A DNA stretch of 64,000 nt from Anaerolineae bacterium UTCFX2 (GTDB lineage: Bacteria; Chloroflexota; Anaerolineae; Anaerolineales; UBA4823): positions 1 through 64,000 of the forward strand of contig MWTA01000020.1 of assembly GCA_002050125.1 (NCBI GenBank), in the 5' to 3' direction. Numbering within the stretch: position 1 is the first letter of the stretch; each line of letters starts with the position of its first letter. Below are positions 1-64,000 of this stretch, piece by piece. The position numbers were made by a program, and so were the translations under genes. Under the pieces are notes generated by a model. It saw only the letters and a program-made list of their open reading frames with translations, searched no databases and was not told the origin of the DNA.

Positions 1-465
1 GGCGGCGTGGACCGGATTTACGTGCTGGCGCCGCTGGGCGGTGGAGTGATGATCGCTCAAGGCGGGGTGTATTCGTATTATGAATTCTCGCTTCATCGCA
101 GCCGGGCGATCAATAAAACCGGTTGGCGCAGGATGCTGGTTGATTCGCCCCCGCCGCCGCCCGAGTGGGTGACCAAGTCTCTGTACATGCCGGAAGGCGT
201 GCCGATTGACGCTCTGGCATACCGGATTGGCGAGTTCTACCGCGTCAAGCCGGCGGTCAACCTCAGCCTGCGCAGCTCCCCGGGGCGCGACGCGCGCATT
301 GCCCAACTCGCTGCGCCCGGCGAGATCCTAGAGATCATCGAGGGTCCAGTCGCAGCCAACGGGCTGACCTGGTGGAAAGTGCGGGTGGAGCGCGAAGCTT
401 CCGAGCCAATCGAGGGCTGGATCTTTGAGAACCAGGACTGGATTGAACGGGCATGGGATTATTAA
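1..465 (+). CDS. C-terminal part of a DUF3160-like protein with SH3b domain (partial)
   Basis: The reading frame is open from the first base, so the gene begins outside the window and only about 154 residues are visible. The first 60 residues resemble the end of DUF3160 proteins (a SYYEF-like stretch followed by a proline-rich PPPPPEW segment). Residues from about 80 onward look like a bacterial SH3 domain: a VNLSLRSSPG motif, then a WWKVRV strand and a GWI strand. SH3b domains usually bind cell-wall or protein ligands outside the membrane. No membrane segment or signal is visible in this fragment. The DUF3160 assignment is by recognition of the pattern only and the function is unknown. Confidence 0.6.
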   Translation, partial: GGVDRIYVLAPLGGGVMIAQGGVYSYYEFSLHRSRAINKTGWRRMLVDSPPPPPEWVTKSLYMPEGVPIDALAYRIGEFYRVKPAVNLSLRSSPGRDARIAQLAAPGEILEIIEGPVAANGLTWWKVRVEREASEPIEGWIFENQDWIERAWDY

Positions 466-512
466 TCATTCAAAGTTAGAATTGAGAATTGCAAGAGCAT
501 GGAAAAACCAAC

Positions 513-1496
513 ATGATCCGAATGCTGTATTTATCTGCCGATGGGAAGCTCCTCGCCGATCTCAATCTGATTGATCTGGAGATCAGCCTGCATGACCCCA
601 AGGGGGTGATCTGGGTCGATTTTGAAGGCGCGCCAAACGCAGAAGCCGAACCGATTTTGCGCGATAAGTTCCATTTTCACCCGCTGGCAATCGATGACGC
701 CTTGCAAGAAAATCACTCACCCAAGCTGGATGATTGGGGCAGTTACTTGTATATTGTGATGCATACCATCCTGTTTGACCCCGCCGAAGGGGAGGTAAAG
801 ACGCAGGAGCTGGATTTCTTTGTCGGCAGCAACTACCTGGTCACCCATCACGATGCGCCGATCGAAGCAGTCGATCAAATCTGGAAGACCTGCCAGCGCG
901 ATGAGCGGATCATGAAGGGAGGTCCTGATCACCTGCTGTACCGCATCCTTGACGAGATCGCCTCCCGCTATATGCCGGTGGTCGAAAAGCTCGATCTGGC
1001 GATCGACGAACTGGAGGACGACATCTTTATCGGGAAGAATACCGCTACGCTGGAAAAGCTGTTCACCCTCAAGCGCGCCGTGCTATATCTGCAGCGCATC
1101 CTGGCGCGCCAGCGCGAAGTGCTCAACCAACTGGCGCGCGACCCATACGACCAGATCGACGCCAAAGACCGGGTGTACTTCCGCGACGTTTACGATCACC
1201 TGGTGCGCCTGTACGACATCATCGAGAGCGTGCGGGACCTGATCAGCGGGACGATGGATACCTATCTCTCGGTCATCAACAACCGCATGAACGAGATCAT
1301 GAAAACTCTGACGGTGATAACGACCTTATTTATGCCGCTGTCATTTGTCACCGGGTTTTTTGGAATGAACTTTCTCCAGCCAAGCGCGCCGCTGAATATC
1401 TGGACGGGTCTTCCGGCGTTCTTGGTCACGCTGGCAATCATTTTATTTACCCCGCTGGTTATGTTCGGGTGGATGCGCCACCGCAAGTGGATGTGA
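513..1496 (+). CDS. corA: CorA-type magnesium/divalent metal transporter
   Basis: 327 residues, the normal CorA size. It has an N-terminal cytoplasmic alpha/beta domain, a long helical region, and two C-terminal membrane helices. The signature GMN motif sits at about residues 284-286 (context GFFGMNF) at the end of the first membrane helix, and the protein ends in a basic cytoplasmic tail (MRHRKWM). CorA forms a pentameric inner-membrane channel that imports Mg2+ and sometimes Co2+ or Ni2+. I chose ATG 513. A TTG at 489 would add eight residues without a better ribosome site. Neither start has a strong Shine-Dalgarno sequence. It stands alone between the DUF3160-like gene and the YbaK-type gene. 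Confidence 0.9.
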   Translation: MIRMLYLSADGKLLADLNLIDLEISLHDPKGVIWVDFEGAPNAEAEPILRDKFHFHPLAIDDALQENHSPKLDDWGSYLYIVMHTILFDPAEGEVKTQELDFFVGSNYLVTHHDAPIEAVDQIWKTCQRDERIMKGGPDHLLYRILDEIASRYMPVVEKLDLAIDELEDDIFIGKNTATLEKLFTLKRAVLYLQRILARQREVLNQLARDPYDQIDAKDRVYFRDVYDHLVRLYDIIESVRDLISGTMDTYLSVINNRMNEIMKTLTVITTLFMPLSFVTGFFGMNFLQPSAPLNIWTGLPAFLVTLAIILFTPLVMFGWMRHRKWM

Positions 1497-1582
1497 AATG
1501 GATTTGGAATTCAGAGGAAGTAAAAATAGACTTTATCTTCCTTTTTCACCGGTCGGGTTATTTTATTCGCTAAGGAGGTAAG

Positions 1583-2068
1583 ATGAGCGACAAACTGAGC
1601 CCCAGCGCGCAGAAAATTCAGCAGGCATTGGAGACGCGGGGCGTCAAGCTGCAGGTGATCGAGTTGGCTGATTCGACTCGTACGTCAGCTGAGGCCGCCC
1701 AAGCGATCGGCTGCGGGGTGGGGCAAATCGTAAAATCGCTGGTTTTCAAAGCCAAGCGTTCAGAGCGTCCGATCCTGGTGATTGCCAGCGGCGTTAACCG
1801 GGTGGACGAACGGCGGATCGAAAAGCTCATTGGAGAGCCGTTGGGCAAGGCTGACGCGGATTTTGTGCGGGCGCGCACGGGCTTTGTCATCGGCGGCGTC
1901 CCGCCGTTTGGGCACGCCGAACCGGTCGAGACTTTCATCGACCAGGATTTACTCAATTACAGCGAGCTTTGGGCGGCTGCCGGAACCCCCCATGCGGTTT
2001 TTCGCCTCACGCCGGATGAGTTGCTTTTCTTATCCGACGGGAAAGTCGCGCCGGTAAAACAAGAATGA
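1583..2068 (+). CDS. YbaK/ProX-type aminoacyl-tRNA deacylase
   Basis: 161 residues forming a single YbaK/aminoacyl-tRNA-editing domain. The family lysine is visible in IVKSLVFKA (about residue 49) and the glycine-rich substrate loop is GGVPPFGH (about 105-112). Members hydrolyse mischarged aminoacyl-tRNAs in trans, for example Cys-tRNA(Pro) or Ala-tRNA(Pro). Which one this protein edits cannot be told from the sequence. Translation is well supported by a TAAGGAGGTAAG ribosome site just before ATG 1583. The stop overlaps the start of the next gene (ATGA at 2065), so the two are probably co-translated. Confidence 0.88.
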   Translation: MSDKLSPSAQKIQQALETRGVKLQVIELADSTRTSAEAAQAIGCGVGQIVKSLVFKAKRSERPILVIASGVNRVDERRIEKLIGEPLGKADADFVRARTGFVIGGVPPFGHAEPVETFIDQDLLNYSELWAAAGTPHAVFRLTPDELLFLSDGKVAPVKQE

Positions 2069-3036
2069 CCCCATCGCTCGGAGTGGTCTTTCACCCAGCG
2101 TTTCCGCCCGAAACGCTGCCTGACTACGCCAGGAGAGCCGAAGCAGCCGGCTTAGACGAACTCTGGTTCTGGGAGGACTGTTTCTATGCCGGCGCGTTTA
2201 CGAGCGCGGCGGTTGCGCTTGGCGCGACCCGCAAGATCAAAGTGGGCATCGGGATCCTGCCGGCAGTGGCGCGCAACCCGCTGTTTGCCGCGATGGAAAT
2301 CACCACCCTGGCGCGGTTGTATCCGGGGCGATTCCTGCCCGGGTTTGGGCACGGAGTCGACCTGTGGATGAAACAGATCGGCGCTTATCCGAAGTCCCCG
2401 CTGAAAACCCTTGGCGAGACAGTCGAGGCGGTGCGGCGGTTGCTGCACGGCGAGAAGGTGACGCTGCATGGGAATCATGTTCACCTGGACGAGGTTCAAA
2501 TGCGCCTGGTCGCTGAAGTGGTCCCGCCGCTTTTTATCGGCGGCATTCGCGAAAAATCTCTGCGGCTCGCAGGACGGCACGGAGATGGCGCGATCCTGAC
2601 GGCGCTCTCATCGCCGGCTTACGTGCGTTGGGCGGGTGAACAGATCCGGTCTGGGATGGAGGAGAGCGGACGCCGGCAAAACCAGCGGGTGGTCTTTGTG
2701 CTATGCCAGGTCGATCCGGAAGGTTTGGCGGCGCGCCTCAGCGCGCGGGGGGCGATTGCCGCAGGCGTCGCCCGCGGCGACCCGCACCTTAAATCGCTGG
2801 GGATCGCCGAGCAAGCCGTGGAAATGGTGCAAACGTATGGGGTGGAAGGCGCAGCCGCGCGCATTCCAGAGGCCTGGGTGGACGAACTGGCGGCTGCCGG
2901 TACCCCGCATCAGGCAGCCGCGATGCTAAAGCGGCTGGAGGACGCCGGCGCCGATTCTATCGTGCTGCAATCGATCACCGCCGACCCGGCAGACCTGGAC
3001 GTCTACATTCACAGCCTGCTGCCGCTGCTAAAGTAA
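2065..3036 (+). CDS. LLM-class flavin-dependent oxidoreductase (luciferase-like)
   Basis: 323 residues with the bacterial luciferase-like TIM-barrel pattern: an N-terminal strand followed by YARRAEAAGLDELWFWED, then TRKIKVGIGILP, then RFLPGFGHG and PPLFIGG. These correspond to the FMN or F420 binding barrel of LLM enzymes. The cofactor (FMNH2 or reduced F420) and the substrate cannot be decided from sequence alone. The nearby DDN-type reductase at 13962-14549 hints that a deazaflavin might be used in this organism. The start overlaps the stop of the editing protein by four bases, so they form an operon. Confidence 0.82.
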   Translation: MTPSLGVVFHPAFPPETLPDYARRAEAAGLDELWFWEDCFYAGAFTSAAVALGATRKIKVGIGILPAVARNPLFAAMEITTLARLYPGRFLPGFGHGVDLWMKQIGAYPKSPLKTLGETVEAVRRLLHGEKVTLHGNHVHLDEVQMRLVAEVVPPLFIGGIREKSLRLAGRHGDGAILTALSSPAYVRWAGEQIRSGMEESGRRQNQRVVFVLCQVDPEGLAARLSARGAIAAGVARGDPHLKSLGIAEQAVEMVQTYGVEGAAARIPEAWVDELAAAGTPHQAAAMLKRLEDAGADSIVLQSITADPADLDVYIHSLLPLLK

Positions 3037-3063
3037 CGGGAGCAAGAACTGTGGAAGGGCAGT

Positions 3064-3092
3064 TTGCTTTTTCTGCGGTTTGCGCGTATAAT
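3064..3092 (+). promoter_or_regulatory. Probable sigma-70 type promoter upstream of moaA
   Basis: A TTGCTT hexamer at 3064-3069 and a perfect TATAAT at 3087-3092 are separated by 17 bases. Transcription would start near 3099, giving a leader of about 100 nt before moaA. A second TATAAT lies at 3146-3151 inside an inverted repeat, so two starts are possible. Confidence 0.5.
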
Positions 3093-3131
3093 TTATAATA
3101 ATAACTTCTAATTTATCTAAAAAATCTGTTC

Positions 3132-3159
3132 CTGAACGAATGACTTATAATACGTTCAG
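3132..3159 (+). promoter_or_regulatory. Inverted repeat bracketing a second -10 element of moaA
   Basis: CTGAACG at 3132-3138 and its exact reverse complement CGTTCAG at 3153-3159 are separated by 14 bases that contain TATAAT (3146-3151). The arms would lie just upstream of the -10 and at the transcription start, where a repressor would block polymerase. No matching regulator gene is nearby. Confidence 0.35.
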
Positions 3160-3198
3160 CGAGCATTTGGCTGAAGACGGATTACCGGTGTCTTTCTA

Positions 3199-4179
3199 AT
3201 GGCTATCGATCGTTTTGGACGTAATATCAATTATCTGCGCATCAGCCTGACGGATCACTGCAATTTGCGCTGCCTCTACTGCATGCCCGAGGACATGACC
3301 TTCCGTCCGAACCCGGAGTTGATGCAGGATGACGAGTTGCTGCTGCTGGTGCGGTTGTTTGCGCAGTTGGGGTTCGAGAAATACCGGCTCACCGGCGGCG
3401 AGCCGACCGTTCACCCGCGCGTGGTCGAACTGGTGCGCGCGATCAAAAAGAACCCCGGAGTGCGCTCGCTCACGATGACCACCAACGGCGTTCTGCTCCC
3501 GCGCCTGGCTAAGCCGCTGGCAGAGGCTGGGTTGGACCGGGTGAACATCAGCCTGGATACGCTCGACCCCAAGAAATTTCAGCGTCTGACCCGCCGGGGC
3601 AAACTGGAACAGGTCTGGGAAGGGATCCAGGCAGCCGAAGCGGCGGGGCTGGTTCCGGTCAAGCTCAACGTGGTGGTTGTGCGCGGGTACAACGAGGGGG
3701 ATGTGGCGGATCTGGCGCGGCTATCGCTGAGCCATGCCTGGCAGATTCGTTTTATCGAGATGATGCCCTTTGCCGGCTCGACCGATCTCCAGCTTCAAGC
3801 GACCGTCACTGCCGCGGAGATCCGCCAGCGGATCGAGGCTGAACTTGGCGCGCTGGAGGTTGTGAACGGCGGCGAACTGGACGGCGAAACGCGCCTCTTC
3901 CGCCTGCGGGGCGGGGTGGGGGAAGTGGGCTTTATTTCATCCGTTACCATGCCGTTTTGTGCAGCCTGCACGCGCGCCCGGCTGACCGCGGACGGTCGCC
4001 TTAGGTTATGCCTGCTGCGCGAGGGCGAGGTGGATCTGCTCACACCGCTGCGGGCGGGCGCCAGCCTCGAGGATCTGCGCCAGCTCATTTTGGATGGGGT
4101 CTGGGTGAAGCCGTGGGGTCACGGTTTGGCGGAAGGTTTGATCCCGCTCAACCGGGTGATGTCCGAAATCGGGGGGTGA
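3199..4179 (+). CDS. moaA: GTP 3',8-cyclase MoaA (radical SAM)
   Basis: 326 residues. Residues 21-28 hold the radical SAM cluster motif CNLRCLYC (Cx3Cx2C). A second cluster motif (CAACT followed 13 residues later by Cys) begins near residue 254. The protein ends in Gly-Gly, as MoaA proteins require. It converts GTP to 3',8-cyclo-7,8-dihydro-GTP, the first step of molybdenum cofactor synthesis, with MoaC acting next. No moaC, mog or moe operon is adjacent. The MoeB-like protein at 47671 appears to serve cysteine synthesis instead. ATG 3199 places the conserved IDRFGR segment at the N-terminus but has no obvious ribosome site. It converges on the DUF92 gene. Confidence 0.95.
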   Translation: MAIDRFGRNINYLRISLTDHCNLRCLYCMPEDMTFRPNPELMQDDELLLLVRLFAQLGFEKYRLTGGEPTVHPRVVELVRAIKKNPGVRSLTMTTNGVLLPRLAKPLAEAGLDRVNISLDTLDPKKFQRLTRRGKLEQVWEGIQAAEAAGLVPVKLNVVVVRGYNEGDVADLARLSLSHAWQIRFIEMMPFAGSTDLQLQATVTAAEIRQRIEAELGALEVVNGGELDGETRLFRLRGGVGEVGFISSVTMPFCAACTRARLTADGRLRLCLLREGEVDLLTPLRAGASLEDLRQLILDGVWVKPWGHGLAEGLIPLNRVMSEIGG

Positions 4180-4209
4180 GCCGGGCGGGACGGCGCTAAC
4201 CGGGGGATT

Positions 4210-5016
4210 TCAAAGGATGCGCAGACCCATATAGATCAGGGCGCAAATCAGAGCTCCGAACAGCGAAGCGATAAAGTTGACCCAATCGTTATCCAACCAG
4301 CTCCAACCGCGGATCTGGTGGGTTGGCGAACCGCAGAGGTGCACGGGGTGGCGCTCGGTTTCTTTTTCACAGACCGGACACCAATAAATCGCCTGCAGGG
4401 TCGCGCCCAGGAGGGAATCGAGGAAAGCGCCCGCGGTTCCGCCCAAAACGGCAGCCAGGAATAGAGCCGCCGGGTCTGGGCTTGAGCCAAAGATCATCGC
4501 CAGAAGCCCCACCAGCGCGGCGCCGCTCATGGCTGCCAGGCTGCCCAGCAGGCTGATTGCGCCCGACGCGCCATACTCCATCGGCTGCCAGGTTGTGATC
4601 AGGCGCGGCGGCTGCGGGTTCAACACACCTAATTCGGTTGCCCAGGTATCCGCATTGACCGCTGCCATCGCCCCGGCATACGCCGCCCAGAGCCAGGTTT
4701 CCCCCGGAAGCAGGGCGTGTAAAATCGCCAGGACCGCGCCCAGCCCTCCGTTTGCCAGCACCTGACCCCAATCGCGCTGACTGCCTTTGGAGAATTTTTC
4801 GCTCAATGTCTGTTTTCGCCGTCCAGCGAGGCGCGAGAGCAGGCTGGATGACAGGAAAAAGGCGAGCAGGAGCGCCGCCCAGGGCAAGCCGCCGATGCCA
4901 AAAATCAACCCGCCAGTCAACGCGGCTGCGAGCGCCCCGCTGCGGTTGAGCGCTTTGGCTTTCCACGCCAGGGCTGCGACGATGATACCCAGGAGAATTC
5001 CAAGAAAAAGCTGCAT
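4210..5016 (-). CDS. DUF92 family integral membrane protein
   Basis: 268 residues, mostly hydrophobic, with about six membrane segments. The family pattern is visible: an N-terminal AKALNRSGALAAALTGGLIFG stretch, the ANGGLGAVLAIL segment, an ADTWATELG motif and a GTAGAFLDSLLGA segment. Plant and cyanobacterial relatives include VTE6 (phytyl-phosphate kinase), so an isoprenoid phosphate kinase role is possible, but bacterial members are mostly uncharacterised. A C-terminal pair CPVC plus CG near residue 220 could bind a metal. The gene follows the PH-domain gene on the same strand, with three short direct repeats in the 72-base gap. Confidence 0.8.
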   Translation of the reverse strand: MQLFLGILLGIIVAALAWKAKALNRSGALAAALTGGLIFGIGGLPWAALLLAFFLSSSLLSRLAGRRKQTLSEKFSKGSQRDWGQVLANGGLGAVLAILHALLPGETWLWAAYAGAMAAVNADTWATELGVLNPQPPRLITTWQPMEYGASGAISLLGSLAAMSGAALVGLLAMIFGSSPDPAALFLAAVLGGTAGAFLDSLLGATLQAIYWCPVCEKETERHPVHLCGSPTHQIRGWSWLDNDWVNFIASLFGALICALIYMGLRIL

Positions 5017-5041
5017 GGCGGTCTATCGTGAGGTGTTGGTT

Positions 5042-5073
5042 AATGTGGGATACGTGTGGAATAATGTGGGATA
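5042..5073 (-). repeat. Three tandem 10-11 base repeats in front of the DUF92 gene
   Basis: Read on the minus strand the segment contains TATCCCACAT, TATTCCACAC and TATCCCACAT in direct orientation, with periods of 10 and 11 bases (one helical turn each). It lies 26 bases upstream of the DUF92 start. The units look like DnaA boxes (TTATNCACA) with one extra C, and may be a protein-binding array. Confidence 0.5.
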
Positions 5074-5088
5074 AACCTACAACCGGGA

Positions 5089-5997
5089 CTAACCCGAGTG
5101 CAGGATAAAGAACACCGCCAGAAGGTAAAGGACCGCAGTCAGGGCGCTGCTGGTCCAGAGCACAAATGCCACCGGGCGGCTTTCAGGTTGGCGAAAAAAG
5201 AACAAACCCAGCAGCAGCGCGGTGAGAAAAAACAAGAAATTCAAGAACGGCAACAGCATCAGCCGCGCGGCCGGCAGAGGGTCTGCTGGAAAGCCAGCCG
5301 GCGTGAAGCCCAGCGAGACTTCGCTGCGCGCGCTGATGGCAAGACTGACCCACACCCACAGCGCAAGGCTGGCGAGAATGCTGGTCAGCAGAAGCGCTCG
5401 GGCGGGTATGGAAGTCCAAACTCGCTGCAGCATAAGTGAAGGGTAGACCGCGCGCTCAGGTAGCGGGGTCAGCGAACCTAATTCGATGAAGCGCTGGTAA
5501 ATCTGGAGGAATTCTTCAGGCTGGGCGGGTGAGATGACATAACCTCCCCCCGGCGTAGCGATCATGATGAGGTGATTGACATCTGCAGCCAAGTACTCGA
5601 TTTCTCCGCCGCCCGGGATGCGCCGGAGTCCAAGCACCGCCCCGGGAACCCGAATCAGCGGTAAAGGCAAGGGCGCGGTAAGCTCAGAAGCCGGGTGCAC
5701 CCAGAGGATCTCGTCGCTGGGGATATCCTGGCTGCGCAAACCCCAGCGCAGCCGGATGCCGCCCTGGGTCAAGATATAGACGGCGCTGCGTAACCCATAG
5801 ACGCGATAAGCCAGCGCCAGGACCGCCGCTGCAACTGCCAGGACGAACAGCAGATACAGCAGGCTGGTTTCCAGGGCGCTGGCTTGGGTGGACTGCCAGA
5901 TACCGCCAATGCCAACGAGCGTGAGCAGCACAATGCTGCCGAGCAAAAAGATCGTCCCCATGCGACGATTCGGCTGGAAAGCGTACTCGTCTTGCAT
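5089..5997 (-). CDS. Membrane protein with bacterial PH-like domain
   Basis: 302 residues. Two membrane helices lie at about 14-36 and 42-64 and two more near the C-terminus (about 205-225 and 240-265). Between them a soluble part (about 75-180) with GIRLRWGLRSQDIPSDEILWV resembles the bacterial PH domain found in YdbS/DUF304-type proteins, where an aromatic-rich barrel faces the cytoplasm. The function is unknown. It is downstream of the SIMPL-domain gene on the same strand with a 19-base gap and so is likely co-transcribed with it and with DUF92. Confidence 0.65.
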   Translation of the reverse strand: MQDEYAFQPNRRMGTIFLLGSIVLLTLVGIGGIWQSTQASALETSLLYLLFVLAVAAAVLALAYRVYGLRSAVYILTQGGIRLRWGLRSQDIPSDEILWVHPASELTAPLPLPLIRVPGAVLGLRRIPGGGEIEYLAADVNHLIMIATPGGGYVISPAQPEEFLQIYQRFIELGSLTPLPERAVYPSLMLQRVWTSIPARALLLTSILASLALWVWVSLAISARSEVSLGFTPAGFPADPLPAARLMLLPFLNFLFFLTALLLGLFFFRQPESRPVAFVLWTSSALTAVLYLLAVFFILHSG

Positions 5998-6016
5998 GGG
6001 GAGATTTATACCACTA

Positions 6017-6754
6017 TTATTGAATCTGATAGACGATGTTCACTTCAATCGTCAGGGCAAGCTGTCCGGCTTCGACCGGAACCGAAGCGGGCGCTGCCAT
6101 TACGCTGTCGCGCATGGCATACATCGGGGCGGGGGCGCTGCTGGTGTACTCGCTGATCGTCTGCACCGGACCGAGCGTCACACCAGCCGCCTTAGCCAGT
6201 TCCTGGGCTTTGGCGTGAGCATTGTCTACCGCCGCGGCGCGAGCCTGAGATTGCACTGCTGTCGGGTCGGAAACATCGAACTGGATGCCGTTGATCGAAT
6301 TGGCGCCCGACTTGACCACCTCGTTGAGGATTTTTCCAACCTGATCCAGATCGCGCACCGTGACGTAGACCGAGTTGTCGACGATGTATAAGACCACGCC
6401 GGTCGGTTTGCCCTCCGTGTCGTATTCACGTTGGGGATAGATGCTGAAGTTGGTGGTCTGGATGTCTTTAGCGGCGACGCCCATCGCTTTGAGGGTATCG
6501 ATCACCTCAGCGGTGCTGGTGTTGTTTTCGGCGACGGCTTTCATTGCATCGCGCCCTTCGATGTGCACGCCAACGGTTATGTTGGCGATGTCGGGAGTGG
6601 CGAAGACTTTCCCGCTCCCGCTCACCGTTAGCGTGCGCGGCGGGGTTGTTTCGCTGGAGGGGGGCTGGGTCTGGGCGAAGGCTGCGCCGGCGCAGCCAGT
6701 CAGGACGATTGCGGCTAGCATAACTGCTGGGGTTAGAACCGATTTGACTTTCAT
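6017..6754 (-). CDS. SIMPL (DUF541) domain lipoprotein
   Basis: 245 residues. It begins with a lipoprotein signal (LTGCAG, Cys 21), so it is probably exported and lipid-anchored. The rest is one SIMPL domain: LTVSGSGKVFATPDIANITVGV at the start, an IQTTNFSIYPQ segment, and an NGIQFDVSD segment before the conserved helix rich in Ala. SIMPL proteins are periplasmic or surface proteins of unclear function (BP26 of Brucella forms channel-like barrels). The start has a good ribosome site (GAGAGGAG, 6 bases upstream). It heads the minus-strand group SIMPL, PH-domain, DUF92. Confidence 0.85.
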   Translation of the reverse strand: MKVKSVLTPAVMLAAIVLTGCAGAAFAQTQPPSSETTPPRTLTVSGSGKVFATPDIANITVGVHIEGRDAMKAVAENNTSTAEVIDTLKAMGVAAKDIQTTNFSIYPQREYDTEGKPTGVVLYIVDNSVYVTVRDLDQVGKILNEVVKSGANSINGIQFDVSDPTAVQSQARAAAVDNAHAKAQELAKAAGVTLGPVQTISEYTSSAPAPMYAMRDSVMAAPASVPVEAGQLALTIEVNIVYQIQ

Positions 6755-6978
6755 TGTATTTCTCCTCTCGTGTTTTTCTCGCGGCTCAGGTTGATTTAGC
6801 CGGTGATGAAATTGTGATCCAAACTAGATCAGAGCAGTAGACGCATATCCATTAATTTGAGTTCCCGGCTTTCGGTCAGAATCTTGCATACATGGGCGCA
6901 ATGGCTCGTGCGGTCAATCCGCGGCGCGTTTTTATATGTTTTTCTAACGCCATACATGCGTTATGTTGATATTGCCAG

Positions 6979-6987
6979 TGTTATAAT
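6979..6987 (+). promoter_or_regulatory. Extended -10 promoter of clpC
   Basis: TGT immediately before TATAAT (6982-6987) forms an extended -10. No good -35 is present at the right distance. The start would be near 6994, about 57 nt ahead of the clpC start. No CIRCE element or CtsR-type heptad repeat was seen in the 296-base gap 6755-7050. The rest of the gap holds the ribosome site of the divergent SIMPL gene and nothing else I recognise. Confidence 0.5.
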
Positions 6988-7050
6988 CCCCAGAAGGAGT
7001 ATTGGAGCTTTTCACAAGGCTGGGATTCTGACAATTAAGGAAAAAAGACT

Positions 7051-9534
7051 ATGATGCGATTTGATCGGTTCACCGAGCGTGCTCAAGAAGCCGCTCAGCG
7101 CGCAGCCGAGATCATCCAGCGTTATGGACATAACCAGATCGATACGGAACATATTCTGCTGGCGCTGATCGAGCAGCCGCAAGGTGTCATTACCCAAATA
7201 TTGGAAAACTTAAAGGTTGATACGAACGCGCTGACCGAGCGTCTAGATTATATCCTGCGCACCAGCCCCAAAGCGAACATCTTTGGCGGCGGCGCGGGCC
7301 AGATCTTTATCACGCCGCGGGTCAAGCGGATCATTGATTTGGCGAACGAAGAAGCCAATCGCTTGAAAGACGAATATATCTCAACCGAGCACATCTTCCT
7401 GGCGATTATGAGCGAGCGCAGCACGCCCGCAGCCCGGCTGTTGGAAGGCGCGGGTGTGACGCGCGAGCGCGTGTATGAAGCCATTCAACAGATTCGTGGC
7501 GGACAGCGCGTAACTGACCCGCAAGCCGAAACCCGCTATCGCACGTTGGAACGTTTTTCGCGCGACTTGACCCAGATGTCGCACGAAGGCAAGCTCGACC
7601 CCGTGATCGGGAGGGATACCGAAATTCTGCGGGTTATCCAGATCCTCTGCCGGCGCACCAAGAACAACCCGGTGCTGATTGGAGAAGCCGGGGTTGGCAA
7701 GACAGCCATCGTTGAAGGGCTGGCGCAGAAGATCGCCGCCAATGATGTGCCGGAAATCCTTTCGGGAAAGCGCGTGTTGTCGCTGGACCTGGGCGCGATG
7801 ATTGCGGGGTCGCGTTTTCGGGGGGAGTTCGAGGAGCGCCTTAAAGCGGCGCTGGAGGAGATTCAGCGCGCCGAAGGAGAGGTGATCCTTTTTATCGACG
7901 AACTGCACACGGTGGTCGGCGCCGGCGCAGCCCAAGGCGCGATGGATGCCTCAAATATGCTCAAGCCAGCGCTGTCGCGCGGCGAACTGCAATGCGTAGG
8001 AGCCACCACACTGGATGAATACCACAAGCATATCAAGAAAGACGCAGCGCTTGAGCGGCGATTTGCCCCAGTGTATGTCGAAGAACCGAGCGTGGACGAA
8101 ACGATCTTGATGCTTCATGGTCTGCGCGATCGCTACGAAGCGCATCATAAAGTGCGTTTCTCTGACCAGGCGCTTGTGGATGCGGCGCGCCTGTCTTCCC
8201 GCTACGTCACCGAACGGCATCTGCCGGATAAAGCAATTGATCTGATCGACGAGGCGGCTGCCAAACTGCGCGTGCTGCTTTATTCATTGCCACCCGAACT
8301 GAAGGAGATGAAGACCGAGATCGATCGTCTGGCGGCTGAAGAAGAGCTCGCCGGACAGGAACGCGATTACGAGCGCGCGGCACAGAAGAAATCCGAACGC
8401 CTGCGCCTGGAAAGCGAGTTTGCCGAACACCGCGATCAGTGGGAATCCGAGCACCAACTCGATGAGATGGTCGATTCGGATGATATTGCCGAGGTGGTCG
8501 CCCAATGGACTGGCATCCCCGTTGCCCAGATGATGGAAACGGAAGCAGAAAAGCTGCTCCGCATGGAGGAGCGGCTGCACGAGCGCATCATCGGGCAAGA
8601 GGAAGCAATTCAGGCAATCTCAGACGCGATCCGGCGGGCGCGCTCGGGGCTCAAAGACCCCCGGCGACCGATCGGCTCGTTCATCTTTATTGGACCGTCC
8701 GGCGTGGGCAAGACTGAGCTGGCGAAAGCGCTAGCCTGGTTTATGTTCGACGACGAGGATGCCCTGGTGCGCATCGACATGAGCGAATATCGCGAACAGC
8801 ACACTGTCTCGCGCCTGTTCGGCGCGCCGCCCGGCTATGTTGGATACGAAGAAGGCGGTCAGCTCACCGAAGCGGTCCGGCGGCGACCATATCGGGTGAT
8901 CTTATTCGATGAGATCGAAAAAGCTCACCCCGAGGTGTGGAATGCCCTGCTGCAAATCCTGGATGACGGACGGCTCACCGATGGACAGGGTCGCACAGTT
9001 GATTTTCGCAACAGCGTTTTGATCATGACGAGCAACCTGGGGACGGAATACGTGCGCCGCTCCGGCAGCCTGGGCTTTCTCCAAAACCGCGGCGATGACG
9101 ACGAGCGCGAGGAGCAGGAAAAGATCAAAAAAGCGTTGAAGGGAACCTTCAGACCGGAGTTTCTCAACCGGATCGATGAAATCATAACCTTCTCGCCGCT
9201 CTCGATCGAGCAGATGCGCGACATCGTCGAACTGCAGATGAAAGAGGTACAGGAGCGTTTGCATGAGCGCGGCTTGCAAGTTGAACTGACGCCCGCAGCG
9301 CGCGACTGGCTGGCTCAGGAGGGTTTTGACCCGGCGTTTGGTGCGCGCCCGCTCCTGCGTGCCCTGCAAAAGCACGTGGAGAGCCCGCTGTCGGTCAACC
9401 TGCTGGAAGGGCAGTTCTCTGAAGGCGATACGATCATCGTGGACGTGGACGAGGCAACCAGCAAGTTGGTCTTCCGCCAAATGGGGCAAGGCATCCCGGC
9501 GGAGGAGCTTGGTCACGTGGACGCGCAGCGCTAA
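7051..9534 (+). CDS. clpC: ClpC-type AAA+ unfoldase of the Clp protease
   Basis: 827 residues, the size of ClpC. Two N-terminal Clp repeats (residues 1-150) start with [20 protein letters not shown]. The first AAA+ domain has Walker A GEAGVGKT near 210 and Walker B LFIDELHT near 280. A short middle domain follows (about 415-480), much shorter than in the disaggregase ClpB. The second AAA+ domain has GPSGVGKT near 547 and [12 protein letters not shown] near 620. It would unfold substrates for ClpP. No clpP or adaptor gene is near, and ctsR/mcsAB, the usual Firmicutes partners, are absent. A second in-frame ATG follows the first directly. An intrinsic terminator ends the unit. Confidence 0.93.
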
Positions 9535-9556
9535 ATCGCTGTACATACTCGAATTA

Positions 9557-9592
9557 GGGCGTTGGAAGCCAGGTCTGGCTCCAACGCCCTTT
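9557..9592 (+). terminator. Intrinsic terminator of clpC
   Basis: GGGCGTTGGA(A)GCCAG pairs with CTGGCTCCAACGCCC: a 15-bp stem with one bulged A and a tiny loop, followed by TTTC. It lies 23 bases after the clpC stop. Confidence 0.85.
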
Positions 9593-9668
9593 CATTACTC
9601 CAGTACTAATGACTTTGTAAGCTTGTCCAGCCTGTTAATTTTGTTATGTTCAGCATTGCAAATATTCA

Positions 9669-9674
9669 TATAAT
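9669..9674 (+). promoter_or_regulatory. -10 element placing transcription start on the ATG of the next gene
   Basis: TATAAT at 9669-9674 is followed by six bases and then ATG 9681, so the expected start point is the A of the start codon (a leaderless mRNA). There is no ribosome site between them and no clear -35. Confidence 0.4.
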
Positions 9675-9680
9675 CAAGCC

Positions 9681-10307
9681 ATGACCGGTATTGTCCTGTG
9701 TTTGAACGATGTGAAGATTCCGCGCGAGAAACAGCTCGTAAATTGTCCGCGCTGCGGCGGGAAATCCGTTCGCCGATGGGGCTCAGACACTCGCAATATT
9801 TACGACACCCGTCCGATTAACGCGGTCGTTTTTCGGTTTTTCTGCGTTGACTGTAATCGCACATTTCGTTATTACCCTCAGGGGATCGATCGTTCGCAGC
9901 TAACCGTGCGCATTCGGCGGCTGGCGGCATTGCTGTGGCTTATGGATCTCAGCACCCGCGATGTCGAAGATATCTTTGACGCATTAGGCGTGAGCATTAA
10001 CCGGATGACCGTCTGGCGCGAGGGGCAGAAGTTGATCGAAGAGCTGTCGCAGCAAAAGCTGTTGAGTCTGGATCGTCGTTATACCATTATTCGGCGGGAA
10101 GCGGGCGGGGAGTTGGTTCCAAACGGGCTTTCATTATCGCTCAGCCTCGACTCGTCAACAATTCTGATGTTGGGTAATATGCTGGCAGAGAGCCGGGAAG
10201 CGCTGATCGCCTGGTTGAAAACTGTGTTGGCTGATCTGGAAATCGAGATTCGCGATTTGAGCGAGTTCGATTTAGAGGTCCACGAGCTGGTTCACCTGAG
10301 CCAATAA
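9681..10307 (+). CDS. Transposase-derived zinc-ribbon/HTH protein, probably domesticated
   Basis: 208 residues. The N-terminus holds a zinc ribbon: CPRCG near residue 22 and CVDC near 56. A helical segment follows (LAALLWLMDLSTRDVEDIFDALGVSINRMTVWREGQ, about 75-115) that reads as the DNA-binding region of IS1/ISL3-like transposases. The remaining 90 residues sit where a DDE nuclease domain would begin but are short and lack a recognisable DDE triad. It could be a remnant or a co-opted DNA-binding regulator. There are no terminal inverted repeats or target duplications around it, the frame is intact, and it may be leaderless. It is followed by a strong hairpin and a convergent gene. Confidence 0.6.
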   Translation: MTGIVLCLNDVKIPREKQLVNCPRCGGKSVRRWGSDTRNIYDTRPINAVVFRFFCVDCNRTFRYYPQGIDRSQLTVRIRRLAALLWLMDLSTRDVEDIFDALGVSINRMTVWREGQKLIEELSQQKLLSLDRRYTIIRREAGGELVPNGLSLSLSLDSSTILMLGNMLAESREALIAWLKTVLADLEIEIRDLSEFDLEVHELVHLSQ

Positions 10308-10330
10308 CGAATTTATTTTTATTTCATTGG

Positions 10331-10361
10331 AACAGCCCGCCAGGTTATCAGGCGGGCTGTT
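10331..10361. terminator. Hairpin between convergent genes
   Basis: AACAGCCCGCC (10331-10341) and GGCGGGCTGTT (10351-10361) form a perfect 11-bp stem with a 9-base loop that includes the stop codon of the minus-strand gene. Neither side has a proper T tract, so termination is plausible but not certain. Confidence 0.5.
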
Positions 10362-10662
10362 CGTCGTCGAATGTTCCGCCCTGGATCTCGCGGCTGAGCA
10401 AATGCTTGTCTGCGTCAAAAGTGAGCTCGACTTCAATTCTTTGGAAGCAGCGCCCGCTCTCACCGACCAGCAGCTTACGCGTGAAGAAGGTGGGGCGTGC
10501 GTCCTGCGCCCCACCATATTCGATGCTCAAGTCGTTGCGCAGGTCTATGCGCGCCCGAATCTTTTCTCTGCAGCGGTTGCATTTCACGGATATCCAATAA
10601 CCGGGATCTTCCGGGCGGGAGGCAGATGAAAACCAGTCGGAGATCTTCTTGAAGAGGTTCAT
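10348..10662 (-). CDS. Small hypothetical protein with one CxxC pair
   Basis: 104 residues, starting MNLFKKISDWF, an amphipathic helix. A CNRC pair lies near residue 28, followed by KIRARIDLRNDLSIEYG and a later basic segment, with a lone Cys (GRCFQRIEVELTFD) near 72. The overall look is a small beta-rich zinc- or DNA-associated protein. I do not recognise a named family. The frame is fully open, the codon use matches its neighbours and the end coincides with a hairpin, which supports a real gene. It converges on the transposase-derived gene and is divergent from uvrA. Confidence 0.6.
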   Translation of the reverse strand: MNLFKKISDWFSSASRPEDPGYWISVKCNRCREKIRARIDLRNDLSIEYGGAQDARPTFFTRKLLVGESGRCFQRIEVELTFDADKHLLSREIQGGTFDDEQPA

Positions 10663-10803
10663 AATAATTTATTTTACCCGAACCGCTGACCGGATAGTGC
10701 GTTTTCGAGTTTTCCCGCGAACGTCAGAGAAATTGGTATAATACAAGTTCGCAGTCTTTGCTGAACAATTGTCGGTTGAACGAAAGCCTGGTAAATATCG
10801 AAC

Positions 10804-10831
10804 GCACATTCTAAAACAAATGTGCTATAAT
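10804..10831 (+). promoter_or_regulatory. uvrA promoter with palindromic operator-like site
   Basis: GCACATT (10804-10810) and AATGTGC (10819-10825) form a perfect 7-bp inverted repeat with an 8-base centre. Its right arm runs into an extended -10 (TGC then TATAAT at 10826-10831), so a bound protein would cover the -35/-10 spacer. A second extended -10 (TGG then TATAAT, 10734-10742) lies further upstream. The start would be near 10838, giving a 90-nt leader. Confidence 0.5.
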
Positions 10832-10927
10832 TCTTGTCAGTTTCTTGCATCGATTTATTTCGCACCGCTCAACCTGATTACAGACTAACGAACTGGCTGA
10901 TTTCTGATTTCAAAGGGCTGAATAGTA

Positions 10928-13894
10928 ATGTCCCAAAATGTTATTCGCGTCGTTGGCGCGCGTGAGCACAACTTAAAAAACATCACAGTTGAAATACCGC
11001 GGGATAAGCTGGTCGTGATCACCGGTTTATCCGGTTCGGGAAAGTCTTCCCTGGCGTTTGACACCATTTTCGCCGAGGGACAACGCCGTTATGTCGAATC
11101 GCTTTCGGCGTATGCGCGGCAGTTTTTAGGTCAGATGGAAAAGCCGGACGTCGATTATATCGACGGGCTTTCGCCGGCAGTCTCGATCGATCAAAAAGGC
11201 GCCTCGCACAATCCGCGCTCGACCGTGGGAACGGTAACGGAAATCTACGATTACCTGCGCCTGCTGTATGCACGGGCGGGCATTCCGCACTGCCCGGTCT
11301 GCGGGCGTGAAGTCGTCAGGCAGTCGGCGCAGGAAATCGTGGAGGCGATCGAACGCCTGCCAGAATCGGCGCGCGTGCTGATCCTGGCGCCGCTTGTGCG
11401 CGGGCGCAAAGGTACGCACCAGGCGGCGCTGGAAGAAATCCGCAAAGCCGGTTTTGTGCGCGCCCGGGTTGACGGCGAGGTACTGGAGTTGGAAGACGAG
11501 ATCCAGATGGACCGCTACAAGATACACACGATTGAAGCGGTGGTCGACCGGTTAGTCATCCAGTCATATGCGGACGAAAAAGAAGCCGAAGCGGCGCGTT
11601 CGCGGCTGACCGATTCGGTCGAGACGGCGCTCAGGTTTGGCGATGGCTATCTCACCCTGCACTGGCTCAACCCGCCGGATGAGGCGCGGTTTGATCAGCT
11701 AGAACGCCAAATGGATGCCGGCGAGGTTGACAGCGGGGAACCTGCGCCGCCCCCGACCGCCGGCCGCGACCTGCATTTCTCTGAACACCTGGCGTGTCCG
11801 GAGCATGGATCGGTGCTGCCGGAGATCGAACCGCGCACCTTCTCATTCAACACCCCGCATGGCGCCTGCCCCGATTGTCAGGGTCTTGGAGGTCAACTCA
11901 AGATCGACCCGGATCTGCTGATCCCCGATCGCGAGCTATCGCTGCTGGAAGGCGCGATCATCGCTTCCGAATGGAGGGGGCCGCGTGAAGAGGGCGGTTA
12001 TTACTGGCAGACGCTCGAAGCAGTCGCCCGGCATTATAAGATCGACTTGAACACTCCGGTCAAAGAGCTTTCCAAAGAGAAGCTCGACCTGATCCTGTAT
12101 GGGACGAACGGGCGCGAGGTGACCATCCACTACCGCAATAAGGACGGGCGAACCGGCACCTGGCAGATGGCGTTCGAAGGGGTGATCGGCAATTTGCAGC
12201 GGCGCTACAGCGACACCTCCTCGGAATATGCGCGCGAACGCATTTCGGAGTTGATGAGCGAACAGACTTGCCCCACCTGTAAGGGCACGCGCCTGCGCCC
12301 GGAAGCGCTGGCTGTCACCGTCGCGGGGGGCAATATCGTTGAGGTGACCCAATGGCCGGTTCTGCGCACGCTGGAATGGGCGCGCATGCTTCACGGACCG
12401 GAATCGCCGCTGACGCCCCGCCAGCAAGCCATCGCCGACCGCATCCTCAAAGAGATTCAAGCCCGCTTGGGTTTCCTGGTGGATGTCGGGCTGGATTACC
12501 TCACGCTCCAGCGCTCGGCTGCCACGCTCTCGGGCGGCGAGGCGCAGCGCATCCGGCTGGCGACGCAGATCGGTTCGCGGCTGATGGGGGTGCTGTACGT
12601 ACTGGATGAACCGTCCATCGGATTGCACCCGCGCGACAACGCGCGCTTGCTCAACACCCTGATCGGTCTACGCGACCTGGGTAACACCGTACTGGTGGTG
12701 GAGCACGATACCGAGACGATTCTGACGGCGGATTGGATCGTCGATTTGGGTCCTCTGGCAGGCGAACACGGCGGGCTGGTGGTGGCGGAAGGGACGGTCG
12801 AAAACATTCTTCAGACGCCCGATTCGCTCACGGGGGCTTATCTTTCGGGCCGGCTGCGCGTGCCCATCCCAGAGAAGCGCCGCAACGGAAACGGTAAGAT
12901 TCTCACAATCTGCGGCGCGCGTGAGCACAACCTGAAAGATATTAACGTGAGCATCCCGCTGGGGAGGCTGGTGTGCGTCACGGGCGTATCCGGTTCGGGC
13001 AAATCGACCCTGATGGTAGAGATCCTTTACAAAGCGCTGGCACGCGCCTTGAACGGGGCGCATACCACCGCGGGCGCGCACGAAAGCATCGAGGGGCTCG
13101 AACATCTGGATAAGATCATCAATATCGATCAGTCTCCCATCGGGCGCACGCCGCGCTCAAACCCGGGTACCTATACCGGGTTGTTCGATCAGATACGGGC
13201 GCTGTTTGCCGAACTGCCGGAGAGCAAAGTGCGCGGTTACAAGCCAGGGCGCTTCTCTTTCAACGTCCACGGCGGGCGCTGCGAAGCCTGTCAGGGTCAG
13301 GGGCAGCTGCGGATCGAGATGCAGTTTTTGCCCGATATCTATGTGCCCTGCGACGTCTGTCACGGCGCGCGTTTTAATCGCGAGACTTTACAGGTGCGCT
13401 TCAAAGACCTCAGCATTGCCGATGTTTTAGAATTGACGGTTGACCGTGCCCTGGAGGTCTTCGCCGCTTTTCCGGCGATGCTCAGTAAGCTGCAAACCCT
13501 GCACGACGTGGGGCTGGGATATGTGCGCCTCGGGCAGCCGGCGCCAACCCTCTCGGGCGGGGAGGCGCAGCGAGTCAAGCTCGCCCGCGAGCTGTCGCGG
13601 CGCTCCACCGGGTGCACGCTCTATGTGTTGGACGAGCCGTCGGTTGGGCTGCACGCCGCGGATGTGCATAAGCTGATCGAGGTGTTGCAGCGGCTGGTGG
13701 ATGCGGGCAACAGCGTGCTGATTATCGAGCATAACCTGGATATCATAAAGGTTGCTGATTACATCATCGACCTGGGCCCCGAGGGCGGGGACCGGGGGGG
13801 CTGGGTGATCGCAGAAGGGACGCCCGAAGAGGTGTGCGCCAACGACGCCTCGTTTACCGGACAGCATCTGCGCCCGTTTATTTGCACAGTTTAA
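10928..13894 (+). CDS. uvrA: Excinuclease ABC subunit A (UvrA)
   Basis: 988 residues, slightly longer than the usual 940. Two ABC ATPase halves are present: Walker A GLSGSGKS near residue 33 with signature LSGGEAQR near 537, and GVSGSGKS near 686 with LSGGEAQR near 877. Zinc-binding pairs are visible: CPVCG near 120, CPDCQG near 315, CPTCKG near 450, CEACQG and CDVCHG in the second half. UvrA dimerises, finds bulky lesions in duplex DNA and loads UvrB for nucleotide excision repair. uvrB and uvrC are not in the window. It has its own promoter and palindrome upstream and an intrinsic terminator downstream. Confidence 0.97.
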
Positions 13895-13933
13895 CGCGGC
13901 TCACCCAGCGTCTACGCGGGGTAAATAGAGAAT

Positions 13934-13967
13934 CGGCGCGGCTGTCACAACCGCGCCGGTTTTATTT
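13934..13967 (+). terminator. Intrinsic terminator of uvrA
   Basis: CGGCGCGG (13934-13941) pairs with CCGCGCCG (13951-13958) around a 9-base loop, followed by GTTTTATTT. It overlaps the end of the convergent DDN-type gene. Confidence 0.8.
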
Positions 13968-14549
13968 CCGGCGGCGCAGCAAGTGGTAAATCAGCAAACC
14001 AACCAGCCCAAGCGGAACCCAGACCCAAGCCAGGTCTCCGGGCCCATCTGAGCCGCTCATGCGTTCTGTCAGTGTGACCCGCACCAGGCGATAACTGGAT
14101 GTCAACTGGTCGAGTTCAACGTCCGACATGTGCTGCAGATCGAACCCAAACAACCGCCCGACAATTCCGCTGGCAACGATCACCCGGCGCAGGAGCGGTA
14201 AACGCTCCGGGTCGTCGCTGATATCCTCCGCCAGACCCGCCCACCAGCCATCCGGCAGCCAGATTTCAACCTCCGGGTTTGCCAGGATGTTGCGATACCA
14301 GTCCGAGACGTGACCAAAACCCGCGGAAAAATAGACCACATTGCCTTCCTGCACATAGTTAACCGGCGTGCGGCGGCGCAGCCCCGTCTTCCGTCCGGTG
14401 TGGGTGATCGCCAGAATCTGCCCGCCCACAGAGGGCCAGATATTGATCCAGCGCCGCAGCCCCAACCGCCACATCCCGACCATGGCGAAATTGAGTTTCT
14501 TGAAACTCTGGCGCAGCATCGCTTCGTTTTGTTGATTTACGATGGTCAT
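13962..14549 (-). CDS. Nitroreductase/DDN-type deazaflavin-dependent protein with C-terminal membrane anchor
   Basis: 195 residues. The core (about 30-160) fits the split-barrel family of the mycobacterial F420-dependent nitroreductase Ddn: LAITHTGRKTGLRRRTPVNYV, then GNVVYFSAGFGHVSDWYRNILANPEVEI. The Gly-Arg-Lys and Trp-Tyr-Arg-Asn residues are typical of the cofactor pocket. A hydrophobic helix and RRRK near the C-terminus suggest a membrane tail. Family members use F420 (or bind other flavins) to reduce quinones or other small molecules. The real substrate is unknown. It ends opposite uvrA within the shared terminator region. Confidence 0.8.
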   Translation of the reverse strand: MTIVNQQNEAMLRQSFKKLNFAMVGMWRLGLRRWINIWPSVGGQILAITHTGRKTGLRRRTPVNYVQEGNVVYFSAGFGHVSDWYRNILANPEVEIWLPDGWWAGLAEDISDDPERLPLLRRVIVASGIVGRLFGFDLQHMSDVELDQLTSSYRLVRVTLTERMSGSDGPGDLAWVWVPLGLVGLLIYHLLRRRK

Positions 14550-14585
14550 CTCGATCTTCCTTTTTTAGCTTGCCTGGTTGAATGG

Positions 14586-15815
14586 TTAGTCCCCGGTTCG
14601 GGCAGACCGCCCAAGGTGCAGCGTTTCCTCCCCCAGCCAGAGCCGTTGCAGCGGCTCAGCCTCCAGACGCATGAGGCGGCTGTTGGCAAAGAAAGGAAAG
14701 TCGAAGCCGGTCGGATCGCCAGCCTGTTTGCCTGGGATCGGCATCAGCCGCGCGGTGAGGGGCTTGCCGAGGCGCGGCGCTAGAACCGCCAGGTCCAGCA
14801 GCAGCGCGTAAAGCTGATCGGCAGTGACCTCCCCGGCAAGCGGGATGGTATCCAACCCGGTCCCGCATACAGTCGAAAACATCAGCAGGTCTTTCACCGT
14901 GAGCAGCCCTTCGCTGATCCGCTGGGCGAGGATGGCATCTTCCAGCGCCGGCAGCATCATGCCGTTGAAGCCGGTTCTCTGGAACCTGGCGCGGTCCAGC
15001 GTGTCCGCCAGGAAGGCGACCGCAGCCAGCGAGCCATGTCGACCAAAGCCGGGCACGCCGAGCTGTTCCAGCGCCGCGCCGATCGAGTCTTCGGGAGCGG
15101 GGAACGGCGCAAGGGTGAAATCCAAACCGGCGAATTCAAAACCGTAGCGCTCCGCCTGCGGTTGCGCGCCGCGGGTGAGCGCGTGGGCGTGGCGCTCGAC
15201 CGCCTCGATCAGGCTCTGGCGGGCAGCGGCGAGCGACGCGGCGTTTGTAAGCGCAGCGACAGCCAGGTCGGCTGCCTGGAGCGCCAGCGCAAAGGCGGGT
15301 CGGTCGCTCCCGGCGTAGGCGGCGGGGAAGAACGGCGAGCCGCCCTCGACGCCGGCGAGCGCGGCAAAACGCAGATTCGCAAAGCCATCCCCCGAGCGAG
15401 CCGCGATCTGGTGGATCACCTCGGCGCACTGGCGCACGGCGGGCAAGGAGATCCCGTTGTCGGCGGTGGTCATCAGTCCGGTCAGAAAAACGTTTTCCGT
15501 GGCCGCGATGACCGCGGGAATGTGCTGGTAGTGCGCCAGATTTTGGGGCAGCGCCGGGCCGAGCGAAACGTATTGGATGTCCAGCGCGGCAGCCAGCTTT
15601 TCGACCTCGACTGCCAGGTGGACCAGGGTGGTCTCATCCACGGTCGGGAGGAAATGCGCAAACGGCGGCGTGGCGATGCGGGTTGTTTGAACTTCATATC
15701 CCAGCCCCTCGAACGCGGGGCGGGCAGCGTTCAGTAGGCTGGCGCAATTATGGAGCAGACCGGCGTTCAGAGGCCAGCCGGGATTGAGAAAACAGGTGAT
15801 CGAACGAATTTTCAT
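14586..15815 (-). CDS. DUF711 family protein
   Basis: 409 residues matching the DUF711 (UPF0210) family, which is distantly related to pyruvate formate-lyase-like barrels but lacks a known reaction. Recognisable parts are the N-terminal MKIRSITCFLNPGWP, the VFLTGLMTTADNGISLPAVRQCAEVIHQIA stretch near 108-137, the FANLRFAALAGVEGGSPFFPAAY segment, and GTGLDTIPLAGEVT near 315. Archaeal and actinobacterial members lie near amino-acid or cell division genes, which gives little help. It is downstream of the TrmH-family gene (35-base gap) in a run of minus-strand genes. Confidence 0.85.
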   Translation of the reverse strand: MKIRSITCFLNPGWPLNAGLLHNCASLLNAARPAFEGLGYEVQTTRIATPPFAHFLPTVDETTLVHLAVEVEKLAAALDIQYVSLGPALPQNLAHYQHIPAVIAATENVFLTGLMTTADNGISLPAVRQCAEVIHQIAARSGDGFANLRFAALAGVEGGSPFFPAAYAGSDRPAFALALQAADLAVAALTNAASLAAARQSLIEAVERHAHALTRGAQPQAERYGFEFAGLDFTLAPFPAPEDSIGAALEQLGVPGFGRHGSLAAVAFLADTLDRARFQRTGFNGMMLPALEDAILAQRISEGLLTVKDLLMFSTVCGTGLDTIPLAGEVTADQLYALLLDLAVLAPRLGKPLTARLMPIPGKQAGDPTGFDFPFFANSRLMRLEAEPLQRLWLGEETLHLGRSARTGD

Positions 15816-15850
15816 AGTTTTCCTTATAAACGAATTACGGGCGCGTTATA

Positions 15851-16642
15851 TTACTTTGAAACAGGCAGGCGGCTGAGTTGGCGCTGGCGCACAGCCTCGA
15901 ACATCAGCACGCCCGCGGCAACCGCGGCGTTCAGTGATTCGCTCTTGCCGGGCAGCGGGATGTGCAGACAGCCGCCGGCTGCCTGGCGGGCGGCGGGACT
16001 GGCGCCTTGCGCTTCGTTGCCCACAATCAGTGCAAATGGCGCTTGCAAGTCAGTCTGGGTATAGGGGGCGCCCTCGTCCGTGGCTGCCAGAAGAAGCGGA
16101 ACGTCTTTCAGGTACTGGGTGATCGCCTCCCAGGCAAGGCTGCGGATCGGCAAGCGAAAGTGGGCGCCCATCCCGGCGCGCAGAGTTTTTGGCGCAAAGG
16201 CGTCGGTTGTTTCCGGGGGGAGCAGCGCTGCCTGGACTCCGGCTGCGAGCGCCGTGCGCAGCATGGCGCCCAGGTTGCCCGGATCGCGGATCTGATCCGC
16301 GATGAGAACGAAATCCGGTTTGGACGGGAGCGGGAGATCGAGCCACTCCAGCGCGGCGAGCAGCTCTGAGGAGGACACCGTGGCGCTCGCCGAATGCAGC
16401 ACGGATTCCGTCACCTGCTCGATCGGCGCGCCCTGCACTGCAAAACCTTGCAGGACTTTCTGGCCGCGCTCAGACAGGTCCTGGGTATGGATAATGAAAC
16501 GTGCCTTCCACCCAGCCGCAAGCGCTTCCTCGACCAGGCGCACCCCTTCCACGACAAAGGTTTTTTCGGCGCGGCGCAGGCGCGGCTGATTTTGCAGGGC
16601 TTTCAGCCACTTGATGCGCGGGTTTTGGTAGGAGGTGATCAC
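15851..16642 (-). CDS. TrmH/SpoU family RNA 2'-O-methyltransferase
   Basis: 263 residues. An N-terminal substrate-binding domain (residues 1-90) starts with YQNPRIKWLKALQ and contains FVVEGVRLVEEAL. The SpoU methylase domain follows with its three motifs: ADQIRDPGNLGAMLRTA (motif 1), LIVGNEAQGAS (motif 2) and IPLPGKSESLNAAVAAGVLMFE (motif 3), which build the SAM-binding trefoil knot. It methylates a ribose 2'-OH in rRNA or tRNA. The domain order resembles TsnR/RlmB-type enzymes, but the target nucleotide is not predictable here. It begins two bases after the HIT gene stop. Confidence 0.9.
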   Translation of the reverse strand: MITSYQNPRIKWLKALQNQPRLRRAEKTFVVEGVRLVEEALAAGWKARFIIHTQDLSERGQKVLQGFAVQGAPIEQVTESVLHSASATVSSSELLAALEWLDLPLPSKPDFVLIADQIRDPGNLGAMLRTALAAGVQAALLPPETTDAFAPKTLRAGMGAHFRLPIRSLAWEAITQYLKDVPLLLAATDEGAPYTQTDLQAPFALIVGNEAQGASPAARQAAGGCLHIPLPGKSESLNAAVAAGVLMFEAVRQRQLSRLPVSK

Positions 16643-16644
16643 GG

Positions 16645-16989
16645 CTACCCCATGGGATGGCGCATGCGCTGACCGCCGATTAGATGCATGTGCAGGTGAT
16701 AGATGGTCTGCCCGCCATGCCCGCCGGTGTTGACGATCAGGCGATAGCCTTCATCGGCGATGCCCTCTTGCCGGGCGAGCTGCCGGGCAAGGGTGAACAT
16801 AGAACCGAGCAGGCGCTCATCTTCGGGCGCAGCCTCGTTAAGCGAGGCGATATGGCGGTTTGGCACGATTAGAATATGGGTGGGCGCCACCGGGTGGATA
16901 TCCCGAAACGCGGTCAGATGCTCATCGTGATAGAGCTGCTTGCTTGGCAATTCTCCAGTAATGATCCTGCAAAAAACACAGCGCTCCAT
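16645..16989 (-). CDS. HIT family hydrolase (HINT-like)
   Basis: 114 residues, a standard bacterial HINT. The catalytic histidine triad HLHMHL is near residue 100. The N-terminus CVFCRIITGELPSK with paired Cys is typical of zinc-carrying HIT proteins. These enzymes hydrolyse nucleoside phosphoramidates such as adenylated lysine or adenosine 5'-monophosphoramidate. It is followed after two bases by the TrmH-family gene and preceded by mtaB, so these three RNA- and nucleotide-related genes probably share one transcript. Confidence 0.92.
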   Translation of the reverse strand: MERCVFCRIITGELPSKQLYHDEHLTAFRDIHPVAPTHILIVPNRHIASLNEAAPEDERLLGSMFTLARQLARQEGIADEGYRLIVNTGGHGGQTIYHLHMHLIGGQRMRHPMG

Positions 16990-17041
16990 CGTGTTTCCTG
17001 AGCTGCGAGGGTTTTACGACCGCGTCATTGGCGCGGAAAGC

Positions 17042-18313
17042 TCAGATGCAAATGCGCCCATAAAGACCCTCGGGGCGCGCCTGCGAAAGCTCAACCGGCG
17101 TGATCTGATTCCACAGGCTTTGTGGGGCGTGGGCGCGCACGCGCAGATAGTTGCCGGTCAGTCCGCTCATCTCCCAGCCCTGGGAGTCATAAGCCGTGGC
17201 GCCTTCCCACAGCACCGGCAGCGTCTGTCCAAGGAAGCAGTCCTGGTACGAAGCGGTGGACGCGGTGAAAACGGCGCGCATGCGCGCGTTGCGCGTTTTG
17301 CGTTCTGCCAGGGGAACCTGTTCCGGCATGCGCGCCGCGGCAGTGCCCGGGCGGGCGGAATAGGTGAACACATGCCCGCCGGAGAAGCCCATCTGGCGCA
17401 CAAAGTCCAGGCTCCGCTCGAATTCCAGCTTTGTCTCCCCGGGGAAGCCGACGATTACGTCGGTGGTGACCGCCATTTCCGGAACCTGGCTGCGCACCGC
17501 GGACACTAGGTTGGCAAATTCCCCGGGGGTGGTCTTGCGCGCCATCCGCCGCAGCGTCTCGGCGCAGCCAGACTGGAGCGGCAGGTGCAGGTGCGGGCAG
17601 AGGCGCGGGTTTTGCCAGAGCTCAAAGAACGTTTCATCCAGGTTCCACGGCTCAAGCGATGACAATCTCAGGCGCGGGATGTCGGTTTCATCCAGCACGG
17701 CGCGCACCAGGTCTTTGAGATGCAGCCGGGGCGAAAAGTCTTTGCCCCACGAGCCCAGGTGCACGCCGGTCAGCACAATCTCCTGCACCCCCTCGGAGAG
17801 GCGAATATCGTTCAAAACCTCAGGGATCGGGCGGCTGCGCCCGGGACCCCGCGCGAGGGTGGTGATGCAAAAAGTGCAGCGATTGTTGCAGCCGTCCTGG
17901 GCTTTGATAAAGAGGCGCGTGCGCAGGCGCAGCCCCGGAATTGGCTGGCGTTCGAGCGGCTCTAGCTCGAATTCAGGTTGAGGCGTTTGCAGCAAATCCG
18001 TAACGAGTTGATCTTTGCGCGGATTTTCAACCACCTGACGCACGTTCGGGAGGGCGGCAGCTTCGGCGGGCTTGAGCGTAGCCCAGCAGCCCGTGGCGAT
18101 GATCTGATCTACCCCCGCCCGCTCGATCTGGCGGATCTTCTGGCGCGAATCTGAGACCGCCGCCGAGGTGACCGCGCAGGTGTTCACAACCGCCAGGTCG
18201 GCTTCATTTGGCGCGGCGACCAGTGTGTGCCCGGCGGCGCGGAACTGGCGGGCGTAGGCTTCGATTTCCGCCTGGTTCAGGCGGCACCCAATCGTGTCCA
18301 GATAAATCTTCAT
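17042..18313 (-). CDS. mtaB: tRNA t6A37 methylthiotransferase MtaB (radical SAM)
   Basis: 423 residues from the ATG at 18313. The open frame continues 52 codons upstream, but that part is basic, unlike the family, and lies over the preceding gene. An N-terminal UPF0004 domain has its three cluster cysteines (IGCRLNQAE, NTCAVT, ATGCWA). The radical SAM motif is CNNRCTFC near residue 145, followed by the EIVLTGVHLGSWG segment characteristic of MtaB/YqeV rather than MiaB. A TRAM-like end is present. It adds a methylthio group to t6A37 in tRNAs reading ANN codons. The start overlaps the stop of the lipoprotein gene (ATGA), so the two are translationally coupled. Confidence 0.9.
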   Translation of the reverse strand: MKIYLDTIGCRLNQAEIEAYARQFRAAGHTLVAAPNEADLAVVNTCAVTSAAVSDSRQKIRQIERAGVDQIIATGCWATLKPAEAAALPNVRQVVENPRKDQLVTDLLQTPQPEFELEPLERQPIPGLRLRTRLFIKAQDGCNNRCTFCITTLARGPGRSRPIPEVLNDIRLSEGVQEIVLTGVHLGSWGKDFSPRLHLKDLVRAVLDETDIPRLRLSSLEPWNLDETFFELWQNPRLCPHLHLPLQSGCAETLRRMARKTTPGEFANLVSAVRSQVPEMAVTTDVIVGFPGETKLEFERSLDFVRQMGFSGGHVFTYSARPGTAAARMPEQVPLAERKTRNARMRAVFTASTASYQDCFLGQTLPVLWEGATAYDSQGWEMSGLTGNYLRVRAHAPQSLWNQITPVELSQARPEGLYGRICI

Positions 18314-18960
18314 GGCGCGTAAACGATAAAATTGTCGAAACGGATATCCGTCCCGGCGGTTTGATACGTTCCGGCGATCAAGCCCACGTCTCCGCGGGGG
18401 AATTCGGCGTCGCGCACTTCGGTGAGCTTTTCGCCGTTGACGTACAGTGTGAGCGTATCGCCAATGCAATCCGCCCGCAGGTGGTTCAACGCTGCGCCTT
18501 TGAGGATTGCGCTGGAAGGCTGCAACGCATCGTGCTCGATGAGGGTGTAATCCTGACCGCGGATCTTGCCAATGCCGTAATACCCATCGCTGCTTACGAT
18601 GAAGGTGTAGAAGCTGTCCGGACGAACCGCCCGGCAGATGATTCCAAAACGGTTGTCGCGTTCACCGCCAACTTTGAGAGCGTCAACCTCGATGCGTACG
18701 TCCTGAAAATCCTTGCCGGGCATGCTCCAGATATCCAGATTGGGCTCGTTGACAAAGATGCGGTACACGCCGTCAGCGTAATCCGTTTCGCCCTGGATGG
18801 TTGTGACCCGGCTCCAGCCGCTGCCGGTGTCGGAGAAGTCGTCCTGGAACAGCATGGCGCCTGGTCCTTGAGGTGAGGGACTAAAGAGCGTCTGACAGGC
18901 AATCGACGAGAGCAGCAGCCCCAACAGGGGCAGGATAAAATGCAGGCGGAACGATTTCAT
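18310..18960 (-). CDS. Lipoprotein with LamG/DUF1080-like beta-sandwich
   Basis: 216 residues. The start is MKSFRLHFILPLLGLLLSSIAC, a signal with lipobox SIAC, so the mature protein is lipid-anchored outside the cell. The mature part begins FQDDFSDTGSGW and shows the strand pattern of concanavalin-type sandwich domains (DUF1080 or 3-keto-disaccharide hydrolase-like), ending in RFDNFIVYAP. Such domains often bind or cleave glycans, but no catalytic residues can be assigned. I rejected a longer start at 19023. An extended -10 (TGCTACAAT) lies upstream and the stop overlaps the start of mtaB. Confidence 0.75.
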   Translation of the reverse strand: MKSFRLHFILPLLGLLLSSIACQTLFSPSPQGPGAMLFQDDFSDTGSGWSRVTTIQGETDYADGVYRIFVNEPNLDIWSMPGKDFQDVRIEVDALKVGGERDNRFGIICRAVRPDSFYTFIVSSDGYYGIGKIRGQDYTLIEHDALQPSSAILKGAALNHLRADCIGDTLTLYVNGEKLTEVRDAEFPRGDVGLIAGTYQTAGTDIRFDNFIVYAP

Positions 18961-18994
18961 TAAGGTCAGGTCCTGGCAGGGGTTCAGCGGGCTA

Positions 18995-19003
18995 ATTGTA
19001 GCA
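18995..19003 (-). promoter_or_regulatory. Extended -10 promoter of the lipoprotein-mtaB unit
   Basis: TGC followed by TACAAT on the minus strand (19003 down to 18995). The same nonamer TGCTACAAT precedes the MEMO-like gene at 30273. The start would be near 18988, about 28 nt before the lipoprotein start. Confidence 0.5.
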
Positions 19004-19042
19004 CACCTTAGGGCGGGCAGCATCGCGGTCGGGGAGCGCCTG

Positions 19043-20566
19043 TCAGGGCGCCCCGTTCTCCAATAAACGCCGAGCCTGGCTGCCGCTCGGGCCGGCGGGG
19101 TCGAGCGCCTGGGCTGCCTGGAGGTGATCTAACGCGGCGGTCGGATCTTGTTGCAGCAGATAGAGCAAGCCCAGGTGGAGATGAGCGGGGGCGGAGCGCG
19201 GGTCGATCTGCAGCGCGCGGACCAGAAATTTCTGAGCGCCGGCAAGGTCGCCCAGGTAGATCAGCGTCCGTCCCATCAGGTCAAGGTTGAGCGGATCCTG
19301 CGGGTGATCGATGAGTAGTTGGCGGCTGATTGGCAGGGCGGTCTGTTCGACCCGGTAGTTGTAGTCCAGCGCAAAGAGAACGATCTGGCGCAGATATGCC
19401 GGGTCATAAGGGGCGAGCCGGGCTGCCTGCTGGTAGCTTGCAAACGCCGCGTCAAAGTCGCCGGCTTCCGCCTGGATGGAGGCTACATGAGCCTGCAGCA
19501 CCGGGTTGGCTGGGTCGAATTCGCTGGCGCGCTGAGCGGCTTCGAGCGCGCGCTCGGGCTCCGAGCGGCGCTGCCAGTAGAGCGAGACAAACGTCCAAGC
19601 GGATAACGAGCGCGGGTTTAATTCCAGGGCGGTTTGAAGCTCAAAAAGCCCGTCCGAGGCGGGAGCGCCGGCAGCCTGGCTTGTCTCGCCGTGGGTTTGC
19701 AGGTGCTGGCGCGCCTCGCCCAGATAAGCCCAGGCTTCGGCGTAATTTGGCTGATGCAGGATCGACTGGCGAAAAGCTTCGGCTGCCAGCCCCCAATGCC
19801 CCAGCGTTGCCAGCACCCGCCCTGAGGCGAGCAGGGTGTAAGCCGCCGAACTGCCGATGCGCGCGCCCAGGATCGCGCGCTGCAGAACCTCTGTTTGCCC
19901 GACGAACTGCGGGTCGAGGTCAGCCGCCTGGGCGAGGTGTGGGAGAGCCGCTTCGGGATCGTAAGCTGCCAGGAGCAAACCAAGCTCGAAATGCGCCTGC
20001 GCGTCCCCTGGGTGTTGAGCCAGGAGCGTTTCCCAGGTCTGGCGGGCGGCGGGGTAATCGGCTTGCGCGAGGTGCAGGCTGGCGAGGGCGCGGGCGGTAT
20101 CCGCCGAGAGACCGCTGCGGCGCGCAATCGTTTCCCACACTTCGAGGGCGCGGGCAGCCTCCCCAGCCTGTAAATAAGCGTCAGCCAACAGGATAAGCGC
20201 GGAGTTGTCAGCCGGGGTTTGCAGCTCCAGGCTGAAGCGGTTGGAATTTGCGAGGGCGCTTTCCAGGTAGCTGATTGCCAGAGCGGGCTGACCGGCTTGG
20301 AGCGCCTGGCGGGCGGCTTCTTCCCACAATTCGGCTCTGAGCGGGAAGCAAACCGCGGCTGCCTCGGCAGCGTCCACCGGCGGAGACGTCGCGCCAGTTT
20401 GCCCGGTCAATGCGACCCAGCAATCCCGCGGGAGAGCGCCGGGCAGCCGCGCTGAGGGCAGCGCAGCAAGCAGCAACAGCAGCACCAGCAGCAGGTTGGG
20501 AGTTAAAAGACCGCGGTGTGAGGGTCTGTCCACTCCTTTGATTATATCGAGTTTGGCGCTGCTCAA
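19043..20566 (-). CDS. Membrane-anchored TPR-repeat protein
   Basis: 507 residues. One N-terminal membrane helix (LLTPNLLLVLLLLLAALPSA, about 20-40) is followed by a run of about ten tetratricopeptide repeats, for example ARALEVWETIARRSGLSADTAR, AHFELGLLLAAYDPEAALPHL, and AHLHLGLLYLLQQDPTAALDHLQAAQ at the end. There is no enzymatic domain. TPR arrays of this type act as scaffolds for complex assembly at the membrane. The partner is unknown. It is divergent from the acyl-CoA dehydrogenase operon across a 102-base gap. Confidence 0.85.
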   Translation of the reverse strand: MSSAKLDIIKGVDRPSHRGLLTPNLLLVLLLLLAALPSARLPGALPRDCWVALTGQTGATSPPVDAAEAAAVCFPLRAELWEEAARQALQAGQPALAISYLESALANSNRFSLELQTPADNSALILLADAYLQAGEAARALEVWETIARRSGLSADTARALASLHLAQADYPAARQTWETLLAQHPGDAQAHFELGLLLAAYDPEAALPHLAQAADLDPQFVGQTEVLQRAILGARIGSSAAYTLLASGRVLATLGHWGLAAEAFRQSILHQPNYAEAWAYLGEARQHLQTHGETSQAAGAPASDGLFELQTALELNPRSLSAWTFVSLYWQRRSEPERALEAAQRASEFDPANPVLQAHVASIQAEAGDFDAAFASYQQAARLAPYDPAYLRQIVLFALDYNYRVEQTALPISRQLLIDHPQDPLNLDLMGRTLIYLGDLAGAQKFLVRALQIDPRSAPAHLHLGLLYLLQQDPTAALDHLQAAQALDPAGPSGSQARRLLENGAP

Positions 20567-20608
20567 CGCGCGGAGATGGCGGGCTGAGGGGGGTTAAGCC
20601 CCGGTCAT

Positions 20609-20638
20609 TTGACATCCGGCGGGTTCTAAAAGTACAAT
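20609..20638 (+). promoter_or_regulatory. Promoter of the acyl-CoA dehydrogenase-etfBA operon
   Basis: TTGACA at 20609-20614 and TACAAT at 20633-20638 with an 18-base spacer. The start would be near 20645, giving a leader of about 24 nt before GTG 20669. Confidence 0.65.
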
Positions 20639-20668
20639 TTCCCCATCATCAGATCGAGCGAGGTCAAC

Positions 20669-21883
20669 GTGGATTTTAAATTAACGGAAGAACAGCAAAT
20701 GGCGCAGCAGATGGTGCGCGAATTCGCTCAAAGGGAGGTCGCCCCAGTGATTAAGGAGAGCGACCGCCAGGGAGGCATGGCTGCATTTGTGCTGCCGCGG
20801 ATGGCGGAACTGGGCATCCTGGGCATCTGTCTGCCGCTGCGTTATGGCGGGCAGGGGATGGATTATATCTCGCTCGGGTTGGCATGCGAGGAACTCGAGG
20901 CGGTCGATTCGACGCTGCGGGTGGTGCTGTCGGTTCACATCGGGCTGAACAGCCTGGGGTTGCTCCAATGGGCGAATGAGGAACAAAAGCAGCGCCTGCT
21001 CAAACCGCAGGCGCGCGGCGAAAAGATCGCCTGTTTTGGGTTGACCGAGTCCGGCGCCGGGTCGGACGTGGCTGCGATCCAGTCCAGCGCGCGCTGCCAG
21101 GGGGATGAATACATCTTGAACGGCGAAAAGATGTGGATCTCGTTGGCGACCAAAGCGCACCACTGTTTATGGATCGCGCGGACCGACCCCAGCGCGGCGG
21201 ACCCGCACGAAGGGCTCTCGGCGTTCCTGGTGGATCTGGAGCAGAAGGGGGTCACGCGGGGCGATCTGCACGGAAAACTGGGGATGCGCGCCGGCTCGAC
21301 TGGCTGGATTGCTCTCCAGGATGTGACCGTACCGCTCCAAAACCGCATCGGCGAGGAGGGGGAGGGCTTCAAGATCGCGATGGCGTGTCTGGATAACGGG
21401 CGGTACACCGTGGCTGCCGGAGCAACCGGGTTGATCCGGGCTTGCCTGGAAGCTAGCACGACCTATGCAAAAAGCCGGCGTGCGTTTGGGCGCGAGATCA
21501 GCTGGTTTCAGCTGGTTCAGCAGAAGATCGCGAATATGGTACAATTTTATGACGCGGCGCGTCTTTTATATCTGCGAGCCGGGTGGCTGAAAAACCAGGG
21601 TGTGCGCAACACACGCGAGACCTCGCTCGCGAAATGGTTTGCTACCGACGCCTCGTTTCAAGCGGCGGCTGAGGCAGTCCAGATCCACGGCGCCTATGGG
21701 TACAGCGACGAATACGACGTCGAACGCTACCTGCGGAACGCCAAAGGCGGGGTGATCTATGAAGGGACGAGCGAAATTCATCAGCTCATGCAGGCTGGAT
21801 ATGCGCTGGGCTACCGCGTGGATGCCCCGCTGCGCTGCGAACTGCCGCCTTATGACTCTGAATTTTGGCAGGCTGAAATCTAA
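20669..21883 (+). CDS. Acyl-CoA dehydrogenase
   Basis: 404 residues with the whole family layout: N-terminal helical domain (MDFKLTEEQQMAQQMVREFAQREVAP), the FAD-contact strand CFGLTESGAGSDVAA near 119, the beta domain, and a C-terminal helical domain. The catalytic base is probably Glu 365 in YEGTSEIHQ. It oxidises an acyl-CoA to the enoyl-CoA and passes electrons to the ETF encoded next. Short- or branched-chain substrates are likely from the overall resemblance, but chain length cannot be fixed. The start is GTG with GAGGT five bases ahead. The operon order acd-etfB-etfA makes a complete electron-bifurcation-free beta-oxidation entry module. Confidence 0.92.
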   Translation: MDFKLTEEQQMAQQMVREFAQREVAPVIKESDRQGGMAAFVLPRMAELGILGICLPLRYGGQGMDYISLGLACEELEAVDSTLRVVLSVHIGLNSLGLLQWANEEQKQRLLKPQARGEKIACFGLTESGAGSDVAAIQSSARCQGDEYILNGEKMWISLATKAHHCLWIARTDPSAADPHEGLSAFLVDLEQKGVTRGDLHGKLGMRAGSTGWIALQDVTVPLQNRIGEEGEGFKIAMACLDNGRYTVAAGATGLIRACLEASTTYAKSRRAFGREISWFQLVQQKIANMVQFYDAARLLYLRAGWLKNQGVRNTRETSLAKWFATDASFQAAAEAVQIHGAYGYSDEYDVERYLRNAKGGVIYEGTSEIHQLMQAGYALGYRVDAPLRCELPPYDSEFWQAEI

Positions 21884-21915
21884 CGACCCACTATTCCACA
21901 CAAAAGGAGGTCAAC

Positions 21916-22686
21916 TTGAATATCGCAGTTTGTGTCAAACAGGTGCCCGATAGCGCTGCCAAAGTTGTGGCGGAGGATGACCGGGTGTCCTGGGGGGATG
22001 CGCCTCTAGTGCTGAACCCCTGGGATGAATATGCCGTGGAAGCTGCGCTCCAGCTTCAAGAAGCGGCTGGGGGCGAGGTGACGGCAGTGAGCGTGGGCGG
22101 CGAGAGCGCCAAAGAAGCGCTCAAAACCGCGCTGGCGATGGGATGCACGCAAGCGATATTGGTTTCAGACCCGGCTTTGGCAGCGGCGGACAGCCAGGCA
22201 ATTGCGCATGTGTTGTGCGCTGCCATCCAGAAGATCGGCGGCGTCGAAGCTGCTTGCTTTGGGCGTCAGGCAATCGACGGTGATATGGGCGTCACCGGCG
22301 CCCAGACCGCTCACCTGCTGGGTTGGCTCATGCTTGGGTTGGTCTCAAAGATCGAGTTCAAGGACGGCAAATTACAGGTGGAGCGAAGCTTCGAGGAAGG
22401 CATCCAGATCGCCGAGTGCCCGCTTCCCGCGGCGTTGAGCGTGTCGAAGGACATTGGCGAGCCGCGCTATCCGTCTTTTATGGGGATCCGCAAGGCGGCG
22501 CGGGCAGAGATCCCCACCTGGGACCTGGCTGCGCTGGGAATCGAGGCGCCAGCTTCGGTCGTGCGCTGGCCCCGGATTTCTAACCCACCGGTGCGCGAAA
22601 TCAAGACGGAGATGATCGAAGGCGGCAGCCCACAGGAGATCGCGGAAAAGTTGGTCGAAAGGATCCTCGAGGAGAAGGTGCTGTGA
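21916..22686 (+). CDS. etfB: Electron transfer flavoprotein beta subunit
   Basis: 256 residues. The start is TTG, supported by an AAAGGAGGTC ribosome site seven bases upstream. The family pattern is clear: NIAVCVKQVPDS at the N-terminus, LNPWDEYAVEAALQL, VSVGGESAKEALKTALAMG, the signature FGRQAIDGDMGVTGAQTAHLLGW (about 116-138), and ERSFEEGIQIAECPLPAALSVSKDIGEPRYPSFMGIRKA. Together with EtfA it binds FAD and AMP and carries electrons from the dehydrogenase to the quinone pool. Its stop shares one base with the ATG of etfA. Confidence 0.95.
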   Translation: MNIAVCVKQVPDSAAKVVAEDDRVSWGDAPLVLNPWDEYAVEAALQLQEAAGGEVTAVSVGGESAKEALKTALAMGCTQAILVSDPALAAADSQAIAHVLCAAIQKIGGVEAACFGRQAIDGDMGVTGAQTAHLLGWLMLGLVSKIEFKDGKLQVERSFEEGIQIAECPLPAALSVSKDIGEPRYPSFMGIRKAARAEIPTWDLAALGIEAPASVVRWPRISNPPVREIKTEMIEGGSPQEIAEKLVERILEEKVL

Positions 22687-23729
22687 TGAACGGGAAGATC
22701 CTGGTTTACATTGATCAATTCAAAGGCGAAGCGCTCCCGGTCTCCTGGGAGGCGCTTGGCGCGGCGGGCATGCTTGGCGCACCCGCCGGCGGGTCGGTCT
22801 CCGTCCTGGTCTTGGGTGCGGAATCGCGGCGCGTCGCCGAGCAGGCGTTCCAGTTTGGAATCCAGCAGGCTTATTACTGCGATGATGCGACCCTGGACGA
22901 CTACCGGCCCGACCCTTACGCAGCGGTTGTGACTGCCGCGGCGCGCGCAGGGGCGTATGATGTCCTGCTATTCCCAACGACGGTGCGCGGGCGCGAGCAA
23001 GCCGCCCTCAGCGCGGTGGAATTGGGCGGCGGAGTGATGCCGGACGTCACCGCATTGGAGGTCAGCGATGGCAGGCTGGTCGCCACCCGCCCAGTTTACG
23101 CGGGCAAGCTGCTGGCTGAGGTCGTGTGCGATGCCGCTCCGGTCGTAATCACGACCCGCGTGCGCGCCTTCAAGAAACCCTCCGCCGACCCAGCGCTAAA
23201 GGGAGAACCCGTGCGGGTGGAAGCCGCCGTGCCAGAGGGGGATATCCGCATCAAAGTGACCGGTTACAGGCAAGCTGAGGCTGGCGTCAGTCTGACCGAC
23301 GCGAACGTGGTCGTTGCGGGCGGGCGCGGGGTTGCGAACAACCCGGCGCTTTCACCGCCCGCCGGGTTGGATGAGAAAGCGGCGGAAATCTGGCGCGGCG
23401 AACAGGGCTTCAAACTGATTGATGAATTAGCTGCGGTGCTGGGTGCGGCGGTGGGCGCCAGCCGGGCTGCGGTTGACGCCGGATACATCCCCTACGAGCA
23501 CCAGGTCGGACAGACCGGGAAGATCGTCTCGCCCGACCTGTACATCGCCCTGGGCATTTCGGGAGCGATCCAGCACCAGGCGGGCATGCGTTCGAGCAAG
23601 GTCATTGTGGCGATCAACAAAGACCCGGATGCGCCGATTTTTAAACTGGCGCGCTTTGGGGTGGTGGGCGATATTTATCAGATCGTGCCGCCGCTCACGG
23701 AAGAGTTTCGCAAACGGCTGGAGAAGTAA
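22686..23729 (+). CDS. etfA: Electron transfer flavoprotein alpha subunit
   Basis: 347 residues from ATG 22686, which overlaps the TGA of etfB by one base. A GTG three bases earlier would also read. The C-terminal FAD domain is complete: [12 protein letters not shown] (about 210-221), [44 protein letters not shown] (about 260-303) and [14 protein letters not shown]. The long acidic EtfX-like or FixB-type bifurcating signatures are not evident. It forms a heterodimer with EtfB. An intrinsic terminator follows 23 bases after the stop. Confidence 0.95.
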
Positions 23730-23752
23730 ACCAACTCGCCCGATCCAGTCTC

Positions 23753-23795
23753 GAAGCCGGAGGCAAACCCGCCCCCGGCTTCATTTGTTATTTGT
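23753..23795 (+). terminator. Intrinsic terminator of the etf operon
   Basis: GAAGCCGG (23753-23760) pairs with CCGGCTTC (23775-23782), followed by the T-rich ATTTGTTATTTGT. Confidence 0.75.
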
Positions 23796-23881
23796 AATGT
23801 TTTTAGGGTTATTTGTTAGGACGAATCATGTGCAAATCAATCATACAGTGGGGTTATTTTCTATAAGTGAATTCGTGACAT

Positions 23882-23910
23882 TTGCCACTTGGAGGTTAAA
23901 TCCTTATACG
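23882..23910 (+). promoter_or_regulatory. Promoter of the cNMP-domain/nfu unit
   Basis: TTGCCA at 23882-23887 and TATACG at 23905-23910 with a 17-base spacer. The start would be near 23917, about 25 nt before ATG 23942. Confidence 0.5.
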
Positions 23911-23941
23911 GTAAATTCTAGTTATCTTGCCAGGATTTATC

Positions 23942-24430
23942 ATGATTGACGCATTGACCGAGCGATTATCGCTATTTCAAGGTTTTAGCGCCGGGCAGCT
24001 TGAGATGCTGCGCCCGCTCTTTACGCTATACTGTGAACCAACCGGCGCGGTTCTTTTCGAGCAAGGCGATCCGGTGGATTATTTGTACGTTGTGGCTGAC
24101 GGCGAAGTGGCGATCCACTACAAACCGGATGACGGACCATCGTTGGTGATTGCGCGGGTGCGCGCCGAAGGGGTGATCGGCTGGTCGGCGGCTATTGGCA
24201 ATCCGAACTACACTTCATCGGCGGTCTGCGCCAGCGATTGCAAAGTTTTACGGCTGCACAGCGCGGCGTTGAGGCAGCTCTACGAGCAGGATCCTGAAAC
24301 GGGGACGATGTTGCTGGAGCGGCTTGCGGCGTTGATTGAAGCGCGTTTGCGCAGCAACCACCCGCAGTTGATGGCGTTGCTGGAGCAGAGGCTGACGCTC
24401 AAACTTGATCAGTCGGTCGAAGCCGAGTAA
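23942..24430 (+). CDS. Stand-alone cyclic-nucleotide-binding domain protein
   Basis: 162 residues from ATG 23942, chosen because CCAGGA lies eight bases ahead. A TTG at 23927 is also in frame. The sequence is a single cNMP-binding beta roll: LFQGFSAGQLEMLRPLF, GAVLFEQGDPVDYLYVVADGEVAIHY, GVIGWSAAIGNPNYTSSAVCASDCKVLRL. There is no C-terminal helix-turn-helix of CRP type. The C-terminal 40 residues form one helix that could dimerise. The arginine that contacts the cAMP phosphate in CRP is not obvious, so the ligand may differ. It probably acts as a sensor for a protein partner. A NifU-type gene follows after 39 bases. Confidence 0.75.
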   Translation: MIDALTERLSLFQGFSAGQLEMLRPLFTLYCEPTGAVLFEQGDPVDYLYVVADGEVAIHYKPDDGPSLVIARVRAEGVIGWSAAIGNPNYTSSAVCASDCKVLRLHSAALRQLYEQDPETGTMLLERLAALIEARLRSNHPQLMALLEQRLTLKLDQSVEAE

Positions 24431-24469
24431 AATAGGCTTATCCATCGTGGATGAGATCGCGAGGCTGAG

Positions 24470-24715
24470 ATGAGTGAACCGGAGATGAATCATACGAAAG
24501 AAGAGCTGGTGCGGGCATTGTTAGAGCGGGTCAATGCCTATATCGAGCAATACCATGGCGGCTCGGTGGAGATGGTCAGCCTGGAGGGGCATGTGCTCAA
24601 AGTGCGGCTGGGCGGCGCCTGCCAGGGATGCCCGCTTTCGCCAACCACGCTTCATGGCTGGGTAGCCGGGACGGTGCGCCAATTCTTCCCGGACCTCGAA
24701 GTAACCGAAGCATAG
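24470..24715 (+). CDS. NifU-type iron-sulfur scaffold domain protein
   Basis: 81 residues, a single Nfu domain. The cluster-binding CxxC pair is CQGC at residues 51-54, in the usual GGACQGCP setting after the strand GHVLKVRLGG. Nfu proteins bind a [4Fe-4S] cluster between two subunits and hand it to target enzymes such as radical SAM proteins. Several potential clients are in this window: MoaA, MtaB, lysine aminomutase and the Fe-S type TrpRS. It is translated from the same transcript as the cNMP-domain gene and ends in a strong terminator. Confidence 0.9.
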   Translation: MSEPEMNHTKEELVRALLERVNAYIEQYHGGSVEMVSLEGHVLKVRLGGACQGCPLSPTTLHGWVAGTVRQFFPDLEVTEA

Positions 24716-24747
24716 CTGTAAATACGACCAATCAACTTAATGAGCCA

Positions 24748-24777
24748 GGGCATCTCGGATGGACGAGATGCCCTTTT
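24748..24777 (+). terminator. Intrinsic terminator after the NifU-type gene
   Basis: GGGCATCTCG (24748-24757) and CGAGATGCCC (24764-24773) form a perfect 10-bp stem with a 6-base loop, followed by TTTT. Confidence 0.9.
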
Positions 24778-24782
24778 AATCT

Positions 24783-26435
24783 CTACAAAGTCATCACGCA
24801 GCCGTCAGCGCGCGGGTCGCTGCCGCCGCACAACACGCCGCTGTGCGGATCGCGCTGGATGATCTGGCCGCGGCCGAAAACGAAACGCCGGCTGCCGCTG
24901 ACGGGCACGATCGGGTGACCCATTTCAGCCAGCTGAGACATCGCCTGCACCGGCAAGCCCTCTTCGAGCGCCACCGATCCACCGCTTCTGCCGTCCAATA
25001 TACAAAAGCGCGGCCGGTCGAGGGCGGATTGCGGGTCGAGCCGGTCGTCGATCAGAGCGCAGGTCACCTGCATATGGCCCTGGGGCTGCATGAAACCGCC
25101 CATCACGCCGAAACAGGCGAAAAGCTGCTCCGCTCCCTCATCTTCCGGGAGAGGTTTGGAGGCAGGCAGGGTTGCCATCGCCGGGATGATGGTATGGTAA
25201 GGGCGCTTGCCCGGCGCTAGGGCGTTCGGGCTGTCTGGGTCGAGGCTGAAGTTGTGACCCCGGTTCTGCAATGCGAACCCGCAGCCAGCCGGGACGATGC
25301 CCGTACCAAACCCCATATAAAGGCTGTTGATGAACGAACAGGCGTTGCCTTGCCCATCTACGACGCTCAGGTAAACCGTATCCGAGGCAGCCTGAGGCGC
25401 GCCGTGGGGGTGCTGCAACGAAGTCCGATTGGGGTCGATCAGGGAACGCCTGTGGCTGGCGTAATCTTTCGAGAGCAGCCCCTCCAGCGGGATCGAGCTG
25501 TAAGCCGGATCGGCGACGAAGGCGTGCGCGTCTGCGAACGCCAGGCGCATGGCTTCGATCTGCAGATGCAGGCGCTCGGGCGAAAGCGGCGGCAGGTCGG
25601 GCAGGTCAAATCCCTCCAGCAAGTTGAGCGCCAGCAGCGCAGCCAGCCCTTGTCCGTTTGGCGGACATTCCCAAATGTTCACGCCTCGATAGGAGGTGTG
25701 GATCGGCGTTTCCCAGGTGGTTTGGTGCGCGGCTAGGTCGCTTTCATCCAGACAGCCCTCAGCGGCGCGGACTGCCTGGACGATCAGGCGCGCCAGCTCG
25801 CCGGTGTAGAACGCCTGCTTGCCGCCTTCGGCAATGCGGGTGAGCGCCTCCGCCAGCCCAGGGTTGCGGAAGACCTCGCCCGCCCGGGGCGCTCGACCTT
25901 CTATGGTCAATTCTTGCCCGCCCAGTTCCGGTTTGAGCGCCTCCTGAGCGAGGTCAGCCCAATTATCGGCTGTCAGCGGCGCAACTGGAAAACCCTCCTC
26001 CGCCAATTGGATGGCTGGCTGCAAAACCTCCCGCAATGAGAGTTTTCCGTGCCGCTCGATCAGGTCGCTCCAACCCGCGCACGCCCCTGGCACAGTGACA
26101 GTATAAGGGTGGCGCGGCGGCAGCCCGGCGCTGAAACCTTCAGAACGCACGCGCTCCAAAGTGAGCGCGCCTGGCGCACGCCCCGAACCGTTCATGGCGC
26201 TGATACGCCCGGTTTGCGCAGAGTAGAACAGCGCGAAACAATCGCCCCCCAGACCCGTGGAGAACGGTTCACAGACGTTGAGCGCGGCTGCGGCTGCCAC
26301 CGCAGCATCCGCGGCGTTTCCGCCTTTGCGGAGCAGCTCCAGACCGGTTGCGACAGCCAGCGGCTGGCTTGCGCCAACCATGCCGCCGCGGGTGTAAACT
26401 GGAGACCGCTGTGAAGAAAATTCGAAGGTCTGCAT
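24783..26435 (-). CDS. ggt: Gamma-glutamyltransferase (Ntn hydrolase)
   Basis: 550 residues. The protein is a proenzyme. The catalytic threonine, which becomes the N-terminus of the small subunit after self-cleavage, is likely Thr 353 in SDTVYLSVVDGQGNACS. The large-subunit start MVGASQPLAVATGLELLRKGGNAADAAVAAA and the GLGGDCFALFY stretch are typical. It cleaves or transfers gamma-glutamyl groups from glutathione-like compounds. No signal peptide is present, so a cytoplasmic or non-classical location is expected, unlike the periplasmic E. coli enzyme. Some cephalosporin acylases and other family branches look similar. The next gene upstream, DUF3592, ends 12 bases from it. Confidence 0.88.
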   Translation of the reverse strand: MQTFEFSSQRSPVYTRGGMVGASQPLAVATGLELLRKGGNAADAAVAAAAALNVCEPFSTGLGGDCFALFYSAQTGRISAMNGSGRAPGALTLERVRSEGFSAGLPPRHPYTVTVPGACAGWSDLIERHGKLSLREVLQPAIQLAEEGFPVAPLTADNWADLAQEALKPELGGQELTIEGRAPRAGEVFRNPGLAEALTRIAEGGKQAFYTGELARLIVQAVRAAEGCLDESDLAAHQTTWETPIHTSYRGVNIWECPPNGQGLAALLALNLLEGFDLPDLPPLSPERLHLQIEAMRLAFADAHAFVADPAYSSIPLEGLLSKDYASHRRSLIDPNRTSLQHPHGAPQAASDTVYLSVVDGQGNACSFINSLYMGFGTGIVPAGCGFALQNRGHNFSLDPDSPNALAPGKRPYHTIIPAMATLPASKPLPEDEGAEQLFACFGVMGGFMQPQGHMQVTCALIDDRLDPQSALDRPRFCILDGRSGGSVALEEGLPVQAMSQLAEMGHPIVPVSGSRRFVFGRGQIIQRDPHSGVLCGGSDPRADGCVMTL

Positions 26436-26447
26436 GGCTTCCTTTGA

Positions 26448-26933
26448 CTACTCAGTGTAAAGATCCCGGATGAACGCGCGGGAGGGTTTGGTTTTATCCA
26501 CAATCAGCGTGACGTGATCCCCAGCTTTGATGAGGCGCGTCTCGGCGTTGCGGTGAACTTCCGCGCTGGAGAAGTACTCCTGGTGGTCAAAGATGTACAC
26601 ATATTCGACGCGCCCGTGATCGCGTTTTAGTTCGACGCTGGAAATTTTGCCTTTTACCTCTACACCCGTTTTGAAAGCTTTCCACAGAATCCAGAGGCGG
26701 ATCAGCAGCACCGCCAGCCCGCCGCCGGTTGCGATAAAAGCCAGCGTGAGGAAGATTGGATGCGCCTCAGCCTTGATCACGGGACCCGCGCCGCGCCAAT
26801 CGGGGGTCCAAGCCAGATAGACAATCCAGGCAACCACCGGCACCAGCGCCGCATAAAAAGCGGGATAATCGGTCCATAGGATGCGCCAAAGCGATAAGCG
26901 GCGTTTCGGGCTGTCCATCAAAGCTGCATCCAA
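26448..26933 (-). CDS. DUF3592-like membrane protein
   Basis: 161 residues, or 156 if the internal ATG at 26918 is used. Two membrane helices lie at about 25-45 and 62-84. They are followed by a soluble beta-rich part, GVEVKGKISSVELKRDHGRVEYVYIFDHQEYFSSAEVHRNAETRLIKAGDHVTLIVD, which fits the DUF3592 pattern of an extracytoplasmic or cytoplasmic SH3-like barrel. The function is unknown. It lies between selD and the gamma-glutamyltransferase gene with only 14 and 12 bases of spacing, so it probably shares their transcript. Confidence 0.65.
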   Translation of the reverse strand: MDAALMDSPKRRLSLWRILWTDYPAFYAALVPVVAWIVYLAWTPDWRGAGPVIKAEAHPIFLTLAFIATGGGLAVLLIRLWILWKAFKTGVEVKGKISSVELKRDHGRVEYVYIFDHQEYFSSAEVHRNAETRLIKAGDHVTLIVDKTKPSRAFIRDLYTE

Positions 26934-26947
26934 GGCGCCGGGGGATA

Positions 26948-28015
26948 TTAGAGCCGGACTTCGATCCCCTGACCGGCGACCGCTTCGCCGATGATCCAGG
27001 CTGGCTGGTTTTGGGCGGCAGCCTGACTGAGGAAATCCTCGATTTTGTCGGGCGAGACCGTTAGGAGCAGCCCGCCGCTGGTCTGGGCATCGAAGAGCAA
27101 GGTCTTGCTGGGCTCGTCCATCTCAGGCGGAAAAAGCACCTGTTTACTGTAATAGGCTAGGTTGTCGAGCGAACCGCCCGGAAAAATCCAATCGGCGGCG
27201 TATTTCTGCGCGCCGGAGGTGAACGGAATTTTTGAGTAGTTGAAGCGCAAGCCCAACCTAGAGGCTTCAGCGATTTCCAGCGCATGCCCGATCAGGCTGA
27301 AACCCGTCACGTCCGTGCCGCCGCGCACTCCACAGGCGGTGGCGATCTCGGAGGCGGTTTTATTGAGACGCTTCATCCAGCGCACGGCTTCTGCCACGTC
27401 CTCCGCTTCGGCAATTTCGCGCTTGAGCGCGGTTGTGACCGTGCCAAAACCGAGCGGCTTGGTGAGCACCAGGAGATCGCCAACCCGCGCGCCGTTTTTG
27501 CTGATGAACCGTTCTGGGTGCACAAACCCAAGCACGACCAGCCCGTATTTGGGTTCTTTGTCCTGCACGGTATGACCGCCGGCGACGACCACGCCGGCTT
27601 CGCGGGCTTTTTCAGCGCCGCCGCGTAAAATCGCAGCGCCGATTTCAGTGGGCAGGTGAGGAGGCAGCGCGGCGATGTTGAGCGCCAGGAACGGCGCGCC
27701 GCCCATCGCGTATACGTCCGAGAGGGCGTTCGCGGCTGCGATTGCGCCATAGTCGTAAGGGTCGTCCACAACCGGTGTGAAGAAGTCGACTGTGACAACC
27801 AGCGCCCGATCGTGATCCAACCGCCAGACCGAAGCGTCGTCGGGCTGACCAATGCCGACCAGCAGATTGGGATACTCCGCGGGTTGGAATAAGTCCTGGA
27901 TGGGGCGCAGAACCTGCGCCAGCGTCTCCGCATTCAGCTTAGACGCTCAACCAGCACAGTTTGAGAGAGTGGTCAGCCGGATCTGGCGACCAGACGGTGG
28001 GTTTTCCTGTTCCAT
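26948..28015 (-). CDS. selD: Selenide, water dikinase SelD, a selenoprotein with Sec at codon 23
   Basis: 355 residues if UGA at 27949-27947 is read as selenocysteine. Conventional calling would start at TTG 27820 and lose 65 residues including the active site. Translated through, the N-terminus is RLTTLSNCAGUASKLNA: Sec 23 falls on the catalytic Cys/Sec of SelD, followed by the conserved Ser-Lys (Lys 26). The rest is standard: DDASVW, TVDFFTPVVDDPYDYGAIAAANALSDVYAMGG, VVAGGHT, GTDVTGFSLIGH, LLFDAQTSGGLL. SelD makes selenophosphate from selenide and ATP. A SECIS-like hairpin follows the UGA. ATG 28039 is an alternative start. There is a -10 at 28117-28112. selA, selB and tRNA-Sec are not in the window. 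Confidence 0.9.
27904..27949 (-). promoter_or_regulatory. UGA-Sec codon and bacterial SECIS-like hairpin in selD
   Basis: UGA occupies 27949-27947. Thirty-three bases later GGCGCAG (27920-27914) and CTGCGCC (27910-27904) form a perfect 7-bp stem with a GUU loop, whose first base is G as SelB-bound SECIS loops require. An alternative 7-bp stem starts on the UGA itself: AGCGTCT (27947-27941) with AGACGCT (27927-27921). Both fit inside the coding sequence. Confidence 0.75.
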
Positions 28016-28111
28016 GTTTGCAATGTTGTCCTGCGGCATTTCCGCACGGTCGGTTAAATTCCGACAATCCTTTCAATTCAAAATGATTGCTGAGAGCAAC
28101 GGACGCTGAGA

Positions 28112-28117
28112 ATTATA
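28112..28117 (-). promoter_or_regulatory. -10 element upstream of selD
   Basis: TATAAT on the minus strand at 28117-28112 would start transcription near 28105, 90 nt before ATG 28015. No good -35 was found, so selD may also be read from the upstream dtd transcript. The 150-base gap between dtd and selD holds this element, the hairpin at 28135-28167 and nothing else seen. Confidence 0.35.
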
Positions 28118-28134
28118 ACTTCAATTCTGTTGAT

Positions 28135-28167
28135 GACCAGGAGGCGCGCAGGACGCGCCGTCTGGTC
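28135..28167 (-). terminator. Hairpin at the end of dtd
   Basis: GACCAG plus GGCGCG on one side pair with CGCGCC plus CTGGTC on the other (two 6-bp blocks around a 2x2 mismatch, 5-base loop). It overlaps the dtd stop codon. No T tract follows on the minus strand, so it may be a weak terminator or an mRNA-processing structure. Confidence 0.4.
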
Positions 28168-28603
28168 AACGCTCCAGCCAGATCGTCACCGGACCGTCGT
28201 TGTCGATCTCTACCAACATGTTGGCGCCAAATTCGCCGGTCTGCGTGGGGACCCCCAGGGCGTTCAGCTTCGCAGCGAAAAGGTCCACCAGGCGACGCGC
28301 GATTTCGGGTGGGGCGGCGTTGATGAACGAGGGCCGGCGCCCTTTGCGCGTGTCGGCGTAGAGTGTGAATTGGGAGACCACGATCGTTTCGCCGTGCACG
28401 TCAAGCAGCGAGCGGTTGATCTTACCTTGCTCGTCCTCGAAGATGCGCAGGTTGGCGATCTTCTCCACCAGATAGCTGGTTTGTTCTTCTCCGTCCTGGG
28501 GCCCGATCCCCAGCAGGATGACTATGCCCTGCCCGATTTGGGCGACCGTGCGCCCCGAGACAGAGACCCGTCCGCGGCGAACGCGCTGTAGAACCGCTCT
28601 CAT
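28166..28603 (-). CDS. dtd: D-aminoacyl-tRNA deacylase
   Basis: 145 residues, full length for Dtd. The two active-site motifs are present: [17 protein letters not shown] near residue 77-93 (SQxTL) and the C-terminal GPVTIW (Gly-cisPro). It removes D-amino acids from tRNAs, notably D-Tyr and D-Trp. Its position directly after trpS, with start and stop overlapping by four bases (ATGA at 28603), makes functional sense because TrpRS can charge D-tryptophan. It is the last gene of the T-box-controlled selW-trpS-dtd operon. Confidence 0.95.
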
Positions 28604-29607
28604 TTGCCCATCACTTTTGGAAGCCCAACCGCTTCCCGAACTTCCTGCATTGTCCGCTCTGCAATCGTATCAGCGCGCTTTCGCCCGTCTTCGAGCACCT
28701 CCCAAACCTGGTCCGGTTCTTGATCCAGGCGGGCGCGCTGCTCGCGGTAGGGCGCCAGATGGAGGTTCAGGTTGTGCGCCAGCATTTTCTTGCAGTCCAC
28801 GCAGCCGATGCCAGCCCGGCGGCATTCCACGTCGATCATGCTGACCTCTGCAGGTGAAGAGAAGACCTTGTGAAAGGAGAAGACGTTGCAGACATCCGGA
28901 TTGCCCGGATCGGTGCGGCGAATGCGCGCCGGGTCGGTCACCATCTGCATCACGCGTTGGGTGGTTTCCTCGGGCGAAGCCGCCAGTTCGATGTGATTGT
29001 CGAGACTTTTGCTCATCTTCTGCTGACCGTCAATACCCAGCACCTTGGGAACCTCGGTGGCTTTCATTTGCGGCTCGATCAGCACATTGCTGTTGTAACG
29101 ATAGTTGAACGAGCGCACAGTCTCGCGGGCGAACTCGAGGTGCGGCTGCTGATCCACTCCAACCGGCACGAGGTCGGTCTTATACAAGACGATGTCGGCG
29201 GTCATCAGCACCGGGTAGCCCACCAGCCCATAATTGATGTTATACGGCTGCTGGCGGGCTTTTTCTTTGAAGGTCGGCAGGTCGGTCAGCTTGCCCAGAG
29301 GCGTCACCATGGATAAATAAGTGTGCAGTTCCATGACCTCTGGCACTTGCGATTGCACGAACAGGATCGTCTCGGCGGGGCGAATGCCGAGCGCCAGCCA
29401 GTCGAGCGCCATCTCATAAGTGTTCTGGCGCAGGTTCTCGGTCGATTCAACGGTGGTCAGGGCGTGCACGTCCGCAATGCAGTAGACGCATTCGTAGTTC
29501 TCCTGCAAGGCGATGTAGTTTTGAATGGCGCCCAAGTAATTACCCAGGTGTTGGCGTCCGGTTGGACGGGCGGCGGAGAATACGCGGCCTTTTTTAGGTT
29601 TTGTCAT
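28600..29607 (-). CDS. trpS: Tryptophanyl-tRNA synthetase, probable [4Fe-4S] type
   Basis: 335 residues, class Ic synthetase. The HIGH-like motif is PTGRQHLGN (15-23) and the KMSKS motif is at 197-201. Cysteines 240, 262, 269 and 272 give the pattern Cx21Cx6Cx2C. Thermotoga maritima TrpRS has nearly the same pattern (Cx22Cx6Cx2C) and holds a [4Fe-4S] cluster near the anticodon-binding region. E. coli and Bacillus TrpRS lack it. The start ATG overlaps the selW stop (ATGA), yet a strong AAGGAG site lies eight bases ahead, so it can be initiated independently. Expression is predicted to respond to uncharged tRNA-Trp through the T-box upstream. Confidence 0.95.
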
Positions 29608-29855
29608 AACCTCTCCTTCAATCCTTTGCGGATGAGCGTGGTAATTTCACCAGATTCAGCGTGCCGGCTTGTTTGCAGTTTCGAATACACCAGCCGGTCA
29701 TTCACGCTGACTTCGAAGCGCCCGCCATCGGAGGGCGTCAGCGTTAGCGTCTCGATCCCGGCTTCGAATTGTTCGAGCAATTCGGCTGCCAGACTGACAG
29801 CCCGGTTTGTATAATGTCAAACGGCGCAGTAGACGATTTGAATTTTCATGCGCAT
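29604..29855 (-). CDS. SelW-like (Rdx family) selenoprotein with CxxU redox motif
   Basis: 83 residues when UGA at 29819-29817 is read as Sec 13. The sequence begins MRMKIQIVYCAVUHYTNRA: a beta strand leading into C10-A-V-U13, the thioredoxin-like CxxU of the SelW/SelT/SelH family. The family strands continue in SDGGRFEVSVNDRLVYSK. The C-terminal helix is EITTLIRKGLKE. The frame is open from the UGA to the TGA at 29606-29604. The start ATG 29855 has AGGAGG six bases upstream. A second ATG at 29849 is in frame. A SECIS-like hairpin follows the UGA. The likely role is thiol/selenol redox, with partner unknown. The gene is the first after the tryptophan T-box and its stop overlaps trpS. Confidence 0.85.
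29784..29819 (-). promoter_or_regulatory. UGA-Sec codon and SECIS-like hairpin in the SelW-like gene
   Basis: UGA occupies 29819-29817. GGCTGTC (29802-29796) pairs with GGCAGCC (29790-29784): 7 bp including one G-U pair. The loop is AGUCU with G in second position and starts 21 bases after the UGA. Size, spacing and loop G fit the general bacterial SECIS description. Confidence 0.75.
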
Positions 29856-29881
29856 AACGAGCCTCCTGGTCAGAACAATGC

Positions 29882-29909
29882 AAAACCCCGCCGGTGATGC
29901 GACGGGGGT
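29882..29909 (-). terminator. Regulated terminator of the T-box leader
   Basis: ACCCC(C)GTCG (29909-29900) pairs with CGGCGGGGT (29893-29885) around a 6-base loop, with one bulged C and one G-U pair. The run TTTT follows at 29885-29882, 27 bases before the SelW-like start. Confidence 0.75.
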
Positions 29910-30151
29910 AGAGAGCCAGCTTCACAAAACGGGTTGGTCAATCGGCAGCCCGATCAAAGATCAGGACGGCAGATGAACCACCTGCCCGGATAACGGCGGC
30001 AAGACCGACGCAGGCTACGCGGAATGGCTCAAGCCCATTCCTTTCACCTTGCAGCTCAGAGGCCCATTCGGCATCGGCGTACAGACGGGATTATCACCAG
30101 CGCCCGCTCTCTGGGCTGTCGTCTCGATGCGTACTATCCCTCGTCAAAGCT
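29882..30151 (-). promoter_or_regulatory. Tryptophan T-box riboswitch
   Basis: Read on the minus strand. Stem I base: AGCT pairs with AGCT across a K-turn-like UUGACGA/UGA, then GAGG with CCTC. AGTA (30135-30132) opens the specifier loop, GCATCG pairs with CGATGC, then come the AGAGAG bulge and the GCTGGTGATAA distal loop, all standard T-box landmarks. The specifier is TGG at 30066-30064 after GAA. A stem III hairpin (GGAATGG with CCATTCC), the GCCGTTATC element and the tRNA-acceptor bulge AGGTGGTTC (29983-29975) follow. The UGG core is kept although the usual ACC after it is UCA. An intrinsic terminator ends it, so control is by transcription attenuation. Confidence 0.9.
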
Positions 30152-30171
30152 TTTTAGTTTCGATTGGCGAT

Positions 30172-30180
30172 AGTATATCA
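30172..30180 (-). promoter_or_regulatory. Extended -10 promoter of the T-box operon
   Basis: TGA directly before TATACT on the minus strand (30180 down to 30172). The start would be near 30165, just ahead of Stem I. Confidence 0.55.
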
Positions 30181-30272
30181 CAAGTGCGAAACCCGAAATG
30201 GCAATCTATGGGTTGCGCTATCAAAGACCGGGCAACTTTGGCAACTAAAAAGATGATTATCTCGATGGAGTA

Positions 30273-30281
30273 TGCTACAAT
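30273..30281 (+). promoter_or_regulatory. Extended -10 promoter of the MEMO-like gene
   Basis: TGC followed by TACAAT at 30276-30281. The start would be near 30288, leaving a leader of about 150 nt. The stretch 30182-30439 also has a short direct repeat (GGCAACT twice near 30231-30245). I see no recognisable riboswitch or small gene in the leader. Confidence 0.45.
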
Positions 30282-30439
30282 AATTGATTGACCGGTAATG
30301 TGCGAATCATTCCCCAAATTAAAATTGCTCAGATTCTCGGAAGATTTGGTGGCAGCACATATTAGAGGGGCTGTAAAAAGTTCAACGGGGTTTCAAGCCA
30401 GCAGCCTGGACCTCGTAACTGTATAGAAAGCGAATCAAA

Positions 30440-31309
30440 ATGAGCCAAAAGACTGATATCCGACCTTCACCAATTGCGGGGCAATGGTATCCTGCAAATC
30501 CGGTCAGCCTGGCTGATTCTGTCGACCATTATCTGGATCAGGCGCGCCTACCGGCGCTGGGCGGTCAGGTGATTGGCGTGATCGCGCCGCATGCCGGTCA
30601 TCTCTACTCCGGTCCGGTGGCAGGGTATGCCTTCGCCGCCCTGCGCGGGATGCAGCCCGAGGTGGTTGTGGTTGTCTCGCCAATGCATTATCCCTATAGC
30701 GAACCGCTGCTCAGTACGGCGCATGACGCCTATCGCACCCCGTTGGGTGATATCCCGGTTGATCAGCCGTCTTTAAGCAGGCTGGATCAACACTTGAAGG
30801 AAACGCGCAATATTGGATTGGAGCGGGTGAAGCGCGACCCTGAACATTCGCTCGAGATCGAACTGCCTTTCTTGCAGCGGGCATTAGCCGGTCCTTTTAA
30901 ACTCGTCCCGATCATGGTCGTCGATCCGAGCGTCCGGACCGCGCGCCTGCTCGGCGAGGCGATCAGCCGGCTGGTCGCCGAAAGCGGCTGGGTCCCGGGC
31001 AAACAGGTGATCCTGGTTGCCAGCACCGATCTTTCCCATTTCTACCCACAGAGCGTGGCTAACGCGCTGGACGCCGAATTGTTGCGCCGGGTAGGTGATT
31101 TCGATCCGGCAGGAGTGATACGCGCCGAAGAAGAAGGAAAGGGGTTTGCGTGCGGGCGCGGCGCAGTGGCGGCAGTCATGTTTGCTGCCCAAAGAATGGG
31201 TGCAGACCAAATTCGCGTGCTGCATTATGCCACTTCGGGAGACGTCACCGGGGATTATGAGCGGGTCGTCGGGTACGGCGCGGCGGTGATCACCAAACGG
31301 GAAGGTTAG
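30440..31309 (+). CDS. MEMO1-like protein (AmmeMemoRadiSam system protein B)
   Basis: 289 residues. The MEMO fold, related to extradiol dioxygenases, is indicated by GVIAPHAGHLYSGPVAGYAFA (about 50-70), EHSLEIELPFLQ near 137-148 and STDLSHFYPQ near 197-206. The three metal-ligand candidates are the His in PHAGH, His 138 and the Asp/His of TDLSHF. In the AmmeMemoRadiSam system this protein is encoded with an AMMECR1 domain protein and a radical SAM protein. Neither partner is next to it here, so it may act alone. The function of the family is unresolved. It is followed ten bases later by the CNNM/CBS gene. Confidence 0.88.
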   Translation: MSQKTDIRPSPIAGQWYPANPVSLADSVDHYLDQARLPALGGQVIGVIAPHAGHLYSGPVAGYAFAALRGMQPEVVVVVSPMHYPYSEPLLSTAHDAYRTPLGDIPVDQPSLSRLDQHLKETRNIGLERVKRDPEHSLEIELPFLQRALAGPFKLVPIMVVDPSVRTARLLGEAISRLVAESGWVPGKQVILVASTDLSHFYPQSVANALDAELLRRVGDFDPAGVIRAEEEGKGFACGRGAVAAVMFAAQRMGADQIRVLHYATSGDVTGDYERVVGYGAAVITKREG

Positions 31310-31319
31310 AGTTTTTTTA

Positions 31320-32675
31320 ATGAATGAGAGCGCTCTATTTGATGTGCTTGGATTGGTCTCGATCGCGGTTTTCGTCTTGGCGAATGGTTTTTTTGTTGCC
31401 GCAGAATTCTCATTGATCAGCGTACGGCGCACCCGCATCGCCGAACTGACCGCGCGCGGACAGACAGGGGCTAAGGCGGTGCAAGAGGCGATTTCAAACC
31501 CAGACCGGGTGATCGCCGCGACCCAGCTTGGGATCACTTTATCCAGCCTGGCGCTGGGATGGGCAGGGGAGCCGGCGCTTAGCCACCTGATCTATCCCAT
31601 TGTGGCGCTCTTCCCCCGCGCAATCCAGAGCGGGCTTTCACACAGTATTTCTTCCATCCTGGCGTTCTCAGTAATCACCTTCCTGCATGTTGTTGTCGGC
31701 GAGTTGGCGCCAAAGTCAATTGCGCTGCAAAATCCCGAACGCACATCGATTGTCGTGGCAGGTCCGACGCTGCTCACCGAAAAGATTTTTAAGCCGGTGA
31801 TCTGGGCGCTCAATGGCGCCGGCAATGGTTTATTGCGCTTGCTCGGAATCCAGCCAGCCAGCGGTCACCAGCTTGTGCATTCTGTGGAAGAATTGCGAAT
31901 GTTGGTGAGCGCCAGCGCGGACCAGGGAGTAGTGCGCGCGGACGAACGCGAGATGCTCAACGCCGTTTTTGACTTCGGCGAGTTGATGGTGCGCCAGGTG
32001 CTCATGCCGCGCACCGAGGTGGTGGGGGTACAGGCGGATACACCCCTAGATGAAGTGATCACCCTGGTTACTCAGACCTCCTATACCAAATTTCCGGTCT
32101 ATGAAGACAGCCTGGATCAGGTGATCGGCATTGTCCAGGTGCGCGACCTCTTGAGCGCGATGCAGTCTCCCGATTGTAAGGAATGCGTGGCGCGCGATTT
32201 TGTGCGGGAGCCGCTCTACGTGCCGGAAACCCTGCCGGTGCGCGCCCTGCTGCGCCTCTTCCGGGATCAACGCCAACACATGGCGATTGTGTTGGATGAA
32301 TTCGGCGGCACCGCCGGGATCGCCACCCTCCAGGACCTGCTGGAGGAGATCGTTGGCGAAGTGAGCGACCTGTATGACCAAAGCTTGCCAGGCTTTCAGA
32401 GCTTGCCAGACGGATCGATCCTGGTTGACGGCTTGACCCAACTCGAGGAGGTCAATCAACATCTCGACCTGAACCTGGTTGAGCCGCATTACGACACGAT
32501 TGCCGGCTTTGTTATGGGAAAGCTCGGTCGCATCCCGCGCCAGAACGACGTGGTGGAAGGCGAGGACGTGCGGGTGCGGGTGGTCGAGATGGACGGGCTG
32601 AGGGTGAGCCGGGTCTCGCTGAGCCTGAAAGGCGAGGGGGGCAATCCGAAACCGGCTACAAGTAAAGATTCGTAA
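31320..32675 (+). CDS. CNNM/CorC-type transporter with CBS pair (hemolysin-C family)
   Basis: 451 residues. The N-terminal CNNM (DUF21) domain has three to four membrane helices and the typical [21 protein letters not shown] and [19 protein letters not shown] segments. A CBS-domain pair follows (about 215-330: [61 protein letters not shown]). A CorC_HlyC transporter-associated domain closes the protein (about 350-440). Relatives export Mg2+ and sometimes Na+ or Co2+, with ATP/Mg sensed by CBS. The name hemolysin is historical. It is encoded between the MEMO-like gene and priA with gaps of 10 and 18 bases. Confidence 0.92.
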
Positions 32676-32693
32676 ATCACCCGGGGAAGCGCA

Positions 32694-35255
32694 TTGAATT
32701 CAGAAAACCGCCGGGCAGAAGATCGTCCAAGCTTTATCGAAGTCGCCGTCAACGTCCCCCAGGTCAGCGGGGTTTTCCATTATCACCTGCCAGACGAGTT
32801 GAAAGACCAGGCGCAAACCGGGCAATTGGTGCTGGCGCCCTTTGGGGCGCAGATCGTTCAGGGGGTGATATTAGGCTCCGTGGAACAGCCGCTGGTGGCG
32901 CAAACCCGCCCGATTCTGGATCTGGTTGACCCCGAGATCTCGCTGACCCCGCAGCAAATTGCGCTGGCAAAGCAAATGGCCGCGGACTGGTTAGCCCCTC
33001 TGGCTGCCTGTATCGGCTTAATGCTGCCGCCGGGCGTGGATCAGCCGGCGGACCTGATCTACACTGCTCAGGGACATCTGCCGCAGGGTTTGAGCGCTAC
33101 CCAGCAGCGGCTGCTGAAACTGCTCTACCAGCGCGGCCCGCTGCGCGGCCGGCAGATCGATCATGCCATGCGGCGGGTGCATTGGCGGGCGGCGGCTCAG
33201 GCGCTGATCCGGCGGGGGCTGGTGCACACTGAGCGCCAAACACCCGCTCCTACGCTGCGCCCTAAGCTCAGGCGCACGGTGGAGCTGGCAGTTTCGCCTG
33301 ATGAGGCTCAGGCTGCCTTGCCCGATCTGGGACGACCGGGTGCGGCAGCGCTGGCGCGCCGCCAGGCGATGTTGAAGTACCTGATCCGCGAAAAGCAGGC
33401 AGTAGATGCAGCATGGCTGTACGCCGAGAGTGGCGGAAGTTCGGCTGATCTGCGCTATCTGGAAGAGCGCGGCTTGATCCGCCTGGGGGAGAGCCAGACC
33501 TGGCGGGATCCGCTCGAAAAATTGACCTTCGCTGATTATGCGGCGCCCCTGCTGACATCCGATCAGCTGCGCGTCTGGAAGGCGGTGCAGGAGCATTTAG
33601 ACGAGGCCGGCTCTGGCAAAGCGGTTCTGCCGCTGCTGCTGCACGGCGTCACCGGTTCAGGGAAGACGGAAATCTATCTGCGCGCGGTTCAAGAGGTCCT
33701 TGATCGCGGGCTGCAGGCAATCGTGCTTGTGCCTGAGATTGCGCTTACCCCTCAGACGATCCAGCGGTTTGCCGGACGCTTTGCCGGGCGCGTCGGGCTG
33801 GTCCATTCCGGGCTCTCGGACGGCGAGCGTTACGATACCTGGCGCCGAGCGCGGCTCGGCGAACTGAACCTGGTGGTCGGTCCGCGCAGCGCGCTGTTCA
33901 CGCCCTTTACCCGGCTGGGCTTGATTGTGGTGGATGAATGTCATGACGATTCGTATTATCAGGCTGAGCCCGCGCCGCGCTTCAATGCCCGCCAGGCGGC
34001 GGTGAGCTATGCAGGTTTGGCGGGCGCGGTCTGCCTGATGGGTTCTGCAACGCCGGATGTGGTGAGTATCTACCAGAGCCAGCAAGGGAAGCTGCGGCTT
34101 GTGGAACTTCCAGCGCGCATCCTGGCGCATCGCTCGGCGGTTCAGCGCCAGATGGAGTTGATCCGACAAAGGGACGGGGTGGAAGCCCAGGGGCGCTTCC
34201 GGGTCCTGGAAGGTCAGGCGGAGACGATCGATCTGCCGCCGGTCAGCGTGGTGGATATGCGCGAGGAGTTGAAAGCGGGCAACCGTTCGATTTTCAGCCA
34301 ATCGCTGCAGGGGGCGCTGGCGCAGGCGCTTTCTCAAGGAGAGCAGGCTATTCTTTTCCTGAACCGGAGGGGGAGCGCCACGTATGTCTTCTGCCGCGAT
34401 TGTGGGTATACCCTGCGCTGCCCGCGCTGCGAGATACCCCTGACTTATCATGAAACCGAGGACAGCCTTCTTTGCCATTATTGCGCTTACCGCCGCAGGA
34501 TGCCCCAGAAATGCCCCGAATGCGGCGGAAACCGCATCCGCCAATATGGAACCGGCACGCAGAAGGTCGAGAGCGATCTGAAGGCGCTTTTTCCCGCAAT
34601 GCGGGTTCTACGCTGGGATTATGAAACCACGCGGCGCAAGGGCGCACATGCTGAGATTCTCAGCCGTTTTAGCGCCCATCAGGCGGATGTGCTGGTTGGC
34701 ACTCAGATGCTTGCCAAAGGCATGGACCTGCCGTTGGTCACACTGGTAGGCGTGGTGCTGGCGGATGTGGGTCTCAGCTTGCCGGATTATCGCGCCAATG
34801 AGCGCACCTTCCAGGTCCTGACGCAGGTCGCAGGTCGGGCGGGAAGAAGTCCGCTTGGCGGCGAGGTGATCCTGCAAACCTTTCAGCCCGAGCATTATGT
34901 GATCCGCATTGCTGCCAAACACGATATCAAAGCGTTTTACCGTCAGGAATTGGAATACCGGCAGCGCCTGGGCTATCCACCCTTTGCGCGGCTGGTCAGG
35001 TTAGAATTTCGCGACTTTAATTCTGAAAAGGCGGAGCAGGCGGCGCAGACAATGGCGCTCCAGATCCGGGAATGGATCGAGGAAGGGGGGCGGCGCGCTA
35101 CCCGGATGATCGGGCCGGCGCCCTGCTTCTTCAGCCGGATGAGCGGGCAGTACCGCTGGCAGATCGTGCTGTGCGGGCCCGACCCAGCCTCGCTCATCTC
35201 GCCGCGCGACCTGACCGGCTGGCGCGTGGAGGTCGATCCGCCCAATTTGCTTTAA
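32694..35255 (+). CDS. priA: Primosomal replication restart helicase PriA
   Basis: 853 residues, longer than the common 730-800. The start is TTG 32694, needed because the conserved 3'-DNA-binding domain (FIEVAVNVPQVSGVFHYHLP) starts only about 15 residues in and no later start fits. Walker A is GVTGSGKTEIY near 322, the DEAH-like box is VVDECHDDSYYQ near 413 (DECH instead of DEEH), and eight zinc cysteines lie at about 565-610 (CRDC, CPRC, CHYC, CPEC). The second RecA-like half carries GTQMLAKGMD and QVAGRAGR. It reloads the replisome at stalled forks. Confidence 0.95.
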   Translation: MNSENRRAEDRPSFIEVAVNVPQVSGVFHYHLPDELKDQAQTGQLVLAPFGAQIVQGVILGSVEQPLVAQTRPILDLVDPEISLTPQQIALAKQMAADWLAPLAACIGLMLPPGVDQPADLIYTAQGHLPQGLSATQQRLLKLLYQRGPLRGRQIDHAMRRVHWRAAAQALIRRGLVHTERQTPAPTLRPKLRRTVELAVSPDEAQAALPDLGRPGAAALARRQAMLKYLIREKQAVDAAWLYAESGGSSADLRYLEERGLIRLGESQTWRDPLEKLTFADYAAPLLTSDQLRVWKAVQEHLDEAGSGKAVLPLLLHGVTGSGKTEIYLRAVQEVLDRGLQAIVLVPEIALTPQTIQRFAGRFAGRVGLVHSGLSDGERYDTWRRARLGELNLVVGPRSALFTPFTRLGLIVVDECHDDSYYQAEPAPRFNARQAAVSYAGLAGAVCLMGSATPDVVSIYQSQQGKLRLVELPARILAHRSAVQRQMELIRQRDGVEAQGRFRVLEGQAETIDLPPVSVVDMREELKAGNRSIFSQSLQGALAQALSQGEQAILFLNRRGSATYVFCRDCGYTLRCPRCEIPLTYHETEDSLLCHYCAYRRRMPQKCPECGGNRIRQYGTGTQKVESDLKALFPAMRVLRWDYETTRRKGAHAEILSRFSAHQADVLVGTQMLAKGMDLPLVTLVGVVLADVGLSLPDYRANERTFQVLTQVAGRAGRSPLGGEVILQTFQPEHYVIRIAAKHDIKAFYRQELEYRQRLGYPPFARLVRLEFRDFNSEKAEQAAQTMALQIREWIEEGGRRATRMIGPAPCFFSRMSGQYRWQIVLCGPDPASLISPRDLTGWRVEVDPPNLL

Positions 35256-35324
35256 TTTCCTTCGCAAAATCGGCGTTTGATAGGTAAAATTGGATTATTC
35301 ACAAAAAGAAATCAGGAGTGGGCT

Positions 35325-35840
35325 ATGCCGCCGCAACGCAATGAAGTTATCACCTGGGAAGATGTCGATCGTTTGATTGATCATCTGCTGCCGCAATTCG
35401 AGGAAGACTTTGACGCCATGGTGATTATCACCCGCGGCGGGCTGATCCCTGGTGGAATGCTGGCAGAAGCGATGGGGATTACGCATATTCTCAACGCCGC
35501 GGTGGATTTCCCCACTCAGGTCCGGATGGAAAAAGCGAAATTGATGGCTTGGCCGCAGTTCATCCAGTTCCCCGATGACAGCGCCCTGCGCGGCCGGCGG
35601 ACGTTAATCGTGGACGATGTGTGGGGTTCGGGCAGGACAATTACCTCGGTGAAGATCCGCGTTGCGGCAGCAGGTAGTTTTCCGAGCACCTGTGTGCTGC
35701 ACTTCAACCCTTACCGCAACTTGTTTGGTTCATCCCGCCCCGATTATTACGCCGCGATCACCGACGCGCACATCATCTACCCCTGGGAAATCGACCGCGG
35801 TCCCGACCGGGTTCTGCTCTCTGAGCATCCCACGGGTTGA
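35325..35840 (+). CDS. Phosphoribosyltransferase-family protein
   Basis: 171 residues from ATG 35325, chosen for CAGGAG seven bases upstream. The open frame reaches back to 35277 without a ribosome site. The type I PRTase PRPP-binding loop is present: TLIVDDVWGSGRT near residue 88-100. An N-terminal VIITRGGLIPGGMLAEAMG precedes it. The sequence resembles the xanthine-guanine/hypoxanthine-like group (compare the archaeal Gpt-type proteins), so purine salvage is the best guess. The base specificity is open. It is the last gene before a bidirectional terminator. Confidence 0.82.
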   Translation: MPPQRNEVITWEDVDRLIDHLLPQFEEDFDAMVIITRGGLIPGGMLAEAMGITHILNAAVDFPTQVRMEKAKLMAWPQFIQFPDDSALRGRRTLIVDDVWGSGRTITSVKIRVAAAGSFPSTCVLHFNPYRNLFGSSRPDYYAAITDAHIIYPWEIDRGPDRVLLSEHPTG

Positions 35841-35846
35841 GCAACC

Positions 35847-35882
35847 AAAAATCGCAGGCGCGCTTTCAGCCTGCGATTTTTT
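35847..35882. terminator. Bidirectional terminator
   Basis: ATCGCAGGC (35851-35859) and GCCTGCGAT (35869-35877) form a 9-bp stem flanked by an A run on the left and a T run on the right, so it can end transcription of both convergent units (phosphoribosyltransferase and the polyphosphate operon). Confidence 0.88.
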
Positions 35883-35898
35883 CGTCCCAAGACTGCAT

Positions 35899-37572
35899 TT
35901 ATAGAACCGAGATCGACTGAGCCAGGTAGCGCCGGAAGGCGCGGTTATCGAAGTGGGTTTCCCAGGTGGAGCTGAACGTTGCCAGCAGGCGATGGCGCTC
36001 CGCATGGCGGGCTGCCATGTAATTGACGACCTCCTCGATGTTTTCCCGCTCCTGAATGGGCAGGCTTTCCTGCTGTTTCTCTGAAGTATCGATGAAATCG
36101 CGCAATATCTGGGTGGCAACCTGGGCGTCGTTGAGGTCGCCCAGGTGATCCTGAAGCTGCTTGATCGATTCGATCACTTCGAAGGCGCGCTTGCCCAGCA
36201 CCTCGCGGAAATATTCGACCGTGTAGCGCAGTTTTTTAAATTCAATGCGCAGCGCGTGCAGCCGTTCGATCGGCGCATCTGGCAGCAACGGTCCGTAAGC
36301 CCGCACGGCTGCCATGCGCTGATAGATTAAGATCGGCGCAAGCTGACAAACCTGGTTGGCTGCCGGCTCATCCGCCGGCGCGGTTTTTGCGCCCGCCAAA
36401 GGCGTGTTCACAAAAACGTTGAAATTGCGCTTGAAACGGGCGTACTCAGCGCTGTCGAGATATTCCAGCATGTTGGCGCGCGCTGCCAGGCGCTGCTCAC
36501 TCCAATGCTTGAGAAGCGGCTCCAGCCCATCATGCCTTTCGTCTGGCAGGCTTTCAATGTATTTCTGGGCTTTTTCCATAAAGACATCCAGATCGCGCAC
36601 CGCGCCCAAGGCGCGGCCCGTGGCGCGCAGTCCGTTCAGATGGGGTTTCAGGGCGCGCTTTTCAAAGGCTTGCCCAAAGACCTCGAACGCGGCGCGCATG
36701 CGGCGGGTCGCGACGCGCATGTCATGCAGCGCCTCGATATCCTCACCCAGGCGCGTGCCGGCTTCATGGCGGAGCATCTGGGCGAAATGGTAACGCATCA
36801 CTTTGCGCCCCGCTTCGGAGAGCGGCTCGCCGCGCAGGATCCCGGTTTTTTCGGCTGGCTCGGGATAGGGCATCAGCCAGAGCGCGGCTTCCTGCGGATC
36901 GAGCACTTCGATGGGCAGGTAGCCGATTTGAGCCCAAACACCGGCGTCCTGGCGCGCGGCTGCGGCATCGACGGCGGCGGCGGGTCCATCCACGATCACC
37001 CAGACCCCATCCTGAGCAAGCTCGCTGTTCCGGATGAAGGTTTCACCGCTGCGAGATTCATCCAGGGCTGCGGAAATGCGCAGCAAGGCGGCTAACGTCA
37101 GCGCTTCACGCTGCTGCTGGGGATCAAGTGCGAGGTCGGTGAAATTCTTGCGCTTGAATTTTCCTTGCTGGGTGGCGATGACGGCAGCCAGCACCTTCTG
37201 CGATTCAAGGTCGTCCACATCTCCGACATAAAATTGCACATATTCGAGCGCTGCCAGGTGCGGTTTTTTTGCGGCAGCGAGGCGCGGCGCCCCGCAGTGC
37301 AGGACGGCTATTTGCAGCAGGTCGCAGCTTTCTTCCGGCAAAGCGTGCAGGGGGCGGGTGACTTCAAAGAGCTCGCGGGCGGTTTTCTGGATGTGTATGG
37401 CTCTCCGGCGGTCTTCTTCCGTTAGCTCGCGGATTTTCACCCGCGGCGAGGCTGGATCCGGATTCATCGCATCGTTATCCACTAAATCGGAAGATAAATG
37501 ACCTGCAGGCTGTGAAACGCGGGCGGGCTCGTCCTCTGGCGGCTGAGCAGCATCTTCGGGCTTCAAGGTCAT
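35899..37572 (-). CDS. Ppx/GppA C-terminal-like domain fused to a CHAD domain
   Basis: 557 residues from ATG 37572, which shares a base with the ppk1 stop (TAATG). A start at 37608 is possible. Residues about 45-240 (RRAIHIQKTARELFEVTRPLHALPEESCDLLQIAVLHCG, then LTLAALLRISAALDESRSG) resemble the HD-like C-terminal part of exopolyphosphatase Ppx/GppA. Residues about 265-555 are a CHAD domain with its conserved His/Arg/Lys helices (ALHDMRVATRRMRAAFEVF, HALRIEFKKLRYTVEYF). CHAD domains bind polyphosphate granules. The protein may recruit or process polyphosphate at the granule. No phosphatase active site (the Ppx N-terminal ASKHA domain) is present. Confidence 0.85.
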   Translation of the reverse strand: MTLKPEDAAQPPEDEPARVSQPAGHLSSDLVDNDAMNPDPASPRVKIRELTEEDRRRAIHIQKTARELFEVTRPLHALPEESCDLLQIAVLHCGAPRLAAAKKPHLAALEYVQFYVGDVDDLESQKVLAAVIATQQGKFKRKNFTDLALDPQQQREALTLAALLRISAALDESRSGETFIRNSELAQDGVWVIVDGPAAAVDAAAARQDAGVWAQIGYLPIEVLDPQEAALWLMPYPEPAEKTGILRGEPLSEAGRKVMRYHFAQMLRHEAGTRLGEDIEALHDMRVATRRMRAAFEVFGQAFEKRALKPHLNGLRATGRALGAVRDLDVFMEKAQKYIESLPDERHDGLEPLLKHWSEQRLAARANMLEYLDSAEYARFKRNFNVFVNTPLAGAKTAPADEPAANQVCQLAPILIYQRMAAVRAYGPLLPDAPIERLHALRIEFKKLRYTVEYFREVLGKRAFEVIESIKQLQDHLGDLNDAQVATQILRDFIDTSEKQQESLPIQERENIEEVVNYMAARHAERHRLLATFSSTWETHFDNRAFRRYLAQSISVL

Positions 37573-39731
37573 TATATTTTTCTCCGTTGGTGAAGCTGAA
37601 TCATCCAATCCTGGACATCCAAAGGCGCTTCTTCGGGACCCGGTTGCAGCATGTGGTAGACGCCGTCCGTGTCTAAGATGCGCGCCTTTTCATTCGCGTG
37701 TAGATATAAATCTAATACATCGTTGCGCAGGTAGTGAATGATGCGCTTATCGTGGACCGGGAAAAGCACCTCGACGCGCCAGTTGATGTTGCGCGGCATC
37801 AGGTCGGCGCTGCCCAGATAAATTTGCTCGTTGTTACCGTTGCAGAAATAATAGATACGGCTGTGCTCCAGGAAGCGACCCACCACGCTCACCACGCGGA
37901 TGTTCTCGCTGACGCCTGGAATGCTAGGGCGCAGGCAGCAGATGCCGCGCACAATCAGGTCTACTTTGACGCCAGCTTGAGATGCAGCATAGAGTTTGCG
38001 GATCATGCGCGGATCGACCAGGGCGTTCATTTTGAAGATCAGGTGACCTTCCTTGCCGCGTTTCGCATGCTCGATCTCGCGGTCGATCAGGCGCTCCATG
38101 CCAGAGCGCAGGTTGACGGGCGCCACCAGGAGCTGCCGATAGTCGCGCTTGGTGGAATAGCCGGTCAGGTAGTTGAACAAATCGGTTGCGTCGGCGCCAA
38201 GTTCTTCGTCGCAGGTGAACATTCCGATGTCTTCATAGAGCAGGGCGGTGATGGCGTTGTAGTTCCCGGTTGCCAGGTGCAAGTAGCGCCGGATATGATC
38301 GGCTTCCTTGCGCACGACCAAGGCGATTTTGGAGTGAGTCTTGAGACCAAGCAGACCGTAAATTACGTGTACGCCTTCTTTTTCCAGCGTCTTAGCCCAG
38401 GAGATATTGCTTTCCTCGTCGAAGCGGGCTTTCAGCTCGACCAGCACGGCGACTTCTTTGCCGTTCTGGCGAGCTTCGAGCAGCGATTGCACGATGGGCG
38501 AATTGCGCCCAACCCGATACAGCGTTTGCTTAATTGCCAGCACATCTGGGTCGTACGCAGCCTGCTGCAAGAAATCCACCACCGGCTTGAATGAGTCGTA
38601 GGGGTGGTGGACCAAAATATCTCCGCTGCGAATGGCGGTAAAGATGCTCGCGTCGCGATAGTCGATCTTGAGCGGTTCGGGGATCGTAGGACGAAAGGGG
38701 ATATCTTTCAGGTCCGGGCGTTCGATCTTGTAGACGCTCATCAGGTCGCTGAGCCCGAGTGGAAAGTTGGGGGTGTAAACGTCGCGTGGATCAACTTCCA
38801 GGTTTTCGATCAAAATCTCCCTTAGGCGGGCGGGCATTTCTTCATGGATAGAAAGGCGCGTCACCGAACCGAACTGGCGCAGGCGCACGCTCTGCTCCAT
38901 GGTTTCCAGCAAGTCCGCGGCTTCCAGTTCCTGGATCACCATATCGGCGTCGCGTGTGACCCGAAAAGGATGGACGGAGACGATCTCCATTCCGGGGAAC
39001 AGTTTATCCAGGTTGGCGGCGGTAACCTGCTCCAACCACACAAAGTAATGGCTTTGGGGAGGTGTGCCGTCTTTACGAGTGCCCCCTGAGGAGGGCTTAA
39101 GCGGCACCAGGCGCGGCAGCTTATTGGTTGGAACCTTGATGCGGGCAAAGCGCTCGAGGCCGTTCTGATCGAGCAGCGCCACAGCCAGGTTGAGACTCAA
39201 ATTCGAGATGTGCGGGAACGGATGACCGGGATCCACCGCCAGGGGCGTGACCACTTTAGAGACAATCTCTTCGAAGTAGTTGTCGGCAGATTCGCGCTGG
39301 CGCGGGGTCAGGTTGTCGTAATCGAGGATTTGTATGCCAGCCTTGCTCAACAGAGGCTGAAGTTCTTCACGGAAGAGCTGCCGTCCCTGCGCCATCAACG
39401 CGGCAGCCACTTTGCGTATCTCGGCGAGCGCTACCGAAGGCGGGGTGCCGTCTGCGGGCAGGTCGATCACGCCAGCCGCAATCTGTTTCTTGAGCCCCAC
39501 CACCCGGACCATAAAAAACTCATCCAGGTTAGAGCCCACGATTGACAGGAATTTCACCCGCTCCAGCAGCGGGTTGCGCGGGTCCTGCGCTTCTTCCAGC
39601 ACCCGGCGATGAAATTCAAGCAGGCTCAGTTCCCGGTTGAAATACAGTTTTGGATCATGCAGGTCGATTTGCTCGTCTTCAGCATGTTCGTCATCGGCGA
39701 GAACGTCTGTTGGGCGGTAAATGTCCGTCAT
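37572..39731 (-). CDS. ppk1: Polyphosphate kinase 1
   Basis: 719 residues, the usual PPK1 length. It has an N-terminal helical domain (YFNRELSLLEFHRRVLEEA), a head domain and two phospholipase D-like catalytic domains. The histidine that is autophosphorylated in E. coli PPK1 corresponds to the one in HLATGNYN (about residue 480), and the second to EHSRIYYF (about 640). It builds long polyphosphate chains from ATP and can work in reverse. It is the third gene of the operon ppk2-ppk2-ppk1-CHAD, so synthesis, use and granule binding of polyphosphate are encoded together. Confidence 0.95.
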   Translation of the reverse strand: MTDIYRPTDVLADDEHAEDEQIDLHDPKLYFNRELSLLEFHRRVLEEAQDPRNPLLERVKFLSIVGSNLDEFFMVRVVGLKKQIAAGVIDLPADGTPPSVALAEIRKVAAALMAQGRQLFREELQPLLSKAGIQILDYDNLTPRQRESADNYFEEIVSKVVTPLAVDPGHPFPHISNLSLNLAVALLDQNGLERFARIKVPTNKLPRLVPLKPSSGGTRKDGTPPQSHYFVWLEQVTAANLDKLFPGMEIVSVHPFRVTRDADMVIQELEAADLLETMEQSVRLRQFGSVTRLSIHEEMPARLREILIENLEVDPRDVYTPNFPLGLSDLMSVYKIERPDLKDIPFRPTIPEPLKIDYRDASIFTAIRSGDILVHHPYDSFKPVVDFLQQAAYDPDVLAIKQTLYRVGRNSPIVQSLLEARQNGKEVAVLVELKARFDEESNISWAKTLEKEGVHVIYGLLGLKTHSKIALVVRKEADHIRRYLHLATGNYNAITALLYEDIGMFTCDEELGADATDLFNYLTGYSTKRDYRQLLVAPVNLRSGMERLIDREIEHAKRGKEGHLIFKMNALVDPRMIRKLYAASQAGVKVDLIVRGICCLRPSIPGVSENIRVVSVVGRFLEHSRIYYFCNGNNEQIYLGSADLMPRNINWRVEVLFPVHDKRIIHYLRNDVLDLYLHANEKARILDTDGVYHMLQPGPEEAPLDVQDWMIQLHQRRKI

Positions 39732-39764
39732 TTCTGCTCCGGTATCGCGCAGGCGCGAATTGTC

Positions 39765-40526
39765 TCAAGCTTTCTTCTTTTTCTTGGTCTCTTTATCGTA
39801 ATCAACGGCGTAAGGGTCATAATTCAGTTCCTGGCTGAGCTTCTCGACCAGGGTGCGCAGAATTTTAATGCGCGCGTAGAGTTTTGAGTTGCCTTCGACG
39901 ATCGTCCAGGGGGCGGAGATGGTGCTGGTCTTGACCAGCATATCGTTCACGGCTTCTTCATACTGATCCCATTTGTCGCGGTTGCGCCAGTCTTCATCGG
40001 TGAGCTTCCAGGAGCGCAGCTTGTCGTTGGCGCGCGATTCGAAGCGGCGCAACTGTTCTTCCCGATCGATATGCAGCCAGAACTTGAACAGGACCGTCCC
40101 AAAATCGACCAACTGCCGCTCGAAGTAATTGATCTCGCGGTAGGCGCGCTTCCACTCCGTTTCACTGGCAAAACCCTCGACTCGCTCGACCATCGCGCGG
40201 CCATACCAACTACGGTCGAAGATGGCGATCTGTCCAGCCTCGGGCAGGCGCGTCCAGAAGCGCCACAGGTAGTGGTGGGTGGCTTCGTCGCCTTTTGGCG
40301 CGGCGGTGGTTAGCACCATAAAACCGCGTGGGTCCAGCTTTTCGGTGATCCGGCGGATGGCGCCGCCTTTGCCAGCCGCGTCCCAGCCTTCAAACAGGAT
40401 GATGACGGGTTTCTGCTGAACGTAGACCTGGTAGGCAAGCCGAAACAGCGCCACCTGATGATAGATGAGCAGCCGGTCGTATTCCTCCTGGCTGAGCGTG
40501 AGTGATAGATCGATCGTATTGAGCAT
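39765..40526 (-). CDS. ppk2: Polyphosphate kinase 2 family (class I-like), copy A
   Basis: 253 residues. The P-loop kinase core shows Walker A FEGWDAAGKGGAIRRI (about 47-62), the lid/active-site segment FDRSWYGRAMVERVEGF (about 100-116) and KFWLHIDREEQLRRFESR. Members transfer phosphate between polyphosphate and nucleoside mono- or diphosphates. Subclass (ADP versus AMP specific) needs alignment. It ends in a lysine-rich tail (ETKKKKKA). It is four bases downstream of a second PPK2, a tandem arrangement that may give two substrate ranges. Confidence 0.93.
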   Translation of the reverse strand: MLNTIDLSLTLSQEEYDRLLIYHQVALFRLAYQVYVQQKPVIILFEGWDAAGKGGAIRRITEKLDPRGFMVLTTAAPKGDEATHHYLWRFWTRLPEAGQIAIFDRSWYGRAMVERVEGFASETEWKRAYREINYFERQLVDFGTVLFKFWLHIDREEQLRRFESRANDKLRSWKLTDEDWRNRDKWDQYEEAVNDMLVKTSTISAPWTIVEGNSKLYARIKILRTLVEKLSQELNYDPYAVDYDKETKKKKKA

Positions 40527-40530
40527 GGTT

Positions 40531-41388
40531 CTATTGCCCGCGTCCCCCTTCCGTGTTTAGTTTTTCTCGGGACAGCACCTCGAACACATCCTCTTCATCG
40601 AGTTCGGAAGATTCGTCCGCATCAGGCGCCCCGTCTGCTTCGGAATCGAACTCCAATGCATCTGGCAGCGCAAGAGGCTGCCAACCCATGCGTTCTTCGA
40701 GGCTGTTAATGATCGTGCGGTAGATCTTTATCCAGGTGAAGCGCCGGTCCGTCGCCTCGACGATCGTCCAGGGCGCCCATTCCGCTTCAGTGCGTTCGAA
40801 GGCTTCCTCATAGGCGATGAACCAATCTTCATAGCGGCGGTGATGTTCCCAGTCCTCAGGGGTGACGTGCCAGGCTTGCAGCGGATCTTTGGCAAGTTTA
40901 TTGAAACGCCGCTTCTGCTCCTGTTTATCGATGTGCAGGAAGAATTTGACGATCAGATGACCGTCGTCGGCGAGGGTTCGCTCAAAATCGACGATGTCGC
41001 GGTAGCCCCGGCGCCAGTCGCTTTCGGGGACGAGTTTCTCCACCCGTTCGACCAGCACGCGGCCGTACCAGGAACGATCAAAGATAGCCCATTCGCCGCG
41101 GGCGGGCAATTTCAGCCAGAAGCGCCACAGCCAGGGGCGTTTCTTTTCATAGGTGCGGGCGGCGCGGATTGGATAGAGTTTGTAACCGCGCGGGTCGAGC
41201 GGGCTGGTGAGTTTTTGGATCGAGGTGCCCTTGCCCGCTGCGTCCCAGCCCTCGAACAGAATCACCACCGGGATCTTTTCATCCCAGGAGGCTTTCTGCA
41301 AGCTGTACAGGCGTTCGGTCAGGATGGGCGCCATGTGTTTGTAGGCTTTCTTGCTGATTTTTTGATCCAGGTTCAGCTTTTCCAGCAT
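40531..41388 (-). CDS. ppk2: Polyphosphate kinase 2 family, copy B
   Basis: 285 residues from ATG 41388, with AAAGGAA nine bases ahead. The open frame extends to 41865, but that part is antisense to the regulator gene. Walker A is FEGWDAAGKGTSIQKL (about 45-60) and the catalytic stretch is FDRSWYGRVLVERVEKL. The core is similar to copy A, but an acidic C-terminal tail of about 45 residues (rich in Asp/Glu) follows TGA-free to the end. The tail may keep the enzyme in solution or mediate contact with a basic partner. It is the first gene of the polyphosphate operon, transcribed divergently from the CRP-type regulator. Confidence 0.92.
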   Translation of the reverse strand: MLEKLNLDQKISKKAYKHMAPILTERLYSLQKASWDEKIPVVILFEGWDAAGKGTSIQKLTSPLDPRGYKLYPIRAARTYEKKRPWLWRFWLKLPARGEWAIFDRSWYGRVLVERVEKLVPESDWRRGYRDIVDFERTLADDGHLIVKFFLHIDKQEQKRRFNKLAKDPLQAWHVTPEDWEHHRRYEDWFIAYEEAFERTEAEWAPWTIVEATDRRFTWIKIYRTIINSLEERMGWQPLALPDALEFDSEADGAPDADESSELDEEDVFEVLSREKLNTEGGRGQ

Positions 41389-41402
41389 GGCGGGTGTTCC
41401 TT

Positions 41403-41466
41403 TCTCGAATCCGAGAGGAAAGAGATGAAATCTGATCCTCTTTGCCAAATGAACTTTTATTATAAT
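41403..41466. promoter_or_regulatory. Divergent promoter region between ppk2 and the CRP-type regulator
   Basis: TATAAT occurs on the plus strand at 41461-41466 and, overlapping it, on the minus strand at 41464-41459. The minus-strand start would give ppk2 a leader of about 64 nt. A perfect TCTCG-AATC-CGAGA inverted repeat lies at 41403-41416 and overlaps the ribosome site of the longer regulator start. No good -35 was found on either strand. Confidence 0.45.
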
Positions 41467-42162
41467 ATGGTTATGCAAAAGATCGCGGCGAGTCGGGCAG
41501 AGAAGCTGGCGGTGCTCAGGGGGGATCCTTATTTTTCTAACTTGGATGAGGGAGTGTTGGGCGATCTGGCGCAGAGGACAACGCTGCGCCGGTATCAACC
41601 GGATGAAATCGTGTGCTGGCAGGGCGAAGTCTGCGAGGGGCTGTTCATCCTCCAGCAGGGATCGGTCAAGCTGTTTAAGCTCTCCCCCAAAGGGCGCGAG
41701 TTGATCATCCGGGTGCTGCAGGCTGGCGCGACTTTTAACGAGGTGCCGGTCTTCGATCATGGGCAGAACCCGATCAACGTGGCGGCGCTGGAGGAATGTC
41801 AGATCTGGCTGGTTGAGGCGCAGATCATCCGACGCTGCATGGAAGAGAACCCCCAGATGGCGCAAGCCGTGATCCAGAACCTGACCGAGAACTTGCGCAC
41901 GCTGGTCGGGATCGTGGAAGAGTTGTCGTTCTATCAGGTCACCAACCGGCTGGCGCGCTTGATCGGGCGCATGACGCCAGAGCAGCTCGAAGAGCGCATC
42001 ACCCAGGACCAGTTAGCAGCGCGCCTCGGGACGGTGCGCGAGGTGGCGGCGCGCAGCCTGCGCGAGTTGGAGCGCAGCGGGGCAATCCGGGTGGCGCAGC
42101 GCAGGATCCAGGTGGTGGACACGGCGATCCTGGACGAATGGGCGGAAACCGCGGATCTCTGA
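41425..42162 (+). CDS. CRP/FNR-family transcription regulator
   Basis: 245 residues from ATG 41425, which has GAGAGGAA ahead. ATG 41473 would be leaderless relative to the TATAAT at 41461. An N-terminal cNMP-type beta roll (PYFSNLDEGVLGDLA, DEIVCWQGEVCEGLFILQQGSVKLFKLS) and dimer helix are followed by a winged helix: ITQDQLAARLGTVREVAARSLRELERSGAI. The recognition helix has R-E-x-x-x-R, the same spacing as the residues by which CRP reads TGTGA half-sites. The FNR N-terminal cysteine set for an Fe-S cluster is absent, so the sensor ligand may be a nucleotide, heme or NO. The nrfHA genes lie convergently next to it. Confidence 0.9.
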   Translation: MKSDPLCQMNFYYNMVMQKIAASRAEKLAVLRGDPYFSNLDEGVLGDLAQRTTLRRYQPDEIVCWQGEVCEGLFILQQGSVKLFKLSPKGRELIIRVLQAGATFNEVPVFDHGQNPINVAALEECQIWLVEAQIIRRCMEENPQMAQAVIQNLTENLRTLVGIVEELSFYQVTNRLARLIGRMTPEQLEERITQDQLAARLGTVREVAARSLRELERSGAIRVAQRRIQVVDTAILDEWAETADL

Positions 42163-42224
42163 GAAACCCTGCAGTTCGCGTCGCTGACGCCCAGTTCACG
42201 GGCAAAGGTTTGGCGTAAAAGTAA

Positions 42225-42255
42225 AAACTCCCTGACCGGACGGTTCAGGGAGTTT
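42225..42255. terminator. Terminator of nrfHA
   Basis: AAACTCCCTGA (42225-42235) and TCAGGGAGTTT (42245-42255) form a perfect 11-bp stem with a 9-base loop. On the minus strand it is followed by TT then ACTTTT, so it ends nrfA. It may also stop the convergent regulator transcript. Confidence 0.85.
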
Positions 42256-42274
42256 CCTGAACGAGGTATAACCG

Positions 42275-43594
42275 CTAAGGGGTTTTGGCTAAAATGCTCG
42301 TATCTCCGGCAGCTTGCACTGCCAAAAGTTGTGCCTGACGCGCCAGGTCGGTCGATTTGCCCAGGATGCGCAGCGCCTCTTGCGGGTTGTGGAAGCCCAT
42401 GCTGTTTTCGGCTGCGATGAAGTCCCACATCATCTGAGCTTGGCGATGGAGCGTGCGGGCTTCGTCGAGTTTGGCTTCATCAACGCCGGGCATGGCAGCC
42501 GCGGCTTTGAGGGCGTTGATGGCATCGATCAGGGCGTCCTCAGCCGCCAGCATGCGCTCGTTGACCTGAGCCTGGATCGTGGCGACCCGCCCGACCACAA
42601 GCGGCACATCGGTATGACACTGCCCGCAAGCTGCATCGGGGGCGAGCAGCGGGCTGTGGACGTTGTGGCTCGAGAACTTGGCTGCGCCGTCGCGCGTATA
42701 GGGCATATGGCAGTCGGCGCAGGCGACGCCAGCCTTGTAGTGCGTGCTGTCGGCGGTGAAGAGTTCGTACTCGGGGTGCTGGGCTTTGAGCATCGGCGTG
42801 CCGGTCCCGGGATATTCCCAATCTTTAAACCCCGATTCTTCATAGTAGTCAACGATCTCCTCGATCTTGGTGCCTTTTTCCCATGGGTATGTCAGGTATT
42901 TGCCTTCCCCGGCGAAATAGTATTCCACGTGACAGTTGGCGCATACCACGGTGCGCATTTCCTGGCGGGTGAACGTGCGCCAGTCCTTGCCCCGAGCCTG
43001 AAGAGCCTCCTCTAAAGCCGGGTTGGTGACCACCAGATTCATTGTGTTAGCCTCATGGCAGTTGGCGCAGCCGATTGGCTGCTCGATCAGCTTTCCTAAC
43101 TCACTGAAGGGAGTGCTGTCGAATTTCGCCATACCCATCTCTGACCACAGCTTTGGATTGTTAGAAGACTTACAGGAATAGCAGGTGCCGGCGGTGGTTT
43201 CGTTGACGCGCTTGGTTGCGCGTACGTCGATCAGAGCGTTCATATGACCGCGCTCTTCGTTGTAATCTATGCTGAAAGGATAGCCGGCAAACAAGGTAAC
43301 CAGACGTGGATCTGCTTCGAGCTTCGAGATCGGGGCAGAGCCTCCGAATGTGGTCGGGCTGTTGTTATCCTTGGTCTTGAGCAGCGTTGAGAACTGGTTG
43401 GGGAAGTTAATGCCCCAGTTTTGCGAATCGGGGTCGAGCGGCTCGATCTCGCGGATGGGGGCAACCCCGCGCTCGGGCTGGGGCTGGTTCTTAAGGAAGA
43501 GCAATATTCCAATCAGCGCGGCAGCCAGGATCACGATGATGCCTGCCAGGATCCAGATCGTGAAAGATGGGCGTTTTCTTGCCTCAACAGTCAT
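42275..43594 (-). CDS. nrfA: Ammonia-forming cytochrome c nitrite reductase NrfA
   Basis: 439 residues. An N-terminal helix (about 11-34) anchors or exports the protein. The active-site heme motif is CYSCK at 138-142, with Lys as the distinctive ligand of the catalytic heme. Four ordinary CxxCH motifs follow at 176-180, 218-222, 292-296 and 323-327, giving the five-heme layout of NrfA. The calcium-site and catalytic region includes HMNALIDVRATKRV. It reduces nitrite to ammonium with six electrons delivered by NrfH. The start overlaps the nrfH stop (ATGA). Confidence 0.96.
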   Translation of the reverse strand: MTVEARKRPSFTIWILAGIIVILAAALIGILLFLKNQPQPERGVAPIREIEPLDPDSQNWGINFPNQFSTLLKTKDNNSPTTFGGSAPISKLEADPRLVTLFAGYPFSIDYNEERGHMNALIDVRATKRVNETTAGTCYSCKSSNNPKLWSEMGMAKFDSTPFSELGKLIEQPIGCANCHEANTMNLVVTNPALEEALQARGKDWRTFTRQEMRTVVCANCHVEYYFAGEGKYLTYPWEKGTKIEEIVDYYEESGFKDWEYPGTGTPMLKAQHPEYELFTADSTHYKAGVACADCHMPYTRDGAAKFSSHNVHSPLLAPDAACGQCHTDVPLVVGRVATIQAQVNERMLAAEDALIDAINALKAAAAMPGVDEAKLDEARTLHRQAQMMWDFIAAENSMGFHNPQEALRILGKSTDLARQAQLLAVQAAGDTSILAKTP

Positions 43595-44079
43595 TGGTTT
43601 TCCTCCGTGTGCTTATAGGGAAGGATCGAAATGCCGCGCTCGCCGTGGGCGGAGGCGCGGTGGCAGTCGAAACAGTAGCGTTCTTTTTCCCCTGCAACGT
43701 AGCCTATGTCCCAATCTAGGTTGTCAATTGTGGCAGCGTGGCAGCGGGTGCAGTTTTTCTGAACGGTGCGGCGCGAGGTTTCTTTAGCCCGAATAGCGGG
43801 CGGAATGTCTCCCAGGATGAAGGCGGAGACATGGTGGTAGCCGGATTGGGCTTTGACCAGGTACTTTGGGATCAGCGCGTGTGGGGTGTGGCAGTCGTTG
43901 CAGGTTGCCCATTCGCTGTGACCACTGTGGTACCAGCCCTCGTAGGCGTAGTCCATTACATGACAGTTGTTGCAGGTCGAGGGGTTATCGCCCAGGTAAG
44001 CGGTGAAATCTGTAGCGTAGAGCCCCACAACCGCAGCCGCCAAGACCGCAACCACTCCGATCAGCAGCGCAAATTTCAT
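43591..44079 (-). CDS. nrfH: Menaquinol-oxidising tetraheme cytochrome NrfH
   Basis: 162 residues. One N-terminal membrane helix (about 3-22) is followed by four heme motifs: CNNCH 36-40 (with Met 42, part of the quinone-site heme typical of NrfH), CNDCH 60-64, CTRCH 110-114 and CFDCH 136-140. It takes electrons from the menaquinol pool and passes them to NrfA on the outer face. It is encoded directly before nrfA with a 4-base overlap and has AGGAGAG ahead of the ATG. A perfect CRP-type site is placed for class II activation. Confidence 0.95.
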   Translation of the reverse strand: MKFALLIGVVAVLAAAVVGLYATDFTAYLGDNPSTCNNCHVMDYAYEGWYHSGHSEWATCNDCHTPHALIPKYLVKAQSGYHHVSAFILGDIPPAIRAKETSRRTVQKNCTRCHAATIDNLDWDIGYVAGEKERYCFDCHRASAHGERGISILPYKHTEENQ

Positions 44080-44128
44080 GACATCTCTCCTGGCGTTTTG
44101 AATATCATATTAGACCGCCGTGAGAGCT

Positions 44129-44171
44129 ATTCTACGTGGTTCGCGAAGGTTAATCTGTGACTTTTATCACA
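44129..44171 (-). promoter_or_regulatory. nrfHA promoter with perfect CRP-type site at -41.5
   Basis: TGTGA (44156-44160), CTTTTA, TCACA (44167-44171) is an exact TGTGA-N6-TCACA palindrome centred at 44163.5. TAGAAT on the minus strand at 44134-44129 is a fair -10. With a start seven bases after it (44122) the site centres at -41.5, the classical position for class II activation. The gap to nrfH is otherwise unremarkable. Confidence 0.7.
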
Positions 44172-44203
44172 AGTGATCCAGCGACTTCGATCTCCTTTGT
44201 CTG

Positions 44204-46804
44204 TTATTCGTGTTTGATGGCGTCGACGATGTTGAGGCGCGCCGCGCGGCGGGCGGGGGAGATGGCGGCGAGTTGAACCGCGCCCAGGGCGATCAGGACG
44301 CTGATCAGATAGGGGCTCGAAGTGAAGCGGTAGACCAGGTCGTAACCGATCATCATATTCGTGCCGATGATGGCTACGTTGGCGATCATCGTGCCGACCA
44401 GGATGCCATACAAGCCGCCCATCAAACCCAGCCCTAAAGCCTCGGCGAGAACCATCTTGAGCACCTGGCGGCGCGTCATGCCGAGCGAGCGCAGCCCCCC
44501 GATCTCGCGCTGGCGTTCGATGATATTCATGGTAAGGGTGTTGATCACGCCCAACCCGCCGATAATCACGCCGATCAAGCCAAGCACGTCGAACAAGCGG
44601 AAGGATTGGTTCATCAGATCCAGGATACTGTTGCGGAAGGCGACGGTCGACTGGAGGCTGATGTTGTGGCTCTTTTGAAAGCGATCCTTGATCTCCTGCA
44701 TCACACCCTCAACCGAGAAGGTCGGGTCGATGGCGATGGCAAAGCGGTCAACGCCCTGGGCGTTGAATAAATTGCGCAGGTCGGCGTAAGCGCCGTAGAA
44801 CATCTGGCTTTGACCGGTGAAATCTACCACCTCTGCCGCGATGTAGAATGGCTTTTCGCCGCGGCGCGTGAGCAGCGTGACCGTATCGCCCTGGCGCAGG
44901 TTATAGCGGTCGGCTACCGAACTGGAGACAAACACCGCCTGTCCCTGGGTCAGGCGCTTCCAATTCTGAGCCGGGTCTCCTTGATTGGCGGCGAACTTCA
45001 TGTTCCCCACTTGAAGAAATGAGGCTGGGTCGATCGCTTGAAAGAAAAACTGGTCGTTTGATTCTGGATCGGCAGCCAGCGAGCCTTGCGCGACTTGAAC
45101 ATCGATCACGCGGATGGGGGTGATTGCGCTCACACCGGGAACGCTGAGGAGCTGTTTGGCGAACGATTCGCGCATGGGCAGCGCAGCCCGGACATAAAGG
45201 TCGCCGCCGAGCGAATTGTCGATCCAATCCTGCACATCAGACTTGAAGGAAAAAGCCAAAGATTGTATGGAGATGATCATGGTGAGCGCCACCATGAGGG
45301 AGGCGACGGTCAGGGTGGTACGCCCCAGCGCGCGGCGGATGTTGGCAGACCCGATTGCCCCCTCGTTGCCGTAGATCCGCCTGGAAAGCGGGCGGGTAAA
45401 CCCCTCCAGAAGATTGACCGCCAGCGAAACGGTCAGGGTCGCGCCGAGGAAATAGCACACGAGCGAGGCATATCCGGCAAAATAAATCACTTCCATCGGC
45501 CAGACGATCCGATACGTGATCAGCCAACCGATGAACAGCAGAACCAGCCCGGCAATCCAGTACAGCGGGCTGAGGCGCCCCAGGCTGCGGCTGCGCGCCC
45601 GCAGGGCTTCGAGGGGTGTGATGCGCGCCGCCTGCATGGCGGGGATGAGGGCGGCGACCAGCGTCACCCCAATGCCAATCGCCAGGCTTTGCAGGATGAT
45701 TGCCGGCGGAACGTCGTGGATATTGCCGGAATTGGGCGTCAGGTTAACCAGCATGCGCACGAGCACTTGAGCCAGCCAGTAGCCGGCTCCTAAACCCAGC
45801 GCCGACCCCGCCAGAGAGAGCAGACCCGCCTCTGCCAGGACCATTTGCATGACTTGCCGGCGGCTCAACCCGATGGCGCGCAACATGCCGATCTCGCGCG
45901 TGCGCTCGACCACGGTCATCGAAAAGGCATTGTAGATCAAGAAGGCGCCCACAAAGATCGCGATGATCGAGAAGAAAGTCAATCCCAACTGGTAGGTCGC
46001 AAGCATCTGACCGACCAACTGGCCGCGCGCCGCCGGATAGACAATGCGGACGCCCTCGCCGAGGCGGGTCGCAAGCTGCTGCTTATAGGCTTCGAGCATC
46101 GCAGGGTTCTCTGTAAGCTGACGTGAGACCTTTAGCGAGATTTCGTCCAGCTCTCCCGCCCGATCGAAAAGATCCTGGACGACCTGGAGCGGGGCAAACC
46201 CGACCGCTCCGTCGTTGATCATGGCGACCCCTTCATCCGCCAGCAAGCCGACGATTTCGAGCCGGGCGGGCTGGTCTTTGGCGAGAAGCTCGAGCTTGTC
46301 GCCGATGCGCAAATTCTTCTTGTCCGCATAACTGGCGGGGACGATTACTTCGTATTTTGCGGGGCGCGGCATACGCCCGGATGTAAGCGGATAAACGCGC
46401 ACCTGAGGGTCCAGTTCTGGATCGATGCCGGTGAGATCGAAGAAATTGCCGGCGGCAACGCCGGTCATGCTGAACGCGATCTGCCAGGAGCCGGCTTCGC
46501 TGGCAGGCAGGGTGCGCGCCTGGAGGATCGGAGCGGCGATTTCCACGCCTTTCACGCGCGCCGCTTTTGCCAGCAGTTCCTGGTTAAGCGGTTGGCGCTC
46601 CTTGTTCACCGGCACGATCAGCAGGCTGGCTTGTCCGGTGGCGCGGTCGAACACTTCATAGAGCGAATCGAGCGTGGTCTGATTGGTGACCTGAGTGGCA
46701 AGCACCACCGCGACGCCCAGCACGATCCCTAGCAAAGTCAGCAGGGTGCGGCCGCGATGCGCGCTCAAATTGCGGCGGGCGAGGAAGGCGACGGCGAACA
46801 TCAC
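44204..46804 (-). CDS. FtsX-type ABC transporter permease (two FtsX domains)
   Basis: 866 residues. A signal-like first helix (FLARRNLSAHRGRTLLTLLGIVLGVAVVLATQV) is followed by a large extracytoplasmic MacB-PCD-like region and an FtsX core (LTFFSIIAIFVGAFLIYNAFSMTVVERTREIGMLRAIG). The whole unit is repeated in the second half (ALGRTTLTVASLMVALTMII, then TMNIIERQREIGGLRSLG). Such duplicated permeases belong to the lipoprotein- or peptide-releasing class (LolCDE/MacB relatives). The cargo is unknown. It works with the ATPase gene immediately upstream, whose stop overlaps this start by four bases. Confidence 0.9.
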   Translation of the reverse strand: MMFAVAFLARRNLSAHRGRTLLTLLGIVLGVAVVLATQVTNQTTLDSLYEVFDRATGQASLLIVPVNKERQPLNQELLAKAARVKGVEIAAPILQARTLPASEAGSWQIAFSMTGVAAGNFFDLTGIDPELDPQVRVYPLTSGRMPRPAKYEVIVPASYADKKNLRIGDKLELLAKDQPARLEIVGLLADEGVAMINDGAVGFAPLQVVQDLFDRAGELDEISLKVSRQLTENPAMLEAYKQQLATRLGEGVRIVYPAARGQLVGQMLATYQLGLTFFSIIAIFVGAFLIYNAFSMTVVERTREIGMLRAIGLSRRQVMQMVLAEAGLLSLAGSALGLGAGYWLAQVLVRMLVNLTPNSGNIHDVPPAIILQSLAIGIGVTLVAALIPAMQAARITPLEALRARSRSLGRLSPLYWIAGLVLLFIGWLITYRIVWPMEVIYFAGYASLVCYFLGATLTVSLAVNLLEGFTRPLSRRIYGNEGAIGSANIRRALGRTTLTVASLMVALTMIISIQSLAFSFKSDVQDWIDNSLGGDLYVRAALPMRESFAKQLLSVPGVSAITPIRVIDVQVAQGSLAADPESNDQFFFQAIDPASFLQVGNMKFAANQGDPAQNWKRLTQGQAVFVSSSVADRYNLRQGDTVTLLTRRGEKPFYIAAEVVDFTGQSQMFYGAYADLRNLFNAQGVDRFAIAIDPTFSVEGVMQEIKDRFQKSHNISLQSTVAFRNSILDLMNQSFRLFDVLGLIGVIIGGLGVINTLTMNIIERQREIGGLRSLGMTRRQVLKMVLAEALGLGLMGGLYGILVGTMIANVAIIGTNMMIGYDLVYRFTSSPYLISVLIALGAVQLAAISPARRAARLNIVDAIKHE

Positions 46805-47541
46805 AGCTCCAGGCGAGTCATCACGTCGACGATCTCTGCGACTGGGATGCCTCCGGCGCCGTTGGTCAGGGTATGGACGATGCGCCCGTCTTTGAGGAAA
46901 ACGACCCGATCCGCGAACGAAGCTGCGCGTGGGTCATGGGTGACCATGACGATCGTAGCGCCAAGCTCGCGGCAGGTGCTTCGCAGCAGTTCGAGGATGG
47001 CGGTGCTGGAGCGCGAGTCCAGGTTGCCGGTTGGCTCATCTGCCAGCACGATCTCCGGCTGGTTGACGAATGCGCGCGCAATCGCCACGCGCTGCTGCTG
47101 ACCGCCGGAAAGCTGGTCGGGTTTGTGATCGACCCGGTCTCCGAGGCCGACCAGCGTCAGCAGGTCATCGATGCGCGCCCGTTCTCGGCGCAGCGGCTGA
47201 CCGTCGATCAGCACTGGCAGACCGACGTTTTCGGCGGCGTTGAGGGTCGGGAGCAGGTTATAGAACTGGAAAATGAAACCCACTTTGCGCCGGCGCAGCT
47301 CAGTCAATTCATCGTCGCTGAGCTTGAAAATTGGCAGATCGTTGAGAAAAACCTCGCCGGACGTGGGGAAATCCAGACCGCCAAGCAGGTGCAGCAGGGT
47401 GGATTTGCCGGAGCCAGAGGGACCCATGATGGCGACGAACTCGCCGCGCTCGACGGCAAAATCCACATCGTCGAGCGCGGTCACGGAGACCTCGCCCATG
47501 CGATAGGTTTTGGTGAGGGATTGGGCAGCTAGGACAGGCAT
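46801..47541 (-). CDS. ABC transporter ATP-binding protein (LolD/MacB-type)
   Basis: 246 residues with Walker A GPSGSGKS (about 39-46), signature [15 protein letters not shown] (about 145-159), Walker [12 protein letters not shown] and the switch His near MVTHD. The short sequence and the [35 protein letters not shown] start are typical of LolD/MacB-family exporters that use a mechanotransmission permease. It pairs with the duplicated FtsX permease downstream. Confidence 0.93.
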   Translation of the reverse strand: MPVLAAQSLTKTYRMGEVSVTALDDVDFAVERGEFVAIMGPSGSGKSTLLHLLGGLDFPTSGEVFLNDLPIFKLSDDELTELRRRKVGFIFQFYNLLPTLNAAENVGLPVLIDGQPLRRERARIDDLLTLVGLGDRVDHKPDQLSGGQQQRVAIARAFVNQPEIVLADEPTGNLDSRSSTAILELLRSTCRELGATIVMVTHDPRAASFADRVVFLKDGRIVHTLTNGAGGIPVAEIVDVMTRLEL

Positions 47542-47670
47542 TCAGTCTTCCTTCGATGCATTCCGGGTGGTTGGATCGCCCCCAACTATAATCCAAATTC
47601 CGCGATTGCACAGCCGTATGGCTGGCGACTACAAGCCTGCTAATCAGCTTTTAATTCTGCTTTCAATCCC

Positions 47671-48825
47671 TCAATAGACCGGCTGGCTTGGATCGACCTC
47701 CTGAGCCCAGGCATTGACGCCGCCTTGTAGATTCTTGACTTTGCGGAAACCGGCGCTCACTAGCAGTTCGAGGGCGCGGACTGAGCGCGTGCCGGATTTG
47801 CAGAGGATCACCATCTCTTCGGCGCTGTCCAGTTCGGACAGGCGCGCTGCGAGCTGCCCGAGCGGGATGAGGGTTGCGCCCGGGATGTGCGAGATCTGCA
47901 GCTCATGCGGTTCGCGCACGTCCAGCAAGCGCAGATGGTTGCCCTCTTTCAGCCGCGCAGCCAGTTCGGTAGCGCTGATGTCCCACCCGCCGCCGACCGA
48001 ACCCATATCGTGGTCGTGCATCGGAACGCCGCAGAAGGCTTCATAGTCGATCAATTCGGTCACTTCGGGGTTTGGACCGCAGACTTTGCAGTTTGGGTTC
48101 TTGCGCAGCTTGACGAACTCAAAGGTCATGTCCAGGGCGTTGTAAAGCAGCAGCCTGCCGATCAGCGGGTCGCCGATGTCGAGCAGCAGTTTGATCGCTT
48201 CGGTCGCCTGGAGCGTGCCGATTGTGCCAGGGAGAATGCCCAGCACGCCCCCCTCGGCGCAGGAAGGCACCAGACCAGGCGGAGGCGGTTCGGGGAAGAT
48301 GCAGCGGTAGCAGGGACCGCGCTTTGCGTCAAAAACGCTGACCTGACCGTCAAAGCGGAAGATCGATCCAAATACGTTCGGCTTGCCGGTCAGCACGCAC
48401 AGGTCATTGGTCAAATAGCGGGTGGGGAAGTTGTCCGTCCCATCCAGGATCAGATCGTATGGCGCGGCGATCTGATAAGCATTGCTGGAGGTGAATGGTT
48501 CGTTATAGACGTCGACCTGGATATCCGGGTTCAGATCGAGCATGCGGCTGCGCGCCGACTCGACTTTGAGCTTGCCGATGCTAGAAACGCCGTGGATCAC
48601 CTGGCGCTGCAGGTTCGATGAATCAACCACATCGAAATCCACCAACCCGATGCGCCCGACGCCCGCCGCGGCGAGGTACAACGCCGCGGGCGAGCCCAGC
48701 CCGCCGGTGCCGATCATCAGCACCGAGGCGGCTTTCAGCTTCCGCTGACCTTCGAGACCAACCTCGGGGATGAGCAGATGACGCGAATAACGCAATATTT
48801 CTTCATGTGAAAGTTCGGGTAACAT
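47671..48825 (-). CDS. E1-like adenylyltransferase MoeB/ThiF type fused to rhodanese (MoeZ-like)
   Basis: 384 residues. An E1-like ThiF domain (1-265) has the ATP loop LMIGTGGLGSPAALYLAAAGVG, catalytic DGTDNFPTRYLTND region and zinc pairs CYRC and CKVC. A rhodanese domain (about 280-384) has the persulfide Cys in VILCKSGTRS. This is the architecture of MoeZ/MoeBR proteins, which adenylate the C-terminal Gly of a sulfur carrier and convert it to a thiocarboxylate. The carrier is most likely the CysO-like protein encoded 75 bases upstream. A small hairpin (CCGTCC with GGACGG, 48848-48864) sits in that gap. It could also serve molybdopterin or thiamin synthesis. Confidence 0.88.
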   Translation of the reverse strand: MLPELSHEEILRYSRHLLIPEVGLEGQRKLKAASVLMIGTGGLGSPAALYLAAAGVGRIGLVDFDVVDSSNLQRQVIHGVSSIGKLKVESARSRMLDLNPDIQVDVYNEPFTSSNAYQIAAPYDLILDGTDNFPTRYLTNDLCVLTGKPNVFGSIFRFDGQVSVFDAKRGPCYRCIFPEPPPPGLVPSCAEGGVLGILPGTIGTLQATEAIKLLLDIGDPLIGRLLLYNALDMTFEFVKLRKNPNCKVCGPNPEVTELIDYEAFCGVPMHDHDMGSVGGGWDISATELAARLKEGNHLRLLDVREPHELQISHIPGATLIPLGQLAARLSELDSAEEMVILCKSGTRSVRALELLVSAGFRKVKNLQGGVNAWAQEVDPSQPVY

Positions 48826-48900
48826 TTCGAACGCCTTTCAATGTGCCCCGTCCCTGCAGGACGGTGGCAGGTTTCCCGCAGGTATAGGAGACGCGTGGTT

Positions 48901-49173
48901 TCAACCGCCCGCAATGCTCGGGACGAGCATCAGGCGGTCATCGGATTTCAGCGGGGTGGCAAGCCCCTGCAATTCTTTGATGTTTTCTTCGCCCAGAAAC
49001 AAGTTGACAAACGGGCGAAGCTCTTCGCTGTCGCTGTACAGATGCGGCTTCAGCGCCGGGTGGATCGCAATCAAGTTGTCCAGCGCCTCAGAGACTGTGG
49101 CGCCTTCAACCTGAACCTCGGATTGTCCGGTAGTGTAAGCGCGTAGCGGGGTCGGAATGCGTAACGTGGGCAT
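48901..49173 (-). CDS. Ubiquitin-like sulfur carrier (MoaD/ThiS family, CysO-like)
   Basis: 90 residues from ATG 49173. The open frame runs further but in another gene's territory. The beta-grasp fold pattern (MPTLRIPTPLRAYT, EVQVEGATVSEALDNL, LVPSIAGG) ends in the essential C-terminal Gly-Gly that receives sulfur. CysO of Mycobacterium has the same fold and ends Gly-Gly, and in that species is encoded between mec and cysM. Here mec and cysM lie in the same operon a little upstream. MoaD or ThiS identity cannot be excluded by sequence alone. Confidence 0.85.
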   Translation of the reverse strand: MPTLRIPTPLRAYTTGQSEVQVEGATVSEALDNLIAIHPALKPHLYSDSEELRPFVNLFLGEENIKELQGLATPLKSDDRLMLVPSIAGG

Positions 49174-49198
49174 GGGTACTCCTGGAATGGTCTGGTCT

Positions 49199-49624
49199 TT
49201 AGACCGTATGATTGAACTGATCGAACAGTTTTTCGGCGCTGGCAACGCCGTGATTGACATAGCGTGGGGCGCCATTGGAATCGACGATGAAAGTGGTTGG
49301 CACGCTGAACACCCCCCACTGATCGGCAATCTCCGGCTGGAGAGAGGCGTCGATCTCCACGATCTGCAGGCGATCGCCAGCCAGCTCCTGCAGGCGGTGG
49401 ATCGCGGGGCGCTGAAGGGTCTTGCAGGGCGCGCAGGTGGGCGTGGTGAAGTATAACAGAACCGGTTTTCCATTCGAGCTAGAGTCCGGAGCCATTTGGC
49501 GCGTGCGCAGCCAGGCAAGTGTGAAATAGCCTGCCAGGCGGTAAGCCAACAAGCCGACTGCGATGACCATCAGCGCCAGCAGCGCCCGCCCGAAAATGGG
49601 ATTGGTAAGCAGGTTGGGCAGCAT
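49199..49624 (-). CDS. Membrane-anchored thioredoxin-fold protein
   Basis: 141 residues. One N-terminal membrane helix (about 9-31) precedes a thioredoxin-fold domain with the CxxC active site CAPC at 64-67 and the cis-proline in VPTTF. The helix orientation suggests the redox domain may face either the outside or the cytoplasm. It is placed in the cysteine-synthesis operon between DUF4395 and the sulfur carrier, so it could provide thiol reduction for persulfide or thiocarboxylate chemistry. That is inference from position. Confidence 0.85.
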   Translation of the reverse strand: MLPNLLTNPIFGRALLALMVIAVGLLAYRLAGYFTLAWLRTRQMAPDSSSNGKPVLLYFTTPTCAPCKTLQRPAIHRLQELAGDRLQIVEIDASLQPEIADQWGVFSVPTTFIVDSNGAPRYVNHGVASAEKLFDQFNHTV

Positions 49625-49627
49625 CGG

Positions 49628-50122
49628 TTAGCGCTCCTGTCCAACGCGCGTGTTGGGTCGCATGCCCGGGAAAGTGTCCGCGGGTGGAGATTTATAAAAG
49701 CCCGGCACGCGCAGCCGGCTGAGCCAGTAATACACCATACAGCCGAGGCAGAACCCGCCAAACGCGTTCAAGGCTGCCAGCCCGGCAACCAACCAGACCA
49801 ACCCCCAGCCCACGAAGCCGGCGCCCAGGAACAGCGCCAGAGCGGCGCTGCTCATAAAGACCCCGCCCAATCCCTGGGCAAAACGGTGCGGCTCCGGGTT
49901 ATCCAACAAGACATCCGGCTTGATCCAGCCAGCGGGTTTGAGCAATTTGTGGTAACCAAAGCCAAACCCCGGCGCGCCGAGCAGGGTTCCGATCAACATG
50001 ACCGCTGCGACCAGCACAACCAGCCCTGGCAAATTGAAAATGAACGCCAGGAGATTCAGTGTGATGATCACAAGCTGGTTCACCTTCAGCGCGGAGTGGT
50101 CAATTTTTCTAAGGTTGTCCAT
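49628..50122 (-). CDS. DUF4395 membrane protein
   Basis: 164 residues with about four membrane helices. The family pattern begins DHSALKVNQLVIITLNLLAFIF, and a CLGC pair lies near residue 127 at the end of a helix (FGGFCLGCMVYYW). DUF4395 proteins in many genomes sit beside thioredoxin-like or rhodanese genes and may be membrane thiol carriers. Here it is four bases ahead of a thioredoxin-fold gene, consistent with that idea. Experimental function is not known. Confidence 0.8.
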   Translation of the reverse strand: MDNLRKIDHSALKVNQLVIITLNLLAFIFNLPGLVVLVAAVMLIGTLLGAPGFGFGYHKLLKPAGWIKPDVLLDNPEPHRFAQGLGGVFMSSAALALFLGAGFVGWGLVWLVAGLAALNAFGGFCLGCMVYYWLSRLRVPGFYKSPPADTFPGMRPNTRVGQER

Positions 50123-50152
50123 AGTACACCATACCTAAGAATCCTCTGAATG

Positions 50153-50593
50153 CTATGTAGAACCCCCGCTAGTGACTGTAATCAACTCCTCCTCGAATTG
50201 AGAGCGGTCCTCCTTCAATTGCCAGGAGCGGCTGGTTTCAGCCCGGCCGGAGCGGACGCTGGTGATTATGTAGGAGAGCCAGGGCGTAGCCCATTCGCGG
50301 TCGAATTCGGACGGGTATTCGGGATGATCCGGGTGGGAGTGAAACACGCCGATCACCTCCAGCCCCAGGCGGGCGGCTTTCTGCTCGCCAAACAGATAAT
50401 CCTGGGCGGTGAGCAGGTAACGGTTGTGCCGGGCGCTGTCCTCGCGGGCGTTGTCGAATTCGAGCAGGTCGTAGACTTGGCGCCCCGCCTGGCTGACGAC
50501 GCCCAGCAGCAAACCGGCGCCTTCATCCGGGTAGGCTGCCTCGCCATGAGCCTGGATGCGCTGGAACAGTTCAGATGAGATGTTGAGAGCCAT
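50153..50593 (-). CDS. JAMM metalloprotease (Mec-like, sulfur-carrier hydrolase)
   Basis: 146 residues. The JAMM zinc motif is complete: Glu 24 (in YPDEGAGLLLG) plus His 85, His 87 and Asp 98 (HSH-x10-D). In Mycobacterium Mec removes a cysteine from the cysteinyl-CysO conjugate, regenerating the carrier. The same role is likely because cysM and a CysO-like gene are neighbours. It follows cysM by 58 bases. Confidence 0.88.
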   Translation of the reverse strand: MALNISSELFQRIQAHGEAAYPDEGAGLLLGVVSQAGRQVYDLLEFDNAREDSARHNRYLLTAQDYLFGEQKAARLGLEVIGVFHSHPDHPEYPSEFDREWATPWLSYIITSVRSGRAETSRSWQLKEDRSQFEEELITVTSGGST

Positions 50594-50651
50594 TGTTTCT
50601 TTGCCAAAATTGTTCGATCATGCCAGTCAAGGGGTGAGCCTGGCGTTGAAA

Positions 50652-51605
50652 TTATTCGCCCGCACCCCAGAGCGCGTCGTCGCTGAGGTATTTATAGCCG
50701 GCGTCGGGGAACACTGTGACGACGACGCCCTGCGTCAGTCCCTCGGCGATTTGAATGGCAGCCTGGGCGGCTGCGCCGGAGGAAATCCCTACGAAAAGCC
50801 CCTCTTGCTGCGCCAGCTTGCGCACCATTGAATAAGCCGCCTCGGTCGAAACCTCGATGACCCGGTCGGGTACGGACGGGTCGTAAAACCCCGGTCGAAT
50901 CGAGCTGGCGAGGTGTTTGAGCCCCTCGAGCCCGTGGAACGGACCGTCCGGCTGAACCGCAGCCACCTGGAGGTGCGGCAGGTATTCGCGCAGGTAACTG
51001 GATACGCCGGTAAGCGTTCCGGTCGTGCCCATGCCGGCGACGAAATGCGTGATCTCGCCCATGGTCTGCTGCAGGATTTCCGGACCGGTCGTGGCGTAGT
51101 GCGCTTGCCAGTTGGCAGGGTTATCGTACTGGTTGGCGTAAAAATAGCGTTCGGGCTGTTCGGCGGCGAGCTGGCGCACAACCCGCATTGCGCCGTCCGT
51201 GCCTTCTAAAGGGTCGGTCAGGATCAACTCGGCGCCCAACGCGCGCAGGATCTTTATCCGTTCCCGGCTGGCGTTGGCGGGCAGCGCCAGGGTGACGCGC
51301 ACGCCAAACGCCGCGCCCAGGGTGGCATAGGCGATGCCCATGTTGCCCGAGGTGGAGTCCAGCAGCTTTTTTCCGTTGGAGAGCGACCCGTCAGCCAGGG
51401 CGGTGCGGAGGATGTTTAGCGCCGGGCGGTCTTTGATCGACCCACCCGGGTTGAACCACTCGGCTTTGACGAGGACCTGCACGTCCGGGGAAAGGCGGCT
51501 GGTCACGCGGTGCAGAGGGATCAGCGGGGTGTTGCCCACCAGGGTTGCGAGACTAGCAGTGGCTGGCAGGCTGACCTGAATTTGGGGTATCGTGATGATT
51601 TCCAT
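50652..51605 (-). CDS. cysM: Cysteine synthase of the CysM type
   Basis: 317 residues of a PLP-dependent fold II enzyme. The PLP lysine is in GGSIKDRPA (about residue 58), the phosphate-binding loop is TSGNMG (usually TSGNTG) and GMGTTGTLTG anchors the cofactor phosphate later. Operon partners point to the CysO route in which the nucleophile is the thiocarboxylate of a protein and the electrophile may be O-phosphoserine. The SerA-like gene at 56332 could feed O-phosphoserine. ATG 51605 has CTGGAG eight bases upstream. The gene is preceded by a leader-peptide attenuator. Confidence 0.93.
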   Translation of the reverse strand: MEIITIPQIQVSLPATASLATLVGNTPLIPLHRVTSRLSPDVQVLVKAEWFNPGGSIKDRPALNILRTALADGSLSNGKKLLDSTSGNMGIAYATLGAAFGVRVTLALPANASRERIKILRALGAELILTDPLEGTDGAMRVVRQLAAEQPERYFYANQYDNPANWQAHYATTGPEILQQTMGEITHFVAGMGTTGTLTGVSSYLREYLPHLQVAAVQPDGPFHGLEGLKHLASSIRPGFYDPSVPDRVIEVSTEAAYSMVRKLAQQEGLFVGISSGAAAQAAIQIAEGLTQGVVVTVFPDAGYKYLSDDALWGAGE

Positions 51606-51630
51606 CTAAAAGCTCCAGTTATATTTAACC

Positions 51631-51764
51631 AAAAAACGGCGGACAGACATCGAAAAAGGGCGTTGCGCGTTTACTAACTCCAACACGCTTTACGAAAATT
51701 TTCTCGTAAGCGGGGTCGCAACTGCCCTTCGTCGCAGCCGGCTGGGTTGTGTCTGTCAGCCGTT
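51631..51764 (-). promoter_or_regulatory. Structured attenuator/terminator ahead of cysM
   Basis: Hand pairing on the minus strand gives an outer stem AACGGC(T)GACAGACA (51764-51750) with TGTCTGTC(C)GCCGTT (51649-51635), followed by TTTTTT (51636-51631). Inside, GGGC(A)GTTGCG (51727-51717) pairs with CGCAACGCCC (51667-51658), followed by TTTTT (51657-51653). A third inner stem is CGCTTACGA with TCGTAA(A)GCG. Either T run could end transcription. It does not match any riboswitch consensus I know. Confidence 0.6.
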
Positions 51765-51805
51765 TATATGCAGGTTCGGTTGAATGGTCTGTGACGAGGC
51801 GGCGG

Positions 51806-51841
51806 TTACAAACCCCGCCTCAAACACATGCAGCTTAACAT
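51806..51841 (-). CDS. Leader peptide with Cys codons (MLSCMCLRRGL)
   Basis: An 11-codon ORF begins at ATG 51841 with GGAGA nine bases ahead and about 39 nt after the predicted transcription start. Its product MLSCMCLRRGL has Cys at codons 4 and 6. A strong hairpin starts at codon 7: GAGGCGGGGTT (51821-51811) pairs with AACC(G)CCGCCTC (51807-51796). A ribosome stalled at the Cys codons would hide its 5' arm. This is the classical layout of a translation-coupled attenuator. Confidence 0.6.
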   Translation of the reverse strand: MLSCMCLRRGL

Positions 51842-51886
51842 GGGATCGATTCTCCGGTTCGGATATTTATGATAAAGTTGATAGTT

Positions 51887-51914
51887 ATTATATCGGTTTG
51901 TCGCAGCTTGTCAA
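51887..51914 (-). promoter_or_regulatory. Consensus promoter of the cysM operon
   Basis: TTGACA (51914-51909) and TATAAT (51892-51887) on the minus strand with a 16-base spacer: both hexamers are perfect. The -35 overlaps the stop codon of the lysine aminomutase gene. The start would be near 51880, giving a leader of about 275 nt before cysM. Confidence 0.8.
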
Positions 51915-53260
51915 GAGGCTGACTGTTCTTGATCCTCTTTCTCGCCCGAACCGATCCCCAGCGGCACCCATTTGCGCGCATCCTTCAGGCGGTGCTGGAT
52001 GCCGCCGCGGTCATGCAGTTCATCGAAATTCTGCGGTTTAATAAACATCTCTTCGCCCGCCAACAACCCGTGGACGCCCGACTGCCCCGGTTCGGGACGC
52101 TTCGTCCCCTTGAATTTGGCTGCGTCGCGCGGGTGGTAATCCTCCGGTTCCTCGTAGGTTGTGATAAAACCCTCATAGTTGCGCAGTACCACTTTATGGT
52201 CGGAGTAGCTGAGCAAGTAATTTGGCGAAACCGGGATCTTACCGCCGCCGCCCGGCGCGTCGATGATGTACTGGTGCACGGCATAGCCCGAGGTGTGCCC
52301 GCGCAGCCCCTCCATAATCTCGATCCCTTTGCCGACCGGGGTGCGCAAATGACCGGCGCCTTCCACTAGGTCGCACTGATAAAGATAGTAGGGGCGAACG
52401 CGGATGCGCACCAACTGCTGCACCAGTTCGCGCTGGATGTCGACGTTATCGTTGACGCCAGCCAGGAGCACCGCCTGGTTGCCAAGCGGAATGCCCGCCC
52501 GGGTCAACCGGTCGGTTGCTTGCGCCAGCTCGAGCGAAATCTCGTTTGGATGGTTGACGTGGATGTTCATCCAAAGCGGATGATATTTTTGGAGCATAGC
52601 GGTCAATTCATCGGTCACGCGCATTGGCAGGAAGACCGGGACGCGCGACCCAATGCGCACGATCTCGATATGGGGAATTTCGCGCAAGCGGCTCAGGATC
52701 TCCTCCAGGATTTTGGGGGCGAGCACGAGCGGGTCGCCGCCTGAAAGCAGCACATCGCGCACCTGGGGGGTGCGCCGCAGGTATTCAAGCTGCATTTCGA
52801 ACTCGGCGCGCGAGAAAGTGGCTGAAGGGTCGCCGACGATGCGCGAGCGCGTACAGTAGCGGCAGTAAGAGGCGCACTGGGTGGTCACAAGCATCAGTAC
52901 CCGGTCCGGGTAGCGATGCACCAGCCCCGGAACCGGGGAATGGCGGTCTTCCGCCAGTGAATCTTCCATCATCGCCGTGAAAGGCACCAGTTCGGCGGCA
53001 GTCGGAACAACCTGCCGGCGGATTGGGTCGTGCGGATCATCTGGATCGATTAAGGAAATGAAATAGGGTGTGATATCCACTCGAAACAGGTTCGAGGCGG
53101 AAAGGGCTTTGCGCTCGCTAGCGGTAAGCGGGAGGACCGCTTCGAACTCATCGACGGTATTGATGCGGTTGGAAAGCTGCCAGCGCCAGTTGTTCCATTT
53201 TTCGTCCGGCACATCGGCGTAATATGGCGCGCGCTTGGAAGTGAAAGGGGTGTTTGACAT
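51911..53260 (-). CDS. kamA: Lysine 2,3-aminomutase family radical SAM enzyme
   Basis: 449 residues. The radical SAM cluster motif is CASYCRYC (Cys 129, 133, 136). The PLP lysine is probably the one in APGGGGKIP. The two acidic residues that grip the epsilon-amino group of lysine in the clostridial enzyme seem to be kept: Asp in YLYQCDL and Asp in YIIDAPGG. The enzyme isomerises L-lysine to beta-lysine, used in lysine fermentation or as an osmolyte precursor. A C-terminal extension of about 60 residues is typical. The neighbours are not the other lysine-fermentation genes. GAAGGAG lies eight bases ahead of the ATG. Confidence 0.9.
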   Translation of the reverse strand: MSNTPFTSKRAPYYADVPDEKWNNWRWQLSNRINTVDEFEAVLPLTASERKALSASNLFRVDITPYFISLIDPDDPHDPIRRQVVPTAAELVPFTAMMEDSLAEDRHSPVPGLVHRYPDRVLMLVTTQCASYCRYCTRSRIVGDPSATFSRAEFEMQLEYLRRTPQVRDVLLSGGDPLVLAPKILEEILSRLREIPHIEIVRIGSRVPVFLPMRVTDELTAMLQKYHPLWMNIHVNHPNEISLELAQATDRLTRAGIPLGNQAVLLAGVNDNVDIQRELVQQLVRIRVRPYYLYQCDLVEGAGHLRTPVGKGIEIMEGLRGHTSGYAVHQYIIDAPGGGGKIPVSPNYLLSYSDHKVVLRNYEGFITTYEEPEDYHPRDAAKFKGTKRPEPGQSGVHGLLAGEEMFIKPQNFDELHDRGGIQHRLKDARKWVPLGIGSGEKEDQEQSAS

Positions 53261-53403
53261 GTTGAATCTCCTTCAATTTGGCGATTTGACACTAACAATA
53301 AGACGAGTGCAGGTTGCGCTACACTCCGCACAATAAGCCAGCAATAATAAGGGGCGAGCTTAATGAAAAGCTAGATTGGCAAGCCGAAAAGCGGCTTTGG
53401 GCA

Positions 53404-53469
53404 TCAAATCGGGGGATCGTGATCGGTTCGAAATAAATCGAGGGCTAGGTCGACCGCTTTCCACTGCAT
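53404..53469 (-). CDS. Candidate 21-residue leaderless small ORF
   Basis: ATG 53469 lies exactly seven bases past the -10 at 53481-53476, so it would be at the transcription start. The product has 21 residues and no recognisable motif. It could be chance. The 271-base gap 53261-53531 also has a hairpin (AAGCCG with CGGCTT near 53370-53387) and no other gene that I see. Confidence 0.2.
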   Translation of the reverse strand: MQWKAVDLALDLFRTDHDPPI

Positions 53470-53475
53470 GTCCCG

Positions 53476-53504
53476 ATTGTAAATGAAAAGCCGCCTGAGG
53501 TCAA
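53476..53504 (-). promoter_or_regulatory. Promoter upstream of kamA
   Basis: TTGACC (53504-53499) and TACAAT (53481-53476) with a 17-base spacer on the minus strand. The start near 53469 would leave kamA a leader of about 209 nt. Confidence 0.55.
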
Positions 53505-53531
53505 ATTATTGTCAGATGAGACGCCGGTATT

Positions 53532-54722
53532 TCAAGGCGCCAGCAGAACGTGTATGCTGGTCAGAAAGGTCATCGGAGACATTATCCCGCCCTCTTCGAA
53601 GACAGCCAGCAAAGCCGGGGTGGGTTCGGTAACCGAATATGGGACTTCGGCGACGAAGGTGCCGTAATCCCCCGGGACTGGAATAGCAACCCCTGCCAGC
53701 CGCTGCCCCAGGATCTTCCCATCCTCGCCCACGAGCATGACGCGCAGCGGCTGATCGAATTCTGGTTTTGCGCGCCCGGAGACGATCAGCCTGCCGTTTT
53801 GGATCAGCGCCATCTCGACCGGGTCTTGGATAACGATTCGCTGCTGCAAGCCGGTGGGCGGGTTGAATTCGCTCATTCCCTGGCTGAGCAGGACCATTTT
53901 GACCGAGTTGACTTCGATAAGGCGACCAAAAGAATCTTCGGCGCTGATGACCAGCCGCGCCAGTTCGGCTGCGGAACTGATCTCGAAATCCATCGCAACC
54001 CCCAGCCGGGCGCTTTGCCAGGGGATATCGCGATAGGTGCGCACGTGGCGTCCGAGCAGCCGCCCGTCTTCTCCGTAAAGCTCGACGCGGACGACCTTGG
54101 CTTCGCCGCACGTCAGGAGAGCCGATACCTCCAGCGGCGAAACGATTTTGGACAGGTCCCCGACCCGGAAGATCTGGATGCGCGCGTCCGGAATGGGCGG
54201 CGCGGCGGTGGCTGTAGGGGTTGCGGCAGCCTGGTCTGGATTGGAGGTCGAACTGGCGGTTGGGCTGGCTGGGGGAGAAGGAGATAGCTCCGCTTCGATT
54301 GCCGGCGGCGTTTCAGCGGATGGCAACTCGGTCGCAGCGGGTGGAGCAGTCGTCGGAGCGGTCGTCGGAGCGGTTGTCAGAGCGGTTGTCGCCGAAGCTG
54401 GCGGAGACGCAGAAGGAACAGCCGCGGAAGCAGGCGGTGGGGACGAGGCGGTTGCGGGGTTAGCGCTGACAACCGTTGCAGCTTCGGTTGCCAGTTCAGA
54501 TGGGGGAGCGCTCTGCCCCTCGATTGCAGCCAACGTCAGCGCCGCGGCGGTTGGCAGGAACTCCGCTGGGAGCGGGGTGGTGATGTTGGGGGGGAGCAAT
54601 CCGGTGCAGGAGGCGAGCAGCGCCGCGGCGATCATCAGTGCGGTTCCAAAACGCCAGGTGAGTGGCGGCGGGCGCCGGCGAAGCCAGTGCAGCAATGAGA
54701 TCGTGCGTAAAAGGAAATTCAT
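53532..54722 (-). CDS. Lipoprotein with Ala/Pro/Thr-rich linker and C-terminal immunoglobulin-like region
   Basis: 396 residues. A hydrophobic stretch followed by LLASC (Cys 39) is a lipoprotein signal. Residues about 70-180 are low complexity (Ala, Pro, Ser, Thr), as expected for an extended cell-surface linker, and contain a TTAP repeat coded by 12-base units. The last 215 residues are a beta-rich globular part with no family recognised (IQIFRVGDLSKIVSPLEVSAL at its start). The type is common in Chloroflexota surface proteins. It lies upstream of kamA on the same strand. Confidence 0.65.
   Translation of the reverse strand: MNFLLRTISLLHWLRRRPPPLTWRFGTALMIAAALLASCTGLLPPNITTPLPAEFLPTAAALTLAAIEGQSAPPSELATEAATVVSANPATASSPPPASAAVPSASPPASATTALTTAPTTAPTTAPPAATELPSAETPPAIEAELSPSPPASPTASSTSNPDQAAATPTATAAPPIPDARIQIFRVGDLSKIVSPLEVSALLTCGEAKVVRVELYGEDGRLLGRHVRTYRDIPWQSARLGVAMDFEISSAAELARLVISAEDSFGRLIEVNSVKMVLLSQGMSEFNPPTGLQQRIVIQDPVEMALIQNGRLIVSGRAKPEFDQPLRVMLVGEDGKILGQRLAGVAIPVPGDYGTFVAEVPYSVTEPTPALLAVFEEGGIMSPMTFLTSIHVLLAP
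54349..54384. repeat. 12-base tandem repeat in the lipoprotein linker
   Basis: Units GTCGTCGGAGCG, GTCGTCGGAGCG and GTTGTCAGAGCG lie head to tail, with a partial fourth copy. On the minus strand they encode the TTAP repeats, so copy-number changes would keep the frame. Confidence 0.85.
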
Positions 54723-54798
54723 GCGGTGGATTTCGGTTTGGGTGAGGTTCTTTAACCGTTGAGGTCGTGAATTCTCCGCCGGCTGCTAAATAGAATCA

Positions 54799-56301
54799 TC
54801 AGAGCCCGTAAATTGCTCCATACTTGGCTTTAAGATAGCGGATATAAGGGGCGGGATCGATCCGCGAACCGGTCAGGCGTTCGACCAGTTCCTGCGGCTC
54901 GAATTTGGCGCCGTGAAAATGGAGCTTTTCGCGCAGCCAACTGAGCAAAGCCGCAAAGTCGCCTCGGCGGATTTGATCCGGAAGATCGGGCACGTCCTGA
55001 TTGATGCGCTCCCAGATCTGAACCGAGATGAGGTTCCCCAGGGCGTACGTGGGGAAGTAACCGATCAGACCGCTGGACCAGTGGATATCTTGCAGCACTC
55101 CTTCGGCGTCGTTGGGCGGCGCGGCGCCCAAATATTCCTGCATGCGAGCGTTCCAGGCTTCGGGCAGATCTTTGACCTGCAATGTTCCTTCCACCAGGGC
55201 AATCTCAAGCTCAAGCCGCAGCATGATATGCAGATTATAGGTGGCTTCGTCCGCTTCAACCCGAATGTACGAAGGTTGAACGCGATTGATCCCTTTATAG
55301 AAGCGCTCCAGAGAGACATCTTTGAGCTGTGTGGGAAAACTCTCTTGGAGGGCAGGATAGAAATGCTCCCAAAACGGCAGCGACCGACCGACCAGGTTTT
55401 CCCACAGCCTGGATTGGGATTCGTGCAGCGCCAGCGAAGCTCCCGAAGCCAGAGGAGAGCGCGCCAGAGCCGGATCGATCCCCATCTCATAAAGGGCATG
55501 ACCGGCTTCATGCATGGTGCCAAACAGCGCTGCGTTGAGATAATTCGCGTTTAGGCGGGTTGTGATGCGCACATCCTGCAAGCCGATGCTCTGGGTAAAC
55601 GGATGGGGTGACCGGTCCTGGCGCCCGTGCTGCCAGTCGTAACCAAACTGGCTGATAACGCGCACGCCAAAATCCCATTGTTTCTGCTCGTCGTAGTTCA
55701 GATGCAAGAACGAAGCATCTACCTGGGGCTTGGACGCAATCGCCTGGACGATCTGGACTTGCTGTGGTCTGAGGGCCTCGAAGATCGCCTGGACCTCGGC
55801 AGTTTTAAGACCCGGTTCGAAGTCGTCCAGCAGGGGGTCGTAAACATGGTCGAACGGAGCAAAGAAATGCGCATATTGGCGGCGCAGTTCGAAGATGCGC
55901 TCGGCGTGAGGTTGAAACTTACCAAAGTCGTTTTCGGCGCGCGCGGCTGCCCAAACGTGATGCGCGTTGGTGGTCGCCTGGGTAAACTCGGACACCCATT
56001 CGGACGTGACCCGGGTTCGTTTTTCATATTCGCGGCGGGTAACCCGCACCAGGCGCGCTTCGTTCGAATCCGCCTCCCACTGACCCGCTTGTTGCTCCAG
56101 ATCGGCGAGCAGCTCGCCGACATGGGGCGCAGTGAACTTGGTGTGGACGAGCGTTTGAAGCGTGCTCAACTGGAAGCCGCGCCCTTCTGCCGCCCCGACG
56201 GGCATGTAGGTCTGTTGATCCCACCCCAACAAAGCGGCGGCTTGATGCAAGTCAGCGACCTCCGCCAGGATGGTGCGCAATTCTTTCAGTTTGTTTTCCA
56301 T
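54799..56301 (-). CDS. Carboxypeptidase Taq (M32 metallopeptidase)
   Basis: 500 residues, the typical size of M32 enzymes. The zinc motif HEAGH (HEAGHALYEMG) lies near residue 263, with the third ligand Glu in SLALHESQSRLWENLVGR about 30 residues on. The N-terminal helical cap begins KLKELRTILAEVADLHQAAALLGWDQQTYMP, which matches the family. The enzyme removes C-terminal amino acids and is usually cytoplasmic and dimeric. It stands between the lipoprotein gene and a SerA-like gene with 30-base spacing to the latter. Confidence 0.93.
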   Translation of the reverse strand: MENKLKELRTILAEVADLHQAAALLGWDQQTYMPVGAAEGRGFQLSTLQTLVHTKFTAPHVGELLADLEQQAGQWEADSNEARLVRVTRREYEKRTRVTSEWVSEFTQATTNAHHVWAAARAENDFGKFQPHAERIFELRRQYAHFFAPFDHVYDPLLDDFEPGLKTAEVQAIFEALRPQQVQIVQAIASKPQVDASFLHLNYDEQKQWDFGVRVISQFGYDWQHGRQDRSPHPFTQSIGLQDVRITTRLNANYLNAALFGTMHEAGHALYEMGIDPALARSPLASGASLALHESQSRLWENLVGRSLPFWEHFYPALQESFPTQLKDVSLERFYKGINRVQPSYIRVEADEATYNLHIMLRLELEIALVEGTLQVKDLPEAWNARMQEYLGAAPPNDAEGVLQDIHWSSGLIGYFPTYALGNLISVQIWERINQDVPDLPDQIRRGDFAALLSWLREKLHFHGAKFEPQELVERLTGSRIDPAPYIRYLKAKYGAIYGL

Positions 56302-56331
56302 AGTTCTCCCTAATTCATCTATTTCAGCGGC

Positions 56332-57270
56332 TCATATAATTTGCCAGCGCAGGGGGCGGCTTTCGAGCGCTGCCAGAACTTCCTCGGCAATGTCGACAGC
56401 CGCACGGCGCTGAGCTTCCACCGTCTGAGCGCCGATATGGGGGGTGGCGATCAGGTTTGGATGGCGGATCAGCGCGGTCTGCCCCGGCGGTTCTTGCTCG
56501 AACACATCTAAGGCGGCGCCGGCAATGCGACCCGATTCAAGACCGGCGAGCAGCGCTTGTTCGTCAACGACGCCGCCGCGCGCGGTGCAGATCAGGTAGA
56601 CGCCGGGCTTCATCAGCGCGACCGCGCGGTCGTCAATGATGTGCCGGGTGGTTTCATTTAGCGGTGTGTGAATGGTGATGATATCTGCCCGTGAATAAAG
56701 CGCGTCCAGCGCGGTTGGCTGCGCGCCTCGGCGGGCGATTTCAGCGTCAGTCAGAAAGGCGTCGTAGGCGATCGCCTTCAAGCCGAGTTGGGACGTGATC
56801 TGGACAATCCCCATACCGATGTTACCCATCCCAATAACACCCAGGGTCATTCCATTAATCTCGTTGCCGATCAGCTCTTTTTTGAGCCAGCGCCCTTCTT
56901 TCAGCGCGGCTTCGGCGCGTGGAATGGAACGCGCCAGGCAAAAGATCAGACCCAGCGTCAATTCGACCACCGCCCTGGTCGTGGAGGTGGGTGTGTTAAC
57001 CACGGTGATGTTGCACGCTTGCGCTGCCGCCAGGTCGATGTTATCGACCCCGACGCCAGCCCGGCCAATCACACGCAGGCGCCGGGCGTTTCTCAGCAAG
57101 TCTGCGGTTATTCTGGTGCAGCCGCGAATGATCAGCGCGTCATATTCCGGGATCTCTTGAAGCAGCTCAGATGCGGAAATTCCGCTGCGGTCCACTACCT
57201 GGGCGTGTGGATGCAGCACGCTCTGTCCATTATTTTCTAACCCGTCGCTAATCAGGATTTTCCAGGTCAT
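56332..57270 (-). CDS. D-isomer 2-hydroxyacid dehydrogenase, SerA-like
   Basis: 312 residues. The NAD domain has the glycine loop GVIGMGNIGMGIV (about 148-160). The catalytic Arg lies in CTARGGVVD, the Glu in FEQEP and the His in TPHIGAQT, the standard order of the family. The N-terminal ISDGLENNGQSVL and VVNTPTSTTRAVVELTLGLI segments fit phosphoglycerate dehydrogenase, but the C-terminal ACT/ASB domains of long SerA are missing. 3-phosphoglycerate dehydrogenase is the likely activity. Glyoxylate/hydroxypyruvate reductase is an alternative. If SerA, it would supply O-phosphoserine precursors to CysM. Confidence 0.83.
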   Translation of the reverse strand: MTWKILISDGLENNGQSVLHPHAQVVDRSGISASELLQEIPEYDALIIRGCTRITADLLRNARRLRVIGRAGVGVDNIDLAAAQACNITVVNTPTSTTRAVVELTLGLIFCLARSIPRAEAALKEGRWLKKELIGNEINGMTLGVIGMGNIGMGIVQITSQLGLKAIAYDAFLTDAEIARRGAQPTALDALYSRADIITIHTPLNETTRHIIDDRAVALMKPGVYLICTARGGVVDEQALLAGLESGRIAGAALDVFEQEPPGQTALIRHPNLIATPHIGAQTVEAQRRAAVDIAEEVLAALESRPLRWQII

Positions 57271-57448
57271 TTCACCTGCTCCGTACGCCCCGCCGGCAAA
57301 ATTACACGCCGTGCAGCCGTTTGCACCAGTCGATTTTACCGCAGTTTCAATCGATTGAATTCAAAAAAGGAGTTTCTCGAATATCGGTAATGTCCGAGGG
57401 GGTGCAAGATGCGCCTCGTTCGGTATTCGCCTGTGTCATTTCCCCGCG

Positions 57449-60199
57449 TCAGTTCACTGAGGGCGAATCTCTCCAATACCGCAGCCAGGGCAAGACCTTA
57501 TAATCTTTGCCGATCATCCCTTCGATCATTTTCTGAGCCTGGTCGGCTGTGAGTGGATTGGTGAAGAAATAACCCTGACCAAAATCGCAGCCCAGATCTC
57601 GCAGCCGCCGGAGCTGGGCAGGTTCTTCGATCCCCTCGGCAATCGTTTGGAATCCGATTTCATGCGCGAGGTTAATCAGCATGCGCGGGATTTCGGTGTT
57701 TTGACCATCTTCCCTTATCTGGCGCACGAAATCGCCGTCGATTTTCAGCGCATTGATCGGCAGGTCTTTCAGGTAACGCAGGCTGGAATGACCTTTTCCA
57801 AAATCATCGATCTGAACTCCGATTTCGGCTGCGTGCAGCTCTGCAATCGCCTGTGAGACCTCCTCGATGTTCAGCGCCACAATGCTCTCTGGGATTTCCA
57901 GCAACAGGTTTTTGGGGGGCAGGCTGGTTTTTTTGAGCACCTCGATCGCGGATTGAATAAAATCAGCGTGCATCAAGATGCTGTTTCCAAAGTTGACGCT
58001 GGCTTTCAAAGGCGGTTGGATGTCGTATGCGGTTTGCCAGGCTTGAATCTGCGAGCAGGTTACTTCCAAAACCCACCAGTCGATCGGCAGGATTACCCCG
58101 GTTTCATGGGCAAGCGCGAGGAATTGGCTGGCAGCCAGCAGACCGCGCTGCGGGTGCTGCCAGTGAACCAGCGCCTCAAAGCCCGTGAGCGTGCCTTCCT
58201 GGAGAGAAATAATCGGCTGGTAATAGACTTTGAGCTGATCTTGCTCCAGGGCGCGTTGGATATCTGCCTCGAGAGCCAGGCGCTCCATAATTTCCAGCCG
58301 CATCTGTGGATCAAATAACTGATAGGTTGATTGGCCGCGGCTTTTGGCAGCATACATGGCGATGTCAGCGTCGCGCAGTACGTCCTCGGGTCGATCGTAT
58401 CCGAGCGTACTCAAGACGATCCCGATGCTGGTCGAGATAGAGATATTGTGCCGTCCGAGCTGGATCGGCGCTTTGAGAATACTGAGGATTTCCTGCGATT
58501 TCTCGACGGCGTCTGCGCTGGTGTGGATGCCGTCGAGCAAAATCACAAACTCGTCGCCGCCCAGCCGGGCAACCGTATCGGAACTCCGCAGCGCGCTTTT
58601 CAGCACCTGCGCTAACGAGATTAACAACTGGTCGCCGATGGGATGCCCAAGACTGTCGTTCACATCCTTGAACTGATCCAGGTCCAGAAAAAGCACTGCA
58701 AAGGTGTATTCGGGTTGGCGCTGAGCGCGTTGGATGGCTTTTTGCAGATGATCCAGGATCATCGCCCGGTTGGGCAGCCCGGTGAGCTTGTCGTGGAATG
58801 CATCGTGTAGCAGGCGCGCCTCAACCGCCTTGCGGTCGCTCGTGTCGGTCTGCGAACCGGCGAGGCGTTCGGTGTCGCCGTCTGGACCTGAGACTGCCGC
58901 GCCGCGTGACAGCGCCCAGCGATAGCTGCCGTTCTTATGCCGAATGCGATATTCTGTCTCCAGGTGGGGGATCTTACCGCTGGCGAGCGCGCCCAGCGCC
59001 TGCCGCAGAGCTGAAATATCATCCGGATGAACCCGGCTGAACCATTCGTTCGGATTCTCGCCAATTTCGCTGTCAGCGTATCCGAGCATCTCCTTCCAGC
59101 GCGGCGAGAGATAGATGGTGTTGCTTTTCAGGTTGAGGTCCCAGATCCCGTCGTTGGCGCCGCGGGCAGCTAGGGCGTAACGTTCTTCGCTTTTACGCAG
59201 AGCTTCCTCGGCGCGCTTGCGCTCCATGATCTCGTGACGAGCTTGCTGGTAAAGGTTGGCGTTTTCCAGAGCTACGGCGGCATAATCAGCCAGAGAAGCC
59301 ATAAGCATCTCATCTTTCTGAGAAAACGGCTGGCGTTGATCGCGCTTATCTACAGAAAGCACGCCGAGAGGCCGCCCTTTAGCATATATCGGTACGTTCA
59401 GCAGGCTGTTCACGAGCAGCCCGGTGCCAACCTTAAGCGTCGGTTCGGAGTTGTCGGTGACTTTGCGCATTGGCTGACCGCTTGTCAGCACTTCGCCCAG
59501 CAGTGAATCAGCGATGGGAATTTGCAGAGAGCTGACGATCTGCCCCTCGAGGTTTTTAGAAGCGCGCAGATACAAGTTTCCGCTGTTCTGGTCGAGCAAG
59601 GTCAGAAATCCTTCGTCTGCCTGGGTTAAAGCCACGCCCACTTCGACAATCCGGCGCAGCACCTCGTCCAGGTCGAGGGTTGAGGTGATGCTCTGACCGA
59701 TTTTCGAGAAGGTGATCAGGCGGTTGACCTGGTCGTTTAATTCGGCAAGCAGTTGGGCTCTCTCAGCCCGCAAGCGTGATTCCTCCAGCGCCCGGCTGAT
59801 CGCTTCAGCTAACCGATCTTCATCTACGGGTTTGATAAGATAATCCTGGACGCCGAGGCGGAACGCATCGATGGCGATCTGTTCGGAGCCATGCGCAGTA
59901 AAAAGAATGGTTGGCACCGAGCCTCCGGTTTGGTGAAGCTGGCGTAGCAGATCGAGACCGGTGATGTCGGGCAGTTCCAGATCCAGCAGCAATAAGGCAG
60001 GTTTTAAGTTATGAATCGCTACCAGCGCGGCGGCGCCATCGTAAGCCTGGGCGCTCTGGTAGCCAAGCGCCGGCAACAATTGGGTAGTCAGAAAATTGCC
60101 AAGTTGACGGTTATCGTCAACAACCAGGATTGTCTCGTTCTTTATTTTCCCCCGTGAAGGAGATGAGCCAGGATCAAATGCCTGTGATTCGACTGTCAT
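57449..60199 (-). CDS. Response regulator-GAF-PAS-GGDEF-EAL cyclic-di-GMP protein
   Basis: 916 residues with five parts. A receiver domain (about 20-145; phospho-acceptor Asp in LLLLDLELPD near 72, Lys in LIKPVDE). A GAF domain (about 170-320). A PAS/PAC domain (about 345-460; NDGIWDL, RWALSRG). A GGDEF domain with intact RLGGDEFVIL near 555-560. An EAL domain: GFEALVHW (EALxR variant with His), IPES, IDDFGKG and AEGIEE, so the phosphodiesterase residues appear present. It could make or break c-di-GMP. The histidine kinase partner is not in the window. TTGCTT-N17-TATACT lies upstream. Confidence 0.93.
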   Translation of the reverse strand: MTVESQAFDPGSSPSRGKIKNETILVVDDNRQLGNFLTTQLLPALGYQSAQAYDGAAALVAIHNLKPALLLLDLELPDITGLDLLRQLHQTGGSVPTILFTAHGSEQIAIDAFRLGVQDYLIKPVDEDRLAEAISRALEESRLRAERAQLLAELNDQVNRLITFSKIGQSITSTLDLDEVLRRIVEVGVALTQADEGFLTLLDQNSGNLYLRASKNLEGQIVSSLQIPIADSLLGEVLTSGQPMRKVTDNSEPTLKVGTGLLVNSLLNVPIYAKGRPLGVLSVDKRDQRQPFSQKDEMLMASLADYAAVALENANLYQQARHEIMERKRAEEALRKSEERYALAARGANDGIWDLNLKSNTIYLSPRWKEMLGYADSEIGENPNEWFSRVHPDDISALRQALGALASGKIPHLETEYRIRHKNGSYRWALSRGAAVSGPDGDTERLAGSQTDTSDRKAVEARLLHDAFHDKLTGLPNRAMILDHLQKAIQRAQRQPEYTFAVLFLDLDQFKDVNDSLGHPIGDQLLISLAQVLKSALRSSDTVARLGGDEFVILLDGIHTSADAVEKSQEILSILKAPIQLGRHNISISTSIGIVLSTLGYDRPEDVLRDADIAMYAAKSRGQSTYQLFDPQMRLEIMERLALEADIQRALEQDQLKVYYQPIISLQEGTLTGFEALVHWQHPQRGLLAASQFLALAHETGVILPIDWWVLEVTCSQIQAWQTAYDIQPPLKASVNFGNSILMHADFIQSAIEVLKKTSLPPKNLLLEIPESIVALNIEEVSQAIAELHAAEIGVQIDDFGKGHSSLRYLKDLPINALKIDGDFVRQIREDGQNTEIPRMLINLAHEIGFQTIAEGIEEPAQLRRLRDLGCDFGQGYFFTNPLTADQAQKMIEGMIGKDYKVLPWLRYWRDSPSVN

Positions 60200-60271
60200 G
60201 TATCCGGTTATTATCGCAATTCTATTTGTCCAAATCAGGGTTTCCGCAACGAAATATCGCGTTTCGGTTTT

Positions 60272-60300
60272 AGTATAGGCGATGCCGGTTCAAAAAGCAA
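60272..60300 (-). promoter_or_regulatory. Promoter of the GGDEF/EAL regulator
   Basis: TTGCTT (60300-60295) and TATACT (60277-60272) on the minus strand with a 17-base spacer, the same layout as the moaA promoter. The start would be near 60265, about 66 nt ahead of ATG 60199. Confidence 0.6.
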
Positions 60301-60359
60301 TTGGAAAACGTTGTCTGAAAGGCAATTGTAAGTTATCGCGCGTTTTTTGTAAAAGGAGA

Positions 60360-61586
60360 TTACTCATAACGAAGCGCTTCAACCGGCTCGAGACTTGCCG
60401 CCCGATTTGCTGGATACAACCCGAAAAACAACCCGACTGCGGTCGAGAAAAGTGTGGCAAGCAAAACTGTGTCCAGCCCGATGGAAGGATGGATGGGGGT
60501 GTTCTGCGCTTCAGCAATCCTTTGGACGATCTGGGCAATCAACGCTCCTAGCCCGATGCCGATCAACCCGCCGAACATGCTCAGCAGCGAAGACTCGGTC
60601 AAGAATTGCACGAGGATGTCTGCCCGCCGGGCGCCGAGGGCTTTGCGCAGACCGATTTCACGGGTGCGCTCGGTTACCGACACCAGCATAATGTTCATGA
60701 TGCCGATGCCTCCCACCAGCAGCGAGATCGCGGCGATCCCGCCCAGAAAGATGGTGAGGACGCTTGTAATCGTGCGGGCAGTGTCCAGGAAATCCTGTTG
60801 GGAGAGAATAGTGAAGTCATCCGCGCCGACTTTCGTGCGATGCCGGGCGCGCAAAATTTGCGCGATTTCTTCGCTGGCATCCGCGACGGCGTTGGCGTTC
60901 ACAGCCTGGATCGCCAGCATGTCTACCTGGTCGCGCGTGGGACGGTGCAGCAGGCGGGTCTGGACGGTGGTAAGCGGCACAAGGATGCGGTCATCCTGAT
61001 TGCCAAAGCCGGAACCGCCTTTTGATTCAAGTATCCCCAACACACGAAAGGGCTGACCTTCGATGTGCACGGTTGCCCCGACCAAGCCTTCGGATTGTCC
61101 AAAGAGCCGCTTGGCAACTTCGCTGCCGAGCAGGACAACCGAGGCGCGTTCAAGGAGGTGCTCCTCCCGGATGAACTCCCCTTCGCTGACGGTGAGGTTG
61201 CGGACCTGGCTGTAGATCGGGGTTACCCCTTCGAGGCTGGTCTTGGTGCTCTCGCCGCCAAAGGAGATTGACACACTTCCGTTCAGCACCGGCGCCACGC
61301 CTTCGATGGAGGGCGCCTGAAATGGGTCGGCAATGGCGTTGGCGTCTCCCAGGGTGATGGGTTTCGGATTCCGGACTTCTTCAGCGCCTCCCCGAAAAAC
61401 GAATAGCAAGTTAGTCCCGATCCCCTGGATCGAGCCGGTGATGGTGTTTTCGGCGCCGCGCCCAATCGAAACAATCGAGATCACGGCTGCGACGCCGATG
61501 ACGATGCCGATGATCGTCAGACCAGAGCGCAGCTTATTGGTAGCCAGGCTTTCAAGCGCTTCGAGAATTGATTGAAAGAGGATCAT
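60360..61586 (-). CDS. MacB-type ABC transporter permease
   Basis: 408 residues. An N-terminal helix in [24 protein letters not shown] is followed by a MacB periplasmic domain (about 50-265). Three further membrane helices come after [50 protein letters not shown], the conserved MacB/FtsX segment. No ATPase domain is fused, so the ATPase is the separate gene just upstream. The set permease, ATPase, adaptor equals a split MacAB system exporting peptides, macrolides or lipids. The cargo is not predictable. Confidence 0.92.
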
Positions 61587-62263
61587 TGGGAATTTTCCAC
61601 CAATCCATCCTTCAAATGAATGATCCGTTGGGTCCTCGCCGCCACTTCTGGATCATGTGTGACAATGATCAAGGTAGTGCCGCGCTCCTGGTTGAGGTTG
61701 AGCAGCAAATTCATGATCTCTTCGCCGGATTTGCTGTCCAGGTTTCCGGTCGGCTCGTCAGCCAGGATAATTGCCGGATCGTTGACCAGCGCCCGCGCGA
61801 TGGCGACGCGCTGCTGCTGACCGCCGGAGAGCTCGTTGGGGCGGTGGTGGATGCGGTCGCCCAGTCCAACTGCTTCGAGGGCAGCCTTTGCACGCTGTTT
61901 GCGGTCGTGCTGGACGCCGGCGTAGCGCATCGGGAGTTCGACATTGGTTAAAGAGCTGGCTCTGGACAACAAGTTGAAACTCTGAAAGACAAAACCGACC
62001 TTGCGGTTTCGAATAGAAGCGAGCTGATCGTCTTTCATGCGGGCGGTGGCTTCGCCATCCAGGATGTATTCGCCGCTGGTGGGACGATCCAGGCAGCCGA
62101 TGATATTCATTAATGTCGATTTTCCCGAGCCGGAGGGCCCCATGATCGCGATGATCTCCCCCGCAGCAATCTGGAGGTTCACGCCGCGCAGGGCATGGAC
62201 TTCCACCTCGCCCATCTGATAAATCTTTTTAAGGTCTTTCCCTTCGATTACGCTGGGGCTCAT
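61583..62263 (-). CDS. MacB/LolD-type ABC transporter ATPase
   Basis: 226 residues. Walker A GPSGSGKS (about 41-48), [15 protein letters not shown] (about 144-158), Walker [16 protein letters not shown] and the switch His in IVTHDPE. The adaptor and permease genes are on both sides, with 4-base overlaps (62263/62260 and 61586/61583), so all three are translationally coupled. Confidence 0.93.
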
Positions 62264-63651
62264 TGCCCGCTGCCCCTGATAAATGGATGCGGATTGCCCG
62301 GGTCGAACTCAACCGACGGGTTGAGGATGATGACATCGCCGGCTTTCAAATCGCCTTTTAGCATCTGGCTTTCGACCTCAGATGAGGCGCCCAACTCCAC
62401 ATTAACCGGGACAATCTGATTGCCTCGCAGCAGAAAGACCACCTGATGCCCCTCCCGGAAACGCACCGCCCGGTTGGGCACCAGCAGTATATCCTCCAAC
62501 TCGTTGACGATGATATTTACTGCAGCCGTCATGCCCGGTTTAACTTGTTCGTCCGGGTCGGTCAGCTCTACCGTCACGGTGAAATCAACCACGCCTTGAT
62601 TAGCGGTTCCAACCCGGTCTACCGCGATCACTTTCCCGTGATACTCGTTTCCGCGGATCGCGTCAAAAGTCGCTGAGACATCCTGACCGATTTGGATCTG
62701 GTTAATATCGATCTCAGATACCGCGAGGTCGATTAACAGCGAACTCAAATCATCCATGCGAAACGCTTCCACGCCGGCTGCGACCTGATCGCCGACCTGG
62801 GAAACCGCAGAGGTGATCACTCCGGCGAAGGGCGCTTCGATCCAAGCCTGGCTTAAAGTAGCGTTTGCGGCATCAATGCGTGCTTCGGCAGCGGCGATCT
62901 CGCCTGCGGATGGACCGTCTTTCCAGCGCTCGTAGTCCTGGCGCGCTTTTTCCAGGTTGGCTCGGGCGACTTCGAGCGCGTAAACATAATCAAGCCGTTT
63001 GACTGCCACGTTGAAATCTGCCTGGGCGAAATCCAGCTTTTCTTTGAGGTCCTTGCGGGTTGAATCGGAAGAAGGGTAGAACTTGTACGGCTCGAATGCC
63101 TGGCGAGCCGTTTCCAGGCGGTCTTGCATCACATCGAAAGCCTCGATTGGCTCCAGCCTGGCTTGCTCATCCGGGACGCTGAAATTGTCAAGCTGGTATT
63201 GCGCGTTCTTCACGCTGTTGGCGTAAGTCGAGATGGATTGCAGCGCCTGGACTTTGGCGTTTTCGGCGTTGGTGTACAAATCGCCCAATGTTCGCTGGGC
63301 GCTTTCCAGGTCGGCGCGCGCCAGGATCACGTTTTGTGGGAGCGAAGTCTGCGATAACTCCGCCAGGCGTTCTCCCGCTGGCGCCTGGTCGCCAACCGCG
63401 AAGTTGACGGCTTCCACTGTGCCGGAGGATTTCCAGGTCAGGATGACGCTCTGTCTGGAGCGCACCAGCCCGGTTGCTCCGATTGAGGCAGTAAGCGAAC
63501 CACGTTGTGCGACGGTGGTTTGGAAGTTCGCGGAAGCGGATGCCTGCCGCTGTCCCTGCCAGAGGTAATAAGCGTAGCCGGCAGCCCCTAGCGCTACGAT
63601 AACAATGATCACATACAAAAATTTCCTCATACCATTCCTCTGAAAATGCAA
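62260..63651 (-). CDS. MacA/HlyD-type periplasmic adaptor protein
   Basis: 463 residues. One N-terminal membrane helix ([21 protein letters not shown], about 11-31) anchors an exported chain. A lipoyl-like part ([52 protein letters not shown]), a long coiled coil with two helices (about 110-260), a second lipoyl half with [11 protein letters not shown] and a beta-barrel ([26 protein letters not shown]) follow, the plan of MacA. It links the ABC pump to the envelope. In a single-membrane organism it would not need TolC. AGAGGA lies ahead of ATG 63651. Confidence 0.9.
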
Positions 63652-63821
63652 TTATGACAGCAACTGATTGTACACTACTCTCAGACAGGATGGATTATCT
63701 TGAAGATATGAGATTTGTAAGAAATGGATTAAAACCATTTGCTTGCCGGTGAGTCTGACTGAAAAAGGGAAAGTCTCCGCAGAAGGGTTTTAGCGCAAAG
63801 CGATGATTGCTCAGGTCAAAT

Positions 63822-63837
63822 TGTGACAACCGTCACA
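63822..63837 (+). promoter_or_regulatory. Second perfect CRP-type site, upstream of the last gene
   Basis: TGTGA (63822-63826), CAACCG, TCACA (63833-63837), an exact TGTGA-N6-TCACA; the palindrome extends to TTGTGAC-AACC-GTCACAA. A possible -10, TATTAT at 63882-63887, would put the site near -65, compatible with class I activation. The gap 63652-63933 shows no other gene. Confidence 0.65.
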
Positions 63838-63933
63838 AAAATTTATGACATCTGAAACTGAAATAAAACCACTTTTACCGGTATTATCTACTCTGAAGCC
63901 AAAGTGTTGTTAATTGAATTTGGAGGTAAAACA

Positions 63934-64000
63934 ATGAGGGCAGTTCCCGGTGATTTCCTGGCAATCGATCGTAAGTCACGCGCCCGTGTGCTTTCGATGG
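63934..64000 (+). CDS. Unknown protein, N-terminus only (partial)
   Basis: The frame opens at ATG 63934 with GGAGGT eight bases ahead and continues to the window edge (22 codons, MRAVPGDFLAIDRKSRARVL...). I see no signal peptide or motif in this fragment and do not recognise the family. Its strong ribosome site and perfect CRP-type palindrome upstream suggest a regulated, probably respiratory or stress gene. Confidence 0.6.
   Translation, partial: MRAVPGDFLAIDRKSRARVLSM

Follow-up and report, generated by a model that had tools for sequence, protein, structure and literature searches.

In the window, by which we mean the whole 64,000-nt stretch of DNA that was analysed, a transcriptional T-box specific for Trp ahead of selW-trpS-dtd is supported by a covariance-model match, a UGG specifier codon, the presence of trpS downstream and the recurrence of this leader in about 15 related genomes. 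In this T-box, a compact module consisting of a GUGANRC strand, a UGGC site and an intrinsic terminator, named T1, probably replaces the canonical 3′ discriminator. The Trp T-box, T1, the conserved UGGC, the compensatory changes in a helix named A1′, the serial arrangement with a canonical discriminator in related leaders and the absence of that canonical part here can all be read in the sequence. Given that the leader does not carry the canonical discriminator and yet is a T-box by its aptamer and its relatives, we file it as a T-box variant with what would be a different expression platform.

The leader and its aptamer

The RF00230 model aligned to the leader from end to end (model positions 1-219; 30156-29956 of the minus strand) with a score of 56.0 bits and an E-value of 2.3e-11 in a 901-base search or 1.8e-11 genome-wide, bearing out the T-box that the initial annotation had proposed and had suggested checking with this model, although the score lies below the Rfam gathering score of 93. 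Scanning the window with Rfam at default settings consequently returned no T-box. All eight RF00230 matches in the host genome scored below 93, with the window leader the sixth best, and five orthologous leaders rescored at 48-70 bits, so that annotation by gathering score misses the window leader and these orthologues alike; T-boxes are present in 38 of the 38 genomes of the family. The features of the leader and of the genes behind it are as follows.

30172 to 30180, minus strand: putative extended −10 promoter element TGATATACT (sequence)
29956 to 30156, minus strand: stem I, stem II and IIA/B region, RF00230 match of 56.0 bits
30155 to 30139, minus strand: base of stem I, AAAAAGCUUUGACGAGG (sequence)
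30135 to 30132, minus strand: AGUA (sequence)
30064 to 30066, minus strand: specifier codon UGG (Trp) within GAA-UGG-GCC (sequence, RF00230 alignment)
29988 to 29997, minus strand: F-box GCCGUUAUCC (sequence, RF00230 alignment)
29932 to 29982, minus strand: variable accessory hairpin with UGGUUCA (29980-29974) in its 5′ strand (folds, relatives)
29919 to 29925, minus strand: 5′ strand of A1′, GUGAAGC, in the place of the RRRxG string and Stem III 5′ strand of canonical leaders
29915 to 29918, minus strand: UGGC, proposed site for the tRNA-Trp acceptor end G73-C-C-A (conservation, G73)
29894 to 29900, minus strand: 3′ strand of A1′, GCAUCAC, made of the T1 loop and the last base of the T1 5′ stem, pairing with GUGAAGC
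29882 to 29907, minus strand: intrinsic terminator T1, CCCCGUCG-CAUCAC-CGGCGGGG-UUUU, 8 bp, −15.0 kcal/mol
29604 to 29855, minus strand: selW-like Rdx gene with in-frame UGA at 29819-29817 (motif CAVU; PF10262 6.4e-21, TIGR02174 8.1e-17)
28600 to 29607, minus strand: trpS, tryptophanyl-tRNA synthetase (PF00579 4.9e-63, TIGR00233 2.6e-87)
28166 to 28603, minus strand: dtd, D-aminoacyl-tRNA deacylase (PF02580 4.8e-55)

The landmarks named in the initial annotation, namely the stem I base, AGUA, AGAGAG, GGUG, the UGG specifier, the F-box and the UUUU terminator, were all found again, with AGAGAG and GGUG both in stem I and the F-box, or IIA/B element (CCGUUA), at 29997-29988. The UGG specifier fits the downstream trpS and was the same in the aligned selW-trpS leaders, which had themselves been chosen by that specifier. 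The extended −10 element at 30180-30172, just upstream of stem I, predicts a transcript start at ~30165 and not downstream of 30060, a start that the initial annotation had held incompatible with its reading. TG(A/G)TATACT also lies 5′ of stem I in several orthologous leaders, a regular −35/−10 scan found no promoter, and a plain MFE fold of the whole leader was uninformative (z −0.59).

The gene order selW-trpS-dtd likewise held, by Pfam Rdx, tRNA-synt_1b and Tyr_Deacylase and by NCBIfam trpS and SelWTH, and the selW-like gene overlaps the start of trpS. Most of the ~100 trpS loci surveyed in Anaerolineales pair trpS with a UGA-containing selW, whether or not a T-box is present, and a few selW-like genes have Cys (loci L101 and L103). 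Downstream of dtd lies selD (28015-26948, minus strand), with an in-frame UGA at 27949-27947 and a CAGU motif, and the genome contains a tRNA-Sec gene (contig C26, 7000-7092). A second, divergent trpS paralogue is encoded elsewhere in the same genome (contig C29, 1762-2739). Three genomes (G004, G008 and G019) have a Trp T-box of the dual type described below on their second trpS paralogue; ahead of selW-trpS, these three showed no T-box with a UGG specifier.

The compact module and its distribution

Between the F-box and selW, we found no RRRxG-Stem III-AA, A1, UGGNACC bulge or A2 in the window leader or in the other leaders with T1 alone, termed single leaders, and the window has UUGUG where RRRxG is expected. 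UGGC lies directly 3′ of GUGAAGC. trpS loci were drawn from 38 genomes of the family and from 80 named genomes, and the leaders of 15 that have GAAUGG followed by an F-box were read. All 15 share GUG(A)NRC-UGGC, which precedes by about 10 bases a terminator whose loop is NAUCAC or similar. The terminator had been placed about 70 bases beyond the acceptor site in the initial annotation, a puzzling distance that disappears with the conserved candidate UGGC about 10 bases before the terminator.

The host has another Trp T-box, 5′ of a trpB-like gene (contig C10, 39792-40108), which carries the same module followed by a canonical UGGCACC discriminator with a terminator of its own. A covariance model of the module, R1, built from 24 modules, matched twice in this genome (E 7.6e-11 and 1.5e-10), both times in Trp T-boxes, and in 78 of 396 genomes of the class at E<=0.001; outside the class, the phylum sample yielded one match (G442, E 0.008), a search that may overlook divergent copies. 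A UGG specifier and an F-box preceded 99 of the 100 modules aligned, the remaining one being cut by a contig end, and the genes downstream were trpB-like (32), trpE (31), trpS (30) or unassigned (7). Among 37 T-box loci of the family set, all 16 Trp T-boxes carried T1 (E<=4e-5), and no T1 was found in the non-Trp T-boxes, which lead pheS, thrS, ileS, valS, serS and leuS (E>=0.049), so that the idea of T1 being common to T-boxes of every kind in these genomes was rejected.

In 86 of the 100 modules, T1 is an additional terminator within the Stem III loop; the canonical UGGNACC discriminator and another terminator come after it. The flanks in these dual leaders fit the RRRxG-Stem III-AA motif (PMC7583486), and in most of them a complement ahead of AA pairs with NRC in the 5′ strand; at locus L291, the canonical part is present with a longer spacer. 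The other 14 modules are without the canonical part and retain T1 alone, and all of them, the window included, belong to selW-trpS leaders of the window's family; the leader of the same-genus genome is one more single leader beyond these 14.

The UGGC site, at which the proposed tRNA contact would occur, read UGGC in 98 and UGGU in 2 of the 100 modules, a conservation somewhat overstated by the presence of UGGC in the search model; copies at the edge of detection also keep UGGC. At the canonical second site, UGGC occurred in 79 and UGGU in 8. Base 73 of tRNA-Trp, which the initial annotation had proposed to compare with its acceptor site, is G in 19 relatives as well as in the genome of the same genus, making UGGC at 29918-29915 a full Watson-Crick match to GCCA; the comparison could be made with these genomes and not with the host's own gene, as its assembly (83% complete) contains no tRNA-Trp gene. 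Conservation of UGGC merely as part of Stem III was rejected, since in 41 of 85 dual leaders Stem III ends its pairing short of UGG and UGGC is still kept, and single leaders, which have no Stem III partner, keep it as well. Another cause is therefore needed, for which, we infer, the tRNA acceptor end binding to this site is the natural candidate.

The strand 5′ of UGGC is complementary to the loop of T1. The GUGAAGC:GCAUCAC duplex has a stability of −5.9 kcal/mol, equalled by 0.8% of upstream windows of equal length. Across 65 distinct strand pairs, the mean was −5.8 kcal/mol and none of 5000 re-pairings was as good (z −3.8), counts that take the sequences as independent despite their shared ancestry; shuffled 7-mers averaged −3.9 kcal/mol, and a reversed-segment control gave no signal (1400/2000). 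The relatives show compensatory sets (GGC:GCC, GAC:GUC, AGC:GCU and GUAC:GUA), further sets being AAC or GAC with GUAUCAC and GUGGGGC with GUCCCAC, and position 6 of the helix is A-U in 7, G-C in 44 and G-U in 8 pairs. The register is flexible, with a mismatch or bulge near position 5, and the trpS leaders of one clade (L052 and L053) pair well in GUGA:UCAC only. In the trpE leaders of one clade (L009, L010, L012 and L014), the T1 loop region GCAUCAC has become GUCUGAC, with complementarity to GUGAGAC kept.

The stem of T1 differs in sequence among relatives with its pairing maintained. The leader has an intrinsic terminator and a predicted competing helix with compensatory changes in relatives. 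Given that the partner of A1′ includes bases of the T1 stem and that T1 loops are as short as four bases (UCAC), A1′ and T1 appear to be mutually exclusive, suggesting that A1′ should replace T1 rather than coexist with it. Three other pairings were discarded: that of the T1 loop with the GGUGA loop of stem I is good in the window and lost in relatives with a GCUGA distal loop (by eye), CUGG:CCGG within the module is broken in L043, and an extension of A1′ by GGC:GUC, seen in a partial-transcript fold, is kept within the family and not in other families. L043 also has an insertion between T1 and selW, a long inverted repeat (around GGGGAUGUUUAGGCGGGC).

Proposed switch and alternative readings

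From the conserved elements we infer a tRNA contact with UGGC, sensitivity to charging, antitermination at T1 and, in dual leaders, a handover to Stem III. tRNA-Trp would be bound by stem I through the UGG specifier, and while the 5′ half of T1 and its loop are emerging, GUGAAGC would pair with GCAUCAC to form A1′. The G73-C-C-A end of an uncharged tRNA would pair with UGGC and stack on A1′, delaying or blocking T1 so that selW-trpS could be transcribed, while charged tRNA would be unable to pair and stack in this way and T1, at −15.0 kcal/mol without tRNA against about −6 for A1′ (−6.3 in a partial transcript), would win. In dual leaders, Stem III would form with the same 5′ strand after T1, and the canonical discriminator would test the tRNA again at the second terminator, T2. 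Most Anaerolineae Trp T-boxes, 5′ of trpE, the trpB-like gene and some trpS genes, would then work with one aptamer and two serial terminators, and the window leader would perform the first, noncanonical tRNA check alone. We lean towards regarding this as a second kind of aminoacylation-sensing switch, with an antiterminator that has no A2 and in which UGGC adjoins a helix formed with the terminator loop, placed in series with the canonical switch in Anaerolineae Trp T-boxes and acting alone in selW-trpS leaders. Known structures rely for their steric sieve on helix A2 and the purine string of Stem III, neither of which is visible in the window leader, and this counts against the proposed mechanism.

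The initial annotation had instead taken UGGUUCA (29980-29974) for the acceptor bulge, and an ordinary T-box in which this site binds the tRNA end and switches a distant terminator is highly improbable, even though a local hairpin GGCAG-GUGGUUCAU-CUGCC exists around it, the same-genus genome shares the sequence, and UGGU could wobble with G73, a combination common in Trp T-boxes (PMC7778990). In the folds, UGGUUCA becomes part of a long accessory hairpin between the F-box and the terminator module, in which GGUGGUU (29982-29976) pairs with GACCAACC (29939-29932), with no ACC, no A2 and no overlap with the terminator. Only the same-genus genome retains this hairpin sequence; many relatives carry other sequence there, often AAAGGGUAU...GUACC, and the whole hairpin is gone in L048 and L055. 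On this comparison with relatives, UGGUUCA was rejected as acceptor bulge, and the suspicion that the switch departs from the textbook was right as to the departure and wrong as to its reason. Most of these T-boxes have an accessory hairpin, which reads GGGUAU...GUACC in many relatives, between the F-box and the RRRxG string.

T1 could also be a constitutive or leaky attenuator outside tRNA control, dual leaders being regulated at the second terminator only and the window leader being a decayed T-box. The much greater stability of T1 than of A1′ without tRNA and the loss of the canonical part in the window would suit this reading, but the near invariance of UGGC and of its place right after the helix strand, the maintenance of A1′ through compensatory changes in single and dual leaders, and the fact that the 15 single leaders read have kept stem I, the specifier and the F-box intact make it unlikely. 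Less likely again is a pseudoknot between the T1 loop and the GUGA string that hides the purine string and stabilises the OFF state; it relies on the same complementarity, and GUGA overlaps the RRRxG string required by the canonical discriminator, but four-base loops cannot pair fully with the stem closed, the NRC part pairs with bases of the T1 stem, and UGGC is left unexplained. Ribosome-controlled attenuation at T1 through a Trp leader peptide, to which the Trp genes downstream and the one UGG in the module might point, is scarcely credible, as that single UGG is out of frame with any conserved start (by eye) and the stretch from F-box to T1 varies from ~20 to >80 bases among leaders. The observations taken together are most consistent with A1′ and UGGC acting as a tRNA-dependent antiterminator of T1.

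Comparison with known T-boxes

T-boxes are regarded as sharing an unchanging core in their 3′ discriminator, and the structural explanation of charging recognition depends on A2 and the purine string of Stem III. A T-box working without both would test which parts of the sieve are essential. One account describes the discriminator as essentially the same in every T-box known (PMC7583486). In a literature search whose coverage was without two central T-box comparative-genomics papers, we found no description of a terminator nested in Stem III, and the module is apparently undescribed, with some prior notice of double terminators in the Trp T-boxes of Chloroflexota being possible.

The window leader shares with canonical transcriptional T-boxes stem I (K-turn, AGUA, AG bulge, GGUG loop and specifier), the F-box, an intrinsic terminator and an aminoacyl-tRNA synthetase gene, and its module follows the order of the canonical antiterminator, a helix strand and then UGGN. 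By contrast, it is without RRRxG-Stem III-AA, the UGGNACC bulge and helix A2, and its UGGC adjoins a strand of 6-7 bases that pairs with the loop of the terminator itself. Translational T-boxes couple another output, the antisequestrator, to the same tRNA-sensing logic and keep the canonical discriminator (PMC7583486), whereas here an intrinsic terminator would be combined with a different antiterminator. In Dehalococcoides, of the same phylum, the accessible part of one report (PMC2494555) gives three T-boxes and places Trp T-boxes 5′ of the same genes, trpE and trpB-like, and this part mentions no extra terminator. Terminators in series for Trp genes are likewise found in the tandem trp T-boxes of Bacillota (PMC12452182), which repeat two or three whole T-boxes, whereas the Anaerolineae leaders have one stem I and two terminators, the first nested in Stem III. 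Dual leaders would thereby place two terminators in succession under a single aptamer for the costliest amino acid, as a compact counterpart of the Bacillota tandem T-boxes.
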